This document shows, piece by piece, positions 1 through 64,000 of a stretch of 64,000 nt of DNA; position 1 is the first letter of the stretch, and each line of letters begins with the position of its first letter. The notes beneath the pieces are model-generated. The model was not told where the DNA came from. It did no database searches and saw only the letters and a program-made list of their open reading frames with translations. Source of the DNA: Roseithermus sacchariphilus (GTDB lineage: Bacteria > Bacteroidota > Rhodothermia > Rhodothermales > MEBIC09517); assembly GCA_003285105.1 (NCBI GenBank), contig CP030158.1, forward strand, positions 4,636,449 to 4,700,448, given 5' to 3'. Made by a program: the position numbers and the translations under genes.

Positions 1-321
1 GTCGGCCTGGCGGTAGCGGTAGAGCCCCGTCGTCGGGAAGTCGAACGCCTGCGAGACGACCACCCGCTGTTCGTTGAACCCACCGGCCCCGATCCCCTCG
101 CGGGCATAGGCCACCGTGGGGGCGTCGAGGCCGAAGGTCGTCAGCCGGGCGGCACGGGCGGCCTCGACGGCGGCCCGCAGCCGGTTCAATTCGGGGCTGT
201 TCGCCTCGGCCAACCGGACGGCCTCGACCACACCCAGCCGCTCCGGTGCCGGCTGCGCCCGCAGCGGCCCCCCCAGCGCCAGCATCGTCAACAACAGAGT
301 CAGTCCCGTACGAGCGTGCAT
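1..321 (-). CDS. TolC-type outer membrane efflux channel, N-terminal part (cut by window edge)
   Basis: Only the first 107 residues are present; the frame stays open to base 1. The protein starts with a signal peptide (MHARTGLTLLLTMLALGGPLRAQ, cleavage probably after the Ala before Gln). It continues into a helix-rich stretch beginning RLGVVEAVRLAEANSPEL, the usual first helix of outer membrane efflux proteins, with later FDFPTTG. It lies 32 bp downstream of the RND pump gene on the same strand, so it should be the outer membrane channel of that tripartite exporter. The family assignment rests on N-terminal pattern plus context. The substrate cannot be judged from this fragment. Confidence 0.8.
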   Translation of the reverse strand, partial: MHARTGLTLLLTMLALGGPLRAQPAPERLGVVEAVRLAEANSPELNRLRAAVEAARAARLTTFGLDAPTVAYAREGIGAGGFNEQRVVVSQAFDFPTTGLYRYRQAD

Positions 322-353
322 CGTGCTTTTCCTGTTTACGAACGAACAGAACG

Positions 354-3300
354 TCAGGCCCCCGCCTCGGCCACGGCTTCGGCGGGTTCGAGGGCAGCGC
401 CGTCGCCGGCGAGGGGGTCCGGGCCGCCGGGGATGCGGTCGTCGCGTTCGAGCCAGTTGTAGACGGTCGGCAGCACACGCAGCGTCAGCAGCGTGGCCGT
501 GATGAGGCCGCCGATGACGACGGTAGCCAGGGGCCGCTGCACCTCCGAGCCCGGCCCGGTGTTGAAGGCCATCGGGACGAAGCCCAGGCTGGCCACGAGC
601 GCCGTCATCAGCACCGGCCGCAGGCGGTCCGTGGCCCCCTGGATCGTCGCCTCGCGCACGCCGAGGCCGCGGCGGCGCAGGTTGTTCAGGTGCGCCACCA
701 TCACCACGCCGTTGAGCACCGCCACGCCGAAGAGCGCCACGAACCCGACGCTGGCCGAGACGGAGAGGTAGAGGCCGCGCAGCCACAGCAGGTAGATGCC
801 GCCGGTGAGCGCAAAGGGCAGCGACAGGAAGATCATCCAGGCGTAGCGCATCTGCCCGAACATCAGGTAGAGCAGCCCCAGGATGATGAACAGGGCCAGC
901 GGGACGACCACGAGCAGGTGCCGCATGGCCCGCTGCTGGTCCTCGAACGCCCCGCCGTAGGTGATGAACGTGCCCGGCGGGATCGTCACCTGTTCCTCGA
1001 TGGCCCGTTGCAGGTTGGCCACGTACGTGCCGATGTCGATGCCCGTCAGGTTGATGCCCACCACCGTGCGGCGCCAGCCGTTCTCGCGGGCGATCTCGCG
1101 CGGCCCCTCCTCGGCGGTGATGCGAGCCAGGCGGGCCAGCGGCACCGTGCCCCCGCCGGGCAGCTGCACCGGCACGTCCATCAGGTCGCGGAACGTGTCG
1201 CGGAGTTCCTCGGGGAAGCGGACCACGATGTCGAAGCGGCGCTGCCCCTCGAAGACCTGGCTGACGGGCACCCCGCCGATGCCGGCCTCGATGATCTGCT
1301 GCACGTCCGCCACGTTGAGGCCGAAGGCGGCCACCGCCTCGCGGTCGATCTCGATGTTCAGATAGGGCTGGCCGGTCGTCTGCTCCACGTAGAAGTTGTC
1401 CGTGCCGGGCAGCGAGGGCAGCAGCCGGGCGATGTCCTCCGCCACGCGCTGCATCACGGCCAGGTCCTCGCCGAAGAGCTTGACGGCCACGTCGCTCTTG
1501 ACGCCGCTCGTCAGCTCGTCCACGCGCATGGCAATCGGCTGCGTGAAGTTGTAGGCCAGCCCCGGCTCCGTCTCCAGGTAGGGCCGGATCTGCTCGATGA
1601 TGCGCTCCTTCGTCATGCCCGGCCGCCAGGCGTCGCGCGGCTTGAGGACGACCCACACGTCCGTCTGGTGCACGCCCATCCAGTCGTTGGCCAGGTCCGA
1701 GCGGCCCGTCTTGGGCACGACCGTCTCGATCTCGGGGATGTGCGCCTTGAGCTGCCCGGCCAGCCAGTTGGCGTTCTCGACGGACTCCTGCAGCGTCACG
1801 CTTGGCATGCGCACCTGTTCGATCAGGATGGAGCCCTCGTCCAGCTCCGGCAGGAACTCGGTGCCGAGGAAGGGCAGCAGCGCCAGCGCCCCGGCCAGGA
1901 ACGCCCCGGCGATCAGGAACGTGCGGCCCTTCCGCTCCAGGTTCTTCTCCAGGAAGCGCCGGTAGCGCGGCTGCATCCACTCCATGACGACGTTGCGGCG
2001 CACCTTCACGCCCCGCCGGAACGCCAGCGCCGCCACGGCGGGCACGTAGACGAGCGCCAGGATCAGCGACCCCAGCACGGCCGTGGCGACGGTGATCGCC
2101 ATCGGGCGGAACAGGATGCCTTCCATCCCCCGGAACGTGGCGATGGGGACGTAGACCATCAGGATGATGAGCACGCCGAAGAAGATGGGGCGGGCCACCT
2201 CGTGCCCGGCCTGACGGAGCACCTGCACCACCGGCCGCCGGCCGCGGTCCTCCTGCAGCCGGTGCACCATGTTCTCGATCATCACCACCGAGCCGTCCAC
2301 CACCATGCCGAAGTCGATGGCGCCCAGGCTCATCAGGTTGGCCGCCAGCCCGAACTCGCGCATGCCGATGAAGGCGAAGAGCATCGAGAGCGGGATGACC
2401 GAGGCTACGATGAGCGCCCCGGTGATCTCACCCAGCATCAGCAGCAGCACGGCGATGACCAGGAAGCCGCCCTCGATCAGGTTCGTCCGCAGCGTGTGCG
2501 TCGTCCGCTCGATCAGGTCGCTCTGGTCGTAGAACTTCTCGATGCGCACGCCCTCGGGCAGGCCGCGCTCGACCTCGGCGATCTTGTCCTCGATGGCGGC
2601 GATGACCTCGCGCCCGTTGCCGCCGCGGAGCATCATCACGATGCCGGTGACGACCTCGCCCTGCCCGTCCTGCGTGACGGCGCCCTGGCGGAGCTGCCGC
2701 CCGGGCCGCACCTCGGCCACGTCGCGCACGTAGAGGGGACGGTTGCCGAGCTTCGTCACCACCACGTTCTCGATGTCAGACAGGTTGCGGATCAGCCCGA
2801 AGCCGCGGATGATGTACTGCTCGCGGTTGTGCTCCAGGTAGTTGCCGCCCGAGACGCTGTTGTTCTGCGCGATGGCGTCCATCACCTGCCCCAGGCTCAG
2901 CCCGTAGGCCCGCAGCCGCTCGGGCAGGACGACCACGTCGTACTGCTTGACGAAGCCGCCGAACGAGTTGATCTCGGTCACGCCCGGGACGGTCTTGAGT
3001 TGCGGGGCGATGAGCCAGTCCTGGATCTCGCGCAGTTGCGTCAGCGAGTAGCCCTCGCCGCGCACCACGTACTGGTAGATCTCGCCGAGGGCGGTGGAGA
3101 TGGGCCCGAGTTGCGGCGGGTCGACGCCCCCGGGCAGGTCGCCCGCCACGCTCTGCAGGCGCTGGCTGACCATCTGCCGGGCGAAGTAGATGTCCGTCCC
3201 CTCCTCGAACTCGACCGTCACGGCCGAGAGGCCGAACTGCGAGATCGAGCGCACCTCCTTCACGTCCGGCAGGCCGTTCATGGCCGTCTCGATGGGGAAG

Positions 3301-3497
3301 CTGACGAGGCGCTCGACGTCGTAGGGCGAGTAGCGCCCGGCCTTCGTGATGACGAGCACCTGCACCGGCGTCACGTCCGGCAGCGAGTTGATGGGCAGGC
3401 GCAGCAGGGCGAACACGCCGCCGACGGCCATGAGCAGCACCAGCGAGAGGGCGACGAACTTCTGGCGCAGGCTGAAGTCGATGAGGCGGTTGAGCAT
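354..3497 (-). CDS. CusA/CzcA-family heavy-metal efflux RND pump
   Basis: A 1047-residue inner membrane proton-driven pump of the heavy-metal (HME) RND family, of normal length. It starts MLNRLIDFSLRQK, typical of CzcA/CusA, with TM1 next to the start. It has two large periplasmic loops and a TM4 segment around GAIDFGMVVDGSVVMIEN. The D-x5-D-x6-E pattern there matches the proton-relay acidic residues of CzcA-type pumps. The charged C-terminal tail follows the last TM segment. It sits 18 bp after the adaptor gene and 32 bp before a TolC-type gene, so the three form one operon. Family membership is secure. Cu/Ag versus Zn/Co/Cd/Ni specificity is not decided by what I can see. Confidence 0.96.
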   Translation of the reverse strand: MLNRLIDFSLRQKFVALSLVLLMAVGGVFALLRLPINSLPDVTPVQVLVITKAGRYSPYDVERLVSFPIETAMNGLPDVKEVRSISQFGLSAVTVEFEEGTDIYFARQMVSQRLQSVAGDLPGGVDPPQLGPISTALGEIYQYVVRGEGYSLTQLREIQDWLIAPQLKTVPGVTEINSFGGFVKQYDVVVLPERLRAYGLSLGQVMDAIAQNNSVSGGNYLEHNREQYIIRGFGLIRNLSDIENVVVTKLGNRPLYVRDVAEVRPGRQLRQGAVTQDGQGEVVTGIVMMLRGGNGREVIAAIEDKIAEVERGLPEGVRIEKFYDQSDLIERTTHTLRTNLIEGGFLVIAVLLLMLGEITGALIVASVIPLSMLFAFIGMREFGLAANLMSLGAIDFGMVVDGSVVMIENMVHRLQEDRGRRPVVQVLRQAGHEVARPIFFGVLIILMVYVPIATFRGMEGILFRPMAITVATAVLGSLILALVYVPAVAALAFRRGVKVRRNVVMEWMQPRYRRFLEKNLERKGRTFLIAGAFLAGALALLPFLGTEFLPELDEGSILIEQVRMPSVTLQESVENANWLAGQLKAHIPEIETVVPKTGRSDLANDWMGVHQTDVWVVLKPRDAWRPGMTKERIIEQIRPYLETEPGLAYNFTQPIAMRVDELTSGVKSDVAVKLFGEDLAVMQRVAEDIARLLPSLPGTDNFYVEQTTGQPYLNIEIDREAVAAFGLNVADVQQIIEAGIGGVPVSQVFEGQRRFDIVVRFPEELRDTFRDLMDVPVQLPGGGTVPLARLARITAEEGPREIARENGWRRTVVGINLTGIDIGTYVANLQRAIEEQVTIPPGTFITYGGAFEDQQRAMRHLLVVVPLALFIILGLLYLMFGQMRYAWMIFLSLPFALTGGIYLLWLRGLYLSVSASVGFVALFGVAVLNGVVMVAHLNNLRRRGLGVREATIQGATDRLRPVLMTALVASLGFVPMAFNTGPGSEVQRPLATVVIGGLITATLLTLRVLPTVYNWLERDDRIPGGPDPLAGDGAALEPAEAVAEAGA

Positions 3498-3515
3498 GGC
3501 GGTCGAGGGCCGGGG

Positions 3516-4742
3516 TTATTCTTCGGCGTACTGTTCGAAGCGGCTGAGGGCCTTGAGGCTGAAGACCTGCGAGACGGCCACCTCCTCGCCGTCGCGCAGG
3601 CCGCCGGTGACGACGGCCTCCCCGGGGCCGACGCGCTCGATGCTGATGGGCCGCTTCTCGAAGGCGTCCGGCGCGGTGCGGACGAAGACGACGGGCTGCT
3701 CGCCGTCGTACGTGACGGCCTCCAGCGGGACGGCGATGACCGGGCGCGGCGTGCCGGTGCGGATGCGCAGGCTGACGGTCTGCCCGGGCCGGGGCCAGCC
3801 GGCCTCCGTCGTCAGGAGGACGTTGACCACGACGGCGCGGTTGTCGGGGTCGAGCGCGGGGTTGATCGTGGCGATGCGGCCGGTGAGCGGGTGCGGCGAC
3901 GCCGCCTGCCGCCCGACCTCGACCGTGTCCCCCACCTGCACGAAGGCGGCCTCCTCGGGCGGGACGAAGCCGCGCACCAGCACGCGGGCGGGGTCGATGA
4001 GGGTGAGCATCTCGTCGTAGGCCGTGACGGAGCGCCCCAGGTCAACGAGGTGCCGGTCGATGACGCCGCCGATGGGCGCCGTGACGGGCAACAGCGGGCG
4101 CTCCCGGTCGGTGCTGTTCCAGCCCTCGATGGTGGCGTCGCTCAGGCCCAGGGCCTTCAGCCGGGCAAAGGCGGCGCCGACACCGGCCCGGGCGCGGACC
4201 AGGTCCGCCTCGGCCCGTTCCAGCGCGCTGCGCGGGCTGATCTGCTTCTCGACGAGGGTGCGCAGGCGAGCCACCCGCTCCTCCAGGTAGGCCGCATCGG
4301 CCCGCGCCTGCAGGTAGTCCGCCGCCAGGTTGGCGAATTCGAGGCTTTCGAGCTCGAGCAGCACCTGCCCCGGGCGAACGGCCTCGCCCTCGTGCGCGTA
4401 GATGCGGGCCACCCGGCCGCTGATGGGCGCGCTGACGACGGCGTAGTGGTCGGGCGCGGGCAGCACCTCGCCCGGCAGGCTCAGCGTGTAGGGCGCCAGC
4501 GCCGCCCGCACGCGGGCCGTCCGCACGGACAGCTCGGCCGCCTGCCGCTCGTCCAGGCGCACCACCTGCACCGGCGGCCCGGCGTCCTCGCGCAGCGACG
4601 GCGGTACACCCACCTCGGGGGGCGGTGACTGCGCCGTTTCACGGTTGCCGCATCCGGCGAGCAGCAGCAGCCCGGCCAGGAGCAGGGCCGACCCACGGAA
4701 GAGTCGTCCCGGGCCATGCAGAATGAGCGTGTGGATTCCCAT
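3516..4742 (-). CDS. Efflux RND periplasmic adaptor (membrane fusion) lipoprotein
   Basis: A 408-residue adaptor linking the RND pump to the outer membrane channel. The N-terminus is a lipoprotein signal with lipobox LLAGC near residue 30. A barrel-sandwich/lipoyl half follows (around APISGRVARIYAHEGEAVRPGQ), then a coiled-coil hairpin (about residues 140-190, rich in Ala, Arg and Glu). The second lipoyl half is around VTAPIGGVIDRHLVDLG, and beta-barrel and membrane-proximal domains complete it. It is first in a minus-strand efflux operon and divergent from a two-component system. No His- or Met-rich metal-binding tail is visible, so metal specificity is open. Start chosen at the ATG giving a complete lipoprotein signal. 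Confidence 0.93.
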   Translation of the reverse strand: MGIHTLILHGPGRLFRGSALLLAGLLLLAGCGNRETAQSPPPEVGVPPSLREDAGPPVQVVRLDERQAAELSVRTARVRAALAPYTLSLPGEVLPAPDHYAVVSAPISGRVARIYAHEGEAVRPGQVLLELESLEFANLAADYLQARADAAYLEERVARLRTLVEKQISPRSALERAEADLVRARAGVGAAFARLKALGLSDATIEGWNSTDRERPLLPVTAPIGGVIDRHLVDLGRSVTAYDEMLTLIDPARVLVRGFVPPEEAAFVQVGDTVEVGRQAASPHPLTGRIATINPALDPDNRAVVVNVLLTTEAGWPRPGQTVSLRIRTGTPRPVIAVPLEAVTYDGEQPVVFVRTAPDAFEKRPISIERVGPGEAVVTGGLRDGEEVAVSQVFSLKALSRFEQYAEE

Positions 4743-4750
4743 GAGAGGCT

Positions 4751-4771
4751 GTCGTTATCCAGGGTAACGAC
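4751..4771. promoter_or_regulatory. Perfect 7-bp inverted repeat in the leader of the efflux operon
   Basis: GTCGTTA at 4751-4757 and TAACGAC at 4765-4771 form a perfect inverted repeat with a 7-nt centre. It ends about 8 nt upstream of the adaptor start codon (4742, minus strand). It could be a DNA operator or a small hairpin occluding translation initiation. Function is inferred only from position. Confidence 0.4.
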
Positions 4772-4800
4772 CGGAGCATACGTAGCCCCTCGCCCTGCTG

Positions 4801-4840
4801 CATGAGACGACCATGAGAGCGACATGAGAAGACGATGAGA
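4801..4840 (+). promoter_or_regulatory. Four 7-bp direct repeats at 11-bp spacing: probable response-regulator binding site
   Basis: CATGAGA occurs at 4801-4807, 4812-4818 and 4823-4829, and GATGAGA at 4834-4840, each separated by exactly 4 bp. An 11-bp period of direct repeats is the known arrangement for OmpR/PhoB-family dimers binding head to tail. The site lies between the efflux operon (minus) and the regulator gene (plus). On the minus strand a TATGCT hexamer, possible -10, lies about 20 bp beyond the array. The sequence pattern is direct observation; the binding protein is inferred to be the adjacent OmpR-type regulator. Confidence 0.6.
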
Positions 4841-4934
4841 AGGCGGGACCTGCGGGCGGCGCGACGGATCCCTGGCGGCTCCGGCCGAATTAGTACCCCG
4901 TTCTCGATCCGCCGGAAGCTGCTCCGCCGCTGCC

Positions 4935-5645
4935 ATGCCCGCCCCCTACCTGCTCCTCGTCGAGGACGAGCCCCGCATGGCCGCGTTCCTGCTGGCCGGA
5001 CTGGAGGAGGAAGGCTACCGCGTCCGCTGGGTGGACCGGGGCCTGCCGGCCCTGGAGGCCGTGGGCCGGGAACCCTTCGACGCCGTCCTGCTGGACGTCC
5101 GCCTGCCCGACCTGGACGGCGTCGAGGTATGCCGCCGCCTGCGCCTGCACCACCCGGCCCTCCCCATCCTGATGCTGACGGCCCTGGACGCCGTCGAAGA
5201 CCGCGTGCGGGGCCTGCGCTCGGGCGCCGACGACTACCTGCCCAAGCCGTTCGCCTTCGAGGAACTGCTGGCTCGCGTGGAGGCGCTGCTCCGCCGCGCC
5301 CGCACGGCCCCGGCCGTCTCCGAACTGACCGACGAGCCCCTCCGGCTCGACCTGACCGCACGCACCTGCACCGTCGGCGGCCGACCGCTCGACCTGACCC
5401 CGCGGGAATTCGATCTGCTGGCCTATTTCCTGACCCGTCCCGGACAGGTGCTCTCGCGCGATGAGATCCACCGGGACGTGTGGGGCCATGACTTCGACCG
5501 CGGCACCAACCTGATCGACGTCTACGTCGGGTACGTCCGCCGAAAATTGCAGGAGGCCGGCTGCCCGGACCGCCTCCAGACGGTCCGCGGCCTCGGCTAC
5601 CGGTACGTCCCCGTTTCCGCCTCCCTCCATGACGACACCGCCTGA
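4935..5645 (+). CDS. OmpR-family response regulator of the metal-efflux locus
   Basis: A 236-residue two-domain regulator. The receiver domain (about 1-120) has the acidic pocket E10/D11, phospho-acceptor Asp54 in LLDVRLPD and Lys104 in LPKPF. The C-terminal winged helix (about 135-232) shows LTPREFDLLAYFL and the recognition-helix region around DRGTNLIDVYVGYVRRKL, typical of OmpR/PhoB regulators. It is divergent from the efflux operon and overlaps the kinase gene by 17 bp, so the two are translationally coupled. CusR/CopR-like control of the adjacent efflux genes is inferred from position and the 11-bp-spaced direct repeats upstream. Confidence 0.96.
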   Translation: MPAPYLLLVEDEPRMAAFLLAGLEEEGYRVRWVDRGLPALEAVGREPFDAVLLDVRLPDLDGVEVCRRLRLHHPALPILMLTALDAVEDRVRGLRSGADDYLPKPFAFEELLARVEALLRRARTAPAVSELTDEPLRLDLTARTCTVGGRPLDLTPREFDLLAYFLTRPGQVLSRDEIHRDVWGHDFDRGTNLIDVYVGYVRRKLQEAGCPDRLQTVRGLGYRYVPVSASLHDDTA

Positions 5646-7116
5646 CCCTGCGCTGCGCCGCTCGTTCCAGCAGCGGCTGCTCCTGACGGTCGGCTCGGTG
5701 CTGGCCGTCACCTTCGTCGTGCTCGGCGTACTCGCCTGGTTTGCCGCCTCGGCCTGGCTCAACCGCTATCACCGCGACCTCCTCCTGCGCGAGGCCCGCG
5801 AAATCGCCTCGCACATCCTCACGCCGGAGGACAGCCTGGACGTGAGCCGCTACGCCTGGTACGAGCCCCACCACCGCTTCGCCGACGCCCGCATCGACCC
5901 GTTCTTCGTCCAGATCTTCTCCCCGGACGGGACGCTGCGCTACGCCACCGCCAACCTGGACGACCTCGAGGAGGCCGCCTACCCGAAGGACCTGCTCCCC
6001 CTGCCTCCCCGCGAGGCATCCTCGTTTGCCCCGCTCCACCGGCGCACCCTCGGCCCCCATCGCCTCTACTTCGAAGTCGTGCCCCTGCGCGACAGCCGGG
6101 GCCGCCTGCGGGCCTACCTGCAACTGGGACGCTACGACCCGGGCCTCGACAGCCTGCTCCGCGATGTGGCGCTGGGGCTGACGCTGGGGCTGGGTGCGCT
6201 GGGGCTGGTGCTCGCCCTGCTCGTGCGGGCCTCCGCCCGGCGGGTGCTGCGGCCGCTGGCCGCCATCACCGCCGCCACCGCCGACCTCACCGCCGCCGAC
6301 CTGTCCCGGCGCATCCCCGTGCCGGAGGACGCCGACCGCGAGACGGCCCGGCTCGCCCTGACGCTGAACCACCTCCTCGACCGCCTCGAAGCGGCCTTCG
6401 CCGAGATGCGCCGCTTCACGGCTCATGCCGCGCACGAGCTGCAAACCCCGCTGGCCATCCTCCAGGGCCACATCGACGTGGCCCTGCGCCGCGAACGCTC
6501 GCCCGACGCCTACCGGCAGACCCTGACCACCCTCCGCGACGAACTCACGCACCTGACGGTGCTGGTACGCAACCTCCTCACGATGGCCCGCCTCGACCGC
6601 GAACACCACGTCCTGCCCCGGCAACCGGTCGACCTGTGTGCCCTGACGGCCCGGGTCGCGGCCGCGTTCGAACCGGCCCTCAATGCGAAGGGCATCGCGC
6701 TCGACCTCACCCTCGACGACGACGCCCTCACCCTCTACGGGCAGCCCGACCTGCTCGAACGGGTCGTGCACAACCTGATGGACAACGCCGCCAAGTACAC
6801 CGAGGCCGGCCAGGTGAGCGTATCGGTGCGGCGGCAGGGGGACCGGGCCCTCCTGTGCGTCGAGGACACCGGCCCCGGCATCCCCGAGACGGCCCTGCCC
6901 GACGTGACGCGGCCGTTCTTCCGCGCCGCCCCGCCGGACGTGCCCGGCAGCGGCCTCGGCCTCACGCTGGCCGAACGGGTCGTCCGCCTCCACGGCGGAG
7001 GCCTCTCCCTGACCCACCGCCCCGGCGGAGGCACCCGCGCCTGCGTCACCTTCCCGCTCCACACCGCCCGCCCCACCCCGGCCGGCAACACGGGCGTGCC
7101 CTCCACACTGGCCTGA
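5629..7116 (+). CDS. HAMP-containing sensor histidine kinase
   Basis: A 495-residue membrane sensor kinase. A first TM segment lies near residues 18-42 and a periplasmic sensor region of about 140 residues follows. A second TM (around LGLTLGLGALGLVLALLV) leads into HAMP and then a HisKA domain with His269 in HAAHELQTPLA. The ATPase domain has an N box (DNAAKYT), G1 box (DTGPGIP) and G2 box (GSGLGLTLAERVV). It starts 17 bp before the end of the regulator gene. It is the likely phosphodonor for that regulator. The periplasmic region has no obvious Cys/His/Met metal motif, so the signal is unproven; metal or envelope stress is inferred from the neighbouring exporter. Confidence 0.95.
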   Translation: MTTPPDPALRRSFQQRLLLTVGSVLAVTFVVLGVLAWFAASAWLNRYHRDLLLREAREIASHILTPEDSLDVSRYAWYEPHHRFADARIDPFFVQIFSPDGTLRYATANLDDLEEAAYPKDLLPLPPREASSFAPLHRRTLGPHRLYFEVVPLRDSRGRLRAYLQLGRYDPGLDSLLRDVALGLTLGLGALGLVLALLVRASARRVLRPLAAITAATADLTAADLSRRIPVPEDADRETARLALTLNHLLDRLEAAFAEMRRFTAHAAHELQTPLAILQGHIDVALRRERSPDAYRQTLTTLRDELTHLTVLVRNLLTMARLDREHHVLPRQPVDLCALTARVAAAFEPALNAKGIALDLTLDDDALTLYGQPDLLERVVHNLMDNAAKYTEAGQVSVSVRRQGDRALLCVEDTGPGIPETALPDVTRPFFRAAPPDVPGSGLGLTLAERVVRLHGGGLSLTHRPGGGTRACVTFPLHTARPTPAGNTGVPSTLA

Positions 7117-7217
7117 TGCCCGCCCGCGTCATCTCCGCCACTCCGATTTTGCTTCACTACCCCCGGAGGCCAGATATTTACCGGCCCGTTTATCCGGAAT
7201 CCCTGAAGGTATCCCCC

Positions 7218-10200
7218 ATGCGCCCCACGTTGACCGGCCTTGCCGCCCTGTTGCTGCTCCTGCTGACGGTGCCCGACAGCCGGGCACAGCGTACCGTCTC
7301 GTACGACGAAGCCCTCTACGACGCCCTCACCTATCGCCACCTCGGCCCCTACCGGGGCGGGCGGTCCGCCGCCGTTACCGGGGTACCCGGGCATCCCGGC
7401 CTGTTCTACATGGGCGCCACCGGCGGCGGCGTCTGGCGCACCACCGACGGCGGCCAATCCTGGGACAACATCTCGGACGGCTTCTTCGGCGGCTCCATCG
7501 GCGCCGTGGCCGTCAGCCCCTCGGACCCGAACGTGATCTACGTCGGCGGCGGCGAGAAAACCGTCCGCGGCAACGTCTCGCACGGCTACGGAATGTGGAA
7601 GTCGGTCGATGCCGGCAAGACGTGGACGCCGATCGGGCTGGAGGACACGCGCCACATCCCCCGCATCCGCATCCACCCGACGAACCCGGACCTCGTCTAC
7701 GTGGCCGCCCTCGGGCACCTCTTCGGCCCCAACGAGCAGCGCGGCGTCTTCCGCTCGAAGGACGGCGGCCAGACCTGGGAGAAGATCCTCTACGTGAACG
7801 AGCACGCCGGCGCGGTGGACCTCATCCTGGACCCGTCGAACCCGCGCATCCTGTATGCCACCACCTGGCGCGTCCGGCGCACGCCCTACAGCCTGGAGAG
7901 CGGCGGCGAGGGCTCCGGCCTGTGGAAGTCCACCGACGGCGGCGACACCTGGACCGCGCTGACGGGGACGCCGAACGGCCTGCCCCGCGGCACCCTCGGC
8001 ATCATCGGCGTGACCGTCTCGCCGGCCAACCCCGACCGCGTCTGGGCCCTCGTCGAAGCGCAGGAGGGCGGCGTCTTCCGCTCCGAGGACGGCGGCGCGA
8101 CGTGGCGCAAGGTCAACGACGACCGCAATCTGCGCCAGCGGGCCTGGTACTACACCCGCCTCTATGCCGACCCGCAGGACGCCGACCGCCTCTATGTCCT
8201 CAACGTGCAGTTCTGGCGCTCCAAGGACGGCGGCCGCACCTTCGAGTCCATCGACACCCCGCACGGCGACCACCACGACCTGTGGATCGACCCGGAGACG
8301 CCCACCACGATGATCGTGGCCGACGACGGCGGCGGGCAGGTCACCACCGACGGCGGCCGCACCTGGACGACGTACTACAACCAGCCCACGGCCCAGTTCT
8401 ACCGCGTCACGACGGACTCGCACATCCCCTACCGCATCTACGGCGCCCAGCAGGACAACTCGACCGTTCGCATCCTGCACCGCTCGGACGCCGGCGGCCT
8501 CAGCGAGGCAGACTGGGAGCCGACCGCCGGGGGGGAGAGCGGCTGGCTCGCCCCGAAACCGGACAACCCGGAGATCGTCTTCGGCGGCTCCTACGGCGGC
8601 TTCCTGCAGATGCGTAACCACGCCACCGGCGAAACACGCCTCGTCAACGTCTGGCCGGACAACCCGATGGGCCACGGCGCCGAGGGCATGAAGTACCGCT
8701 TCCAGTGGAACTTCCCCATCCTGTGGTCCCGGCACGACCCGGACGTGCTCTACACGGCCGGCAACCACCTGTTCAGGTCGACCACCCTCGGCGAATCCTG
8801 GGAGATGATCTCTCCCGACCTGACGCGAGCCGACTCCAGCAAGCTCGGCCCCTCGGGCGGCCCGATCACCAAGGACAACACGGGCGTCGAATACTACGCC
8901 ACGCTCTTCGCCCTCGCCGAGAGCCCGCACGACCCCGGGGTGCTCTGGGTCGGCTCGGACGACGGGCTGATCCACGTCACGCGCGACGGCGGCCGGACGT
9001 GGACGAACGTGACGCCGCCGGCCCGCCTCCTGCCGGAGTGGGCGCAGATCAACGAGATCGTCGCCGACCCCCACCGGCCCGGCGGCGCGTACGTCGCCGC
9101 CACCCGCTACAAGTCGGACGACTTCGCGCCGTACCTCTACCGGACGACGGATTACGGGCAGACGTGGACGAAGATCACCGACGGCATCGACCCGCTGCAT
9201 TTCACGCGTACGATCCAGCCAGACCCCGCGCGGCCGGGCCTGCTCTATGCCGGCACCGAGAGCGGCATGTACGTGTCGTTCGATGACGGGGCCTCGTGGC
9301 ACCCCTTCCAGCTCAACCTCCCCGTCGTCCCGATCACGGACCTGGACTGGAAGGACGACGACCTGATCGTGGCCACGCAGGGCCGCTCGTTCTGGGTGCT
9401 CGACGACCTGACGCTGCTGCATCAGTTGAACGAACAGGTGGCCGCGAGCGACTGGCACCTGTTCCGGCCGCGCCCGACGATGCGCTGGGCCGGCGCCGGC
9501 AGCAGCCAGCCCGGCCCGCGCGGCGACAACCCGCCCGACGGGGTGGTGCTGCGCTATTACTTCCGAGAGGCCCCGGACAGCAGCGCCGTCACGCTGCGCA
9601 TCCTGGAGGCCGACGGCACGGTGATCGACAGCTTCACCCCCTCGACCGACGAGGCGCTGCCCGTCGAGGCCGGCGCCAACCAGTTCGTCTGGGACCTCCG
9701 CTATCCGGATGCCGAGACGTTCCCCGGCATGATCCTCTGGGCCGGCAACACCCGCGGCCCGAAGGCCGTCCCCGGCACCTACCAGGCCCGGCTGATCGTG
9801 GGAGCGGACTCGATGACCGTCCCCTTCGAGATCCGCAAGGACCCCCGCAGCGGCAGCACCCTCGCCGACCTGCAGGCGCAGTTCGACTTCCTGATCGAGG
9901 TGCGCAACACCTTCACGCAGACCACGCGGGCCATCGAGCAGATCCGCGACGTGCGCGCGCAGGTGCAGCCGATCCTCGACCGCCTGCCGGACGGGCCGGA
10001 TGCGGACGCCCTGCGCGAGGCCGGACGCGCCCTGCTCGACCGGATGCAGGCCGTCGAGGAGGCGCTCTATCAGACGAAGAACCAGAGCCGCCAGGACCCC
10101 CTCAACTTCCCCATCCGCCTCAACAATAAGCTGGCCGCGCTGGCCTCGACGGTGGCCTACGGCGACTTCCGCCCGACCGAGCAGGCCTATGCCGTGAAGG

Positions 10201-10364
10201 AGGACCTGACGCAGCAGATCGAGGCCGAGCTGGCCCGGCTCCGGGTCCTCCTCCAGACCGACCTGCCGGCCTTCAACCAGCGCGTGCGAGACAGCGGCGT
10301 GCCGGCCGTCATCGTGGATCCCGACGCGATGCCCTCGGTGCCGGCGGTGGGCTCCGGCGGCTAG
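7218..10364 (+). CDS. Secreted BNR/VPS10-sortilin-like multi-repeat protein
   Basis: A 1048-residue exported protein starting at the ATG that gives a clean signal peptide (MRPTLTGLAALLLLLLTVPDSRAQ). The open frame upstream overlaps the kinase gene and is not used. At least nine Asp-box/BNR motifs of the S/T-x-D-x-G-x-T/S-W type occur (for example TTDGGQSWDN, SKDGGQTWEK, STDGGDTWTA, TRDGGRTWTN), indicating one or two beta-propellers over about residues 40-750. The C-terminal third has a beta-sandwich-like part and a helical segment, without a T9SS sorting signal. The family is usually annotated as glycosyl hydrolase or sortilin-like, but no sialidase-type catalytic residues can be assigned, so enzymatic activity should not be assumed. 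Confidence 0.9.
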   Translation: MRPTLTGLAALLLLLLTVPDSRAQRTVSYDEALYDALTYRHLGPYRGGRSAAVTGVPGHPGLFYMGATGGGVWRTTDGGQSWDNISDGFFGGSIGAVAVSPSDPNVIYVGGGEKTVRGNVSHGYGMWKSVDAGKTWTPIGLEDTRHIPRIRIHPTNPDLVYVAALGHLFGPNEQRGVFRSKDGGQTWEKILYVNEHAGAVDLILDPSNPRILYATTWRVRRTPYSLESGGEGSGLWKSTDGGDTWTALTGTPNGLPRGTLGIIGVTVSPANPDRVWALVEAQEGGVFRSEDGGATWRKVNDDRNLRQRAWYYTRLYADPQDADRLYVLNVQFWRSKDGGRTFESIDTPHGDHHDLWIDPETPTTMIVADDGGGQVTTDGGRTWTTYYNQPTAQFYRVTTDSHIPYRIYGAQQDNSTVRILHRSDAGGLSEADWEPTAGGESGWLAPKPDNPEIVFGGSYGGFLQMRNHATGETRLVNVWPDNPMGHGAEGMKYRFQWNFPILWSRHDPDVLYTAGNHLFRSTTLGESWEMISPDLTRADSSKLGPSGGPITKDNTGVEYYATLFALAESPHDPGVLWVGSDDGLIHVTRDGGRTWTNVTPPARLLPEWAQINEIVADPHRPGGAYVAATRYKSDDFAPYLYRTTDYGQTWTKITDGIDPLHFTRTIQPDPARPGLLYAGTESGMYVSFDDGASWHPFQLNLPVVPITDLDWKDDDLIVATQGRSFWVLDDLTLLHQLNEQVAASDWHLFRPRPTMRWAGAGSSQPGPRGDNPPDGVVLRYYFREAPDSSAVTLRILEADGTVIDSFTPSTDEALPVEAGANQFVWDLRYPDAETFPGMILWAGNTRGPKAVPGTYQARLIVGADSMTVPFEIRKDPRSGSTLADLQAQFDFLIEVRNTFTQTTRAIEQIRDVRAQVQPILDRLPDGPDADALREAGRALLDRMQAVEEALYQTKNQSRQDPLNFPIRLNNKLAALASTVAYGDFRPTEQAYAVKEDLTQQIEAELARLRVLLQTDLPAFNQRVRDSGVPAVIVDPDAMPSVPAVGSGG

Positions 10365-10483
10365 AACGGACGCGGCCGTATCTGTTTAAGAGGCTGTGAA
10401 AAATCTATGTTCGGGCTACGCGCGGCGATCTGGCGGTCCATTCGGGCTTCTTTTCCGCGCCCGTAGCGCTGCTACCTCTAAAA

Positions 10484-10517
10484 GCCGGGGGCGTGCGTTT
10501 CGGAGCACGCCCCCGGC
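10484..10517 (-). terminator. Rho-independent terminator of the Spy-like gene
   Basis: A perfect 13-bp stem (GCCGGGGGCGTGC, 10484-10496, with its complement at 10505-10517) closes an 8-nt loop. On the minus strand it is followed directly by TTTTAG. It lies 34 bp beyond the stop of the minus-strand gene at 10551. The plus side has no T-tract. Confidence 0.8.
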
Positions 10518-10550
10518 TCGTTCTGGCGTCGCCCATCGCAGGCTGCGGGC

Positions 10551-11591
10551 TCAGTTCCCGGCATCTCCCCCGAAGGGGCCGAAGCCGCCGGGACCGCCGC
10601 GGCGCGGCCACGCCCGCGCGGCCATCCGCCGCCCCTGCCGCGGCGCCAGCACCCGGTGGATCTTGACGATCTCGAGTTGCTCGGGCGTCAGGATCTCCGC
10701 CAGCGCCGCGTCATGGGCATCGCGCAGGGCGGCCAGGGCCTCCCGGAGGGCGTCCCATTCCAGCGTGCCGGCCTGCACCTGCTCGCGCAGGCTCTCCCGC
10801 TCCGCCTGCATCTCCTCACGCAGCGCCTGCATGGCCGTCTGCTGCTCGGCGGTCAGGCCCAGCACCTCGTTCCTCGCGGCCCGGGCCGCCTCCCACCACG
10901 CCTCCGCCCGGCTTCGGGCCTCGGCACGGGCTGCCTCCAGCGCCGCCTTCTGCTCCGGCGTCAGGATGGCCTCCATCTCGGCCCGCATGGCCTGCCGCAA
11001 CGCCTGCAACTGCTCGCGGAACGCCTCTGGCGTGAGCGCCCCCTCACGGCGCTGCTGCATCAGCGCCTGGATCTGCGGGCGGTACGTCTCGCGGACAGCC
11101 TGCATCGAGTCCTTCTGCGCATCGGTGAGCGTGGCCATCACCTCGGCGACCGGGCCATCGCCGCGCAGGCCGGCCCCGAAGCGGCCGCCCATCGGACCGC
11201 CACGCCGGCCGTCACGCCGGCCGAAGCCGGGGCGCGAGCCCGGGCGGAACGGCCGATCCCGCCGCTGGTCCAGCCGGGCGAACAGCCTTTCTTTTTGCTC
11301 CTCGGTCAAGCGCTGCTGCAGGTCCTGCGCCACGTACCACAGGAAACCGGGCTCCCGGACCCGGTCCTGGTGGCGAGCCAGCACGGCACGCAGATCCCGC
11401 GCGTCCGCCTCGGACAGCGCCAGCTCCTGCGTGAGGCTCTCCGCCAGCGCGGCCAGTTCGGTCGATTCCATCTCGGGTTCGGGGTCCACGAGGACCTCGC
11501 CCGTGTTGCACGCCGCCACGGCGGCGATCAGCATCACGAGCAGGCCGCCGCGCACGACGCGGCGAACGTGGGTTCTCATCAAGGTGTTCAT
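10551..11591 (-). CDS. Spy/CpxP-like LTxxQ-repeat lipoprotein
   Basis: A 346-residue lipoprotein with lipobox AVAAC near residue 28. The remainder is almost wholly helical and charged, with repeated motifs resembling the LTxxQ box of Spy/CpxP/ZraP: LTEEQKERL, LTDAQKDSM, LTPEQKAAL, LTAEQQTAM and LTPEQLEIV. Between them is a Gly/Arg-rich loop (about residues 125-150), and another Gly/Pro-rich stretch ends the protein. The family includes periplasmic chaperones and Zn-binding stress proteins. This one is about twice the usual size and probably duplicated. A good Shine-Dalgarno (GGAGG, 8 nt before ATG) supports the start. It is followed by a strong terminator, so it is probably monocistronic. Confidence 0.8.
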   Translation of the reverse strand: MNTLMRTHVRRVVRGGLLVMLIAAVAACNTGEVLVDPEPEMESTELAALAESLTQELALSEADARDLRAVLARHQDRVREPGFLWYVAQDLQQRLTEEQKERLFARLDQRRDRPFRPGSRPGFGRRDGRRGGPMGGRFGAGLRGDGPVAEVMATLTDAQKDSMQAVRETYRPQIQALMQQRREGALTPEAFREQLQALRQAMRAEMEAILTPEQKAALEAARAEARSRAEAWWEAARAARNEVLGLTAEQQTAMQALREEMQAERESLREQVQAGTLEWDALREALAALRDAHDAALAEILTPEQLEIVKIHRVLAPRQGRRMAARAWPRRGGPGGFGPFGGDAGN

Positions 11592-11607
11592 GGCGATACC
11601 TCCGTCA

Positions 11608-11691
11608 TTTCGTGAACGATCGGCCAGGCAGCCCGGGGAGGACTGCCTCCATGAAGGTCAACGAGAGCCGCCTCCCCGGGTTGTCACGAAA
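11608..11691. promoter_or_regulatory. Nested inverted repeats in a divergent intergenic region
   Basis: Two perfect inverted pairs are nested. The outer pair is TTTCGTGA (11608-11615) and TCACGAAA (11684-11691). The inner pair is CCCGGGGAGG (11632-11641) and CCTCCCCGGG (11671-11680). The region separates the minus-strand Spy-like lipoprotein from the plus-strand antiporter and must hold both promoters. The symmetry is direct observation; an operator role is inference. Confidence 0.35.
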
Positions 11692-11801
11692 CTGTGGCAC
11701 TCCTCCGGCAAGGTTGTGGCTTACGCCTTACAGGGGCCGTCAAACCTTCATCTGGCTGTCGGGTAAGACGGCCTCCCCAGATTCCCCCTACTGCCTGACT
11801 C

Positions 11802-14294
11802 ATGCCCATGGATCTGCCCGTTACCGATCCGGTGCTGGTCTTCGCTCTGACGATGCTCATCATCCTGGTGGCGCCGGTGGTCTTCACTCGGCTGCGCATC
11901 CCCGGGCTGGTCGGGCTCATCGTGGCGGGCGCGATCGTCGGCCCGACGGGCCTCGGGCTGCTGGAGCGTAACGAGACGTTCGAGCTGCTCGGCGCGGTCG
12001 GGCTGCTGTACCTGATGTTCGTGGCGGGGCTATCGATCGATCTGAACCAGTTTGCGAAGCTCCGCACGCGCAGCCTGGTCTTCGGCCTCACGTCGTTTTT
12101 CATCCCCCAGACGCTCGCCCTGATACTGGGCACGCAGCTGCTCGGCTTCGATCTGCCGCAGGCACTCCTGCTCGGCTCCATCGTCGGATCTCACACCCTC
12201 CTGGCCTATCCGATTGCCAGCCGCCTCGGCATCACGAAAAACAACGCCGTAATCATGACCATGGGCGGCACGATGGTGGCCGACGTGCTGTCGCTGCTGA
12301 TCCTGGCCATTGTGGTAGCACTGATCGAAGGCGCAGCGGGACCGGGCTTCTGGCTGCAGTTCACGCTGATGATGCTGCTCTACGCCGCCGGGGTCATCTT
12401 CCTGCTACCGCGGCTGGGCCGATGGTTCTTCCGCACCGTCCGCAACCAGGCCGACGTCGAGTTCGTGTTCCTCGTGGCCGTCGTCTTTCTCGTCGCCTAC
12501 CTGGCCAGCTGGGCCAACCTGGCCCCCATCATCGGCGCGTTTCTGGCCGGGCTCGTGATGAACCGGCTCGTGCCCGAGAACAGCCCGCTAATGACCCGCG
12601 TGCGGTTCGTCGGCAACGCGCTTTTCATTCCGTTCTTCCTGATCTCCGTCGGGATGCTGGTGGATCTGAGGGTGCTCGTCAGCAGCCTGGCGCTGTGGGA
12701 ACGGGCCCTGTTGTTCACCGGTCTGGTGCTCGGAGGCAAGCTGGCGGCCGCCCGACTGGTACGGCAGATCTACGGCTACACCCGGGTGGAGGGCTGGGTC
12801 ACGTACGGGCTGTCGACGCCGCAGGCCGCCGCCACGCTGGCCGTCACGCTGATCGGCTTCGAGCTGGGGCTGTTCGACGGCACGACGGTCAACGCCGTCA
12901 TCGTGATGATCCTGCTCACCTCGCTCGTCGGGCCGTCGGTGGTCGAGCGGTTCGGACGGAAGCTGGCGGTGCAAGAAACCACGCGTCCGTACGAACCGAC
13001 GCAAGCCCCACAGCGGATCCTGGTGCCGCTGGCCAACCCGGAGCACGTCGAGGATCTGGTCGATGTCGCGTTGCTCATCCACGATCCGAAATCGGAGCAA
13101 CCCATCTACCCGCTCGTGGTCGTGCGCGACGAGGAAGAGAGCGGTGCGCCGGTGGCCGCCGCCGAGCAGATCTTGAGCCGAGCCATCGTCCACGCCGCCG
13201 CTGCCGACGTCCCGGTGATGCCGCTCACACGCATCGACCTGAACGTGGCCAGCGGCATCACCCGGGCGATGCGCGAGAATCGGATCTCGACCGTCATCAT
13301 CGGCTGGACGGGTCAGGCGGCGGCCCGCACGTTCATCTTCGGCAGCGTGCTGGACCAGCTCCTGGCCGAAACGCACGAGATGGTCGTGGTCTGCAAGATC
13401 GAGCATCCGCTCCCAACGGCCCGACGCGTGTTGCTCATCGTACCGCCCCTGGCCCATCGAGAGCCCGGCTTCGGCGATGCACTGCAGAGCCTGAAGATCC
13501 TGGCAAACCAGGCCGGCCTGGACCTGGTCGTCGTGGGGACGCAGAAACACCTGGTAAACGTGATGGCCCAGGTACAGCGCATCCGGCCCGAGGTGCCGGT
13601 GCAGGCGCAGCCCCTGGAGCGCTGGTCCGGCCTCCTGCCACTGCTGGAGGCGACCGTGAACACCGACGATCTGCTCGTGGTGATGATGGCGCGCCGAGGC
13701 GCCGTCGCCTGGCGGCCGTCCCTCGACCGCCTTCCCCAGCAACTGTCCCGGCGTTTTCCCCACCACAACTTCCTGGCCACCTACCTGTCCGACGTGCCAC
13801 GCCGTAGCCTCGTCAAGGCGGCACACGCCGCGAAAACGGCCCTGAGGGAGGCCATCGAGAACGGCTCCGTCGTGCTGGACCTGCCCCCCGGCGCTACGGC
13901 CGACGTGCTGGATCGCCTGCTGCGACCAGCCGACGGCGTGGCTGAATCGGCCCCGGCCCTGACGCGCCTCCTGATGGAGAGCGAGCCTCATTATGCCCCC
14001 GAACTGCGTCAAGGCGTCGTCCTGTACCACGCGCACACGAACCACATCGACCGCCCCCTGCTGCTGACCGGCATCAGTCGGAACGGCCTGGAGCTACCTC
14101 GCACCTCGCATCCGGTGCACGTCGTCTTCGTCTTCCTCGCTGACCGTAAGACTAGCGTCGAAGTCTATCTGCAAGCCTTGACGGTGGCCACGCACCTGAT
14201 TCCTTCGACCGATGCCGTGGAGGCGCTGCGACGGGCAGACGCCCCCGACACCGTACGCCGGATCCTGCTCGACCGGCTCGGCACCTCGCCCTGA
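11802..14294 (+). CDS. CPA2 cation:proton antiporter fused to USP and PTS-EIIA-like domains
   Basis: An 830-residue protein. Residues 1 to about 390 are a KefB/NhaS-type CPA2 transporter with about 12 TM helices (IPGLVGLIVAGAIVGPTGLG, GLLYLMFVAGLSIDL). Two soluble stretches follow, about 405-540 (RILVPLANPEHVEDLVDVA) and 545-690 (RRVLLIVPPLAHREPG), that look like universal stress protein domains. The last 140 residues, from about AIENGSVVLDLPPG to the end, resemble a fructose-type PTS EIIA/EIIA-Ntr domain, with His residues in LYHAHTNHID near the expected phospho-His. It probably exchanges Na+ or K+ for H+ with cytoplasmic regulation. Two in-frame ATGs (11802, 11808) are possible starts. The EIIA call is by eye. 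Confidence 0.88.
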   Translation: MPMDLPVTDPVLVFALTMLIILVAPVVFTRLRIPGLVGLIVAGAIVGPTGLGLLERNETFELLGAVGLLYLMFVAGLSIDLNQFAKLRTRSLVFGLTSFFIPQTLALILGTQLLGFDLPQALLLGSIVGSHTLLAYPIASRLGITKNNAVIMTMGGTMVADVLSLLILAIVVALIEGAAGPGFWLQFTLMMLLYAAGVIFLLPRLGRWFFRTVRNQADVEFVFLVAVVFLVAYLASWANLAPIIGAFLAGLVMNRLVPENSPLMTRVRFVGNALFIPFFLISVGMLVDLRVLVSSLALWERALLFTGLVLGGKLAAARLVRQIYGYTRVEGWVTYGLSTPQAAATLAVTLIGFELGLFDGTTVNAVIVMILLTSLVGPSVVERFGRKLAVQETTRPYEPTQAPQRILVPLANPEHVEDLVDVALLIHDPKSEQPIYPLVVVRDEEESGAPVAAAEQILSRAIVHAAAADVPVMPLTRIDLNVASGITRAMRENRISTVIIGWTGQAAARTFIFGSVLDQLLAETHEMVVVCKIEHPLPTARRVLLIVPPLAHREPGFGDALQSLKILANQAGLDLVVVGTQKHLVNVMAQVQRIRPEVPVQAQPLERWSGLLPLLEATVNTDDLLVVMMARRGAVAWRPSLDRLPQQLSRRFPHHNFLATYLSDVPRRSLVKAAHAAKTALREAIENGSVVLDLPPGATADVLDRLLRPADGVAESAPALTRLLMESEPHYAPELRQGVVLYHAHTNHIDRPLLLTGISRNGLELPRTSHPVHVVFVFLADRKTSVEVYLQALTVATHLIPSTDAVEALRRADAPDTVRRILLDRLGTSP

Positions 14295-14314
14295 TCGACG
14301 GTCTCCTCGTCCTC

Positions 14315-14797
14315 ATGCCCGCCCTCGTCACCCGCGTCGTCGACGTCTACCCGTACCGCCTCGCTCCGGCCGGGCCGCCGCGGTTTCTGCTGCTGCGCCG
14401 GGCGACCGGGCGGCTCTATGCGGGCCAGTGGCGGATGGTGGGCGGCAAGATCCGCCCCGGCGAGGCAGCGTGGCAGACGGCGCTGCGCGAACTCCGCGAG
14501 GAAACCGGCCACGCACCCGCCTGCCTGTGGAGCGTGCCCTCGGTCAATGCCTTCTACGAGTGGCAGCACGACCGCGTCAACCTCATCCCGGCCTTCGCCG
14601 CCGAACTCCCGGCAGACCCCGTGCTGGACGACGAGCACGACGCCTTCGCCTGGCTTCCCGCCGAGGACGCCGCCGCGCGGCTGGCCTGGCCCGAGCAGCA
14701 ACGCCTGCTCCGGCTCGTGAGCACCCTCCTGGCCCGGCCGCCCCTCCCGCCCGAACTCCTGATCGTCCCGGCGCCCCCACCGCCCGGCAATCCGTGA
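14315..14797 (+). CDS. NUDIX hydrolase
   Basis: A 160-residue single-domain protein with a complete Nudix box starting at Gly44: G-x5-E50-x7-R58-E59-L-x-E62-E63-T-G65. Such enzymes cleave nucleoside diphosphates linked to another moiety, with Mg2+ bound by the REXXEE glutamates. The overall pattern (NAFYEWQHDRVNLIPAFAAEL downstream of the box) resembles dATP or dihydroneopterin-triphosphate pyrophosphohydrolases, but substrate cannot be fixed. It starts 20 bp after the antiporter stop, so cotranscription is likely. The C-terminus is Pro-rich and probably unstructured. Confidence 0.92.
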   Translation: MPALVTRVVDVYPYRLAPAGPPRFLLLRRATGRLYAGQWRMVGGKIRPGEAAWQTALRELREETGHAPACLWSVPSVNAFYEWQHDRVNLIPAFAAELPADPVLDDEHDAFAWLPAEDAAARLAWPEQQRLLRLVSTLLARPPLPPELLIVPAPPPPGNP

Positions 14798-14878
14798 CCT
14801 CCGGCCCCAACCTCCGGCCCGATTTTAGTTTTCCCCCGCGCCGCCGATAGGTGCCCTAACAGCACTTCCTTCCAACGT

Positions 14879-15112
14879 GTGCGCGAGGGTGCGATGCCGA
14901 GGGAAACCAGAAAAGCACGAATTCCATTGCCGGTCGGCCAGTACCTGGAGGACCAGCCGGCCTTTCAGCAGCTCGTCGAGGAGGGCTGGCGCCCGCTCTT
15001 TGCCCGGACGAAGACCGACGCCAACGGCGAGCAGTACGCGCTGGTCGATCTGGTTCGCGCGCGCGAGGATGCCGTGGAGAACCCCAGGGAGATGCCGGAG
15101 AGCGGCTCTTAA
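14879..15112 (+). CDS. Small hypothetical protein
   Basis: A 77-residue ORF with GTG start at 14879; an in-frame ATG at 14894 (giving MPRETRKAR...) is an equally good choice, with GAGGGT just upstream. The sequence is charged and soluble (GWRPLFARTKTDANGEQYALVDLVRAREDA) with no signal peptide or TM helix. Its stop overlaps the stop of the convergent minus-strand gene by 4 bp. I do not recognise a family. Amino-acid composition looks like a real protein, but evidence is limited to an open frame of sensible composition filling an otherwise empty gap. Confidence 0.55.
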   Translation: MREGAMPRETRKARIPLPVGQYLEDQPAFQQLVEEGWRPLFARTKTDANGEQYALVDLVRAREDAVENPREMPESGS

Positions 15113-16698
15113 CGGCGCACCAGCACACGCGTCTGCGTCTGCGTGCCCTGCCGGAGCCGCACCAGGTACACCCCGGGCGGCCAGGCACGGCCGTCCAGCA
15201 CCACCTCGTACCGACCCGGCCCCTCCACCCGATCCACGAGGCGGGCGACCTCCCGGCCCAGTCCGTCATACACGGCCAGTTGCACGGCGCTCGTCCCCTC
15301 CAACCCGTAGCGCAGGGTGGCGACCCCGGCGAACGGATTCGGGTAGCCCTCCAGCCACAGCCCCGGCACCGCCCCGGCCGCCTCAGGCTCGTTGGCGACG
15401 AGGAGCCCGAGGCGGCTGGTGCGGATCCCCCGGCCCTCCGGCCCCAGCGTCATCCACGCCGTCGTAAAGCCCCCCGGCCCGGCGGCGACGGCCGGCAGCG
15501 CCGCCTGACCGTCGGATAGCCGGATCGGCGGGGTCAGCGGCCGGCCTTCGGCGTCGAAGGTGCGGCTCCAGGCCCGGAAGCCGGCGGCCGAGCTATCCTC
15601 CCAGACCACCATGAAGCGCCCGTCGGGCAGGAGCGCCACCTCCGGCCGGTCCGTGATCTCGCCCTGCCCCGTGCTGACCTGCAGGTTGCCGCCCACGGGT
15701 TGGGCATCGGCATCGTACCGCTGAGCGAAGACGTCGCCCTGCAGGCCCGTCCGGCTGTCGGCCCAGACGACGACGCTCTGGCCGGCCGCATTCATCGCCA
15801 CCGACGGCCAGACGCTGTACGTCCCGGCCTGCCCGACGCCGGCCTCGTTGACCGTGAGGTTGCCGCCCACGGCCGCCAGGGTCTGCGCATCGACGAACTG
15901 CGCGCCGATGTCGCAATCGTCGGTGCTACCCCGGGTGTCGATGACCACGCATTCGTGCCAGACGACCAGCAGATGGCGCACACTCGCGGCGAGGTCCGGG
16001 TACTGGTGGAACGAAGACACCGACTGCGGATCGTCGTGTGGGATGGCTTCTTCCACGATCTCGTTGCCGGCTGCGTCGAGGATGCGGATCGCCACGTTGG
16101 TGTAATGGGCGTCCTGATACTGCCCCTGCTGGGCAATCAGGATCTCATCTCCCGGCCCGATGGCGAGGCGCGGGTTCGTCTGCCTGCCGCCACCGGGGAA
16201 GATCAGCCGGAACTGCTCGCAGGCCCCCACGTCCGGCTGCAGGTCGATCACCTGCCCGTTCGCGTCGATGGCCCCCAGGGTCGCCTCGGACGAATAGACG
16301 TCGTCCACGCCGATGGAGAACCAGCCTTCGTGCGTCATCACCACCAGCAGCGTGCCGTCCGACTGGAAGGCCAGCTCGGCGTTATAGGTGAAATCACTCG
16401 TCCAGAGGTCGAGGGCGCTGCACGACTCGCCCTCGAAGACGTGCACCGGCCCGACGGGCGAGCCGTCGGGGGCGTAGCGCTGGACGACCACGTTGTCCAC
16501 CGTGGTGCCGTGCTGGATCCGGGCCGTGTAGGCCACCGCGAACGAGCCGTCTGCGGCCACGGCGATGCGGGGGCGATAGACGTCCAGGATCTGCTGCGCC
16601 CGGAGGGCCGGGGCCGTGGCGAGCCCGGCCATCGCCAGCAGGAGATACCGGACGAGCCGGCCCCCGGTGAGCCGTGTGGGGCGAACGTCCGTCATCAT
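15109..16698 (-). CDS. Secreted protein with T9SS C-terminal sorting domain
   Basis: A 529-residue exported protein. A signal peptide (LLLAMAGLATAPALRAQ) lies at about residues 15-35. It is followed by beta-propeller-like repeats with recurring motifs of the type VVVWADSRTG, LLVVWHECV, MVVWEDSSAAG and QRYDADAQPVGG. The last about 80 residues are a T9SS type A sorting domain beginning LEGYPNPFAGVATLRYGL and ending RVLVRR. Its ATG overlaps the TGA of the upstream lipoprotein gene in an ATGA (a second ATG follows at once), marking it as third gene of an operon. The longer open frame upstream only runs through that gene in another frame. Substrate or partner unknown. Confidence 0.85.
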   Translation of the reverse strand: MMTDVRPTRLTGGRLVRYLLLAMAGLATAPALRAQQILDVYRPRIAVAADGSFAVAYTARIQHGTTVDNVVVQRYAPDGSPVGPVHVFEGESCSALDLWTSDFTYNAELAFQSDGTLLVVMTHEGWFSIGVDDVYSSEATLGAIDANGQVIDLQPDVGACEQFRLIFPGGGRQTNPRLAIGPGDEILIAQQGQYQDAHYTNVAIRILDAAGNEIVEEAIPHDDPQSVSSFHQYPDLAASVRHLLVVWHECVVIDTRGSTDDCDIGAQFVDAQTLAAVGGNLTVNEAGVGQAGTYSVWPSVAMNAAGQSVVVWADSRTGLQGDVFAQRYDADAQPVGGNLQVSTGQGEITDRPEVALLPDGRFMVVWEDSSAAGFRAWSRTFDAEGRPLTPPIRLSDGQAALPAVAAGPGGFTTAWMTLGPEGRGIRTSRLGLLVANEPEAAGAVPGLWLEGYPNPFAGVATLRYGLEGTSAVQLAVYDGLGREVARLVDRVEGPGRYEVVLDGRAWPPGVYLVRLRQGTQTQTRVLVRR

Positions 16699-17198
16699 GG
16701 GCCTGCGGATGGATTCAGCGCCGACGTAGCGGCCTCCCGGAGTTGCGCATACAACCGCTCCAGCGGCGAGTCCGGCAGCGGTTGACCGAGCGGGCGCGTC
16801 CAGGCGACCCGCCGGGAGCGCCCGTCCGCCGTGACGGTGATGAACGCCACCCGGGTCGCCATGGCCTGCTCCTCGACGTCGAAGAAGCCGGCGTCCCGGA
16901 TGGCGGCCCAGAGGTCGGCCACCTGCCCGGCGGGCAGCGTGCCGGTGGCCCGCACGTCGGCCTCGGGGGCCTTGCCGGCCCAGGCCATGACGGTCCCGTC
17001 GGCGCGGATCGACCAGCCCTGCATGCCGCCGGGCGTCATCCCGGCCGTGCCCAGGATGATGTGCAGGTCCGCCGGCACGGCCGCCCCGCGCGGGGAGGAC
17101 GCCGGCTTTCCGGCACAGGCTGCCCCGAGCAGCACCAGCATCGACAACGCCCCGCCCGACCACAGGCGAGGATCGAACAACCAGCCGCACGTCATCAT
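16695..17198 (-). CDS. Small lipoprotein of unknown function
   Basis: A 167-residue protein starting MMTCGWLF, with a signal segment and lipobox LGAAC near residue 29. The mature part contains DLHIILGTAGMTPGGMQGWS and WAAIRDAGFFDVEEQ, a compact alpha/beta pattern. I do not recognise the family with certainty. It overlaps the preceding gene (ATGA at 17195-17198) and the following one (ATGA at 16695-16698), so translation of all three genes is coupled. Probably outer-membrane or periplasmic and linked to the two T9SS cargo proteins. Confidence 0.75.
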   Translation of the reverse strand: MMTCGWLFDPRLWSGGALSMLVLLGAACAGKPASSPRGAAVPADLHIILGTAGMTPGGMQGWSIRADGTVMAWAGKAPEADVRATGTLPAGQVADLWAAIRDAGFFDVEEQAMATRVAFITVTADGRSRRVAWTRPLGQPLPDSPLERLYAQLREAATSALNPSAGP

Positions 17199-20100
17199 TT
17201 CAAGAGCGTCATTTTTCCCGTGAGGACCCGTCGGTTCCCGGACGCATCCTGCGCCTCCAGCCGGTACAGATACACCCCGCTGGCCACGCTCCGCCCGGCC
17301 TCGTCCCGGCCGTCCCAGCGGGCTTCCTGCGGGCCGGCCGGCTGCACCCCGGCGACCAGCCGCCGAATGCGGCGCCCCGCCAGGTCGTATACGCCGAGCG
17401 CAACGCGGCCCGCCACCGGCAGGTCGTAGCGAATCGTGGTTTCGGGATTGAACGGGTTGGGATAGTTGGGATAGAGCCGCACGGTACGAGGCACCTCCGC
17501 CCCGTCGTCCACGGCCACGTTGGTGAGCACGCGCACCTCCACCGGGAGGGTGACGTTGCCGCCGTTGCTCGTCATGCGGATCTCCCCCGCGTACGTCCCC
17601 GTCGCCACGCCCGTCGCGTCGAAGGTCGCCGTGATCGTCCGCGCCTGATCCGGCTCGATGCGGCCGCTCGTCGGGTCGAGCGTCAGCCGGGTGGGGGCGC
17701 TCGTGTCGGTGACGGTGATCTCCCCGGTCGCGCGGCTGGAGGCCCCGTCGTCGTCGGTGACGGTCACCGCGATGCCATACGTGCCGGCCGCGGTGTAGGC
17801 GTGCGTCGTGACCGCCTGCGCGCTGGTCGTGCCGTCGCCGAAGTCCCAGAGGTACGCCACGATCTCTCCATCGGGGTCGGTGGAGCCCGAGGCGTCGAAC
17901 GTGATCGTCTGCCCCACCTCGGCCGTGAAGGTGGACACCTGGGCCGACACGTTCGGCGGCTGGTTCGGCTCGACGGTGCTGCGCGTCCCGACGGCCCGCA
18001 CCAGAAACGCCCCGTTCTCGAAGCCCTGGAGCGTAGCCAGCGACACGTACTCGTCCAGATCCGGATCGTAGTAATAGCTGTGGCCCGGCACGGCCGCATC
18101 GATGTCGGCGCCGGCGGGGAAGTTCTGCCCGCTCCGCGCGCCGATCTCGACGAAAAAGCCGTCGCCGTCGGAGAAGGACAGCGGGGTGTTCAGCGTCACC
18201 GTGAACCAGTCGCCCTCGACGGCCAGCCCGAGCGCGAGCTGACCCGTGACGAGCGCCGTGCCCTCGCCGTCGTAGACGGTCACGTCCACCGTGTTGCTGA
18301 AGGCCAGCTCCGTGCGCATGAAGAACTGGATCTGCTCCAGGCGGAAGTCCGCTCCGTCGAGGATGAATTCGTTGCCCCAGTAGAAGAACGAACCGTCCCC
18401 GAAGCCGATGAAGTCGTCGGCCGAGGCATCGCCGTCGTCGAGGGCGAGGACGTCCGCAGCGGCCGCCGGCGGCGCGGTGGAGGCCGGCGAGCGGAGGCCG
18501 GCGGGACGGGCCCGGCTCGGCGCCGTCGCCACCCGGCTCGGGTTGCGACGCGCCCCCGGCGGCATCACCCCCGGCAGGCCAGCCCGGCGCTCCGTCACGG
18601 CGCTCGGCTGCACCGCCTGGAGCGAGAACGTCAGCGGAGCCGTCCCGTTGTTGCGGATCTCGAAGGCCGCCGACGCCTGCCCGTCCGGGGCCACGTCGAT
18701 CCGCACCCGTGGCACGCTGACGGCGGCGATGGCCGTCCCCCCACCCGTGCCCGGCTCGATGGACGCGCTGTACATCCCCCGCCCGTGCGTGGCCGCCACC
18801 ACCAGGCCGTCGGCCGGACGCGCCCGCACCATGTCCACCACCGCATGGCCGATCACCCCGGCGCCCTCCAGCGCCCAGGCCGTGTTCGCCCCGGCCAGCG
18901 TCTCGGTGGCATACACCCCCGTGCTCGTCGCCAGGAGGTACAGCACCCCCGTCCCGCTCGGGACGACGGCAGCCCAGCGCACCGAAGGCCCGTCGTCGCC
19001 GCCGAGGTTGCCCTCGACGTCCGTCCACGTCTGCCCGCCGTCGGTCGTGTGCCAGACGCTCGGCACGCCGTAGTTCGAGAAGGTGACGAGCATCTCGTCC
19101 GCGTCATCCGGGTTCATGGCGATGGAAGACGGATAGGCGCCCTGCGTCGCCCCGGGCGGGGTGATGTCCGTGCCGGCGCCGTTGGCGGCCGGATCGTCGA
19201 CCCGGATGATGCGCGTGACGCCCTGATAGTCCGTCGCCCCGAAGACGAGGCGGTTGGCCGGAGCCCGGGAGACGGCCAGCGCCGTCACCTGCGTGTTCGG
19301 CACCGCCGACGCCGACAGCTCCATCCAGTTGATCGACGTGGGCTGTACGTTGCCCTGCGGGATGCCGTCGAGGTTGCTGTTGCGCCAGACGGCGTCGCCC
19401 TCAGCCAGATACATCACCCGCTCGTCGTTGGGGTCCAGCTCGAAGGGCGTGACGAAGAGGAACTGCGGATTCGGGATCGCCGGCTGGACCAGGCTGGACC
19501 GCCATTGCCCGTCCACGAAGGCCCCGCGGATGACGAAGGCGAACTGTGAGGAGACGTAGTACGTGTCGCCGCCGGTGACGATGGCCCCGTAGGCACCGTC
19601 GCCGCTGCCCAGCTCGATCCAGTCCGCCTGGCCGTCCGCCACGTCCGAGCCCCAGGTGCCGTTGTCCTGCAACCCGCCGAGCAGGAAGGCGCTGCCGGGT
19701 TGCGGATCGAGGGCGACGGTGTAGAACTGGGTGGTGACGTAGCCGTTGTTGAGCGACGTCCATTGCTGCGGGCTCTGCAGCGCGTCGTTCGTGATCGAGA
19801 GGCCGCCGTCATGCCCGGAGAGCAGCGTGTTCGGGTCGGTGGGCAAAAATGCCAGCGCGTGCTGGTCCGGGTGATGGTTGGGGTAGCGCGTGTAGTCGTA
19901 GGGGCCTGCATAGCCGCCGACGAGTTCGAAGGTCTGGCCGCCGTCGGTGGAGCGGTACAGGTTCGTCCCACCGATCCAGACGACGTCCGGGTCGTCGGGC
20001 TTGACGCGGACGATGAGGTCGTAGCCGCCCTGCGAGCTGAACGAGGCGTTGCCGCTGGCGGGGGATTGCCCTGGTCGTCGTTCTCCGTCACGTCGGGCAG

Positions 20101-21258
20101 GCCGGCCGAGAGGTTCGTCCAGGCATTCGCGCCGGCTTCGTAGCGGAAGAGCTGGTGATCCGACGCCGTGGCGCCCTGCTGGTTGATCTGCGCGAGCAGG
20201 TACACCGTCGCGGCGTCCGACGGCGCCGCGCCGAGCACCATGCGGTAGGGATCCGCCGCGAGCGCCGGCGGCGTGATGTCCGTCCAGGTCGCCCCGTGGT
20301 CCGTCGAGCGAAAGACGCCGTACGCGTCGAAGCCGCCCCCGTTGCGGCTGAGCGTGGCGTAGACGGCGCCGTCGGCGGCGATGACGACGTCCGTGGCCGT
20401 GCTGAAGGGCGACTGCGACCGGCCCAGCACCTGCTGCCAGGTACTTCCGCCGTCAGTCGAACGCAGGATCCCGCCGTAGGTGGCCGCAAAGAGGGTGCTG
20501 TTCTCCGGATGGATGGCGAGGGTCCAGACGATGTCGAAGAAGTCATCGAAGGCGATGGGATCGTTCTGCGGCCCGAAGAGCCCGCTGATCGGGATCTGCG
20601 TCCAAGACAGCCCGCCGTCGGTGGACTTGAACAGCCCCTGGCCGAGGTGAGACCCCTCGATGCCGCCCGCCGAGCCGCCCAGCAGCTCCCCGGTGCCGTA
20701 GTACCAGACGTGGCGGGCGTTGGGGTCCTGCACGAGGGTCGACACGCTCGGGTGGGCGTCCAGCGACGAAGTCATCGTCCACGTCTGGCCGCCGTCGGTG
20801 GAGAGGTAGACGCCGCCGGAGATGCCGCCGGCAAGGATGCGCCGGTTGGTGGTGCCGTCGTAGTCCAGGTCCACCGCCAGCGCCCGCGTCCGGCCGCCCA
20901 CGTTGACGGGGCCGCGGAAGGTCCACGCCGCCGCCGGCCGGCCCTTGGCCGCCGCCAGCGCGGCCCGGTCCGGCAGGTGCCGCGCCCGGGCCAGCTCGCG
21001 CGCGCGGATGTCCGCCGGGATGCGGCCGGTCCGGGGATCCGCCAGGCGGCGGTGCTCGTAGGCCATGCGCTCGATGGCCTCACGCTGCCGGTCGAGCTTC
21101 GGCGGCGCGATGCCGCCGGCGGGAGGCGGCTCCAGCACGGGCCGCGCGGCAGGCGGCGTCGAGGACCCGCCCGGCTCGCGCACGAGCCAGACCCCGAGGG
21201 CAATGAGCAGGGCCGCCAGAAGGCCGCCCCGGAACAGGGAAAAACGGATGTGGCGCAT
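17195..21258 (-). pseudogene. Frameshifted BNR-repeat T9SS-secreted protein (1354 codons if repaired)
   Basis: Two ORFs in different frames make one protein. The 5' part (21258 to about 20065) has a signal anchor (LLAALLIALGVWLVREPG) and BNR motifs (STDGGQTW, STDGGLSW, STDGGSTW, STDHGATW). It leaves the reading frame after DVTENDDQGNP and would stop at 19414 with a low-complexity tail. The 3' part, open from about 20059 to 17195, continues with ASGNASFSSQGGYDLIV and STDGGQTF, a PKD domain (VAYLWDFGDGTTS) and a T9SS sorting domain with YPNYPNPFNPETT. The break falls at a run of five G (20060-20064); one extra G restores one 1354-residue protein. It could be a sequencing error or a true inactivation. 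It is first gene of the ATGA-coupled operon. Confidence 0.85.
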
Positions 21259-21364
21259 GACAGGTAGAGGATCAGGCTGTACGGCATCGTGGCCGGAGCG
21301 ACCCGAGACGCCGGCCTACTACCTGTATCGCAAAAGGCCCTCGAAACGCATCACGTTCGTGCAG

Positions 21365-21370
21365 TATAAT
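21365..21370 (+). promoter_or_regulatory. Possible -10 element (TATAAT) in the recG divergent region
   Basis: A perfect TATAAT stands in an otherwise GC-rich 253-bp region between the minus-strand secreted-protein operon and recG. On the minus strand the same bases also read TATACT (21368-21363). No convincing -35 is present on either strand. An 8-bp inverted repeat (ACAGGTAG 21260-21267, CTACCTGT 21319-21326) lies in the same region. Confidence 0.3.
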
Positions 21371-21511
21371 CACCTCCCCCCGGATGAACCAGCACCGCCG
21401 AAGCACGTCTCCTTTTTCAGCGCCATTCCGTTCCTTCCGACAGGCGCCTGCCGGCAGGCGCCCCGCGAACGCCACCCCGCCCCCCTCGACCACGGCTTTT
21501 CCGGCTGATCC

Positions 21512-23614
21512 GTGATGGCTTCCCGCATCCTCGACACCGCGGTGCAGTACCTCCCGGGCGTCGGCCCCCGGAAGGGCGCGGCGCTGGAGCGCGTCGGGGT
21601 GCGCACCGTGGACGACCTGCTCCATTACTACCCCCGCCGCTACCTCGACCGCTCGACCATCACCGCCATCCGGGACCTGCGGCCCGACGGCGAGGCGGTG
21701 ACCGTCGTGTGCACCGTGCGGGCCGCCGGCCTCGTGCCGGGCCGCCGCATGCAGCGCTTCGAGGTCATCGTCGAAGACGCCTCGGGCAGCCGGATGACGT
21801 GCGTCTGGTTCAAGGGCGTCCGCTGGATCAGCAAGCTCTTCAAACCGGGCGACCGCGTCGCCTTCCACGGCAAACCCCAGCAGTACGGCCGCCGCTTCTC
21901 CTTCGCCCATCCCGACTTCGACAAGCTCGACGCCGAGGGCGCCGCGCTCGACACGGGCCGCATCATTGCGCTCTACCCCGGCACGTCCGGCCTCGAAAAG
22001 GCCGGGCTCAACAGCCGCACCTTCCGCCGCCTCATCTATGGCGTCTTCAAGGAGCACGGCCTGGAGATCCCGGAGATCCTGCCGGAGTGGATGCGCGAGC
22101 GGTTCGGGTTGATCGACGGGCGTGTGGCGCTCCGGGCCATCCACTTCCCCCGCAGCCAGGGCGAGCTGAGCCAGGCCCGCCAGCGGCTCAAGTTCGAGGA
22201 GCTGTTCTTCATCCAGCTCCTGCTCGCCCTGACGAAGCAGACCCGCCAGGAGGTCGCCGGCCCCGCGTTCGGGCCGCCAGGTGAGTACGTCCGCCGCTTC
22301 CTCGACGAGGTGCTGCCGTTCCGGCTCACCGGCGCACAGCAGCGCACGTTCGAGGACGTCGTGCAGGATACGGCCCGCGGCATCCAGATGAACCGGCTCG
22401 TGCAGGGTGACGTCGGCAGCGGCAAGACGGTCGTCGCCATCGCCGCCATGCTGCTGGCGCTCGACAACGGCTACCAGAGCGCCTTCATGGCGCCCACCGA
22501 GATCCTGGCCGAACAGCACTATGCCAACCTCCGGAAGTACCTCGACCCGCTCGGCGTGGAGGTGCGCCTGCTGCTCGGCGGACAGAGCAAAACCCTGCGG
22601 GCCGAGATCCTGTCCGACCTGGCCGAGGGCCGCGCCCACATCGCCGTCGGCACCCACGCCGTCATCCAGGACGGCGTGCAGTTCCATCGCCTCGGCATGG
22701 CCATCGTGGACGAGCAGCACCGCTTCGGGGTGATGCAGCGGGCCCACCTGTTCTCGAAAGGAGAAAACCCGCACATGCTGCTGATGACCGCCACCCCGAT
22801 CCCCCGCTCCCTGGCCATGACCGTCTACGGCGACCTCGACGTCAGCATCATGGACGAGTTGCCGGCCGGGCGCAAACCCATCAAGACGGTGCTGCGCTCC
22901 GAGAAACGGCGCGGTGAGGTTTACCAGTTCCTCCGCGAGCAGCTCCGCGAGGGGCGGCAGGCCTACGTCGTCTACCCGCTCGTCGAGGAGAGCGAGAAGC
23001 TGGACCTGAAGGATGCCGAGAGCGGCTACGAGACGCTGAAGGAAACCTTCCGCCCCTACACGGTGGACCTGATCCACGGCCGGATGCTGCCCTACGAGAA
23101 GGACGAGGCCATGGCCCGCTTCAAAGACGGCCAGACGGACATCCTCGTCTCGACGACCGTGATCGAGGTGGGCGTGGACGTGCCGAATGCGACGGTGATG
23201 CTGATCGAGCACGCCGAGCGCTTCGGGCTGAGCCAGCTCCACCAGCTCCGCGGGCGCGTCGGCCGCGGCGGCAACCAGAGCTACTGCATCCTGATGGCCG
23301 ACTACAAGCGCTCCGCCGAAGCCGAGCAGCGCCTGAACGCCATGGTCGCCACCACCGACGGCTTCAAGATCAGCGAGATGGACCTGCAACTGCGTGGCGC
23401 CGGCGACTTCTTCGGCACCCGCCAGAGCGGCCTGCCCGACCTCAAGATCGCCGACATCACGCAGGACGTCGACGTCCTCCAGCAGGCCCGTGCCGCGGCC
23501 TTCGAACTGATCGCACGCGACCCCCACCTCCGCGCCGAAGAGCACGCCGAGATCCGCCGCCTCTTCGAACGCGACTACGCCCGGCGCAGCCTCGGCTATG
23601 CCCGCGTGGGGTGA
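21512..23614 (+). CDS. recG: ATP-dependent DNA helicase RecG
   Basis: A 700-residue helicase that remodels stalled forks and Holliday junctions. An N-terminal wedge/OB domain (about 60-160) carries LPGVGPRKGAALERVGVRTVDDLLHYYPRRYLD in the leading part. The helicase core follows, with Walker A GDVGSGKT near residue 300, DEQH box in VDEQHRFGV near 400, TATPIPR, and motifs V/VI (STTVIEVGVDVPNA, QLRGRVGRGG). The C-terminal RecG-specific segment includes FFGTRQSGLPDLKIAD. Length matches the family. Start is GTG at 21512 or ATG at 21515; both give MASRILDTAVQYLPG. Confidence 0.97.
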   Translation: MMASRILDTAVQYLPGVGPRKGAALERVGVRTVDDLLHYYPRRYLDRSTITAIRDLRPDGEAVTVVCTVRAAGLVPGRRMQRFEVIVEDASGSRMTCVWFKGVRWISKLFKPGDRVAFHGKPQQYGRRFSFAHPDFDKLDAEGAALDTGRIIALYPGTSGLEKAGLNSRTFRRLIYGVFKEHGLEIPEILPEWMRERFGLIDGRVALRAIHFPRSQGELSQARQRLKFEELFFIQLLLALTKQTRQEVAGPAFGPPGEYVRRFLDEVLPFRLTGAQQRTFEDVVQDTARGIQMNRLVQGDVGSGKTVVAIAAMLLALDNGYQSAFMAPTEILAEQHYANLRKYLDPLGVEVRLLLGGQSKTLRAEILSDLAEGRAHIAVGTHAVIQDGVQFHRLGMAIVDEQHRFGVMQRAHLFSKGENPHMLLMTATPIPRSLAMTVYGDLDVSIMDELPAGRKPIKTVLRSEKRRGEVYQFLREQLREGRQAYVVYPLVEESEKLDLKDAESGYETLKETFRPYTVDLIHGRMLPYEKDEAMARFKDGQTDILVSTTVIEVGVDVPNATVMLIEHAERFGLSQLHQLRGRVGRGGNQSYCILMADYKRSAEAEQRLNAMVATTDGFKISEMDLQLRGAGDFFGTRQSGLPDLKIADITQDVDVLQQARAAAFELIARDPHLRAEEHAEIRRLFERDYARRSLGYARVG

Positions 23615-23653
23615 TGGCTGTGGGCGGCGGGCTGTGCGCTACGGGCCAGGAAC

Positions 23654-25099
23654 TCACGGCTGACCGCTGACGGCTGACCGCTGATGCACCCGAAACGTGC
23701 GATAGCCGAAGACGGCGATCACGGCGAAGCTGATCAGCGGCAGCACGAAGGACGCCCGCACGGAGTCCAGCATCATGAAGCCGAGGTCGAAGGGCGGCAG
23801 GTCGATGATGCTGCCCTGCAGCGGCGGCATCAGCGCGCCGCCGACGATGGCGAAGATCAGCCCGGCCGAGGCGATCTTGGCATCGTCCCCGAGGCCGTGC
23901 AGGGCGATGCCGTAGATCGAGGGGAACATCAGCGACATGCACGCCGAGATGCCGATCAGGCTGTAGAGCCCGGCATACCCCGGCAGAAAGATGGTGCCGA
24001 GCGTACAGGCCATCGCCCCGATCGCCAGCGCCATGAGCAGCTTCCCGGGGCTCAGGTACTTCAGCAGGTAGGTGCAGATGAACCGGCTGGAGCAGAAGAT
24101 CACCATGGCGACGATGTTATGGTTCTGCGCCTGCACGGCCGTCATCCCCAGCACCCCCATCGCGTAGTGGATGATGAACGTCCAGCACATGATCTGCGCG
24201 CCGACGTAGAAGGCCTGAGCCACGACGCCCTCCACATAGGCCCGGTTCTTCGCCAGCCGCCGGAACGTCGCGCCCAGATGCACCGTCCCCGTATGCTCGC
24301 CCGTCCGGGGCATCTTCGTCAGGATGAACGTCAGCATCACCGCCAGCACGACGAGCGCCAGGACCACGTAGGGGGTGCGGATGGTGGCCAGGTCGGCCGC
24401 CTGCATGGCCTCGTAGGCGGCCGGTTGCGTCCGGGCCAGTTCGGCGAGGGCGGCCATGATGCGGGCGTCCACCTCGCCCGGCAGCAGCGAGGCATACTCC
24501 GGGTGCGCCGCCATCTGAGCGGCCCGGAACCGCCCCACTTCCAGGTTGGCCAGGATCACCTGGCTGGCCACCACCATCCCCAGCAACGACCCGATCGGGT
24601 TGAAGGCCTGCGCCAGGTTCAGCCGGCGCGTGGCCGTCTCCTCCGGTCCCATCGACAGCACGTACGGGTTGGCCGTGGTCTCCAGGAACGCCAGCCCGAA
24701 GGTGAGGATGTAGAGCGCCAGCAGGAACACCCAGAACTGCATCGTCCAGCTGGCCGGGATGAACAGCAGGGCGCCCAGGGCATAGAGCCCGAGGCCGCAG
24801 ACGATGCCCGCCTTGTAGGAGTAGCGCTGGATGAAGATGGCCGCCGGCAACGCCATCGTCGCATACCCGCCGTAGAAGGCCGTCTGCACCAGGCTGCTCT
24901 GCCGGGCCGAGATCAGAAAGATCTCCTGGAAGGCCTTGACGAGCGGGTTGGTGATGTCGTTGGCGAACCCCCACAGGGCAAACAGCGAGGTGACCAGCGC
25001 GAAGGGCCACAGCATGCCGGCAGGGATGAGCGGGGCCTCCCGGGAAGCCGCCACCCCGGGCACCACCGTGGTCGGCTGCGAAGCAGGCGATGAGGACAT
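23654..25099 (-). CDS. FucP/GluP-family sugar:proton symporter (MFS)
   Basis: A 481-residue MFS transporter with about 12 TM helices. The signature WGFANDITNPLVKAFQEIF in TM1-TM2 and ETTANPYVLSMGPEETATRRLNLAQAFNPIGS in TM4-5 are typical of the L-fucose/glucose/galactose permease group. An insertion of about 70 residues in the first half carries a helical loop (AAHPEYASLLPGEVDARIMAALAEL). The start is set at 25099, because the longer open frame begins before a plausible cytoplasmic N-terminus. The last eight or so residues come from a heptamer repeat, so the native C-terminus has probably been altered. It stands alone, with no sugar kinase beside it. Confidence 0.92.
   Translation of the reverse strand: MSSSPASQPTTVVPGVAASREAPLIPAGMLWPFALVTSLFALWGFANDITNPLVKAFQEIFLISARQSSLVQTAFYGGYATMALPAAIFIQRYSYKAGIVCGLGLYALGALLFIPASWTMQFWVFLLALYILTFGLAFLETTANPYVLSMGPEETATRRLNLAQAFNPIGSLLGMVVASQVILANLEVGRFRAAQMAAHPEYASLLPGEVDARIMAALAELARTQPAAYEAMQAADLATIRTPYVVLALVVLAVMLTFILTKMPRTGEHTGTVHLGATFRRLAKNRAYVEGVVAQAFYVGAQIMCWTFIIHYAMGVLGMTAVQAQNHNIVAMVIFCSSRFICTYLLKYLSPGKLLMALAIGAMACTLGTIFLPGYAGLYSLIGISACMSLMFPSIYGIALHGLGDDAKIASAGLIFAIVGGALMPPLQGSIIDLPPFDLGFMMLDSVRASFVLPLISFAVIAVFGYRTFRVHQRSAVSGQP
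23658..23685. repeat. Short GGCTGAC/CGCTGAC heptamer array at the end of the sugar transporter gene
   Basis: Four consecutive 7-bp units: GGCTGAC, CGCTGAC, GGCTGAC, CGCTGAT. They lie just inside the 3' end of the transporter gene and encode its last residues (RSAVSGQP then stop). The units match those ending the large array at 41827-42155 (GGCTGAC, AGCTGAC, CGCTGAC). Confidence 0.85.
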
Positions 25100-25190
25100 G
25101 GCACGAGCGGTGAGGCGCGTAAAAGAAAACGGGCTGCCCCACGATAGCACTTCGAGATACCGGGCGCAACCGGCGCGTGCCCCGCTCTGC

Positions 25191-27296
25191 CTATCCCCGT
25201 ATTTCGCGCTGCCAGAGCGCCTGGATCACGGCCTCGATGCCGCTACGCAGGTGGCGACGGTAGGTGCTGAAAGGCAGGTCGAGGGCTTCGGCGGCTCGCT
25301 CCTGCGTCGGTGCAGGATCGAAGTAGGTAGCCTGTAAGGCACGGTAGAATTTGGCCTCGCGAGGAGATGCCTTGAGCGGCTCGGCAACCTGTAAAAGAAG
25401 TTGCCGGAGCGTCCGAGCCCGTTCCGCCTCATCGGTATCCTGCTCAATCTGATCCAGCACCACACGCGACCGCATCAGGGGGTTGTCCTGGAGTCGGTCG
25501 AGCCGGGTGAAGCTTTGCAGGGCCTCCTTGACAGCCTCGGCAAAGTCGGACTCGCTCAGCACGAGCAGGTCGCTCCGGCGCTCCGGCGCGACCGATCGGG
25601 CCTGGAAAGCACTGCCACGCTCCGCCAGCAGATCCAGCCACCGGGCAGGAGGACACACGCGCCAGTCGTGCCCAAACATTCCATAGGAAGAGCCACCCAC
25701 CGAGAAGTCTGCTTCGGGCAGGCGATGCAGATCGGCATAGTTCAGCACGAGCTGCCAGAAGTCCGGTTCGGCACAGGGCAGGAAGGTAAAGGCCAACCCC
25801 TCCGTCTCGAGGTAGTACCGTACGGTCTGAATGAAGATCAGGCTCTGCACGGGCGACACGTCCTGGTAATCTGCCTCGCTAAACCAGAACCGGAACAGCA
25901 GGGCCCGCTCTCCCGTGCGCAGCGGAGCATGGGCCTCCAGATACGCCCGCGCCGCGGCGAGCGCCGGATCCTGCGGTACCGTCTGGCCGGCCGGCATATC
26001 GGGTGTCAGGGTTACGGTAAACAGACATCCCACCGGGCGGCCGTCGGCGTCCCGCACCACATGAAGCCCCTCCGGCAAACGCTCGACCCAGGCTTCGAAC
26101 AACGCCGCCGATGCATCCCCCTCGTACCGGGCCAGGGCTTCCCGCAGCACCGGTACGTCCTCGGCATGACGGTGATCATGAGAGAGCGGCCGCTGCCCCT
26201 GCCATTGCTCCCTGAGCTGTAAGAAAAAGGGGCGAATGACCGGGTTATCCCGGCTCAGAAAGAGGTAATCCGCCAGGATCTGCTCGTAGGGGCGGTCTGC
26301 GCCCTCGATCAGTTGATCCGTGTAATACCGCCGCGCCTGCCGGCTCAGATGCTGGTACTGCCCGGGATCACGCCAGCGAAGATCCGCCGCAAGGACCTCC
26401 CGGACCAGGTCGTGGGGATAAATACCGTGCGCATCGGCCTCCATGAACGAACGCCCTCGGAGCCACTCGAAGAGGGTATGGCTGTCCGCGTCTGTCAGCA
26501 CCGCGGCAAGCAGGGGCTGGGTTGTATGGCGCACCAGCGCACTGAGTTCTACAGCCACACGTTGTTGTGTCGTGAGGGTGGTAACCAGGAACCGCTTCAG
26601 CAGCGTGCCGACGATGTCCGGCGTCTGATCGGGGTCGAACTGAAGATCAGGTTGCTGATCGTACACATCGGCCACGAGCGAAAGCGCGAGCGGATGCCCC
26701 TGCGCGAAGGCGAGAATGGCCGCGTGTTGCGCTTCCGGGACCTGACGCCGGCTCAGAAACTGGCGACTCTCCTCCGGCCCCAGGTTACGCAACGGCAGCG
26801 GCCGGACGAGAGCCTGCAAACCGAGATGTGCCCGCCATTCGGCCGAGCGCCGGTTTCTCCCGCTCAGCACCAGGAACACATTGTCCGGCACGGTGGGCAA
26901 AAAATCCTCACAGATCCAGCGGTCCAGCGGCTCGAGCATTTCGTAGGTATCAATCACCAGCACGAGGCGCTTCGTCTGCACCGCCACGTCGGAGAGACTC
27001 CGGCGGGTCCTGCCCTGCCCGAGCGTCTGCTCCAGGGCATCGATGAAGGCTCCGGCGGTAGGCTCCAGATCGCGCGCATCCAACCGAAAGAACGGCACGC
27101 CGCACGCCCGGCTGATCTCACGAAACATGAGCGTCAGCACCGTCTTGCCAACCCCACCGGGCCCCCACACATACAGCACATGAAACGGCATCTCCTCCGC
27201 CGTAATCGCCTCCCGGAACAGGGCCTTTTCGTCCCCTCGCCCGACGAACAGCTGCTGCTGCACGGTCTTCAGATAGTCCGCCAGTTGTCCAGGCAT
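25191..27296 (-). CDS. STAND/NB-ARC-like ATPase with C-terminal helix-turn-helix
   Basis: A 701-residue soluble protein. The ATPase domain has Walker A GPGGVGKT (45-52), Walker B RLVLVIDTYE (about 110-118), a sensor-like LVLSGRN and a GHPLALSLV motif, typical of STAND NTPases (AP-ATPase/NACHT/MalT relatives). A winged-helix region follows to about 330. The middle (about 340-600) is unrecognised; it contains a stretch resembling a sensor domain (LRTGERALLFRFWFSEADYQDVSPVQSLIF). The C-terminus (about 650-695) has TQERAAEALDLPFSTYRRHL, a sigma-region-4-like or LuxR-like HTH. It is most likely a ligand-gated regulator, divergent from the CHRD protein gene. Confidence 0.75.
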   Translation of the reverse strand: MPGQLADYLKTVQQQLFVGRGDEKALFREAITAEEMPFHVLYVWGPGGVGKTVLTLMFREISRACGVPFFRLDARDLEPTAGAFIDALEQTLGQGRTRRSLSDVAVQTKRLVLVIDTYEMLEPLDRWICEDFLPTVPDNVFLVLSGRNRRSAEWRAHLGLQALVRPLPLRNLGPEESRQFLSRRQVPEAQHAAILAFAQGHPLALSLVADVYDQQPDLQFDPDQTPDIVGTLLKRFLVTTLTTQQRVAVELSALVRHTTQPLLAAVLTDADSHTLFEWLRGRSFMEADAHGIYPHDLVREVLAADLRWRDPGQYQHLSRQARRYYTDQLIEGADRPYEQILADYLFLSRDNPVIRPFFLQLREQWQGQRPLSHDHRHAEDVPVLREALARYEGDASAALFEAWVERLPEGLHVVRDADGRPVGCLFTVTLTPDMPAGQTVPQDPALAAARAYLEAHAPLRTGERALLFRFWFSEADYQDVSPVQSLIFIQTVRYYLETEGLAFTFLPCAEPDFWQLVLNYADLHRLPEADFSVGGSSYGMFGHDWRVCPPARWLDLLAERGSAFQARSVAPERRSDLLVLSESDFAEAVKEALQSFTRLDRLQDNPLMRSRVVLDQIEQDTDEAERARTLRQLLLQVAEPLKASPREAKFYRALQATYFDPAPTQERAAEALDLPFSTYRRHLRSGIEAVIQALWQREIRG

Positions 27297-27559
27297 GAGA
27301 AGAAGCGCGGATGGTCATGAAAAAGGAGGGTACGAACCGATGCCAGGATGTGCCCTACTCCACACAATCCGGCTTGTTCACCCCGGTGCTGTGCCAGGCT
27401 GGATGCGATAAAAACGTAACGACGGCCGGAATGAACAAAAAGTGAGCAATGATTGACCTGTACGCACAGAAGCGCCATGGGTATGGTGCAGGTACCTGCG
27501 GATTCCAACGCCATGAAAGGGTCCGCCTGCCTCGATACGTCACGCAACCACTACCTGCC

Positions 27560-30500
27560 ATGCATGCCTCTCCTACTGCACCGCCCCGCTGGGATCAGTC
27601 CCTGCATCTTCTGATCAGAATCGTGATCGTCGCCTTCCTGAGTCTTCTCGGCGCGCGCACCATCCTCGCTCAACCCGCAGAATATCAGGCCGTGTTATCA
27701 TCCAGCAACCAGGTTCCAGCCATCGAAAGTGGCGCCTCGGGCATGGTCACGGCGACGCTCGACGGGATGACCTTGACGATCTCGGGCAGCTTCAGCGGCC
27801 TGCAGAGCGCACTCGCCACCGAGATCGCCGGCGGCGCTCATCTGCACATCGGCTATGCCGGACAGAGCGGGCCCGTGGCCTTTCCCCTCGCCGTCACGGC
27901 CGACGCCGACGCCCGCGGCGGCACCTTTGCCCCGGCCGATAATACCTTCGAGCTCACCCCCGAGCAAATCGCCGCCCTCGAAGCACGCCGCATCTACGTC
28001 AACATCCACTCGATGGACCACCCCGGCGGCGAACTGCGCGGACAACTGATCCCGGCCTCCGCCATCGGCTTCCGGGCCACGCTTTCAGGAGGCAACGAAG
28101 TCCCGGCCAATACCAGCGCGGCGCTCGGAACCGTCATCGGTGAACTGGACGGGATGACGCTGACCATCTCCGGTGCCTTCAGCGGGCTGAGCAGCAACGT
28201 CGCCACCGAGATCGCCGGCGGGGCGCATCTGCACCTCGGCTACGCCGGCGAAAACGGCCCGGTGATCGTCCCCCTGACGGCGACGCTCGACGCCGACAAC
28301 CGCGGCGGCATCTTTGCAGCAACAAACAATACGTTCACCCTGACTGCGGAGCAGGTTGCTGCACTCGAAGGCCGGCAGATCTACGTCAACATCCACTCGA
28401 TGGACCACCCCGGCGGCGAACTGCGCGGACAACTGATCCCGGCCTCCAGCATCGGCTTCAAGGCCATCCTGGCCGGCAGCAACGCCATCCCGGCCACCAC
28501 TTCTTCCGCGATGGGAACCGTCGTAGCTGAACTAAACGACACGACGCTCACGGTCTCAGGTCGATTCTCCGGCCTGGAGAGTGCACTCGCCACCGAGATC
28601 GCCGGCGGCGCTCACCTGCACCTCGGCTATGCCGGACAGAGCGGACCCGTTGCCTTCCCCCTCACCGTCACGGCCGACGCCGATGCCCGCGGTGGCACCG
28701 TTGTCCCGGCCGATAACACCTTCGAGCTCACCCCGGAACAGGCCGCCATGCTGCAAGCACGCGGCATCTACGTCAACATTCACTCGATGGACCACCCGGG
28801 CGGCGAAATCCGGGGGCAGCTCCTCAGCACCGCCAGCGCATCCTTCACGGCCATGCTGGACGGCAGCAACGAAATCCCGGCCAACGGTAGCCGGGGACAC
28901 GGCCAGGTCGTGGCGGAGTTGAGCGGCACCCGGCTGATCGTCTCAGGAGCCTTTGCTGACATGGAAAGTGACTTCAACGCGGACATTGCCGGCGGGGCCC
29001 ATCTGCACACCGGCATGGCAGGTGAAAACGGCGGCGTCGGCTTCGCCCTCACCCCCTCGCTCCACGCCGACCAACGCAGCGGCGTCTTCGAGCCCGGGGC
29101 CAACACGTTCGAGTTGAGTGCGGATGCCCTGACGACGCTGCAGGCACGCGGCTTCTACGCCAACATTCACTCGATGGCCATAGCCAGCGGTGAACTGCGT
29201 GGCCAGCTCATCCCGACGGCGTCGGTGCAACTACGTGCCGTATTCTCCGGACGGGCCGAGTTGCCGGCCAACACCTCCCAGGCCCTCGGCGGAGCGATCG
29301 TCGAGGTGATGGGCGACCAAATCATCCTCTCCGGCGCCTTCAGCGGCCTGGAAAGCGAACTCGCCACCGACGTCGCCGGTGGCGCTCACCTGCACCTGGG
29401 AGCGCTCGACGCCAACGGTGATGTCGTCTTTGCCCTCGCTTCCGATCTCGACAGCGGTAACCGCAGCGGGGTCTTTGCAGCAGCGAACAACCAGTTCATG
29501 CTCGACGCTGCGCAGCGCAGCGCCCTTCTCGACGGCCGCTTTTACGTGAACATCCATACGTCCAACCATCCCGGCGGCGAACTCCGCGGACAGGTGCTCC
29601 CCATGACCTCCCGTGTCCTGGAAGCCACCCTCTCCAGCCAGAACGAAGTGCCCGCCATCGAGGTAGACGGCATGGGCGGCGTGATCGCGGTCCTGGACGG
29701 CACGACACTGACCGTCGCGGGCCGCTTTGGCGGGCTTGCCTCGGCCGTGGACGGGGCCATCGCCGGCGGCGCTCATCTGCACGCCGGCCCGCCCGATGCC
29801 AACGGCGACGTTGTCTTTGCCCTGGATGCCACGCTCGACGCAGACCGACTCGGAGGGCTTTTCGAAGCGGCAAACAACCGCTTCGAACTGACCGAAGAGC
29901 AGGTGGCCCTGCTGCTCAACGGAGGGCTTTACGTCAACATCCACACGCTGGAGAATGCCAGCGGTGCCCTGCGCGGCCAGGTGCTCGCCAGCGCCAACGT
30001 CGCCCCCGACGCACCCGCCATCGACACCCCGAACGACGGCGCGACGATCGCCATCGAGGGTGACCCCGGTGCCCTGTTTACGGCCACCTGGACCGGCGGC
30101 GACGCTAACGGCAACACCACCTTCTACACGTGGCAGTTGGCAACCTCCGAGACGTTTGTCGAGGAGTCGATTCTGCTCAGCGCTGAAACCGGCACCGAGG
30201 CGATGTTCTCCACGACCGTCGGCGAGGTAGCCACTCTGCTCACCTCAGCCGGGGTGGAGGTAGGCAGCCAGGTGACGCTGTACCACCGCGCCAACAGCAC
30301 CGACGGCAGCCAGCAGCGCATGGGCGAACCGGCCATGGTGATCCTGGAACGCGGCACGGTAACCAGCACCGAAACCGGAACGGCCCTGCCCGAACGCTTC
30401 GAACTCCTGGGAGCCTACCCGAATCCATTCAACCCGACGACGACGATCCGTTTCGCCCTACCCAGTACCACGGAGGTGCAGATTGCCGTCTTCAACACCC

Positions 30501-30667
30501 TCGGACAGCAGGTACGCACGCTCGAACCCGGCCGCCTCTCCCCCGGCCTGCACAGCGTGACCTTCAATGCCGTGGCGCTGCCGTCCGGACTCTACCTGTA
30601 TCGCCTCACCGCTCGGGCGGACGGGGAGGCTTTCGTGGAAACGGGACGTATGATGCTGGTGAAGTAG
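27560..30667 (+). CDS. T9SS-secreted protein with six CHRD domains
   Basis: A 1035-residue exported protein. The start at 27560 gives a signal peptide (LLIRIVIVAFLSLLGARTILAQ). Six tandem CHRD domains follow, about 129 residues each, from about residue 41 to 815. Each carries IAGGAHLHxG (VAGGAHLHLG in the fifth) and a VNIH-type motif followed by G(E/A)(L/I)RGQ (YANIHSM in the fourth). A linker of about 130 residues (DAPAIDTPNDGATIAIEG, fibronectin-like) leads to a T9SS sorting domain with YPNPFNPTTTIRF near residue 952, ending RMMLVK. CHRD domains are named from chordin; in bacteria their function is poorly known. The protein is probably surface-attached or secreted. A hairpin terminator follows. 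Confidence 0.92.
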   Translation: MHASPTAPPRWDQSLHLLIRIVIVAFLSLLGARTILAQPAEYQAVLSSSNQVPAIESGASGMVTATLDGMTLTISGSFSGLQSALATEIAGGAHLHIGYAGQSGPVAFPLAVTADADARGGTFAPADNTFELTPEQIAALEARRIYVNIHSMDHPGGELRGQLIPASAIGFRATLSGGNEVPANTSAALGTVIGELDGMTLTISGAFSGLSSNVATEIAGGAHLHLGYAGENGPVIVPLTATLDADNRGGIFAATNNTFTLTAEQVAALEGRQIYVNIHSMDHPGGELRGQLIPASSIGFKAILAGSNAIPATTSSAMGTVVAELNDTTLTVSGRFSGLESALATEIAGGAHLHLGYAGQSGPVAFPLTVTADADARGGTVVPADNTFELTPEQAAMLQARGIYVNIHSMDHPGGEIRGQLLSTASASFTAMLDGSNEIPANGSRGHGQVVAELSGTRLIVSGAFADMESDFNADIAGGAHLHTGMAGENGGVGFALTPSLHADQRSGVFEPGANTFELSADALTTLQARGFYANIHSMAIASGELRGQLIPTASVQLRAVFSGRAELPANTSQALGGAIVEVMGDQIILSGAFSGLESELATDVAGGAHLHLGALDANGDVVFALASDLDSGNRSGVFAAANNQFMLDAAQRSALLDGRFYVNIHTSNHPGGELRGQVLPMTSRVLEATLSSQNEVPAIEVDGMGGVIAVLDGTTLTVAGRFGGLASAVDGAIAGGAHLHAGPPDANGDVVFALDATLDADRLGGLFEAANNRFELTEEQVALLLNGGLYVNIHTLENASGALRGQVLASANVAPDAPAIDTPNDGATIAIEGDPGALFTATWTGGDANGNTTFYTWQLATSETFVEESILLSAETGTEAMFSTTVGEVATLLTSAGVEVGSQVTLYHRANSTDGSQQRMGEPAMVILERGTVTSTETGTALPERFELLGAYPNPFNPTTTIRFALPSTTEVQIAVFNTLGQQVRTLEPGRLSPGLHSVTFNAVALPSGLYLYRLTARADGEAFVETGRMMLVK
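27992..28447 (+). repeat. Near-identical tandem CHRD repeats at DNA level
   Basis: A 69-bp block is identical at 27992-28060 and 28379-28447, an offset of 387 bp (129 codons, one domain). Repeats 1 and 3 also share long near-identical DNA around 27811-27960 and 28585-28735. Repeats 4 to 6 are more diverged. This suggests recent duplication or gene conversion among the first three domains. Confidence 0.8.
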
Positions 30668-30699
30668 GATCCACCACACATATCCGTCCAGAACCGATC

Positions 30700-30734
30700 C
30701 CGGGGGTCCGGAGCCTACTGCTTCGGACCCCCGG
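30700..30734 (+). terminator. Hairpin terminator after the CHRD gene
   Basis: A 15-bp stem, with one G-U pair in RNA, joins CCGGGGGTCCGGAGC (30700-30714) to GCTTCGGACCCCCGG (30720-30734) around a 5-nt loop, 33 bp after the stop. No T-tract follows, so it may act as a stabilising 3' hairpin rather than a canonical intrinsic terminator. Confidence 0.6.
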
Positions 30735-30810
30735 TGCATCAGGGCAGACCATTGCACCCGGCATCCGCGGATGCTATCATGCCGCTCCCACCGTGTTGCC
30801 CCCTTCTCGT

Positions 30811-33228
30811 ATGCGTCTCGCCCGACTCCTCGTCTCGGCGGCGCTCGCCGTCGCTGCTTTTGCCGGCCTCCACGTCAAGCTCGGCCCGCTGCCACCGCTC
30901 GGCCCCTTCCTCAACCCGTTCGCCGGCTTCTGGCAGAACGGCCGGGGCGTGGACGATCTCCCCACCTCCCTCACCCTGGCCGGCCTCCAGGCCCCCGTGC
31001 AGATCGTCTGGGACGACCGCCGCGTGCCGCACGTCTTCGCCCGGAACGACCATGACCTCTACTTCGCCCAGGGCTACCTGACGGCCCGCGACCGGCTCTG
31101 GCAGATGGAGTTCCAGACCCACGCCGCCGCCGGCCGGATCTCTGAGATCGTCGGCGAGGCCGCGCTGGACTTCGACCGGTCGCGCCGGCGGCTCGGCATG
31201 ATCTACGGCGCCGAACGATCGGTCGAGGCCATGCGGCAGGACCCCTCCCTCTGGGCCATGGTGGAGGCCTACACGGCGGGCGTCAACGCCTGGATCGAGC
31301 GGCTCGGCCCGGCCTCGTTCCCGCTCGAATACAAGATCCTGGACTATGCCCCGGAGCCGTGGACCCCTCTCAAGACGGCGCTGCTGCTCAAGTACATGTC
31401 CTGGACGCTGACCGGCAGCAACAACGAGGCGGCCATGACGCGCACCCGCGCCGCGCTGGGCGACTCGGCGATGGCCGCGCTCTTCCCGTTCTACCCGCCC
31501 TTCATGGACCCGATCATCCCGCCGGATCACCCCTGGCGCTTCGAGCCGCTGCCGATCCCCTCTCCCCCCGGACCCCAGCCCGCCGCCACCCTCCAGCCAG
31601 CCGTCCCGGCCTCGCCCGATCCGCGCAACGGCAGCAACAACTGGGCGGTGGACGGCTCGAAGACCCGCAGCGGCCGCCCCCTCCTGGCCAACGACCCGCA
31701 CCTGAACCTCACCCTCCCCTCGATCTGGTACGAGATCCAGCTCCACAGCCCGACGGTAAACGTCTACGGCGTCTCCCTGCCCGGCTCGCCGGCCGTCATC
31801 ATCGGCTTCAACGAGCGCATCGCCTGGGGCGTCACGAACGCGGGCAGCGATGTGATGGACTGGTACGAGATCGAATTCCGGGACGAGCGCCGGGCGGCGT
31901 ACCGCTACGACGGCGGCTGGCGCCCGACGACGCCGCGCGTCGAGACGATCCGCGTGCGGGGGGGCGAGACGGTGATCGACACCGTCTACTACACCCACCA
32001 CGGCCCGGTGGCTTACCTGCCCGAGGAGGAGCCCGCCTCGGAGGCGATCCCGCGCGGGGCGGCGCTCCGCTGGATCGCCCATGACCCCTCCACCGAGCTC
32101 AAGACGTTCTACCTGCTCAACCGCGCCGCCGGGTACGACGACTACCGGGAGGCCCTCCGCCACTACACCAGCCCGGCCCAGAACTTCGTCTTCGCCGACA
32201 CCGCCGGCACCATCGCCCTGTGGCACAACGGCCGCTTCCCGCTGCGCTGGCACGGCCAGGGCCGCTACCTGAGCGACGGCCGCAACCCGGCTCACGACTG
32301 GCAGGGCTGGGTCCCCAACGACCACAACCCCGGCGTCGTCAACCCGCCGCGCGGCTTCGTCAGCTCGGCCAACCAGAACCCCACCGACCCGTCGTACCCC
32401 TACTACCTCGGCTGGGACTACGCCCCCTTCGAGCGCGGAGCCCGCATCAACGAACGCCTCGCGGCGATGTCCGACATCACTCCGGCGGACATGCAGGCCC
32501 TCCAGCTCGACGACGTCTACCTCCACGCCCGCACCGTCCTCCCCACCCTGCTGGCGCTGATGGATGCCGCCGACCTCCCCCCCGGCCCTCCGCAGGATGC
32601 CCTCGCAGCCCTGCGGGACTGGGACTACACCTACCGGGCCGAGGCCATCGCGCCGACGCTCTACGACGCCTGGTGGGCGGAACTGAGCCGGAGGATCTGG
32701 CAGGATGAGCTGGATACGTTGATGACGCCGGGCCGCGACGTTACCGCCGCCCTCTTGCTCGACGACCCGGCCCACCCCTTCCTCGACGACGTCCGGACGC
32801 CGCAGCGGGAGACGCTCCGGGATCTGGCCCCGGCCGCGTTCGAGGCCGCGTTGACGGCGCTCACCGAGGCGCACGGCCCCTACGGCCCGGCCTGGGCGCT
32901 GGGCCGGGCCCGCGGCACCGACATCAACCACCTCGCCAACATCCCCGGCCTCGGCCGCCCCGACCTCGTCACCAGCGGCCGCGACGGCGCCGTCAACGCC
33001 ACCGGCCGCACGCACGGCCCCTCCTGGCGCATGGTGGTGTCGCTGACGTCACCGGTGCAGGCCTGGGGACTCTTTCCCGGCGGGCAGTCCGGCCACCCCG
33101 GCTCGGCGTTCTACGATACCGACGTCGATGCCTGGGTCCGGGGCGACCTCCACCCGCTGCTGCTGCTCTCCGACCCGGACGCCGCCGCGGACCGCCTCGT
33201 CGCTACCACCACGCTCCAGCCCGAGTAA
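30811..33228 (+). CDS. Penicillin acylase family protein (Ntn hydrolase)
   Basis: An 805-residue exported amidase. The N-terminus has a signal or anchor segment (LLVSAALAVAAFAGLHV). The alpha-subunit part contains VQIVWDDRRVPHVFARNDHDLYFAQGYLTARDRLWQME. The autocatalytic site is NGS-NNWAVDG with nucleophile Ser275, which becomes the N-terminus of the beta subunit. The downstream ANDPHLNLTLPSIWYE and oxyanion-type NPTDPSYPYY regions also match. The family cleaves penicillins, cephalosporins or N-acyl homoserine lactones; here substrate is unknown. The ATG at 30811 is preferred to the GTG 18 bp upstream because it starts the hydrophobic signal directly. Confidence 0.93.
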   Translation: MRLARLLVSAALAVAAFAGLHVKLGPLPPLGPFLNPFAGFWQNGRGVDDLPTSLTLAGLQAPVQIVWDDRRVPHVFARNDHDLYFAQGYLTARDRLWQMEFQTHAAAGRISEIVGEAALDFDRSRRRLGMIYGAERSVEAMRQDPSLWAMVEAYTAGVNAWIERLGPASFPLEYKILDYAPEPWTPLKTALLLKYMSWTLTGSNNEAAMTRTRAALGDSAMAALFPFYPPFMDPIIPPDHPWRFEPLPIPSPPGPQPAATLQPAVPASPDPRNGSNNWAVDGSKTRSGRPLLANDPHLNLTLPSIWYEIQLHSPTVNVYGVSLPGSPAVIIGFNERIAWGVTNAGSDVMDWYEIEFRDERRAAYRYDGGWRPTTPRVETIRVRGGETVIDTVYYTHHGPVAYLPEEEPASEAIPRGAALRWIAHDPSTELKTFYLLNRAAGYDDYREALRHYTSPAQNFVFADTAGTIALWHNGRFPLRWHGQGRYLSDGRNPAHDWQGWVPNDHNPGVVNPPRGFVSSANQNPTDPSYPYYLGWDYAPFERGARINERLAAMSDITPADMQALQLDDVYLHARTVLPTLLALMDAADLPPGPPQDALAALRDWDYTYRAEAIAPTLYDAWWAELSRRIWQDELDTLMTPGRDVTAALLLDDPAHPFLDDVRTPQRETLRDLAPAAFEAALTALTEAHGPYGPAWALGRARGTDINHLANIPGLGRPDLVTSGRDGAVNATGRTHGPSWRMVVSLTSPVQAWGLFPGGQSGHPGSAFYDTDVDAWVRGDLHPLLLLSDPDAAADRLVATTTLQPE

Positions 33229-33249
33229 CCGCTGACCCCCCTCCCTGCC

Positions 33250-33627
33250 ATGGGCATCCTCCTCTGCCTGCTCATCCTGCTCGCGCTCCAGTGGACCACC
33301 CCGTTCTGGTGGTGGGTGATGGTCGTGCCCTTCGGCTACGCGCTCGGATGGGCGCGCTCCGGCGGGGACGGCTTCCTGACGGGGGCCGCCAGCGCCGGGC
33401 TGCTCTGGCTCGGCGCCGCGCTGCTGCAGGGGCTGACCTCCGCCGACCTCGTCGCCGCCCGCATCGCCACCATGCTCAACCTCGGCGGGGCCGCCTGGGT
33501 GCTCGCCCTCGCCACCGGCCTCGTGGCCGCCCTGGCCGCCGGCCTGGCCGGCAGCACCGGGTTCTACCTGCGCGCCGCCCTGCCGACGAGGCAGACGGGG
33601 AAAGACGCCGGAAAGCCGGACCGCTAG
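33250..33627 (+). CDS. Small membrane protein of unknown function
   Basis: A 125-residue protein with about four hydrophobic segments (MGILLCLLILLALQW, WWWVMVVPFGYALGW, AGLLWLGAALLQGL, WVLALATGLVAALAAGLAG) and a short charged C-terminal tail. It starts 22 bp after the acylase stop and is probably cotranscribed with it. No family recognised. Its stop overlaps that of the convergent gene within the palindrome CTAG. Confidence 0.7.
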   Translation: MGILLCLLILLALQWTTPFWWWVMVVPFGYALGWARSGGDGFLTGAASAGLLWLGAALLQGLTSADLVAARIATMLNLGGAAWVLALATGLVAALAAGLAGSTGFYLRAALPTRQTGKDAGKPDR

Positions 33628-34325
33628 AAATTGAAGCGCAGGCCCAGGCCGAACGATCCTTTGTTCCGCTGGAGGCCCGTGTCCGGCCCCAGCCGCCAGA
33701 TCGGTTCGAGCACGAAGCGGCGGCCATCAAACACCCGGAACGAGATGGGCATCGTCATCTGCACGCCAAGGTGATGCCCGTCATACCCCCGGGCCGTCAC
33801 CGGCTCACCGAATCGCGTCTCGTAACGCTGCGGCTCGATGTGGGCGAAGCGGTGAAACACACCGACTCCCGGGAAAACCTCGATGCGAGATCCCAGGCTG
33901 TACCGCTGGTGCAGCAGGATGCTCGCATCCGTGTCGTAGCCCATCCAGCCGGACGGCAGCACGTCGCGGTTACCGATCCGGCCCAGCCGGGCCCGCGCCG
34001 CCGCCCGCGTCACGAGCGCCAGCCCCCCGTCGTTCAGCCTGCGGTGATAACCGAACTGCGGCCCCACGTACAGGTGCTGCGTTTGCAACCCACTGCGCGC
34101 CTCGTAATCGAACGTCACGCCCAGATCCACCCCCTGCCGCCATCGGTATCCCCAGGCCCCTCCCAGAGCCAGCCTGGACGAACCCGGATCAGACCACGTC
34201 AGGCGGTTCAGTTCAATGAAGGACCCCGGCTCGTCGGTATACAGCGACTGCCCCGCCACCGGGACGGCTCCCCCGGCCATCAACACCCCGACGAGCACCA
34301 TCGAAACGAAGAGCAACGGACGCAT
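33624..34325 (-). CDS. Probable outer-membrane beta-barrel protein
   Basis: A 233-residue exported protein. The signal peptide is MRPLLFVSMVLVGVLMAGGAVPVAGQ. The mature part alternates polar and aromatic/aliphatic residues in beta strands (ALGGAWGYRWRQGVDLGVTFDYEA, HLYVGPQFGYHRRL, GVQMTMPISFRV) and ends in GLGLRFNF; a terminal Phe is typical of outer membrane barrels. A GGAGGAGG Shine-Dalgarno lies 7 nt before the ATG at 34325, which decides the start. No family identified; barrel assignment is by pattern. Confidence 0.72.
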   Translation of the reverse strand: MRPLLFVSMVLVGVLMAGGAVPVAGQSLYTDEPGSFIELNRLTWSDPGSSRLALGGAWGYRWRQGVDLGVTFDYEARSGLQTQHLYVGPQFGYHRRLNDGGLALVTRAAARARLGRIGNRDVLPSGWMGYDTDASILLHQRYSLGSRIEVFPGVGVFHRFAHIEPQRYETRFGEPVTARGYDGHHLGVQMTMPISFRVFDGRRFVLEPIWRLGPDTGLQRNKGSFGLGLRFNF

Positions 34326-34475
34326 GGGACTGGCCTCCTCCACAGGATTCTGGGTAAAGGAAGGACGATAACGTTGCCACAGAAACGATCCACTACAACC
34401 CGTTCGTATGTGCCGGCTTTTTTTCTCGCACGGGATGTTATACGGCTCCCTCGGGCGCCGCAGGGTCGCCGGCCC

Positions 34476-35234
34476 TCAATGCACGTAGCTGCCCGCGTTG
34501 AGGTCGATGGTGGCGCCGGTGGCGTGGTCGGCGAGGCCGCTGGCGAGCAGGACGGCCATAGGGGCGATGTCCTCCGGGCGGGTGAGGCGGTCGAGCGCGA
34601 GGTCGCGGACGGCATGGGCTTCGCCGTAGGTGTCGATGAAGTCCTGCGCCATGTCCGTCCGGGTGAAGCCGGGCGCGAGCGTGAAGGCGACGATGCCGTC
34701 CTTGCCGAAGCCCCGGGCGATGGACCGCGTCAGCGCCACCAGCCCGCCCTTCGACGCCGCGTAGGCCATGTACTCGGGCGTGTCTCCCCGGAAGGCGGCG
34801 CGCGAGGCGACGTTGAGGATGCGCCCGCCGCCGTGCCGCCGGAAGTGCCGGATCGCCAGGCGGCAGAGCAGCTCCGGCGCCCGCAGGTTCACCGCCATCG
34901 TCTGCTCCCACCCCACCCGCCACGCCTCGTCCGGCGCGTCGAGCGGCAGCGACCGGGCGATGCCCGCGTTGTTGACGAGCACGTGGAGGCGGCCGTAGGC
35001 CTGCACGACCCGTTCGAAGAGCCGCCGGACGGCCGTCACGTCGCCCAGGTCGGCCCCGAAGGCCCGCGCCTCCCGTCCGAGTTCGGCGGCGAGCCGCTCG
35101 GCGGCCTCCCGGCGCTGGTGGTAGTGGACGGCCACGGTCGCGCCGGACGCCGCCGCCTGCACGGCAATGGCCCGCCCGATGCCCCGGCTCGCGCCGGTGA
35201 CGAGCATCACGGTGCCGGTGAGGTCGATGGTCAT
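34476..35234 (-). CDS. Short-chain dehydrogenase/reductase (FabG-like)
   Basis: A 252-residue classical SDR. It has the NAD(P)-binding TGASRGIG at 13-20, NNAG near 90, catalytic Ser in NVASRAAF and YxxxK in YAASK near 156-160. The C-terminal part includes APGFTRTDMAQ and TGATIDLNAGSYVH. The closest textbook family is 3-oxoacyl-ACP reductase, but SDR specificity cannot be read by eye. The start codon stands 6 bp from a GTCGAAG heptamer array that occupies the leader. No fatty-acid genes lie nearby. Confidence 0.93.
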   Translation of the reverse strand: MTIDLTGTVMLVTGASRGIGRAIAVQAAASGATVAVHYHQRREAAERLAAELGREARAFGADLGDVTAVRRLFERVVQAYGRLHVLVNNAGIARSLPLDAPDEAWRVGWEQTMAVNLRAPELLCRLAIRHFRRHGGGRILNVASRAAFRGDTPEYMAYAASKGGLVALTRSIARGFGKDGIVAFTLAPGFTRTDMAQDFIDTYGEAHAVRDLALDRLTRPEDIAPMAVLLASGLADHATGATIDLNAGSYVH

Positions 35235-35240
35235 GGGGAT

Positions 35241-35356
35241 GTCGAAGGTCGAAGATCGAGTGGCGAAGGTCGAGTGGCGAAGGTCGAAAGTCGAAAGTCG
35301 AAGACCGGGATCACGACACGGTTTCCCGTCCGCCCTTCGACCTTTGTCCTTCGCCC
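35241..35356. repeat. GTCGAAG heptamer element, inverted form
   Basis: Nine contiguous 7-bp units (35241-35303; GTCGAAG, ATCGAGT, GGCGAAG and GTCGAAA variants). A 17-bp spacer follows, and then the opposite-strand form GTTTCCCGTCCGCCCTTCGA with further CCTTTG/TCCTTCG-type units up to 35356. The two arms are partly complementary. The element fills the gap between two minus-strand genes, touching the TAA of the upstream gene and ending 6 bp from the ATG of the downstream gene. Confidence 0.85.
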
Positions 35357-36565
35357 TTACCGGTAGATCCGCTCGGCCAGCGCCACCACCGGCGCCTCGG
35401 CCTCTACGATGCGGAAGCGGATACGCCCGAGGAGGCGGCCGTCGGCGGTCTGCACCTCCACACGCCAGCGGCCGGGGCGGACGTGCTGTTTCATGGTGTA
35501 GCCGCGGTAGCCGAAGTCCCGCCCCCCCGTGATGTCATAGCCGATCCGGTCCGTCGAGACCCAGGCCTGCTGCGCCTCGTCCCAGTAGCGCCACTCGTGG
35601 TAGATGCGCTTCTCCAGATCGGTCGGCGCGAAGACGGCGGTGAAGCAGTAGACCCGCTCGCCCGGCGCCCGGTGGAACACGGCGTCGGAGCGCTCCCAGA
35701 ACGCGTACCAGGGCGGCTGCTCGTAGCGCAGGCGAAAGACCGTCTCGCCGGCCTCGTTGCGCAGCTTCTCGACGTGGTGGTAGACGCCGCCGTGCCGCAG
35801 CGCCAGCGGCACGGGCGGGATCCAGTTCTGATGATAAAACACGTTCAACCCCCCGAACAGCACCACCACGATGCCAAAGGCCAGCGCCACCTGCCGGCGC
35901 TGCGGGAACACCCCGCGCCGCCACAGAAACCCTTGCATCGCCCCGACGATGCCGACGCCGAGCACCCCGGCCGCCACGAACGTGAGGTAGTTGACCTCTC
36001 GGGTGACGACGGGAATGAAAAAGCTCAGGAAGGAGAAAACCGCCAGATAGTAGAGGGCAAACAGCAGATACAGGTTGAACAGCCGCTGGTGGATGAACTC
36101 GTTGGCGACCAGCAGGATCACCAGCAACACCAGAAACGCCGAGGTTTCCGTGAGCGACGCGCTCTGTGAGTAGAAAATCACGTACGCGCTGAAGAGCGCT
36201 CCGAGGAAGAACTGAATCCCGGCCGGGAACCACTCCTCGTATTTTTTGAGCCGCGGATCCTTTAACACCCCCTGGTCGACCAACGCCGCGACCATGATGA
36301 GCCCGCCCACGATGAGGATGTAGGCGAGCAGCAGCAGGTTGTCGCCCCAGGCGTCGATGCGGTCGAGCGTGGCGGTGTCCCAGGCCACGCCGGCGAAGAA
36401 GAACACGACGGGCGCGATCCGCTGGTGGCGGTGGTAGAAGGCCGTCGCCCGCCGGAACAGCGGGCTCTGCCGCACCCGCGCCGTCCACGGCGGCCTCGCA
36501 GGAGGGGCCGGAGACGCAGGGGGGACCGGAGACAGGGTTTCGTCGGAGGAATCGGGCGTAGCCAT
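35357..36565 (-). CDS. DUF2914 membrane protein
   Basis: A 402-residue protein. The N-terminal 50 residues are Pro/Ala-rich and cytosolic. Six to eight TM helices span about 55-265 (VVFFFAGVAWD, LLLAYILIVGGLIMVAALV, FLVLLVILLVANEFI, VALAFGIVVVLFGG). A soluble C-terminal domain of about 110 residues contains YCFTAVFAPTDLEKRIYHEWRYWDEAQQAWVSTDRI and matches my memory of DUF2914. Function unknown. The start at 36565 was chosen because the longer open frame has an atypical Arg-rich N-terminus. Divergent from the M1 peptidase. Confidence 0.82.
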   Translation of the reverse strand: MATPDSSDETLSPVPPASPAPPARPPWTARVRQSPLFRRATAFYHRHQRIAPVVFFFAGVAWDTATLDRIDAWGDNLLLLAYILIVGGLIMVAALVDQGVLKDPRLKKYEEWFPAGIQFFLGALFSAYVIFYSQSASLTETSAFLVLLVILLVANEFIHQRLFNLYLLFALYYLAVFSFLSFFIPVVTREVNYLTFVAAGVLGVGIVGAMQGFLWRRGVFPQRRQVALAFGIVVVLFGGLNVFYHQNWIPPVPLALRHGGVYHHVEKLRNEAGETVFRLRYEQPPWYAFWERSDAVFHRAPGERVYCFTAVFAPTDLEKRIYHEWRYWDEAQQAWVSTDRIGYDITGGRDFGYRGYTMKQHVRPGRWRVEVQTADGRLLGRIRFRIVEAEAPVVALAERIYR

Positions 36566-36735
36566 GGGGGTCAGATCGAACGACCGAACGAGGCAGACCG
36601 TCCCTCCTACTTCATGCCGACCCCGGGAGTTCGAACCACGGCCTCGCCTCACATGGGTCCCCGCCCGATGCACCTGAGCAGGCGATTCCGTATCGTCTTG
36701 CAGCCGGTTTCGTTCCGCCACGCCCCCCCGACGCC

Positions 36736-39372
36736 GTGCCTGCCGCCTCGCTCCGCTGCCTCCTGCTCACCGCCGCCCTGCTCGGTATGTCGGCTCCCGG
36801 ATGCCACCCCCCCGACGACGCCCCTCCCCTCGCGCCCGGTATCCCGTATGACCTCGCCCGGGACCGCGCCGCCCGCATCGCCGACCTGCGCTACGACGTC
36901 GCGCTGACCATCCCGGAGCACCCGGACGAGCCCGTCACCGGCTCGCTCGTCGCCGCCTTCTCGCTCAACGACACGTCGCAGGCCCTGGCCTTCGACTTCC
37001 GGGCCGGCGACGACCAGGTGCACGCCGTCACGGCCAACGGCGAACCGATCGACGTCGCCGTGCGCAACGAGCACCTGATGATCCCCGCCGCCGCGCTACG
37101 CCTCGGCGCCAACCGCATCGCCATCGACTTCACCGCCGGCGACGGCTCGCTGAACCGGCGGGAGGACTACCTCTACACGCTCTTCGTCCCGGATCGGGCC
37201 TCCTACGCGTTGCCCGTCTTCGATCAGCCCGACCTGAAGGCCCGCTTCCGGCTGACGCTCGACGTCCCGGCTCGCTGGGTGGCCGTGGCCAACGCCCCGG
37301 AGGAAGCCATGGAGCGCCGCGGCCCCCGCCGCATCTACCGCTTCGCCGAAACCCGGCCGCTGCCGACCTACCTGTTCGCCTTCGCCGCCGGCGACTTCCA
37401 GATCGTCCGCGCCGAACGCGACGGCCGGCCGATGCGGCTGTTCCACCGGGAGACGGACCGCGCCCGCGTACGCCGCAACACCGCCGCCCTCTTCGACCTG
37501 CACGCGGCGGCGCTCCGCTGGCTGGAAGCCTACACCGGCATCCCCTACCCCTTCGCCAAATTCGACATGGTGCTCATCCCGTCCTTCCAGTTCGGCGGGA
37601 TGGAGCACCCCGGCAGCATCTTCTACCGGGCCGAAAGCCTCTTCCTCGACCGCACCCCCACGCAGAACCAGGCACTCGGGCGGGCCAGCCTCATCGCCCA
37701 CGAAACGGCCCACATGTGGTTCGGCAACCTCGTCACGATGCGCTGGTTCGACGACGTCTGGATGAAAGAGGTCTTCGCCAACTTCATGGCGGCCCGGATC
37801 GTCAACCCCTCGTTTCCCGAGATCGACCACGCGCTGCGGTTCTGGCTGGCCCACTACCCGGCCGCCTACGACGTCGAGCGCACCGAGGGCACCCACCCGA
37901 TCCGCCAGCCGCTGGACAACCTCAACGAGGCCGGCTCGCTCTACGGTGCCATCATCTACCAGAAGGCGCCCATCGTCATGCAGCAACTGGAGCGGATCGT
38001 GGGCGAGGACGCCTTCCGGAACGGCATCCGGGCCTACCTGAACACCTACGTCTACGGCAACGCCTCCTGGCCGGACCTGATCGCCTTCCTCGATGCGCGC
38101 ACCGAGGAGGACCTCACCGCCTGGAGCCGGCGATGGGTGGAGGAAGCCGGCCGCCCCGTCATCCGCACCGAGCGCGTGACGGCCCCGGACGGCCGCCTCC
38201 TCGCCGTGCGCCTGCACCAGGACGCCCCCGACGGCCGCCTGTGGACGCAGGCGCTGACGCTGGCCCTGGGCGACAGCTCCGGCCAGATCACCCGCACCCT
38301 CCGCCTGCACGACCGGGTCACGACCGTCTTCCTCGACTCCACCGCCGCCGGCACCGCCACCGGCACCGCCACCGGCACCGCCCCGGCCGACTCCGGCGCC
38401 GCCGCGTCCTCCCCCGCCTATGTGCTGCCGCTCGGCTACGGGCTGATGCAGCCGGACTCGACGACGCAGGCCTGGCTGCTGGAGCACCTCCCCACCATCC
38501 CCGACAACCAGACCCGGGCCGTCGCCTGGCTGACGCTGTGGGACGGCCTGCTCGAAGGCCGCATCGCGCCGGGACGCATGGCGATGCTGCTCCTCCGCGC
38601 CCTCCCCGCCGAACCCACCGAACTGCTCGCCCAGCGGATGCTCGGCGACCTGGAAACGCTCTACTGGCGCTACCTGCCCCCCGCCACCCGCACGACCCTC
38701 GCCCTGCCGGTCGAGGAGATGCTCTGGCGCGAGATCGTCCGCGACGGCCCCGCCTCGCGCAAGGCCGCTTTCTTCGCCACCTTCCGCGACATCGCCACCG
38801 GCGTCGACGCCATGGACCGCCTCTACCGGCTCTGGGACGACCTGCTCTCCGTCGATGGCCTGACGCTCTCCGAGAACGACCGGACCGACCTCGCGCTGTG
38901 GATGGCCCTGCAGGCCTACCCGGGCTGGACGGGCATCCTGGACGCACAGGCCGCCCGGATCACCAATCCCGACCGGCAGGCCCGCTTCGCCTTCCTCCGC
39001 CCGGCCGTCGACCCCGACCCGGCCGTGCGGGACAGCGTCTTCGCCAGCTTCGCCGACCCGGCCCACCGCCGGCAGGAAAACTGGGTGCTGGACGCGCTGC
39101 GCTACCTGAACCACCCGCTCCACGCCGACCATGCCGTGCGCTACCTGCGCCCCGGCCTGTCCCTCGTCGAAGCACTCCAGACCACCGGCACCATCTTCTT
39201 CCCCCGCCGCTTCCTGGACGCCCTCTTCAGCGGCCATACCAGCCCCGAAGCCACCGCCGTCATCCGCCAGTTCCTCGCGGATCACCCGGACTACCCGCCT
39301 CGCCTCCGCGGCAAGATCCTCCAGGCCGCCGACCCCGTCTTCCGCGCCGCCCGCATCCGAGACGAGGGGTGA
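36736..39372 (+). CDS. M1-family metallo-aminopeptidase (aminopeptidase N-like)
   Basis: An 878-residue zinc peptidase. It has the zinc site HETAH at 322-326 with the third ligand Glu345 (HExxH-x18-E, in WMKEVFANF). The substrate-binding GxMEN motif appears as GGMEHPG. The N-terminal beta domain and C-terminal helical ERAP-like domain (about 560-878) are present. The start is a GTG with a hydrophobic leader and a possible lipobox (SAPGC). A Thr/Gly/Ala insertion (TGTATGTA, about 540) comes from three 12-bp repeats. Its TGA lies in a GGTGAAG heptamer unit. It probably trims N-terminal residues in the periplasm. Confidence 0.94.
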   Translation: MPAASLRCLLLTAALLGMSAPGCHPPDDAPPLAPGIPYDLARDRAARIADLRYDVALTIPEHPDEPVTGSLVAAFSLNDTSQALAFDFRAGDDQVHAVTANGEPIDVAVRNEHLMIPAAALRLGANRIAIDFTAGDGSLNRREDYLYTLFVPDRASYALPVFDQPDLKARFRLTLDVPARWVAVANAPEEAMERRGPRRIYRFAETRPLPTYLFAFAAGDFQIVRAERDGRPMRLFHRETDRARVRRNTAALFDLHAAALRWLEAYTGIPYPFAKFDMVLIPSFQFGGMEHPGSIFYRAESLFLDRTPTQNQALGRASLIAHETAHMWFGNLVTMRWFDDVWMKEVFANFMAARIVNPSFPEIDHALRFWLAHYPAAYDVERTEGTHPIRQPLDNLNEAGSLYGAIIYQKAPIVMQQLERIVGEDAFRNGIRAYLNTYVYGNASWPDLIAFLDARTEEDLTAWSRRWVEEAGRPVIRTERVTAPDGRLLAVRLHQDAPDGRLWTQALTLALGDSSGQITRTLRLHDRVTTVFLDSTAAGTATGTATGTAPADSGAAASSPAYVLPLGYGLMQPDSTTQAWLLEHLPTIPDNQTRAVAWLTLWDGLLEGRIAPGRMAMLLLRALPAEPTELLAQRMLGDLETLYWRYLPPATRTTLALPVEEMLWREIVRDGPASRKAAFFATFRDIATGVDAMDRLYRLWDDLLSVDGLTLSENDRTDLALWMALQAYPGWTGILDAQAARITNPDRQARFAFLRPAVDPDPAVRDSVFASFADPAHRRQENWVLDALRYLNHPLHADHAVRYLRPGLSLVEALQTTGTIFFPRRFLDALFSGHTSPEATAVIRQFLADHPDYPPRLRGKILQAADPVFRAARIRDEG

Positions 39373-39393
39373 AGGGCGAAGGGCGGACGGGAC
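39368..39393 (+). repeat. Short GTCGAAG-type element with GCGGACGGGA signature
   Basis: Units GGTGAAG, GGCGAAG and GGCGGAC are followed by GGGAC. This is a truncated copy of the heptamer element. It overlaps the stop codon (TGA 39370-39372) of the M1 peptidase. Confidence 0.65.
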
Positions 39394-39435
39394 AGCACAT
39401 CCCGCACCCGCTCCCGGCCCCGCGCACGTCGCCCG

Positions 39436-40011
39436 TTACTTCGGCAGCGCCGGCTTCGTCACGCCGACGGGCTTCGCCGGCCTGGCGTCGGCGGCTTCGG
39501 GCCGGGCACCGGGACGCCGCCAGAGCGGGACGGACGAACACGGCTCTCCGTACATCAGCTTGCGCGCCACGCCCTGCAGCTTCTGCGTCGCCAGCATATA
39601 GGCATCGACCGGGACGGTACCGGTGCCGCAGCCTTTGATGACGACGATGCGGTCGCGGAACCGGCTCCAGTCCTCGGCTTCGAGGGCGCGGACGAAGTGG
39701 TCCCGCACGAGGTCGGCGCGGCGGCCGAAGGCGACGCTCCGGGCGATGCCGTGGAGCTTCGAGGCGATGAGCATGTAGGCCCACGTCGGCACGATGGCGT
39801 CGGCCGAGCAGTAGACGGCTACGTGCCGGCCGGCGTACGGCGCCCAGTCGTGCGCCCGGACGTGCTCGCGGAAGACCTTCTCGCGCAGGATCAGGCCCTC
39901 CACGAGGAACGGCGCGATGTCGAATTCGACGACCTCGCCGCCGTCCCACAGGTCGTCCAGGCTGTAGACGTCGATGTCGCTTTCGGCTACGCGGTTGGTG
40001 ATCGGCTCCAT
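39436..40011 (-). CDS. DUF2480 family protein
   Basis: A 191-residue soluble protein matching the Bacteroidota-specific DUF2480 family from its patterns: VYSLDDLWDGGEVVEFDIAPFLVEGLILREKVFR near the start, VAVYCSADAIVPTWAYMLI in the middle and VVIKGCGTGTVPVDAYML further on. Function is unknown to me; two Cys (in CSADA and CGTG) are notable. No signal peptide. The C-terminal 30 residues are Ala/Pro/Lys-rich. Downstream on the minus strand is a short heptamer element, and its own leader is a larger one. Confidence 0.85.
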   Translation of the reverse strand: MEPITNRVAESDIDVYSLDDLWDGGEVVEFDIAPFLVEGLILREKVFREHVRAHDWAPYAGRHVAVYCSADAIVPTWAYMLIASKLHGIARSVAFGRRADLVRDHFVRALEAEDWSRFRDRIVVIKGCGTGTVPVDAYMLATQKLQGVARKLMYGEPCSSVPLWRRPGARPEAADARPAKPVGVTKPALPK

Positions 40012-40019
40012 GGGGCTAT

Positions 40020-40156
40020 GTCGAGTGTCGAATGTCGAAGGTCGAAGGTCGAGTGTCGCATGGGGACCGGGGCGAAGGGCGGGGTTCGACGGTCGGGCTA
40101 CGGGACCGTTTTCCCGTCCGCCCTTCGCACGTCCGCCTTCGTCCTTCCCTTCAATG
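40020..40156. repeat. GTCGAAG heptamer element, inverted form
   Basis: Six perfect heptamers (40020-40061: GTCGAGT, GTCGAAT, GTCGAAG, GTCGAAG, GTCGAGT, GTCGCAT). A spacer of about 46 bp follows, then GTTTTCCCGTCCGCCCTTCG and related opposite-strand units to about 40156. It fills the intergenic region between two minus-strand genes and begins 8 bp from the DUF2480 start codon. Confidence 0.85.
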
Positions 40157-40185
40157 GCTCGCGCGCTGGTGTGTTGCCGGCCGAT

Positions 40186-41373
40186 CTACGCGGCCCGGGC
40201 CGCGGCCAGCCCCCGGTCCAGGTCGGCGCGGAGGTCGTCGATGTGTTCGAGGCCGATGGAGAGGCGGACCAGGCCCGGCGTGATGCCGACGGCGGCCCGC
40301 TCCTCCTCGGTGAGCTTCGAGTGGGTGGTCGATGCCGGGTGGGTGGCGATGCTGCGCGTATCGCCCAGGTTCGACGAGCGGGAGATCATCGTGAGGGCAT
40401 CCAGGAAGGCGAAGGCCGCCGCGTAGCCGCCGGCCAGTTCGAACGTGACCATGCTGCCGCCCTGCCGCATCTGCCGCCGGGCCAGTTCGTGCTGCGGGTG
40501 CGAGGGCAGGAACGGGTAGCGCACCCGCGTCACGCCGGGCTGGCCTTCGAGGAATTCGGCCACGGCCAGCGCATTGGCGCAATGCCGGTCCACCCGCACG
40601 GCGAGCGTCTCCAGGCTCTTCGAGAGGATCCAGCCGTGGAACGGCGACATCGCCGGGCCCGTGTGGCGCGCCATGAACCGCACCTCCTCGATCAGATCGG
40701 CCGCCCCGAGCACGGCCCCGCCGAGCACGCGCCCCTGCCCGTCGATCAGCTTCGTGGCCGAGTGGGTGACGAGGTCCGCACCGAATTCCGCCGGGTTCTG
40801 GAGGTACGGCGTGGCGAAGCAGTTGTCCACGTTCAGGATGGCGCTGTAGGCCACGGCCAGCGAACCGAGCCAGTCGAGGTCAGCCAGTTCGAGGCCGGGG
40901 TTCGAGGGCGTCTCCACGAACAGCATCCGCGTGTTCCCCCGCATGGCCCGTTCCCAGGCCGCCCGCGGCGCGCTCAGGTCCACCAGGGTGCAGGAGATCC
41001 CCCAGCGCGGGAGCAGCCGCGTCAGGATCTGGTGCGTCGAGCCGAAGAGCGAGCGCGAGGCGACGACGTGGTCGCCCTGGTTCAGGAACGCCGCCAGGCT
41101 GAGGAACATCGCCGCCATGCCCGAGGCCGTCGCCACGCCGTCCTCGACGCCTTCGAGCGCGCAGAGCTTACGCACGAACTCGTCCGTGTTGGGGTTGGCG
41201 TAGCGCGAGTAGACGTGGCCCTCGGCCTCGCCCGCGAAGAGCGCCCGTGCCTGCTCGGCATCGTCGAAGACGAAGCTGGAGGTGGCGAAGATGGGCACGC
41301 TGTGCTCGCGGTGCGCGCTGCGCTCGGCCTGGAGGCGGATCGCCTCGGTCTCGAAGTGCCGCTCGGGTGCCAT
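40186..41373 (-). CDS. Cys/Met metabolism PLP enzyme, probably O-succinylhomoserine sulfhydrylase
   Basis: A 395-residue type I PLP enzyme. It has the PLP lysine Lys208 in THSATKLIDGQGR, Asp183 in NVDNCFATPY, and the family motifs YSRYANPNTDEF, ETPSNPG and SIGLEHIDDL. Homology points to cystathionine gamma-synthase / MetZ enzymes acting on activated homoserine; MetZ is my best guess from the GQGRVLGG and the SRSSNLGDTRSIATHPAST patterns. It starts 2 bp past the TGA of the upstream OsmC gene (a GTG at 41379 overlapping that stop is an alternative), so the two are coupled. Confidence 0.93.
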   Translation of the reverse strand: MAPERHFETEAIRLQAERSAHREHSVPIFATSSFVFDDAEQARALFAGEAEGHVYSRYANPNTDEFVRKLCALEGVEDGVATASGMAAMFLSLAAFLNQGDHVVASRSLFGSTHQILTRLLPRWGISCTLVDLSAPRAAWERAMRGNTRMLFVETPSNPGLELADLDWLGSLAVAYSAILNVDNCFATPYLQNPAEFGADLVTHSATKLIDGQGRVLGGAVLGAADLIEEVRFMARHTGPAMSPFHGWILSKSLETLAVRVDRHCANALAVAEFLEGQPGVTRVRYPFLPSHPQHELARRQMRQGGSMVTFELAGGYAAAFAFLDALTMISRSSNLGDTRSIATHPASTTHSKLTEEERAAVGITPGLVRLSIGLEHIDDLRADLDRGLAAARAA

Positions 41374-41375
41374 GC

Positions 41376-41807
41376 TCACGCGTCCTCCGCCGCGGTCGCC
41401 ACGACCTCGACGCTGTGGGTGATCGTCGCCGTCGACTCCAGCATGCGGGCGACGGAGCAGTAGCGGGTCAGCGACAGCTGCGCCGCCCGCTCGGCCTTCT
41501 TCGGATCGACGTGGCCCAGCACGGTGTAGTGGATGTGGATGGCTTCGAAGACGGCCGGAACGGCATCGGCCCGCCGCGCCTCTACCCGCGCCCGCAGGCC
41601 TTCGACCGGCTGGCGCTGCTTCCGCAGGATGTGCTGGATATCGAGGCTGCTGCAACTCATCAACCCGGCCAGCACCAGTTGCATCGGCCGAAATCCTCGC
41701 TGCCGTCCCCCCTCGTCGGGGGAGGAATCGGTGTGGATCACCGTGCCGTCTTCGTTGCGGATCTCGTAGTGGATCAGGTCATCCAGGCTGCGTAACGTGA
41801 GGGTCAT
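41376..41807 (-). CDS. OsmC family protein
   Basis: A 143-residue protein with the OsmC fold pattern: GFRPMQLVLAGLMSCSSLDIQHILRKQ, with the first conserved Cys near residue 53, and SLTRYCSVARMLESTATITHSVEV with the second. OsmC/Ohr proteins use two Cys to reduce organic hydroperoxides. The variant spacing here resembles the group not assigned to peroxide resistance. The frame is open further upstream through the heptamer array (encoding repeated SSPKPAA), but the conserved domain begins at 41807. Cotranscribed with the MetZ-like gene. Confidence 0.88.
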   Translation of the reverse strand: MTLTLRSLDDLIHYEIRNEDGTVIHTDSSPDEGGRQRGFRPMQLVLAGLMSCSSLDIQHILRKQRQPVEGLRARVEARRADAVPAVFEAIHIHYTVLGHVDPKKAERAAQLSLTRYCSVARMLESTATITHSVEVVATAAEDA

Positions 41808-41826
41808 AAGGGGGCTTCTGGTTTTT

Positions 41827-42155
41827 GGCTGCTGGCTACTGGCTGCTGGCTTCGGGCTACTGGCTGCTGGCTTCGGGCTGCTGGCTACTGGCTTCGGGCT
41901 GCTGGCTTTTGGCTTCGGGCTGCTGGCTTTTAGCTTCGGGCTGCTGGCTTTTGGCTGCTGGCTACTGGCTGCTGGCTTCGGGCTGCTGGCTTTTGGCTTC
42001 GGGCTGCTGGCTTTTGGCTTCGGGCTACTGGCTGCTGGCTTCGGGCTGCTGGCTGCTGGCTTCGGGCTGCTGGCTGCTGGCTTCGGGCTGCTGGCTGCTG
42101 GCTTCGGGCTGCTGGCTGACGGCTGACAGCTGACAGCTGATCGCTGACGGCTCAC
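41827..42155. repeat. Array of 47 contiguous 7-bp repeats (GGCTNNN)
   Basis: The 329 bp divide exactly into 47 heptamers without a single slip. Main units are GGCTGCT, GGCTTCG, GGCTACT and GGCTTTT; the last units turn to GGCTGAC, AGCTGAC, AGCTGAT, CGCTGAC and GGCTCAC. Higher-order 14- and 21-bp patterns (GGCTGCT-GGCTGCT-GGCTTCG) are visible. Since 7 is not a multiple of 3 all frames read open, giving spurious ORFs on both strands. It lies between the cysteine desulfurase and OsmC genes and runs into the desulfurase 3' end. Confidence 0.95.
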
Positions 42156-43299
42156 AACCCGCAGCCGCTAACGCGGCGGCGCGGAACCGTTCGATGGCAT
42201 AGTCCACGTCCTCCCCGGTGGTGAAGCGGCCCATGCTGAGGCGGATGGTGGCCTCGGCCTCGGCCGGCGAGCGGCCCATGGCGGTGAGCACGTGGCTGGG
42301 CGTCCCGGAGCCGGAGGCACACGCGCTGCCGGTGGAGAGCGCCAGATCGCGGAGGTTCATCATGAGGTACTCCGCCGGGATCCTGCGGAACGTCAGGCTG
42401 GAGGTCTGCGGCAAGCGCTCGGCGCCGTCGCCGTTGATCTGCAGGCCGTCTCCCAGGTCCTCGCGGAGCGCGGCTTCGAGGCGGTCGCGCCAGGCGCGGA
42501 GGCGGCGCGCCTCGGCGGGTTGCTCCGACCGCGCCAGCTCCAGCGCCGCACCGAGGCCGACGATGCCCGGCGTGTTGAGCGTCCCCCCGCGCAGCCCCCG
42601 CTCCTGCCCGCCGCCGTCGAGCAGCGGCACGAGGCGGACGCGGGGGTTCCGCCGGCGCACGTACAGCGCCCCGACGCCCTTGGGCGCGTAGACCTTGTGG
42701 CCGGAGAGCACCAGCAGATCCACGTGCTCCACGCTCACCGGCACCTTGCCGACGGCCTGCGTGGCGTCCGTCATGAACAGAATGCCCCGGCGGCGCACCC
42801 GCTCGGCGAGGGCCTCGATGGGCTGGAGCACGCCCGTCTCGTTGTTGGCCCACATGATGCTGACGAGAATCGTCTCGTCCGTCAGCGCCGCCTCCAGCTC
42901 CTCCGGGTCGACCCGCCCCTGACCGTCGACCGGCAGGTACGTCACCCGGGCCCCCCGCCGCTCCAGCGCGCGGCAGGCGTCGAGCACGGCCTTGTGCTCC
43001 GTGGCCGCGGTGACGATGTGGCGGCCCTTGCCGGCATACGCCTCGGCCACGCCCTTGATCGCCGTGTTGATGCCCTCCGTCGCCCCGCTGGTGAAGTAGA
43101 TCTCCGCCGGGTCGGCCCCGAGCATCCCGGCCACCTCCTCGCGGGCCTGCTGCACCGCCTCGGCTGCCGTCCAGCCGAACGGGTGCGCGCTGCTGGACGG
43201 GTTGCCGAAATGCTGCGTGAAGTAGGGCACCATCCGCTCCAGCACCCGCTCGTCGACGGGCGTGGTGGCGTTGTAGTCGAAGTAGAGGAGACGCTGCAT
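42025..43299 (-). CDS. Cysteine desulfurase (NifS/IscS family)
   Basis: A 424-residue PLP enzyme providing sulfur for Fe-S clusters or thio-cofactors. It begins LLYFDYNATTPVDERVL. It has His102 in TEHKAVLDA, PLP lysine Lys202 in SGHKVYAPKG and active-site Cys327 in STGSACASGSGTPSHVL. The natural family sequence ends about residue 382 (RFRAAALAAAGC). The last 42 residues (PSAISCQLSAVSQQ then repeated PEASSQQ) are coded by the heptamer array and look like read-through. Start at 43299; an 8-bp inverted repeat (ACCATCGG 43303-43310, CCGATGGT 43331-43338) lies in its leader. Confidence 0.93.
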   Translation of the reverse strand: MQRLLYFDYNATTPVDERVLERMVPYFTQHFGNPSSSAHPFGWTAAEAVQQAREEVAGMLGADPAEIYFTSGATEGINTAIKGVAEAYAGKGRHIVTAATEHKAVLDACRALERRGARVTYLPVDGQGRVDPEELEAALTDETILVSIMWANNETGVLQPIEALAERVRRRGILFMTDATQAVGKVPVSVEHVDLLVLSGHKVYAPKGVGALYVRRRNPRVRLVPLLDGGGQERGLRGGTLNTPGIVGLGAALELARSEQPAEARRLRAWRDRLEAALREDLGDGLQINGDGAERLPQTSSLTFRRIPAEYLMMNLRDLALSTGSACASGSGTPSHVLTAMGRSPAEAEATIRLSMGRFTTGEDVDYAIERFRAAALAAAGCEPSAISCQLSAVSQQPEASSQQPEASSQQPEASSQQPEASSQ

Positions 43300-43341
43300 G
43301 GCACCATCGGGGCGTGAAACCCTGTACAAACCGATGGTCCG

Positions 43342-43419
43342 GGCCGCGGTTTCAGCCGCGGCCGGGGCGGCGCGGGCGCCGGACTCGGATCCCCATCCCC
43401 GTCCGTTCCCGCGCCGCCC
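43342..43419 (-). terminator. GC hairpins between TonB receptor and desulfurase genes
   Basis: A perfect 8-bp stem GGCCGCGG/CCGCGGCC with 6-nt loop (43342-43363) and a 12-bp inverted repeat GGGCGGCGCGGG/CCCGCGCCGCCC (43365-43376, 43408-43419) lie downstream of the iron-operon end (43436, minus strand). No T-tract follows either. They may end or stabilise the operon transcript. Confidence 0.4.
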
Positions 43420-43435
43420 GCGTCCGCGTGCGGCG

Positions 43436-45943
43436 TCACACCCTGAGGCTCAGCCCCACGTACGCGCTCCGGCCCTCGGCCGGGATGATGCCGGGGCCGG
43501 GGTAGCCCGTGGCGCGCCGCGTGAAGTAGTGATGATTGGTCAGGTTGTTGACGCCCACCTCCAGCCCGAAGCGGCCACGGGTGTACTTCGCCGAGAGATC
43601 CATCACGTGATAGGCCGGAATGATCCCCTCGATGGCCGTCGGCGTCCACCGGGCATTCGAGGCATCCGAGAACTGTTCGCTCACATACGCGAACTGATAG
43701 GCCACCTCCAGCCGCTTCGTCCCGAAGGTCACCCCCGTCCGGAGGTTGATCCGCGGCACGAGCTCCACCCGGTTGCCCTCGATGCCCGGCTCCCGGGACC
43801 GCACGTACTCGGCAGAGATCAGCGCCAGGTTGGTGAACACCGCCAACCGCGTGGCGGCGGACCGGTCCACCAGGGCTTTGTAGAGATCCACTTCGGCGAA
43901 CGACTCGACCCCGTAGATCCGGGCGTCGGCCACGTTGGTGCGGAACCGGAAGGTGCGGTCGACCAGGTTGTTGAACCGGGGGTTGGGCTCGGTCCGCAGC
44001 ACGGTCCCGATCCGGTCCCGGTAGGCCAGATGGAACAGGCTCACGTCGTAGGTCAGCACCGGCCCCCGCGTGCCTCGCAGCCCCAGATCCGCGTTGTAGC
44101 CCCGCTCGTCCGTGATGTCCGGGTCGACTTCGAGGCTGCCCACGTTGACCCGGATGTCGTTGAAGTTGATGGCCCGGTAGTTCTGGGACACGTTGGCGTA
44201 CACCTCCAGGCCCGGCCCCCTCTTGTAACTGAGCCCCACGCCGAAGAAGGCGAAGGAGCGGGTCCGCTCCCGTCGTTCCTCGATGCGCTCGTCCATCAAC
44301 ACGTTGCCGGCCAGGTCCCGGACGGTGTTGCGGTAATAACCGTCGGCCTTCGTCTGGATGTACTCCACGCGGACGCCCGGCGTGACGCTGAAGCGGGGCG
44401 TCAGGTTGAAGACGTTCTCGGCAAAGACGGAGGCGTTCCGGCTGGGGAGGTCGAAGTCCGAGCCCTCCAGGTTGTCGGGATTCAGGTAGGTGAATGCGGG
44501 GGCGGCACCGTCCGGCCCTTCACCCTGCCGGCGATGGGTGAACCCCCGGTAGAAGCGGGTACCGACCAGCAGCACCGACAGGCCGTTGAAGAGCGGGTAT
44601 CGATGGATCAGTCGCGTCTCGTTGCCCCCGTTCCGGAAGTCATCCATCAGCAGGTCGCGGTTGCCGCCCGCATCCAGCCGGTCGATACGCTGGAGGTTGC
44701 CGAGCGCATCCCGCCCGGCCAGGAGCCCGAAGAACCGCGTGTTGAGGCTCGTACGGCTCGAAAAGCGATAGTCGGCCCGCAGCGCAAACAGGTTCCAGTC
44801 CACCCGGAACCAGTTGCGTGCCCGGGTCGACTGGCGGGGGTCCGCGTCGAACTGCGCATCGGTGAGCCCGCCGGGCTGGTGAGCCAGGTAGTGCATGTAG
44901 GTGTATTCGGGCCGGATCGAGAGCCGCGGGGAGAGCGCAAACGTCAGCGACGCATAGGCCGTGTGCTGGTCCAGCTCCGCATTCGGCCGCCACCCGTCGC
45001 TGTGCTTGTACTGATAGAAGCCGTAGTAGCGCACCGGCCCGGTAGCCCCCCCGATGCTGTTGAACGAGTTGATCAGTCCGTACGAGCCGGCCGACTGGGC
45101 GGAGACGATCTCCAGCGGGTCGTTCTCCGGGCCGTCCCGGAAGACGAAGTTGAGCAGCCCGCCGAACTGCGTGCCGTACTGCAGCGAGGCCGCTCCCCGG
45201 ACGATCTCGATGCGCTCGAGCGCCCGGGTGGGCGGGGTGTAGTAGCTCTCCGGGTAGCCGAGCGCATCGGCGGCGATGTCGTAGCCGTTCTGGCGGGTGT
45301 TGAAATTGGCGTTTCGGTTGGGGCTGAGGCCCCGGCCGCCCAGGCCCAGCTGCACCCCCGCGCCGTCGCTCTCCCAGATGTTGAGCCCTGCCACGCGCCC
45401 GTAGACCTGCCGGCTGTTGTTCGTCGCCAGATTCGCCGTGATCCGGTCGATCAGCACCACGTCGTTCTTCTTGGCTTCGTAGATCGCCACGCCCTCCACA
45501 TCCACCGCCCGCAACCGGGTCAGGCCGAAAGACGACGACAACGGCTCGCTGACGACGATCTCGTCGAGCTCGACTTCCGGGAGGGACAGGCGCAGGTCGA
45601 GCCGGACATCCTCGTTCGTGATCGTGACGGCCTCGGTGGCGAGTTGCTTGCCGGTGAAGTAGGCCAGGACGGTGTACCGGCCGGGCGGCAGGCCCCGGAT
45701 CTCGTACGTACCCGCGTCCCCGGTGACGTCGAGCGTGGCCTCGGTCGTCGAGATGATGGACGGCCCCCCCGTGGCGGCGCTCCAGGACGCATCGGTCACG
45801 AAGATCGTCGCGCCGGCGATGGGCCGGCCCTGTTCGTCGGTGACGCGGCCATGGACGGAGAAGGACTGCGCCGCGGCCGGCACGGCCAGGCCGAGCAGGC
45901 ACCCCATCCAGATCCAGCATACCCAGCGGCTCGTCATCGTCAT
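43436..45943 (-). CDS. TonB-dependent outer membrane receptor (FecA-like, iron type)
   Basis: An 835-residue receptor, last gene of a four-gene operon. A signal peptide (WVCWIWMGCLLGLAVPAAAQ) is followed by a CarboxypepD_reg-like beta-sandwich (SVHGRVTDEQGRPIAGATIFV, about 27-115). A plug domain follows (NSRQVYGRVAGLNIWESDG, ALERIEIVRGAASLQYGTQFGGLLNF) and a 22-strand barrel ends AYVGLSLRV. The C-terminal VGVNNLTNHHYFTRRATGYPGPGI is characteristic of FecA-like siderophore receptors. ATG at 45943 overlaps the HTTM gene stop as ATGA. Ligand is inferred as Fe(III) complexes from its operon; not proven. Confidence 0.93.
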   Translation of the reverse strand: MTMTSRWVCWIWMGCLLGLAVPAAAQSFSVHGRVTDEQGRPIAGATIFVTDASWSAATGGPSIISTTEATLDVTGDAGTYEIRGLPPGRYTVLAYFTGKQLATEAVTITNEDVRLDLRLSLPEVELDEIVVSEPLSSSFGLTRLRAVDVEGVAIYEAKKNDVVLIDRITANLATNNSRQVYGRVAGLNIWESDGAGVQLGLGGRGLSPNRNANFNTRQNGYDIAADALGYPESYYTPPTRALERIEIVRGAASLQYGTQFGGLLNFVFRDGPENDPLEIVSAQSAGSYGLINSFNSIGGATGPVRYYGFYQYKHSDGWRPNAELDQHTAYASLTFALSPRLSIRPEYTYMHYLAHQPGGLTDAQFDADPRQSTRARNWFRVDWNLFALRADYRFSSRTSLNTRFFGLLAGRDALGNLQRIDRLDAGGNRDLLMDDFRNGGNETRLIHRYPLFNGLSVLLVGTRFYRGFTHRRQGEGPDGAAPAFTYLNPDNLEGSDFDLPSRNASVFAENVFNLTPRFSVTPGVRVEYIQTKADGYYRNTVRDLAGNVLMDERIEERRERTRSFAFFGVGLSYKRGPGLEVYANVSQNYRAINFNDIRVNVGSLEVDPDITDERGYNADLGLRGTRGPVLTYDVSLFHLAYRDRIGTVLRTEPNPRFNNLVDRTFRFRTNVADARIYGVESFAEVDLYKALVDRSAATRLAVFTNLALISAEYVRSREPGIEGNRVELVPRINLRTGVTFGTKRLEVAYQFAYVSEQFSDASNARWTPTAIEGIIPAYHVMDLSAKYTRGRFGLEVGVNNLTNHHYFTRRATGYPGPGIIPAEGRSAYVGLSLRV

Positions 45944-47334
45944 CGTCGGCTTATCCAGCGGTCCTGTTCCTCCGCGAAGGGCAGCACCCAGGTCTTGTGC
46001 CGCAGCCCGCGCTCCACGGCGGTCAGGTCGACGCTCGGATCGATCATCAGCCGGCTCCGGCGACCGTTGAGCGTGACGTAGGCCTCCACGGTGATCTCGA
46101 CGTCCTCCAGGCCCTGCTGCCGGTACGTGTCCTCCAGGAAGTGCGCGAACTGGAGGATCATGTCCGGCTGCGTGGCCATCATCTTCTCCTGGTTCGGGGT
46201 GAGGTACTCCCAGTTCGCCACCTCCCACTGCCGGCCGGTAGCCGGGTCGCGAACGCGGAACGTGGCATAACCGGCTTTTTCCATGAGCATCACCCGCCAC
46301 GAAAAGCGATAGCCCTCCTCGGTCCAGAAGAGGTGGCCGGGGTACAGCACCGAGCGCAGCGGGACCAGCACCTGCACCACGACGTGGAGCGTCAGCAGGA
46401 CCGCGAGGGCCGCCGAGGCGCGGCGGGAGAAACGGAACGGCACGGGGAGGGCGGACACCGCCGCCCGCGGGACCGCCGCCGGGCGCCGCGCGATGCGGCT
46501 CCAGAGGACACGGAGGCGGTCCAGAAGGGCCTCATGGAACGAGGCCGGGAAGAAGATGAGCGTGCTGAGGATCATGATGTAGGGGAACATCCCGATCTGG
46601 AACAGCAGCGCCGTGGTCAGATGAAAGGCGAGGACGGCCAGGTAGGCCGGCAGGCGCGTACGCCGCCACAGCAGAAAGAAGACGATGGTGAGGTCGTAGA
46701 CGGCGCCGGCCCAGCTGAACAGGTAGGCCGTCAGCGGTTCGGCGAGCAGGCCGCCCACGAGGGGCAGGTGGGCATGGGCGGGCAGCCACAGCCGCAGCGG
46801 CATCGCGTCCAGCAGCCAGTCGGGGTTCAGCTTGGCCAGGCCGGCAAAGACGTAGACCAGCCCCAGCTGAAACTTGAAGATGTTGACGGTCCAGGCCGGC
46901 ACGGTGTCCGCCCGCAGCCCCGGATGGCGCCGCACGTCCAGCGAGAACGCCCGGTTCGCCGGCACCCAGATCAGCAGGAAGCTGATGATGCTGACGAAAT
47001 AGTAGTGGTTGAGGTAGTTCGTCTTGTCGATCAGCTCGACGTAGGTGAACGTCAGGAAGAACAGGACGGAAGCGATCCGGTAGTGCCAGCCCAGCATGAT
47101 GCCCAGCGCGGCCAGGCCCATCAGGCCGAAGAGCACGTACAGGCCGGCTTCCCCCGGCGGCACGACCCAGTCGAAGCCGTAGTAGGTGAAGAAGTAGGTG
47201 GGCCGTACGTAGAGCTCGTAGATCCAGCCGTTCAGGACGAAGCGAAGGACGCTGACGGCCATGATGAAGCCGAACAACGCCCGGAAAACGACCAGGGGCG
47301 CGATGGAGGTCTGGGCGGTGAGGAGCTTTCGCAT
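45940..47334 (-). CDS. HTTM (vitamin K-dependent gamma-carboxylase-like) membrane protein
   Basis: A 464-residue membrane protein. Eight or so TM helices in the first 290 residues (VVFRALFGFIMAVSVLRFV, AGLYVLFGLMGLAALGIML, YYFVSIISFLLIWVPANRAFSLD, FQLGLVYVFAGLAKLNPDWL) match HTTM domains. A soluble C-terminal part of about 140 residues (FSWRVMLMEKAGYATFRVRDPATG) follows. In the animal enzyme it carboxylates Glu; the bacterial role is unclear. In Bacteroidota it often lies beside imelysin and TonB receptors, as here. 27 bp downstream of the imelysin gene, 4-bp overlap with the receptor. Confidence 0.9.
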   Translation of the reverse strand: MRKLLTAQTSIAPLVVFRALFGFIMAVSVLRFVLNGWIYELYVRPTYFFTYYGFDWVVPPGEAGLYVLFGLMGLAALGIMLGWHYRIASVLFFLTFTYVELIDKTNYLNHYYFVSIISFLLIWVPANRAFSLDVRRHPGLRADTVPAWTVNIFKFQLGLVYVFAGLAKLNPDWLLDAMPLRLWLPAHAHLPLVGGLLAEPLTAYLFSWAGAVYDLTIVFFLLWRRTRLPAYLAVLAFHLTTALLFQIGMFPYIMILSTLIFFPASFHEALLDRLRVLWSRIARRPAAVPRAAVSALPVPFRFSRRASAALAVLLTLHVVVQVLVPLRSVLYPGHLFWTEEGYRFSWRVMLMEKAGYATFRVRDPATGRQWEVANWEYLTPNQEKMMATQPDMILQFAHFLEDTYRQQGLEDVEITVEAYVTLNGRRSRLMIDPSVDLTAVERGLRHKTWVLPFAEEQDRWISRR

Positions 47335-47361
47335 GGTCAGGGTCGCCGGGGCCGTCGTCCG

Positions 47362-48495
47362 TCAATCGCCGTCGTTGTCCTGGAAGGTGATGGTGATGCC
47401 CAGGATGGAGGTCATGTCCGCCTTGAGGAGCACGATGACGTCCTGCAACGCCGTGAAGGCTGCCAGGACCGCGTCGTTGTCCGTCTCGATCTGCACCGAG
47501 AGCGGATCGTTCAGCGCGGCGAGAGCGGCAATGGCTTCGTCCATCTCGGCCTCGATCCAATCGGCCAGGTCGCCGGCACCGAGCGCGCGGAGGTTGTCGT
47601 CCAGCCCCGTACCGGCCGCATCCGCCCGGTCGTTCCCCAGAAAGAGCCGCCGGACGGCGCGCACGTTGGCCAGCGCCAGCTCGGCCGAGTAGCCGGCGTA
47701 ATAGGCCTCGGTCGCCGTCGGGCGGGGCACCCCCGCGCTGCGGACACCGGCCGGAATGCCGATCTTGCCATCCCGGATGAAGCGCTCGTAGTGAAGGACG
47801 AAGGCATTGATCAGCATGCCGAGCGAGCTCCCCACGTCCGTGCCCGCGTTCTCCGGGCTCAGGAACGTGCCGATGTAGTTGCCGCCGTCGGCCGCCCACT
47901 CGCCGGCGGTGGCCTCGGTGGCGTTCAGGATGAAGTCCACGTTGTCCTGCAGGTAGGCCCGCCGGTTGGCGGCGTCGGGCGCATCCCGGTACGCCGCCAC
48001 GACCTCCTCGTCGGTGGCGGCAAGACCGTGCAGGAGATAATCCAGAGCCGGAAAGCCGACGGCGGCCCGGTTGTCGAGCGTGCCCAGCGTGTAGGTGCCC
48101 GAGGCCACGTTCGCCTCGATCCGGTCCACGTCGGCCGGGTAGGTGTTGAGCGCGGCCCGGAGCGTGACGGACTCGGCCGGGCCGAACTGGAACAGGTTGG
48201 CGTCCTGCCAGGCCAGGCGGGCGGCTTTCAGCTGCGCCCGCAACGCCTCCAGCCCGGCCACGGTCGGCTCGGCGGTGAAGGCGGAGGCCGACGCCTGGAG
48301 GGCCGCCACGGATTGCTGCAGGGCGGCGTAGGCCGGCAGAATGAGATCCTGACCGTACCGGGCGAGCATCTCGGATCGGTCGAACGTCTCGCCGGGCGGC
48401 TCCGGGCCGGACGGGTCGCTGTCACACGACGCCACCACCAGCGCCAGCATACCGCCAACGACGAGCGAGCGAACGAGCGAATACGTCTTCGTCAT
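47362..48495 (-). CDS. Imelysin-family lipoprotein (M75, iron-uptake type)
   Basis: A 377-residue exported protein with lipobox VVASC near residue 24. The rest is helical, in the pattern of two four-helix bundles of imelysin/IrpA proteins: LAWQDANLFQFGPAESVTLRAALNTYP, then AVGFPALDYLLHG, and later the second half (GMLINAFVLHYERFIRDGKIGIP). The family is tied to iron uptake (EfeO-like). The canonical GxHxxE motif of M75 appears only in modified form (GFPALDYLLHG), so peptidase activity is unlikely. Cotranscribed with DUF4856, HTTM and receptor genes. Confidence 0.92.
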   Translation of the reverse strand: MTKTYSLVRSLVVGGMLALVVASCDSDPSGPEPPGETFDRSEMLARYGQDLILPAYAALQQSVAALQASASAFTAEPTVAGLEALRAQLKAARLAWQDANLFQFGPAESVTLRAALNTYPADVDRIEANVASGTYTLGTLDNRAAVGFPALDYLLHGLAATDEEVVAAYRDAPDAANRRAYLQDNVDFILNATEATAGEWAADGGNYIGTFLSPENAGTDVGSSLGMLINAFVLHYERFIRDGKIGIPAGVRSAGVPRPTATEAYYAGYSAELALANVRAVRRLFLGNDRADAAGTGLDDNLRALGAGDLADWIEAEMDEAIAALAALNDPLSVQIETDNDAVLAAFTALQDVIVLLKADMTSILGITITFQDNDGD

Positions 48496-48517
48496 AAGTA
48501 AGTGCTATCACGATGAA

Positions 48518-48553
48518 GGCGGGTGGCCCGGACAAACGCCCCGGCCACCCGCC
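48518..48553 (-). promoter_or_regulatory. Intercistronic hairpin between DUF4856 and imelysin genes
   Basis: A perfect 11-bp stem GGCGGGTGGCC (48518-48528) / GGCCACCCGCC (48543-48553) with 14-nt loop lies in the 85-bp gap. No T-tract follows, so partial termination, RNA processing or mRNA stabilisation are all possible. It would let the first gene be expressed at a different level from the downstream genes. Confidence 0.55.
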
Positions 48554-48580
48554 ATGAATCAGGCACGTGTATGCCTCCCG

Positions 48581-50053
48581 CTACAGAGCATCCTGCACGG
48601 GCTCCAGCTTCGGGTAGATCGCCACCAGCGTAGCCTTGGCCTTGTTCAGACCGGCCGGGGTGACGTTCCAGAAGTTCCCCCCGGCCCCGAAATCCGTCTC
48701 CTGGATCTCCTCGATCTGGGCGAGCGAGATCTTCCGCCGGGGGCTGTACTTCAGCGCATTCACGAACGCCCAGGCTTCCGAGAGCGTGTGAAACGCCTCG
48801 CCTGTATGGCCCTCGTTCAGATGCGCCAGCGTGCCGTTGATGTAGTGCACCGCCGTGGCCGCGGCCACCAGTTCGTGGTATTCGTAGAGGATGTCCCGCT
48901 GGGCGTCCCGCGTCGCCGGGTCGTTGTTCACGATGGCCGTGCGCCCCTCCTTGTAGGCATCCATGAGGATCTTGTTGGTGCCCAGCAGCCCGTCGGCCAC
49001 GTTGTCGACCACGTTGGAATAGTGGCTCCAGAACCGGTCCTCGTTGCCGCGGGACGCCGGCCAGGGCGAGGTGAAGTCCAGCGGAGGATCCCAGTACCCG
49101 AAGGCTTCATCCCAGTGATGCTCCATCGCGGTGTAGTTCTTCCCCTCGACCAGTTCCACGTTCTCCACCCCGTTTCCGATGCGCGCGTCCGTGAGGTAGA
49201 CGTTGTAGATCTGGTTGTAGAAGACGGCCCCCATCAGTCCCTTTTCGATCAGCTGCGTGAACTCCCGGCCGTTCTCGTCGACCAGGATGGTGTTGCCGCT
49301 GTTCTCGCGCGTGATGAGCCCCGCCGTCCCGTTGGACGCCGTCACCCCGGCGTTGCCGTTCTGGCTGGCGGCCGCGGCCCGTGCGAACAGGTCCTCGAAC
49401 AGCCGGGCGTCCAGGTCGGGCGCAAAGGTCTTGTCCTTGAGCTGGCGGTCGGACGTGAACGAGAAGTGCCCGCCCCCGTTGCCGCCGGTGTTCTCGAACA
49501 TATCGAGCAGAGCCTGCTCGGAGAGCACCCCGCCCTGGTCGCCGGTGGTGAGGTAGGCCTTCATCTCCTCGACCATGTCGAGCCGGTCGGTCTGCCCGCT
49601 GTAGGAGACCGTCGACGCCCCGTTGCGGGTGAATTCGTACGTCTCCGGCGTGTCGATCAGCTTCCCGGTGGTGACCGTCGCCGTGATGTCCGAGGTTTCC
49701 CCCTCACGGTCGGTCAGGGTGAAGACCAGCGCGTACGTGGTGCCGAGCACCGACGCCGCGGGGATCTCGAAGACATAGGCCAGCTCCTGCTCGGTGGCGC
49801 CCACCTCCACCGGCACGCTCTCGGGCGCGCCTCCGTCCACCGACACGGTGAGCGACTGGATGCCCGCCTCGGCGCGAAGGGTCAGCGGAATCTCGACGTC
49901 CGTGCCACGCCCCCCTTCCACCTGAAGCGTGGCGCCATCGATGCCCGGCCGCTCGGGCTCGTTGCCCGTACCGTCACAGGCGCTGAAACCTACGATCATC
50001 AGCAGGGCCATCAGGAGGACCCGGGGCGTGTGGGCGTTACGAAACGACTGCAT
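48581..50053 (-). CDS. DUF4856 lipoprotein, first gene of the iron-type operon
   Basis: A 490-residue exported protein with lipobox (GFSAC, about residue 25), then an Ig-like region (TLQVEGGRGTDVEIPLTL; about 35-125). The DUF4856 domain (about 130-490) has FTRNGASTVSYSGQTDRLDMVEEMKAYL, YTAMEHHWDEAFGYWDPP and VDNVADGLLGTNKILMDAYKEGR. The HHWDEAFGYW motif and other His/Asp/Glu positions resemble the imelysin-like, iron-linked outer membrane lipoproteins. The start at 50053 gives a normal signal peptide. It lies 142 bp downstream of the Fur-box-like palindromes. Confidence 0.88.
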   Translation of the reverse strand: MQSFRNAHTPRVLLMALLMIVGFSACDGTGNEPERPGIDGATLQVEGGRGTDVEIPLTLRAEAGIQSLTVSVDGGAPESVPVEVGATEQELAYVFEIPAASVLGTTYALVFTLTDREGETSDITATVTTGKLIDTPETYEFTRNGASTVSYSGQTDRLDMVEEMKAYLTTGDQGGVLSEQALLDMFENTGGNGGGHFSFTSDRQLKDKTFAPDLDARLFEDLFARAAAASQNGNAGVTASNGTAGLITRENSGNTILVDENGREFTQLIEKGLMGAVFYNQIYNVYLTDARIGNGVENVELVEGKNYTAMEHHWDEAFGYWDPPLDFTSPWPASRGNEDRFWSHYSNVVDNVADGLLGTNKILMDAYKEGRTAIVNNDPATRDAQRDILYEYHELVAAATAVHYINGTLAHLNEGHTGEAFHTLSEAWAFVNALKYSPRRKISLAQIEEIQETDFGAGGNFWNVTPAGLNKAKATLVAIYPKLEPVQDAL

Positions 50054-50440
50054 ATCGTCTGGAATGTGGGTGAAGTACAACGGTACGGTGGGCTTGAAGT
50101 ACGGCGGGCTTGACCGCCTCCCCTTCCGTCGCGCAACGATGGAGGGATCGCCCTCTCACCACTCCGGTCTGATCACCGGGCATCGGCGCAACGGATGTAG
50201 ACTGAATCTAAATCATATCATGGACTCAGTCTACATAAAGAGGTGTCTTTTCATCAAAAGCGTGCATAGCCCCGGGCAGACGGTTGACAAGGGCAGACGG
50301 GGGATGACCCCACCGCTGGCGGCCACGCAGACACGGACGTATCCCGCGCGGTGAACCTGCATCGCGGTTCGTCGTCCACAGGGAGAAGCCGCCGGCCCGG
50401 CGGGCCGGGTCTCCCTCTCCTCCACGACGCATTCCAGGCC
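50054..50440. other. Divergent intergenic region of 387 bp
   Basis: Holds the promoters of the iron-type operon (minus) and the alpha/beta hydrolase (plus). I found no convincing gene. The notable content is the pair of palindromic sites at 50195-50236 in an AT-rich patch, and a small CTTTT-CATC-AAAAG hairpin near 50247-50259. Confidence 0.6.
50195..50236. promoter_or_regulatory. Fur-box-like palindromes upstream of the iron-type operon
   Basis: ATGTAGACTGAATCTAAAT (50195-50213) is a 7-5-7 palindrome with one mismatch (ATGTAGA/TCTAAAT). A second, weaker site with TCAGTCTACAT ends at 50236. Together TGTAGACTGA and TCAGTCTACA also make a 10-bp perfect inverted repeat around a 20-bp centre. The AT-rich motif resembles the ATTTAGA-N5-TCTAAAT shape I recall for Bacteroidota Fur sites. 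The regulator is inferred from operon content. Confidence 0.55.
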
Positions 50441-51562
50441 ATGATCTCCGCACTCCCACATCCCCGCCGGCTCCTGCCGGTCCTGCTGGCGCTGCTGCTC
50501 CTGCCCGCCTGCGACACGGCCACCCCGGACCCCGAGGACGGCGTCGATCTGGACGCCCTGTTTGCCCCGCCGACGGCGGCCGAGGTCGACGCGGTGCTGG
50601 CGGACTGGGCGGGGCGGGACGTCGCGGCCCGCGGCGTCGTGGAGCACGACACCGTGGCCGTCACCCTCGGCGGCACCCCGGCCCGCGCCCGCATCGTCTC
50701 GCACACGGTGGGCACAGCCCAGCACTACGGCGCCCTCCTCGTCCCGGACGGCGCCGAGCCGGGCAGCCTGCCGGTGCTGCTCTACGCCCACGGCGGCGAC
50801 GGCGGGGTGGACCTCGACGAGACGGTGACGAACCTGAACCTCGGCTTCTTCGGCCTCAGCAACGCGTTCGTGCTGGTCGTCCCCTCGTTCCGGGCGGAGC
50901 CGCTCACGGCCGGCGGAGTGACCTACCAGTCCACCGGCGAGCCGAGCCCCTGGGATCGCGACGTAGACGACGCCCTGGCGCTGATCAACGTCGCCCTGCA
51001 GACCGTACCCGAGGCCGACGCCGGCCGCATCGGCGTGGTGGGCTTCAGCCGGGGCGGCGGGGTGGCGCTGCTGATGGCCGCCCGCGACCCCCGCATCGAG
51101 GTAGTCGTCGAGTTCTTCGGCCCGACGGACTTCTTCGGCCCGTTCGTCCGGGCCGTGACGGAGGAGGCGCTGCAGGGGCGCCCGCGCGACCTGCCGGGGC
51201 TGGATTACCTCAACGCCGCACTGATCCAGCCGCTGGCCGCCGGCACGATCAGCCTGGCCGAGGTGCGCAACCAGATGCTGCGCCGCTCGGCCGTCTACTT
51301 CGCCGATCGCCTGCCGGACCTGCAGGTGCACCACGGCACGGCGGACACCGTCGTGCCCGTGGGCGAGGCGGAGCGCCTGATCGCCGTCATGGAAGGCCTG
51401 GGGCGTTCGGCCACCTCGACGCCGCCGTTCGAGGCCTATCTCTATCCCGGTGCGGGACACAACCCCTCCGAGATGACCGGCAGCTTCGAGCGCACCTCCG
51501 CCTTCCTCCGCCGCCTGCTCGAACCCGAGGTGGCCGTGCGGAGTGCCGGCGTCGCCCGCTGA
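50441..51562 (+). CDS. Alpha/beta-hydrolase lipoprotein (dienelactone-hydrolase/peptidase S9-like)
   Basis: A 373-residue exported hydrolase. The start at 50441 gives a lipoprotein signal (LLALLLLPAC). The nucleophile elbow is GFSRGGG near residue 202; the acid is in HHGTADTVVPV and the His in PGAGHNP, in the expected order. An early oxyanion region LLYAHGGDGGV is also present. The mix suggests an esterase or peptidase of the S9/dienelactone hydrolase group; substrate unknown. Divergent from the iron-type operon, so control by the same sites is possible. Confidence 0.87.
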   Translation: MISALPHPRRLLPVLLALLLLPACDTATPDPEDGVDLDALFAPPTAAEVDAVLADWAGRDVAARGVVEHDTVAVTLGGTPARARIVSHTVGTAQHYGALLVPDGAEPGSLPVLLYAHGGDGGVDLDETVTNLNLGFFGLSNAFVLVVPSFRAEPLTAGGVTYQSTGEPSPWDRDVDDALALINVALQTVPEADAGRIGVVGFSRGGGVALLMAARDPRIEVVVEFFGPTDFFGPFVRAVTEEALQGRPRDLPGLDYLNAALIQPLAAGTISLAEVRNQMLRRSAVYFADRLPDLQVHHGTADTVVPVGEAERLIAVMEGLGRSATSTPPFEAYLYPGAGHNPSEMTGSFERTSAFLRRLLEPEVAVRSAGVAR

Positions 51563-51615
51563 GCGTCACGCCTCCCCTCACCGTTTCCACGTTCTCTTGC
51601 CCCCTTGCCCACCGC

Positions 51616-52077
51616 ATGGCTCACCCCGATCTCCACATCCGCCCCGTCACGTCGCCGAGCGACTGGGAGCAGGCCCGCATGATCCGGCAACGCGTCTTCG
51701 TCGAAGAGCAGGCCTGCCCGCCGGAGGAGGAGTGGGACGCCTACGACGAAACCAGCCGCCACGTCGTGGCCTGGCAGGGGGCGGAGCCGGTCGGGACGGC
51801 CCGCTGGCGCGCGGTGCGCTACGACGGACGGCCGGCGGCCAAGCTGGAGCGCTTCGCGGTGCTGCCGGCCTACCGGGGTCGGGGATACGGCCGCCGGCTC
51901 GTCGCATGGGTGATGGAGGACGCCCGACGCGCCGGCTTCACCACCTTCGTCCTCCACGCCCAGGCCCACCTCGAAGGCTTCTACCGCTCGCTCGGCTTCG
52001 ACGCCCTCGACGAACGGTTCATGGAGGCCGGCATCCCGCACGTCAAGATGGTCCGCCAGGATCGGGCGACGCGCTGA
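51616..52077 (+). CDS. GNAT-family N-acetyltransferase
   Basis: A 153-residue acetyltransferase with the acetyl-CoA motif RGRGYGRRLVAWVME (motif A, about 87-102), preceded by LERFAVLPAYRG. The pattern FVEEQACPPEEEWDAYDETSRHVVA near the start, and HAQAHLEGFYRSLGFDALDERFMEAGIPHVKM at the end, resembles ElaA/YjcF-type proteins. Substrate unknown. It follows the hydrolase by 53 bp and could share its transcript. Confidence 0.93.
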   Translation: MAHPDLHIRPVTSPSDWEQARMIRQRVFVEEQACPPEEEWDAYDETSRHVVAWQGAEPVGTARWRAVRYDGRPAAKLERFAVLPAYRGRGYGRRLVAWVMEDARRAGFTTFVLHAQAHLEGFYRSLGFDALDERFMEAGIPHVKMVRQDRATR

Positions 52078-52120
52078 CGGCGCGCTGACGACGAGGCCGG
52101 CAGACCGGCCGGAGGCACAC

Positions 52121-52151
52121 AAAAAGGGCGACGGCCGTTCGACCGTCGCCC
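52121..52151 (-). terminator. Rho-independent terminator of clpP
   Basis: A 9-bp stem GGGCGACGG (52126-52134) / CCGTCGCCC (52143-52151) with 8-nt loop is followed on the minus strand by TTTTTG. It lies about 40 bp past the clpP stop. The plus-strand reading, after the acetyltransferase gene, has no T-tract, but the hairpin could serve both sides. Confidence 0.8.
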
Positions 52152-52191
52152 CTCGTCTCTGGCACGGGTTCCGCCGGCGGCGGAGGCACTA

Positions 52192-52902
52192 TTACGAAGC
52201 GCTCTCCTGGCCGTTCTTCTTCTCGGCGCCCCAGCCCCTCTGCGGCCGCAGGACGTTGTCGATCAGCCCGTAGTCCCGGGCTTCCTCGGCGCTGAGCCAG
52301 TAGTCCCGGTCGGCATCCTTCTCGATCTGCTCGGCCGTCTTGCCGGTGTGGAGCGCCAGGATCTCGAAGAGCCGCTTCTTGATCCACAGGATCTCGTTGA
52401 CCTGCACCTCGATGTCGGCGGCCTGGCCCTGGGCTCCGCTGGAGGGCTGATGCAGCATGATGCGCGAGTTCGGCAGCGCCGCGCGTTTGCCCTCCGAGCC
52501 GGCAGCCAGCAGCACCGACCCCATCGACGCCGCCAGGCCGACGCAGATCGTCGAGACGGGGCACGAGACCCATTGCATGGTGTCGTACACGGCCAGCCCG
52601 CTGTAGACGATGCCGCCGGGGGAGTTGATGTAGACGTTGATGCCGCGGTCCGGGTCTTCGCTGGCCAGGTAGAGCAACTGGGCCACGGCCAGGTTGGCGA
52701 TCTGGTCGTTGATCGGCGTGCCGATGATGATGACCCGGTCCTTCAGCAAGCGGCTGAAGATGTCATAGGCCCGCTCGCCCCGGGTCGTCTGCTCGACGAC
52801 CATCGGCACCAGCGCGCCCATCGGCTGCTCGCGGAAGGGACCGCTGTAGATGTCACCGGGCAGCCGGGCGCTCCGGGCAAACTTTATGAAATCATCCAGC
52901 AT
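52192..52902 (-). CDS. clpP: ATP-dependent Clp protease proteolytic subunit ClpP
   Basis: A 236-residue serine protease subunit that forms the tetradecameric chamber fed by ClpX or ClpA. The catalytic triad is visible: Ser126 in GLAASMGS, His151 in MLHQPS and Asp200 in DRDYWLS, with the family spacing (25 and 49 residues). It follows the trigger factor gene, an order conserved in many bacteria; clpX is not next to it here. A terminator lies downstream. Confidence 0.97.
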
Positions 52903-53016
52903 AGGTCGTATGACAATCGGTTCGGGCGGAAAAGGGCGTGCAGGGTGCTACCGTAGCGCTTCGGCGCGGGTTCCTCGCCGGGCCGTGCCACCGGGCTCCT
53001 GCCGGGATGCCCGGGC

Positions 53017-54510
53017 TCAGGCCGAGGTCTCTTCTTCGGCCGCCGGCGCCTCCGGCTCGGTGCCCGCCTCGGTGCCTGCCGCTGCATCCGCCTCGGCGTC
53101 CGCTTCGGTGCCCGTCTCGGCGTCGGACGCCGTCGTCTGCGCCGCCGTCTGCGCCGCCGTCTGCGCCGCCGCGTCGGCTTCGCGCCGGGCTTTCATCGCC
53201 TCCACGAAGCCGTCCTGGTCCGTATCGATCACGCGGAACCGCTCCAGGAGGGCGTCGAACACCTTCCGGCTCAGCAGCCGCTGCTCGACCTGATCCATCA
53301 GTTCCGGCATGGACTGGTAGAACTGCCGCATCTGCGCCGGTGTGATGGCGTCGTTGTCCCCGACCATCTCCTCGAAGAAGGCGTCGTAGTCGGCATCGGT
53401 GACCGCCAGCCCTTCCTGCTCCACGACCTTGTCGCGGATCAGCATCCAGCGGGCCTGGTTTTCGGCCTCGCCGCGGTTGGCGGCGCGGAAGGCGCGCTCG
53501 TCGAAGCCCTCGGGCAGCTGGTTGTCGTTGCGCTGCTTGACGTCCCGGACGAAGGCGTCGAGGAAAAACTCGATGGCCGCCTCGGGAATGGGGAAGGGGT
53601 GGAGTGCCAGGAGTTGCTCGATGATCTGGCTCTCCAGCAGCTCACGGGATTGCTTGGCCCAGGCGTCCTGCATCTCCTTGCGGATGGCCTCGCGCAGTTC
53701 CTCCTCGGTCTGGAGCCGATCCCAGGACACCTCTCGCACGAAGGCCTCATCCACCTCGGGCAGGTCCAGGCGCTTGACTTCCTTGACCGTCACCTCGTAG
53801 ACGCGGGCGCCGGTGCTCTTGTCCGGCCGCTCCAGCACCCCTTCCTCCTCGTCCTCGTCCGGAAGCGTGACGCGCACGGTGGCGCCCGCTTTTTTGCCCT
53901 TGAGCGCTTGCCGGAGTTCCTCGAAGACGCGCTCCTCGTTCAGGAAGAAGGAGACATCCTCCTCTTTCTCCCCGATGATGGGCATCCCACCTTCGAGGCG
54001 CTGCATGTCGACCACGACGAGGTCGTCCTCACCGGCCGGCTCGTCCACCGGCAGCAGGTCGGCCCGGTCCCGGCGCAACTCTTCGATCTGCTGGTCCACC
54101 TCTTCGTCGCTCACCTCACGGACGAGGCGGTAGATCTCCGTACCGGACAGGTCGGCCAGTTCGAACGTGGGGCGCACGCCGAACCGGATCCGGGCGTGCA
54201 GATCCCGGTCCAGGCCGAAGTCGAGGTGGATCAGTTGCGGCTGGCCGAAGACGTCGTAGGCCTCATTGCCGGCGATGGTGTCCTCGTAGGCGCGCTGCAC
54301 CGCTTCCTCGGCGACCCCGTAGGCGATGACGTCCCCGTACATCTTGCGGACGAGCGACATGGGCACCTTGCCGGGGCGGAAGCCTTTCATCGTGGTCCGC
54401 GCGCGCTGGGCCCGGAGGGCTTTGTCCAGGTCGGGCGCCAGATCGGCGGCCGGGGCGGTGATATCCAGCTCGTACTCCACCTCGTTGAGCTGCTTTATCG
54501 TGGTCTCCAT
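53017..54510 (-). CDS. tig: Trigger factor (ribosome-bound chaperone and prolyl isomerase)
   Basis: A 497-residue protein. The N-terminal ribosome-binding domain has signature MKGFRPGKVPMSLVRKMYG near residues 41-59. The PPIase domain (about 150-245) is followed by the helical C-terminal domain (about 250-435, containing HPFPIPEAAIEFFLDAF). The tail after about 437 is low complexity, Ala/Gln/Thr/Glu-rich, and includes three exact 12-bp repeats. The tail is acidic and not part of the conserved fold. It stands 114 bp upstream of clpP. No Shine-Dalgarno precedes the ATG. Confidence 0.97.
   Translation of the reverse strand: METTIKQLNEVEYELDITAPAADLAPDLDKALRAQRARTTMKGFRPGKVPMSLVRKMYGDVIAYGVAEEAVQRAYEDTIAGNEAYDVFGQPQLIHLDFGLDRDLHARIRFGVRPTFELADLSGTEIYRLVREVSDEEVDQQIEELRRDRADLLPVDEPAGEDDLVVVDMQRLEGGMPIIGEKEEDVSFFLNEERVFEELRQALKGKKAGATVRVTLPDEDEEEGVLERPDKSTGARVYEVTVKEVKRLDLPEVDEAFVREVSWDRLQTEEELREAIRKEMQDAWAKQSRELLESQIIEQLLALHPFPIPEAAIEFFLDAFVRDVKQRNDNQLPEGFDERAFRAANRGEAENQARWMLIRDKVVEQEGLAVTDADYDAFFEEMVGDNDAITPAQMRQFYQSMPELMDQVEQRLLSRKVFDALLERFRVIDTDQDGFVEAMKARREADAAAQTAAQTAAQTTASDAETGTEADAEADAAAGTEAGTEPEAPAAEEETSA
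53135..53170 (-). repeat. Three 12-bp repeats in the acidic tail of tig
   Basis: GTCTGCGCCGCC occurs at 53135, 53147 and 53159 in tandem, encoding AAQT repeats of the trigger-factor tail. Prone to slippage without frame change. Confidence 0.7.
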
Positions 54511-54923
54511 AACGCGTTGGGTTCGGTCTTCAGGTCATCATGAGGCCCCGCCCCGGCTCCGGGGCCACGGCACGGGCGCCTGTGGAACATGCCGCGTCCC
54601 GACCGGGACACAAACGGGCACCGCCGGACCAGGCGCCCGGCGGTGTCCAGAGAACAAGGCGCTTTGAATCCGCCCGTTCCGGCCGGGTTCCGTCCGCGCC
54701 GGCCGGAACGGCCGCGTCTGGCAGGCCACCGTCCACTTTCAAGCAATCTCCGTCTGCCGCCACGCCGCCGCTCAGGCGAGGATGTCCCGCAGCGCGTTCG
54801 GCCGCATCTCCCCGAAGCAGCACCGCCACCCCGCACGGCAGGACGGGGCGGCGGTGCTCGCGTGGGGACGTCGGGGCGCGCGGCGCGGGGGCCGTAGCCG
54901 GGGAGGCCACGCAACCGGAGAGG
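54511..54923. other. 413-bp GC-rich gap between tig and the duplicated-domain gene
   Basis: No gene is supported. It contains two strong hairpins. One is CCGTTCCGGCCGG at 54674-54686 pairing with 54699-54711 (13 bp, 12-nt loop). The other is 54820-54857, a 14-bp stem complete in minus-strand RNA through a G-U pair, which may end the upstream gene. The promoter of tig should also lie here but I see no clear motif. Confidence 0.55.
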
Positions 54924-56276
54924 CTACAGCGAAGCGAGGGCGTCCAGGTCCACCCGTTCCAGGGCCGCCTTCACGACCTCCATCCCGGCGCCGAATGCCT
55001 CGGCCGAGACGACGAAGCGCTGGGCCACGATGACCTGCATCGACGCGCTCGTCCGGCCATCCTCGTTGCGGAACTCCTCGTAGGCCGGATAGCCCCGGTA
55101 GGTGGTGGTCCGCTCATACCCGGTCTCGTCCTCCGTCTCGATCTGCGTGGTGAGCCAGCCGTAGCTCATCATGGCGATGCCCTGGAGCGAGCCGAGGTCG
55201 GTGATCATGAGGTGGAGGCGGATTTCATCGTCGTCGCTGCGGTACGTGGCGTCGGCCGAGGAGGTGGTGATGCCCAGGGCGGTGCCCTTCTGCCCCTCCA
55301 CGTCCAGGCGGGTCAGCCCGTCGACTCGCTCGGGCAGCAGCGCCTTCAGCGCGCGGAAGTCCGCCACCTCCACGGCGCCCGTCGTTCCGTAGGCGGAGCG
55401 CAGGCTGTCCGCCGTGCCCTGCATGGCGCGGGCATTCTGTTCCTGCAGGGCGATGGCTTCGTCGGACAGGCCGTAGGTGCGCAGCTCGTTCAGCCGCTGG
55501 AGGTCGACCGCCCCGACGGCCGCCTTCAGCTCGTCCAGCGAGACGCCATCGCCGTTGGCGGCCACGGCGAAACGCTGGGCGACGATCACCTGAAAGGCCG
55601 CCTCGGTCTCGCCCCCGCGCTGCTTCAGCGACTCGAAGGCCGGGAAGCCCTCGAACGTCGTGGTCCGCTCGAAGCCCTCCTCCGTCTCGATGTTGACCTC
55701 GGTCATGAGCCAGGCATAGCCGAAGAGGGCGACGGACTGCATCGAGCCGAGGTCGATGATGGAGAGTTCGATGCGCCGGTCGCCGCTGCCGTAGGTGGCC
55801 TGGGCCTGGGACATGCTGATGCCGTAGGCCTGGGTGGTCTCGCCGGAGTCGTCGGTGCGGGCGAGGCCGGCGGCGCGGTCCGGCAGCAGCGCCTGGAGGT
55901 CGCGGAACGGCACCGGCTCGACGGCGGCCCCGCCGGCGTACCCGGCCCCGTAGAGGCCGATCATGGCCGTCTCCAGCTCGCGCATGCCGGCGTTCTGCCG
56001 GGTGCCCTCGGCGGCCGCCTTCTCCCCGAAGACCCGCGTCATGGCCCGGTCGATGTAGCCGTCCACGGCCCGGTCGACCGCCCGGTCGACGGCTTCATCG
56101 ACGGCCTCTTCGGCCTTGCGTTCGATGGCGTTCTCGACGGACTGGGTAGCCCGCTTCTTGAGTCGTTTCAGCAGTTGCGCCTCCGCCTCCGGGGGGACGG
56201 CGGCCAGCAGCAGCAGGGCCAGCATCAACAGCCCGGCGCGTTTGAGTCCTGTCAGATTCATGGCGTTCGGATTCAT
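54924..56276 (-). CDS. Secreted protein with two homologous domains, unknown function
   Basis: A 450-residue exported protein. The signal peptide is at about 12-34 (LLMLALLLLAAVPPEAEAQ). It is followed by a charged helix (KRATQSVENAIERKAEEAVDEAVDRAVDR, with repeated VDRAVD). Two copies of a domain of about 145 residues follow, the first around residues 118-260 and the second to the end. Shared motifs are DRAAGLARTDDSG/ERVDGLTRLDVEG, IIDLGSMQS/ITDLGSLQG, GFERTTTFEGFPAFE/GYERTTTYRGYPAYE and VIVAQRFAV/VIVAQRFVV. I do not recognise the family. Start at 56276 or the in-frame ATG at 56261. Confidence 0.78.
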   Translation of the reverse strand: MNPNAMNLTGLKRAGLLMLALLLLAAVPPEAEAQLLKRLKKRATQSVENAIERKAEEAVDEAVDRAVDRAVDGYIDRAMTRVFGEKAAAEGTRQNAGMRELETAMIGLYGAGYAGGAAVEPVPFRDLQALLPDRAAGLARTDDSGETTQAYGISMSQAQATYGSGDRRIELSIIDLGSMQSVALFGYAWLMTEVNIETEEGFERTTTFEGFPAFESLKQRGGETEAAFQVIVAQRFAVAANGDGVSLDELKAAVGAVDLQRLNELRTYGLSDEAIALQEQNARAMQGTADSLRSAYGTTGAVEVADFRALKALLPERVDGLTRLDVEGQKGTALGITTSSADATYRSDDDEIRLHLMITDLGSLQGIAMMSYGWLTTQIETEDETGYERTTTYRGYPAYEEFRNEDGRTSASMQVIVAQRFVVSAEAFGAGMEVVKAALERVDLDALASL

Positions 56277-56401
56277 GGCGTTCGCGCGCTCGTGGTTTCG
56301 CTTCGCTCGGAAGCCGTGGACGATCAGGAGACGACCGCCATACCCCGACGGCCCTCATATAAAATATCGAAAAAGGCAGAGATGATCGGACAGGTCCTCG
56401 T

Positions 56402-57682
56402 TCAGGCATCCGGCAGGTCGCGGTGATAGAGGGCCCGGTCGTTGGGCAGGTCCTCTCCCTGCCAGATGCGCCGGGCCGTCCAGTCGGCCGGCGGGTCGGT
56501 CCAGAAGGGATCATCGGGCGGCAGACCGAGCGGGAGGAAGACGACGCTGCACAGGTAGAGGCTGCCGGTGGAGATATAGCCCTCGGCGAGGTCGGGCTGA
56601 TGGCCGTAGAGGCCGAGGCGCAGCCACCCGTCGGCGTCGAACAGATCGCCGGCCTGCATCGTGCGGCGGATGACGGCGGTGAGGCCGCTGCGCACCTGGG
56701 CGGGCGTAACGCCCTCGGGCAGGTCGCGGCGCAGCGCCATCTGGGCCAGGAGCTGGAATGCGCCGAAGCGGTAGGTGATGGAGCGGCCGATGGGCGGGTA
56801 GGTGCCGTCCGGCGCGATGAGGCGCTCCAGGATGGCGGCATAGCGCCGGCTGATGACCTGCTGCCGCGCCCGCATCGCCGCGTAGCGCCCGTCCTCGGCC
56901 GCGACCACGTCCAGGATGTCGAGCAGGAAGGGGTGGATGACGAAGCTGTTGTAATAGTCCCAGTGGAACTCCGGCCCGTCGCTGTAGTGGCCGTCGCCGA
57001 GGTACCACTCCTGCATCTTGCGCAGGGCCAGATCCACCCGCACGCGGTCCCACGGCTGCCCCATGCGCGCCAGCGCGGCCTCGACCATGGCGGTGAAGAG
57101 GATCCAGTTGTTGTAGGCCGGACGGATGACGCGGGTCGAGGTCAGCGCCTCGGCGAGGTGGCGCTGCGTGGCGGCGTCGAGGTCGGCCCAGAGCACCTGC
57201 GGCGCGCGGAGGATGGCGTGCGCGAGGAACGCGGCGTCGACGAGGGGCTGGCCGCCCTCGGTGAAGTTCATGCGGTCCGGCGAGGCGGGGTCGACGGCCC
57301 GCGTCATCCCCTCCTGTGCCTGGCGCAGCAGCCGGGCCCGTAGCGACCCCTCGGCGGTGCCGTCCGGCGGCAGCGCCAGCCACGGGGCGATCCCGGCCAT
57401 CGTCCGCCCGAAGGCTTCCAGGTGGGTGACGGCCGCGCGGTCGCGGTCGGCTCCGGGCTTCGTCTCCACCGGCATCTGCGCCCTGAGGCGGCCGGCGGCC
57501 AGATGCTCCAGCACCGGCTGCACGATCCGCACCATCGTCTCGATCCAGTACGCGCGGTCCTCGGCCGCCGTGGCGGGCCGCGCACCCCGGATCGCAGATG
57601 CATCTTGCAGCGCAGGAACGCCCGGAAGCGAACCGCCCAGACCGAACCAGCCGAGGTTTTTGAGAAAGGAGCGACGGCGCAT
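56402..57682 (-). CDS. DUF2264 family protein (alpha/alpha-barrel, Tat-type signal)
   Basis: A 426-residue protein. The N-terminus MRRRSFLKNLGWFGLGG is a Tat-type signal. The body matches DUF2264: YWIETMVRIVQPVLEHLAAGRL, RPAYNNWILFTAMVEAAL, YLGDGHYSDGPEFHWDYYNSFVIHPFLLD and EGYISTGSLYLCSVVFLPLGLP. The fold is predicted as an alpha/alpha barrel, as in glycan-active enzymes, though activity is unproven. It follows the DUF1501 gene in the same direction and fits a polymer-degradation cluster. The start was set at the ATG before the Arg-rich Tat motif, discarding a longer open frame through a repeat. Confidence 0.9.
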   Translation of the reverse strand: MRRRSFLKNLGWFGLGGSLPGVPALQDASAIRGARPATAAEDRAYWIETMVRIVQPVLEHLAAGRLRAQMPVETKPGADRDRAAVTHLEAFGRTMAGIAPWLALPPDGTAEGSLRARLLRQAQEGMTRAVDPASPDRMNFTEGGQPLVDAAFLAHAILRAPQVLWADLDAATQRHLAEALTSTRVIRPAYNNWILFTAMVEAALARMGQPWDRVRVDLALRKMQEWYLGDGHYSDGPEFHWDYYNSFVIHPFLLDILDVVAAEDGRYAAMRARQQVISRRYAAILERLIAPDGTYPPIGRSITYRFGAFQLLAQMALRRDLPEGVTPAQVRSGLTAVIRRTMQAGDLFDADGWLRLGLYGHQPDLAEGYISTGSLYLCSVVFLPLGLPPDDPFWTDPPADWTARRIWQGEDLPNDRALYHRDLPDA

Positions 57683-57743
57683 GGGGAAGGGGAACGATGG
57701 GATGGGTTCAGAGGAAGCACACAAGCCGGCGGCAGGAGGCACG

Positions 57744-57809
57744 GTCGATGGGCGAAGGTCGAAGATCGAACTACCGACAGCGTTTCCCGTCCGCTCTTCG
57801 GCCTTCGAC
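57744..57809. repeat. GTCGAAG heptamer element, inverted form
   Basis: Four heptamers (GTCGATG, GGCGAAG, GTCGAAG, ATCGAAC; 57744-57771), a 10-bp spacer and then GTTTCCCGTCCGCTCTTCG with opposite-strand units to about 57809. Located between two minus-strand genes. Confidence 0.8.
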
Positions 57810-57819
57810 TCACACGCCC

Positions 57820-59280
57820 TCACGCCAGGATCGGCTTCACGACGTGGCCGTGGACGTCGGTGAGGCGATAGCGACGGCCCTGGTGCTTGAAGGTCAGCCG
57901 CTCGTGGTCGATGCCCAGCAGGTAGAGCAGCGTCGCCTGAAAATCATGGACGTGGACGGGGTCGCGGACGATGTTGTAGCCGAACTCGTCCGTCTCGCCG
58001 TAGACGAAGCCGCGCTTGACGCCGCCGCCGGCCATCCAGACGGTGAAGCAGCGCGGGTGATGGTCGCGGCCGTAGTTGGTGGCCGTGAGTTTGCCCTGCG
58101 AGTAGTTCGTCCGCCCGAACTCCCCTCCCCAGACGACGAGCGTGTCATCGAGCAGGCCGCGCTGCTTGAGGTCGATGACGAGCGCCGCCGAAGCCTGATC
58201 GACGCTGCGGGTCATGATCTGGATGTCCTCGGGGAGGTTGCCGTGCTGGTCCCAGCCCTGGTGGTAGAGTTGAATGAAGCGCACGTCCCGCTCGGCCAGG
58301 CGGCGGGCCAGCAGGCAGTTGGCGGCGAAGGTACCGGGCCTGCGGGCCTCCTCGCCGTACAGCTCGAAGGTCGAGTCCGGCTCGCCCGAGAGGTCCATCA
58401 CGTCGGGCACGGACGTCTGCATGCGATAGGCCATCTCGTACTGGGCGATGCGCGTGTCGATCTCGGGGTCCATCACCTGCCGGTGCTGGTGGTGATGCAA
58501 CTCCCGCAGCGCATCGAGCATCCGGCGGCGGCTCGTGGTGCCGAGGCCGGGGGGGTCGTTGAGGTAGAGCACGGGGTCCTTGCCGCTGCGGAACTGCACG
58601 CCCTGGTGCAGCGAGGGCAGGAACCCCGGCCCCCACAGGCGCGAGTAGAGCGGCTGCCCGCCTTCCCGGGCACGCGAGAGCAGCACGATGAAAGCCGGGA
58701 GGTTCTCGTTCATCGAGCCCAGCCCGTAGCTCAGCCACGAGCCCATGCTGGGCCGCCCGGCCTGCTGCGAGCCGGTCTGGAAGAAGGTGATCGCCGGGTC
58801 GTGGTTGATCGCCTCGGTATGCATGGATGTGACGACACACAGATCGTCGACAATCCGGGCCGTGTAGGGCAACAGTTCGCTCACCCAGAGGCCGCTCTTG
58901 CCGTGCCGCGCGAAGTCGAACTGCGAGCCCGCCATCGGGAACGACTTCTGGTTGGCCGTCATGCCGGTAAGCCGCTGGCCTCCCCGTACCGAGGGCGGCA
59001 GCTCCTCGCCGTTGCGCTCCCGCAGGAGCGGCTTGTAGTCGAACAGCTCCAACTGCGACGGCCCGCCGCTCTGGAACAGGTAGATGATGCGTCTGGCCCG
59101 GGGCACGACGTGAGGGCGGTCCAGGATACCGCCCGTGCTCGCCGCCGACCCTGCCGAACCGGCCAGCAGACCGAGCGGGTTCAGCAGCGACGCCAGCGCC
59201 GCCGCGCCAAGGCCAAGGCTCGTCCGGCTCAGAAAATGCCGCCGGGTGCTGAGGTAGCGAATGTCTTCAGGGACGGGCAT
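57820..59280 (-). CDS. DUF1501 family protein
   Basis: A 486-residue protein with a Tat-like signal ([23 protein letters not shown]). The DUF1501 pattern is clear: [106 protein letters not shown] and the C-terminal [23 protein letters not shown]. This is an alkaline-phosphatase-like (sulfatase superfamily) fold, with His and Asp residues placed as metal ligands. The family is nearly always paired with a PSD1/DUF1553 cytochrome, as it is here. Substrate unknown. Confidence 0.94.
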
Positions 59281-59292
59281 GGGGTCGGGAAT

Positions 59293-59341
59293 GTCGAGGG
59301 GCGAATGTCGAGGGGCGAATGTCGAAGGACGGACGGGAAAC
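59293..59341 (+). repeat. GTCGAAG heptamer element, direct form
   Basis: Five heptamers (GTCGAGG, GGCGAAT, GTCGAGG, GGCGAAT, GTCGAAG) followed directly by GACGGACGGGAAAC. That tail is the reverse complement of the GTTTCCCGTCCG found in the inverted copies. It sits 12 bp from the DUF1501 start codon. Confidence 0.8.
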
Positions 59342-59377
59342 CCTGCAGGTAACCGACCTGCGTCCTCCGCGCTTACC

Positions 59378-62300
59378 TTATCGCACCATCACCGAGGCAT
59401 CGACGTTCATGATCGTGTTGGCGACGACGGTGTAGGCGGCGACGGTGACCGGGTCGAGGCTTTCGTCGCGGGGGTGCTCGCCGACGCCGAGCAGGGCCAG
59501 GGCCGCGGCCTCGTCGGCGGCGAAGGTTTCCTGCTCGGCCGCGTAGAGGGCGGTCAGCGTAGCGCGCTCGGCCGCGTCGGGGTAGCGGCTGGTGAGCAGG
59601 CGGAAGGCATAGGTGATCCGCGCCTCCGGCGTGGTACCGCCTTCCCGCACGGCGCGCTCGGCCAGCATCCGCGCGGCCTCGACGACCTGCGGGTCGTTGA
59701 GCAGGACGAGCGCCTGCAGCGGGGTGTTGGTACTCTGCCGGCGGACCGTGCAGAAGTTGCGCTCGGCGGCGTCGAAGCTGATCATCGAGGGCGGCGGGCT
59801 CGTGCGCTTCCAGATGGTGTAGAGGCTGCGCCGGTAGAGCTTATCGCCCGTGTCCGGCACGTACTCGGTCGCGTTGCGCGTGGCCAGCTCTTTCCACAGC
59901 CCCGGCGGCTGGTACGGCTTCACCGGCGGGCCGCCGATGGTGCGCACGAGCAGCCCGCTGGCCGCCAGCACGTGGTCCCGCATCTGCTCGGCCGTCAGGC
60001 GGCGGGCCGGGCCGCGGGCGAGCCATTCGTTGTTCGGATCCGCCTGCCGCATCGCCGCATCGGCCACGGAAGCCTGACGGTACGTGGCGGAGGTGAGGAT
60101 CAGCCGGTGAAGCGCCTTGAGGTCCCACCCGTTGTCACGGAACCAGACGGCCAGCCAGTCCAGCAGCTCGGGGTGCGTCGGCAGGGCGCCCTGATTGCCG
60201 AAGTCCTCCGGCGTGGCGACGAGGCCCCGGCCGAAGTGCATCTGCCAGTAGCGGTTGACGGCCACGCGCGCCGTCAGCGGGTGGGCCGGGTCGAAGAGCC
60301 AGCGCGCCAGCCCGAGGCGGTTGGGCGGCAGGTCCTCGGGGAAGGCCAGGATCGCCTCGGGCGTGCCGGCCTCGACCCGCTCCCGCGGCGCGTCGTACGC
60401 CCCACGGGCCAGCACGAACGTCGGCCGCGGCTCGCGGCGGTCCCGCATCACCATCACCTCGGGGACGGGCGTCAGGATGGCGTTCTCCTCCCCCCGCAGC
60501 CGCGTCAGCGCCCGGAACCGCACCGGCCACACCGGATCGACGGCCGCCACGTAGTATGCCCGCAACGCCCTTTCCTGCGCCGGGGTGCGGGCGGAAGCGG
60601 CCAGCAGATCGCCCAGGGGGTCCTCCACGCCGGAGAGCACGGCCACCTCCAGCGCCGTCAGGCGCCGGTCGAAGACCCGAAACTCGTCGACCAGCGTGGC
60701 GTCGAGCCGCGGCAGGTTGGGGCCGACGAAGCCGATCCGCAGGTTTCCTTCCTCGCCCCAGTTGCGCTCGGTGCCGGTGAGGTAATCGACGCTGTGCCGG
60801 ATGCTCTTCTGCAGGTTGTCGACGACGACCTTCGTCCGTATCGGCTGGCCATCCAGGTAGAGCGTGAGGCCCTCGGCGCGGCTGGAGCCGTCGTAGGTCA
60901 TCACGAGGTGGACCCAGCGCCCGACCGGCAGCGGATCGAGCGTGCGGATCTCGATGCTGTTGTCGGGGAAGACGTGGTTGAGGCTGGCCGAGAGGGTGCC
61001 GTCTTCCAGAATCTCGCACACATAGCCGCGCTTGCCGTTCATGAGCCCGCCCGTCTTCGTCATGAGCGGGCCGGCGAGGCTATCGAGCCGGTGGACCCAC
61101 AGGCTGAGGGAAAACGGCTCGTTGCGCTCGAAGTAATAGCGATCCGGGCCCATGTCCAGCCAGCCCTCGCCGCGCAGCCGCATCGCCCGGCCGAAGCGGC
61201 CCTCGACGACCTCCGGCACCTTGTCCATGTCGCCCCAGTAATAGCCCGAGGCGGCGGGCCGGACCGTGTTGGCCAGGTCGAGGCGGTCGTCCTTGCCGGG
61301 CGTAAAGCCATCGAGCGGGTAATGCCCGACGAGTCCCTTCGGCCGGATCGCCGTGGGGCGGCGGCCCTGCTCGAGGTCGGCGAGCCAGCGTGCGTAGCCG
61401 TCGTCGTAGTCGGCATGGTCGATGGCCGTCTCCGCCTCCAGCGCGCGGATGCGGCTGCGGAGCGGCGTCAGCCGGGCCTCCGTCTCGGCATCGACGAGGG
61501 TGACGGTGGGGCTGGCCTCGCCGGCGTAGGGGATGTTGCCGAACTCGTTGACCTGGTTGAAGAAGGCGAACAGCTCGAAGTATTCCTTCTGCGACACCGG
61601 ATCGTATTTGTGGTCATGGCAGCGCGCGCACTGCATCGTCAGGCCCAGGAACGCGGTGCCGAGCGTCTGCACGCGGTCGGCGACGTACTCGACGCGGTAC
61701 TCCTCGGGCACGATGCCTCCCTCCTGGCTCTGCATGTGGTTCCGGTTGAAGCCCGTGGCCAGGATCTGCTCCTGCGTCGGCTCCGGCAACAGATCGCCGG
61801 CGAGTTGCCAGGTGACGAAGGCATCGTAGGGTAGATTCCGGTTGAAGGCGTCGATGACCCAGTCGCGCCAGGGCCACATGGTGCGCAGGCCGTCGTCCTG
61901 ATAGCCGTGGCTGTCGGCGTAGCGGGCCACGTCCAGCCACTCGGCAGCCATGTGCTCGCCGTAGGCCTCGGAGGCCAGCAGTCGGTCGACGACCCGCTCG
62001 TAAGCGTCGGGGCGGTCGTCGGCCAGGAAGGCATCGATCTCCTCGATGGTGGGCGGCAGGCCGGTCAGCGCAAAGGTCACCCGGCGGATCAGCGTTTCCC
62101 GGTCGGCTTCGGGGGAAGGCCGCCCGCCTCTTTCGCTCAGCGTCGCCCGCACGAAGCGGTCGATGTCGTTGCGCACCCATGCCTCATCGTCGACGGGAGG
62201 CGGGGCGGGCCGTTCGGGCGGGATGAAGGCCCAGTGCGGCTTGTACTCGGCCCCCTGCTCGATCCACCGGGCCAGCAGCGCGATCTCCTCGGCCGAGAGG

Positions 62301-62674
62301 CTCAGGTTCGACGCCGGCGGGGGCATGCGCTGCTCCGGGTCGTCGCTGACGATGCGGCGGAAGACCTCACTGCGGCGCAGGTTGCCCGGCACGATGGCTC
62401 GCGCGCCCGGGTGCTCCGGCAATTCGGCGAAGGCCTGCTCCGCCACGTCCAGGCGTAGCCCGGCCTCCCGCGCGTTGGCGTCCGGCCCGTGGCAGGCGAA
62501 ACAGCGGTCGGACAGGATCGGCTTGATGTGCCGGTTGAAGTCGACCCGCTCGGGCAGGTGCCGCTCGGCCTCGGCGACGGCCGGCGGCTTCTGCGGACCG
62601 CAGCCGGCGAGCAGCAGCCACACGACCACCAGCGAAGCGCTTCCGGAGCAAGCCAGAGAACGAGAGGGGACCAC
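59378..62674 (-). CDS. PSD1 cytochrome / DUF1549 / LamG / DUF1553 lipoprotein
   Basis: A large exported lipoprotein (1098 residues from GTG 62674). The lipobox is LLAGC. The PSCyt1 cytochrome c domain has CFACH (haem), with a Met in RMPPPASN nearby. The DUF1549 domain carries a second Cxx[14 protein letters not shown] LamG-like jelly roll (about 455-665, starting [11 protein letters not shown]) is inserted between DUF1549 and DUF1553. DUF1553 (about 740-1080) has [34 protein letters not shown] at 62707 extends the frame, but AT-rich -10-like DNA lies on it, so GTG is preferred. It leads the DUF1501-DUF2264 gene set. Confidence 0.92.
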
Positions 62675-62706
62675 GGCATGGACCGGTTGAGGACGGAAAG
62701 GCCTCA

Positions 62707-62714
62707 ATAATATA
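62707..62714 (-). promoter_or_regulatory. Possible -10 element for the PSD1 gene
   Basis: On the minus strand TATATTAT lies about 33 bp upstream of the GTG start in an otherwise GC-rich gap. No matching -35 is seen. It overlaps the alternative TTG start, which argues against that start. Confidence 0.35.
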
Positions 62715-62787
62715 CGATTCCCGACCGCGATTGCACGTCCTCAGATGCGGGAACGGCACGTCCTCGGCTCGGGTCACCAGGCCCGGG

Positions 62788-64000
62788 TTACCAGGCCAGG
62801 GTCAGCGCCCACGTCGTCATCCGCGGATAGGCATGGCGCGCCTCCCGGCGGGGCGTCCCGTCTTCTCCGTAGACCAGCCGCCAGTCCAGCACGTTGGCGT
62901 GGTCGAGGGCATTGAGCACCTCCAGGCGCCCCTGCACCTCGAAGCGGCCGAGGCGGCGGGTATAGGCCAGGCCCAGGTCGAGGCGGTAGTACGCGGGGAG
63001 GACGTGTTCGTCGGGGCGGCCCAGGTCATACGGGGGATGGTAGCGCACGGCAGCGTCCTGCGCCAGGTAGTCGTAATAGGCCTGGCGGAAGCCCCAGGCG
63101 CGGCCCCAGACGCCCTGCGCACGCAGGCGGACGGTGAGTGCCGGCACCGGGCGCCCGTCGACGGCGAGCGTGGCGCGGTGGGGTTCGTTCCAGGGCACCG
63201 GCACGGAGCGGCCTTCGAAGCGGTCCGCGCGCTGCATCGTCGCCCGGGCGGCCTCGTAGCGCAGCGCGGCCCGGAGGCGCTCGGTGGCGCGTGCCACTTC
63301 GAGGGAAGCGCCGGCCGCCCGGCCCCGCGCCGGCGCCAGAAACGCGGCCTGTTCGGAGAGGACACCGCCCTGGTACGACAGGCCCCCGCCCCCGGCCGCC
63401 AGGGCCGTTGCCTCCGGTAGCCGGTACGTCATCGTGAGGAGATGCGGCTGGCGCTTCCAGTAGCCCTCGCCCCGCACCGACCAGGCCCGCGCCGGCCGGA
63501 TCAGCAGCGAGGCGCTTAGGTGGAAGGCCAGCGGCGGGCGCACCGTGCCATCGACCGGCAGCCAGATCCGCACGGAGGGCACCAGCGCGCCCACGTTGAG
63601 CTTGCTCACGTCGAACTGCTGGACGAACTGCCGGTACATCCCGGCGGCCAGACGCCCGGCCCACCGGTCGCGGTCATGCCGCACGGCCAGGCGGGGCTCG
63701 GCATAGAGGGTCTGCCGCACGGGCAGGTAGGTCAGCCGCACGCCGGCTTCGGCGCGGGTGCGCGCGCTGAGGTCGACCTCGTCCCGCAGGTAGAGGGCGC
63801 CGCGTCCGACGCGGGCGGCCTGTTCGACGTGCTGCCGGGGTGCCGGATCGGCGAGCGGCCCGTCCCGGGAGGCCAGGTCGTCCTCGACGTCCAGCCCCGG
63901 CAGGTGAGCCGCCAGCAACGTGAAGCGGCTATCGGTCAGCAGCAGCTCCGCGCCGACCTGCACCTGATGCCGTCCCTGCACGTGGTCGAAGGTGCCGGCC
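62788..64000 (-). CDS. TonB-dependent receptor-like protein, C-terminal part (cut by window edge)
   Basis: 404 residues of open frame run to the end of the window. The sequence is a beta barrel: alternating strands (ARTRAEAGVRLTYLPVRQTLYAEPRLAV, GMYRQFVQQFDVS, LAFHLSASLLIRPARAWSVRGEGYWKRQ), a late RLDLGLAYTRRLGRFEVQGRLEVLNALDHANVL and the terminal WALTLAW. VLNALDH is a TonB-receptor-type closing strand pattern. The plug domain would lie outside the window. It precedes the PSD1 cluster by about 110 bp and might supply its substrate, but the ligand is unknown. Confidence 0.8.
   Translation of the reverse strand, partial: AGTFDHVQGRHQVQVGAELLLTDSRFTLLAAHLPGLDVEDDLASRDGPLADPAPRQHVEQAARVGRGALYLRDEVDLSARTRAEAGVRLTYLPVRQTLYAEPRLAVRHDRDRWAGRLAAGMYRQFVQQFDVSKLNVGALVPSVRIWLPVDGTVRPPLAFHLSASLLIRPARAWSVRGEGYWKRQPHLLTMTYRLPEATALAAGGGGLSYQGGVLSEQAAFLAPARGRAAGASLEVARATERLRAALRYEAARATMQRADRFEGRSVPVPWNEPHRATLAVDGRPVPALTVRLRAQGVWGRAWGFRQAYYDYLAQDAAVRYHPPYDLGRPDEHVLPAYYRLDLGLAYTRRLGRFEVQGRLEVLNALDHANVLDWRLVYGEDGTPRREARHAYPRMTTWALTLAW

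Follow-up and report, generated by a model that had tools for sequence, protein, structure and literature searches.

A 47-unit heptamer array in Roseithermus sacchariphilus, its directional genome-wide family and the inverted heptameric flanks of IVP genes

The heptamer array and its gene neighborhood

In Roseithermus sacchariphilus, a cysteine desulfurase gene and a gene encoding an OsmC-like protein belong to the same row of minus-strand genes, and the spacer between them consists entirely of a tandem array of 7-bp units (Table 1). The window referred to throughout is the whole analyzed stretch of 64,000 nt, i.e., positions 4,636,449 to 4,700,448 of the forward strand of contig CP030158.1 (assembly GCA_003285105.1). 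A first-pass annotation had placed the array between a desulfurase and an OsmC gene, which agrees with the PF00266 and PF02566 matches of the two neighbors. As also annotated, the 329 bp divide exactly into 47 units of 7 bp with unbroken phase; the accompanying term "perfect heptamers", however, is accurate for the phase but not for the units, which are not identical to one another.

Table 1. Features of the heptamer locus and a further family member, with coordinates counted from the first base of the window
Feature	Position	Strand
Short family member, GGCTGAC CGCTGAC GGCTGAC CGCTGAT	23658..23685	+
DUF2480 protein	39436..40011	-
PLP enzyme of Cys/Met metabolism (PF01053), next in the gene row	40186..41373	-
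OsmC-like protein (PF02566), 144 aa	41376..41810	-
Two decayed units, GGCTTCT GGTTTTT, left extension of the array	41813..41826	+
Heptamer array, 47 units nGCTnnn (43 GGCTNNN)	41827..42155	+
5' part of the array, 41 units, mostly GGCTGCT/TCG/ACT/TTT, 21-bp higher-order repeat	41827..42113	+
3' part of the array, GGCTGAC GGCTGAC AGCTGAC AGCTGAT CGCTGAC GGCTCAC, the family's conserved end type nGCTGAn	42114..42155	+
Cysteine desulfurase ORF (Aminotran_5, PF00266), 424 aa from ATG at 43299	42025..43299	-

The trinucleotide GCT fills unit positions 2-4 in all 47 units, and 43 of them begin with G and thereby with GGCT. The tally of units (GGCTGCT 19, GGCTTCG 11, GGCTACT 5, GGCTTTT 5, GGCTGAC 2 and five singletons) confirms the four types that had been named as predominant, while the reported shift towards GGCTGAC-type units is found at the right end, where the last six units are nGCTGAn or nearly so. 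Superimposed on the heptamers is a higher-order period of 21 bp, with a self-match of 0.89 at lag 21 vs. 0.76 at lag 7. When the window was Markov-shuffled 20 times, the longest GCT run comprised four units, and among 90 arrays of at least five units in the stretches examined the window array ranks second in the number of GCT units. Tandem head-to-tail units of 7 bp are the trait of bacterial heptameric simple sequence repeats, and with 47 such units in phase the array is itself a member of this known kind, albeit one of unusual order.

On its right side the array reaches into a gene. The stop codon TAG of the desulfurase lies inside a GGCTACT unit, at 42025, so that the ORF enters the array, which encodes approximately 43 of the 424 residues. 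The Pfam match extends to residue 367, and array-coded sequence begins at about residue 382; a homologue from Rhodothermus comprises 389 residues and has an unrelated tail. Array-coded tails such as these last 43 residues are not equivalent to conserved protein sequence. Long ORFs that run across the array at 41825-42133 (GLLAAGF..., WLLASGC..., SSPKPAA...) likewise derive from the repeats and do not merit annotation as genes. In a Rhodothermus relative (L044), the DUF2480 gene directly follows the desulfurase. OsmC homologues in relatives are at most 46% identical, and none of the relatives retrieved shares the genus or family of this genome.

A second heptamer family, ATGTCGA/GTGTCGA with about six units, is located at 40018-40062, just upstream of the DUF2480 start codon and within the gene row that also contains the main array. 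Further arrays of GTCGANN type, which belong to a family separate from the GCT units, are present at 35241-35303 (GTCGAAG, nine copies) and 59289-59325 (GAATGTCGAGGGGC, 2.6 copies).

A directional family of GCT heptamers

The window array belongs, as one of the long members, to a directional family that extends over the genome and has the consensus nGCTnnn and the 3' end nGCTGAn. The genome comprises 4,807,988 bp in one contig, and 20 systematically sampled stretches of 20 kb (400 kb) together contained 26 arrays of at least four units, compared to 0 in Markov shuffles, which extrapolates to about 310 per genome; a similarity search with the window array yielded at least 60 genome matches. Six consecutive GGCTNNN units occur in exact form 417 times in this genome, the reversed control pattern 0 times. 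A survey of other genomes, which had been proposed along with the first-pass annotation, found the same six-unit pattern in 24 genomes out of 394 from Bacteroidota, where most of these arrays are homogeneous; by an approximate table count, the reversed pattern is about equally frequent in Bacteroidota. Heptamer arrays are therefore generic in Bacteroidota, and it is in the number and heterogeneity of its arrays that the R. sacchariphilus genome is an outlier. In a draft genome (G009; L126, L133, L138), GGCT arrays are often situated at or near contig ends, from which it follows that short-read assemblies probably undercount them.

Several rules govern the family. Concerning polarity, 39 of the 51 arrays of at least 10 units are richer in GA[CAT] units in their 3' third, and 0 in their 5' third. 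Concerning the triplet, the numbers of one-step variant unit types at unit positions 1 to 7 are 67, 8, 3, 11, 50, 33 and 52; for this count arrays were taken from TRF and only 40% GCT was demanded for phasing, GCT not being required in every unit. Plain slippage predicts variation across all unit positions, and the counts of 8, 3 and 11 at positions 2-4 depart from this prediction. Moreover, the 3' ends keep the phase: beyond the final nGCTGAn unit, about 80% of the arrays retain nGC and 62% the T, and the sequence that follows is random. A candidate in-phase terminal unit GGCTC was dropped, since only nGC(T) is retained and the next base is near random. Finally, higher-order repeats of dimers and trimers of units recur in many arrays, which lends good support to the earlier suggestion that slippage or recombination shapes such repeats.

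Around two apparent transposase genes (L022:3884-8758), two long arrays of identical orientation were observed that share the same unusual units (GGCTGTG GGCCGTG GGCTCCG), a layout suggestive of insertion sequences that inserted into arrays or became joined to them.

Reading frames, start codons and the question of function

Because 7 is coprime to 3, gain or loss of a unit shifts the frame of the desulfurase C-terminus, as had been pointed out before, and three outcomes were computed for unit changes near the desulfurase end. With 44, 47 or 50 units the desulfurase ORF would comprise 417, 424 or 431 aa, with 45 or 48 units it would acquire an alternative tail and extend to 451 or 458 aa, and with 46 or 49 units an in-frame desulfurase-OsmC fusion of 638 or 645 aa would result. 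The present 47 units keep the two proteins separate. These frames, together with the different heptamer numbers found between Coxiella strains at an intervening sequence (IVS; PMC4990558), are what a phase-variable contingency locus could build on, in which a change in unit number switches the desulfurase C-terminus or the coupling or fusion with OsmC. Nevertheless, the altered part lies outside the catalytic domain of the desulfurase, the neighbors are housekeeping genes (desulfurase, OsmC, PLP enzyme) with no surface, adaptive or regulatory gene among them, and the family counts about 310 mostly intergenic arrays beside unrelated genes. Phase variation as the function of the array, which had been offered as a possibility, finds no support beyond the frame arithmetic and is very improbable.

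The left end of the array permits another view, since the decayed units bring it to within 2 bp of the OsmC start codon. TAACTGA repeats are often positioned a few bases before start codons as well (PMC4679880), and by analogy with a role proposed for them in Beggiatoaceae the array could provide repeated binding sites for protein or RNA in the transcript upstream of OsmC. Across the genome, however, the arrays adopt no single gene orientation: the arrangements of their flanking genes fall into four classes of 26, 21, 15 and 13, and only six array midpoints lie within genes called by a simple, purpose-written GC-frame method, the arrays being mostly intergenic. In addition, the window array has no Rfam match, and a structured RNA is not apparent at the array, the predicted folding being no better than that of shuffles on either strand (z = 1.4 and -0.6). 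A regulatory array is thus improbable. Most likely, the array at this locus has no regulatory role and merely forms a low-complexity desulfurase tail together with the whole OsmC spacer.

A palindromic core within many arrays

Many arrays enclose an oriented palindromic core of 139 bp, of which 70 matches exist in the genome and whose orientation relative to the array is constant in 53 of 54 cases. In the 400-kb sample, seven of nine core clusters adjoin an array and 11 of 26 arrays adjoin a core. Copies of the core were noted at L009:3735-3873, L036:2947-4083 and L174:1483-1881, with up to seven in tandem at a period of about 167 bp. Furthermore, the sole DUF559 gene of the genome sits within a core copy, on account of which the core looks like the gene-less form of a DUF559 element.

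The frequent contact between cores and arrays, the nearly invariant core orientation and the location of the only DUF559 gene could suggest that the arrays are mere companions in a composite [GGCTNNN]n-core-[nGCTGAn]n, whose dispersal is driven by the DUF559-linked core and not by an IVP element (see below). Most arrays, the one in the window included, nonetheless lack a core, and DUF559 loci of relatives are devoid of period-7 flanks, which leaves this proposal with a very small chance of being correct. DUF559 itself was discarded as the driver of the heptamers, as no period of 7 is seen beside DUF559 genes from the order of R. sacchariphilus.

The dispersed, oriented, partly palindromic and intergenic nature of the repeats is also reminiscent of REP sequences, which are palindromic and mobilized by an IS200-like (Y1) transposase (RAYT). 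The units are tandem heptamers, though, and not single hairpins, and a search for the Y1 transposase domain PF01797 gave no match in the genome, while the same search was positive in five of 14 control genomes. A RAYT-type element was therefore rejected, and an origin of this type can hardly be entertained.

Inverted heptamers flank IVP genes in several phyla

The genome contains two PF05635 genes (IVP, also named "23S intervening-sequence" or "four-helix bundle"/S23), at 1673718 and 793101. The former, at 1673718-1674035, is the best of the genome and carries nGCTGAn heptamers on both sides, which are mutually inverted and one of which includes the stop codon. The latter (793101-793403; L173:1322-1960) is flanked by inverted CATTCNN/GAATGNN heptamers, with about 16 units on one side.

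This architecture is general. At Bacteroidota IVP loci, a period-7 score of at least 0.6 was obtained for 93 of 148 flanks at 0-170 bp vs. 10, 5 and 6 in the next bins, and apart from a slight excess at 8, periods other than 7 did not rise much above baseline. In 52 of 73 analyzable loci, the left flank is an inverted copy of the right one, as opposed to one in the control of flanks taken further out (alignment score of at least 24; p = 1.5e-13). IVP loci of other phyla replicate both features, with period-7 flanks in 41 of 60 (control 2 of 60) and inverted flanks in 23 of 28 (control 0). Within the order of R. sacchariphilus, loci of OsmC and of DUF559 lack period-7 flanks, the OsmC flanks are not inverted copies either, and desulfurase loci of other genomes possess few period-7 arrays. 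Clustering around a held triplet is weak within the IVP flanks themselves. Inverted period-7 flanks hence recur around IVP genes in several phyla, and this general inverted-heptamer architecture is the interesting result of the analysis. The literature searched, with most subscription journals outside its range, contained no statement of a general link between IVP genes and heptamers, the case of Coxiella having been reported already.

Indeed, the IVS of Coxiella comprises two to three tandem heptamers (GACAGAT) in strain-variable number upstream of an S23p ORF, and the S23p from Xanthomonas campestris is described as a homopentamer built from four-helix bundles (PMC4990558). Among solved structures, 2gsc (XCC0516), which has five chains, is nearest to the genome's own IVP protein.

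The window array as a possible gene-less relative of IVP ends

Three observations connect the window array to IVP genes: its end units match the genome's own IVP arms, gene-less arrays form inverted pairs, and a Desulfobacterales genome (G471) offers a parallel. The end units share the motif of the arms but have a single orientation at the window locus. Gene-less array pairs in the geometry of IVP flanks number 10, nine of them with gaps of 20-63 bp, compared to three in the opposite geometry. A 400-kb sample of G471 contains three arrays of period 7; two of these flank IVP genes, and the remaining one is similar to the arms of a further IVP gene in that genome. On this basis, the array would be a gene-less relative of the ends of IVP-type elements, dispersed as a directional family and enlarged by slippage and recombination, a reading for which the chances of being right or wrong are about evenly balanced.

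According to this proposal, the heptamers would represent the terminal repeats of a small, selfish IVP-type element, and gene-less copies may have spread as solo arrays or closely spaced inverted pairs. One solo copy could have inserted where the desulfurase gene ends, replacing its stop codon, and may subsequently have gained units two or three at a time through slippage and unequal recombination. The triplet held in every 7 bases might be what is recognized, possibly by a multimer in the form of a ring, an idea derived from an IVP protein known to be homopentameric. The window locus has no PF05635 gene next to the array, and the tie to IVP is one of motif and geometry.

Some findings count against descent from IVP ends. 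Two IVP genes face about 310 arrays, and only one of 41 array loci in other genomes has an IVP gene within approximately 1.5 kb, for which reason array loci were given up as a source of IVP genes elsewhere. Furthermore, two genomes (G003 and G017) have GGCTTGA arrays with no IVP gene detected, and in another one (G117), which is rich in IVP genes, no array was found by TRF. The weak held-triplet clustering in the IVP flanks also speaks against it.

An alternative would be ordinary heptameric repeats that arose from a short seed by slippage and recombination and were dispersed by chance and old duplications, with neither agent nor function, so that IVP loci merely share the period of 7. Heptamers are reported to be over-represented in many bacteria, for which slippage related to the polymerase footprint has been put forward (PMC4692102); homogeneous heptamer arrays of many different sequences are found in other Bacteroidota, at similar frequency in the reversed control; and the higher-order repeats at this locus speak for slippage or recombination. 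Such an explanation, however, does not account for one motif at about 310 sites, the polarity of 39 to 0, the in-phase 3' ends, the variation that avoids GCT and the core orientation. The held GCT, fixed polarity, oriented core and presence of the motif at IVP termini together constitute rules that plain slippage would not predict. Ordinary repeats are possible, if somewhat unlikely, as the full explanation.

Beyond the window, to our knowledge no accepted cause exists for the over-abundance of heptameric repeats in bacteria, and we know of no function for the IVP/S23 family, which is common and structurally solved. The inverted period-7 flanks at IVP genes in several phyla join these two questions by a statistical link. 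In the broadest interpretation, IVP/S23 proteins would form part of a widespread kind of minimal selfish element that terminates in degenerate inverted arrays of period 7, the ring-shaped protein would read these ends, and much of the excess of bacterial heptamers, including the window array, would be their gene-less offspring; stated at this generality, the proposal is rather doubtful.

Comparison with known repeat systems

Among the nearest known systems are 23S rRNA IVSs with an S23/IVP ORF, such as the 428-nt IVS of Coxiella burnetii, which has in common with IVP-type elements a small ORF of PF05635 type, ends formed by inverted repeats and tandem heptamers of strain-variable number near the ORF (PMC4990558). 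That IVS resides within 23S rRNA and is excised by RNase III, whereas the window array lies between protein genes, is devoid of an ORF, has a single orientation and is many times longer.

The simple sequence repeats of Xanthomonas and Nostoc (GGGAATC, GGGGA(T/C)T), as well as the Calothrix heptanucleotides cited along with them, resemble the GCT family in being intergenic, dispersed and degenerate tandem units of 7 bp, but the Xanthomonas and Nostoc repeats have another motif and form G4 structures. In the accessible portion of that report, polarity, a held triplet, a core or a link to IVP do not feature, and its authors state that the heptamers are not associated with mobile elements (PMC4692102).

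TAACTGA repeats of Beggiatoaceae, Cyanobacteria and Bacteroidetes are likewise intergenic direct repeats of heptamers, which form long arrays in some Bacteroidetes and, like the window array, are often situated just before start codons. They differ in a near-invariant motif in the main species and in their short sets, for which translational regulation was proposed (MacGregor 2015, PMC4679880).

Lastly, the GCT arrays share with MITEs the gene-less, dispersed state and a presumed parent element, and the inverted pairs 20-63 bp apart are MITE-like. In place of the fixed terminal inverted repeats of MITEs, for which target-site duplication is a further trait, the GCT arrays possess degenerate tandem heptamer ends.
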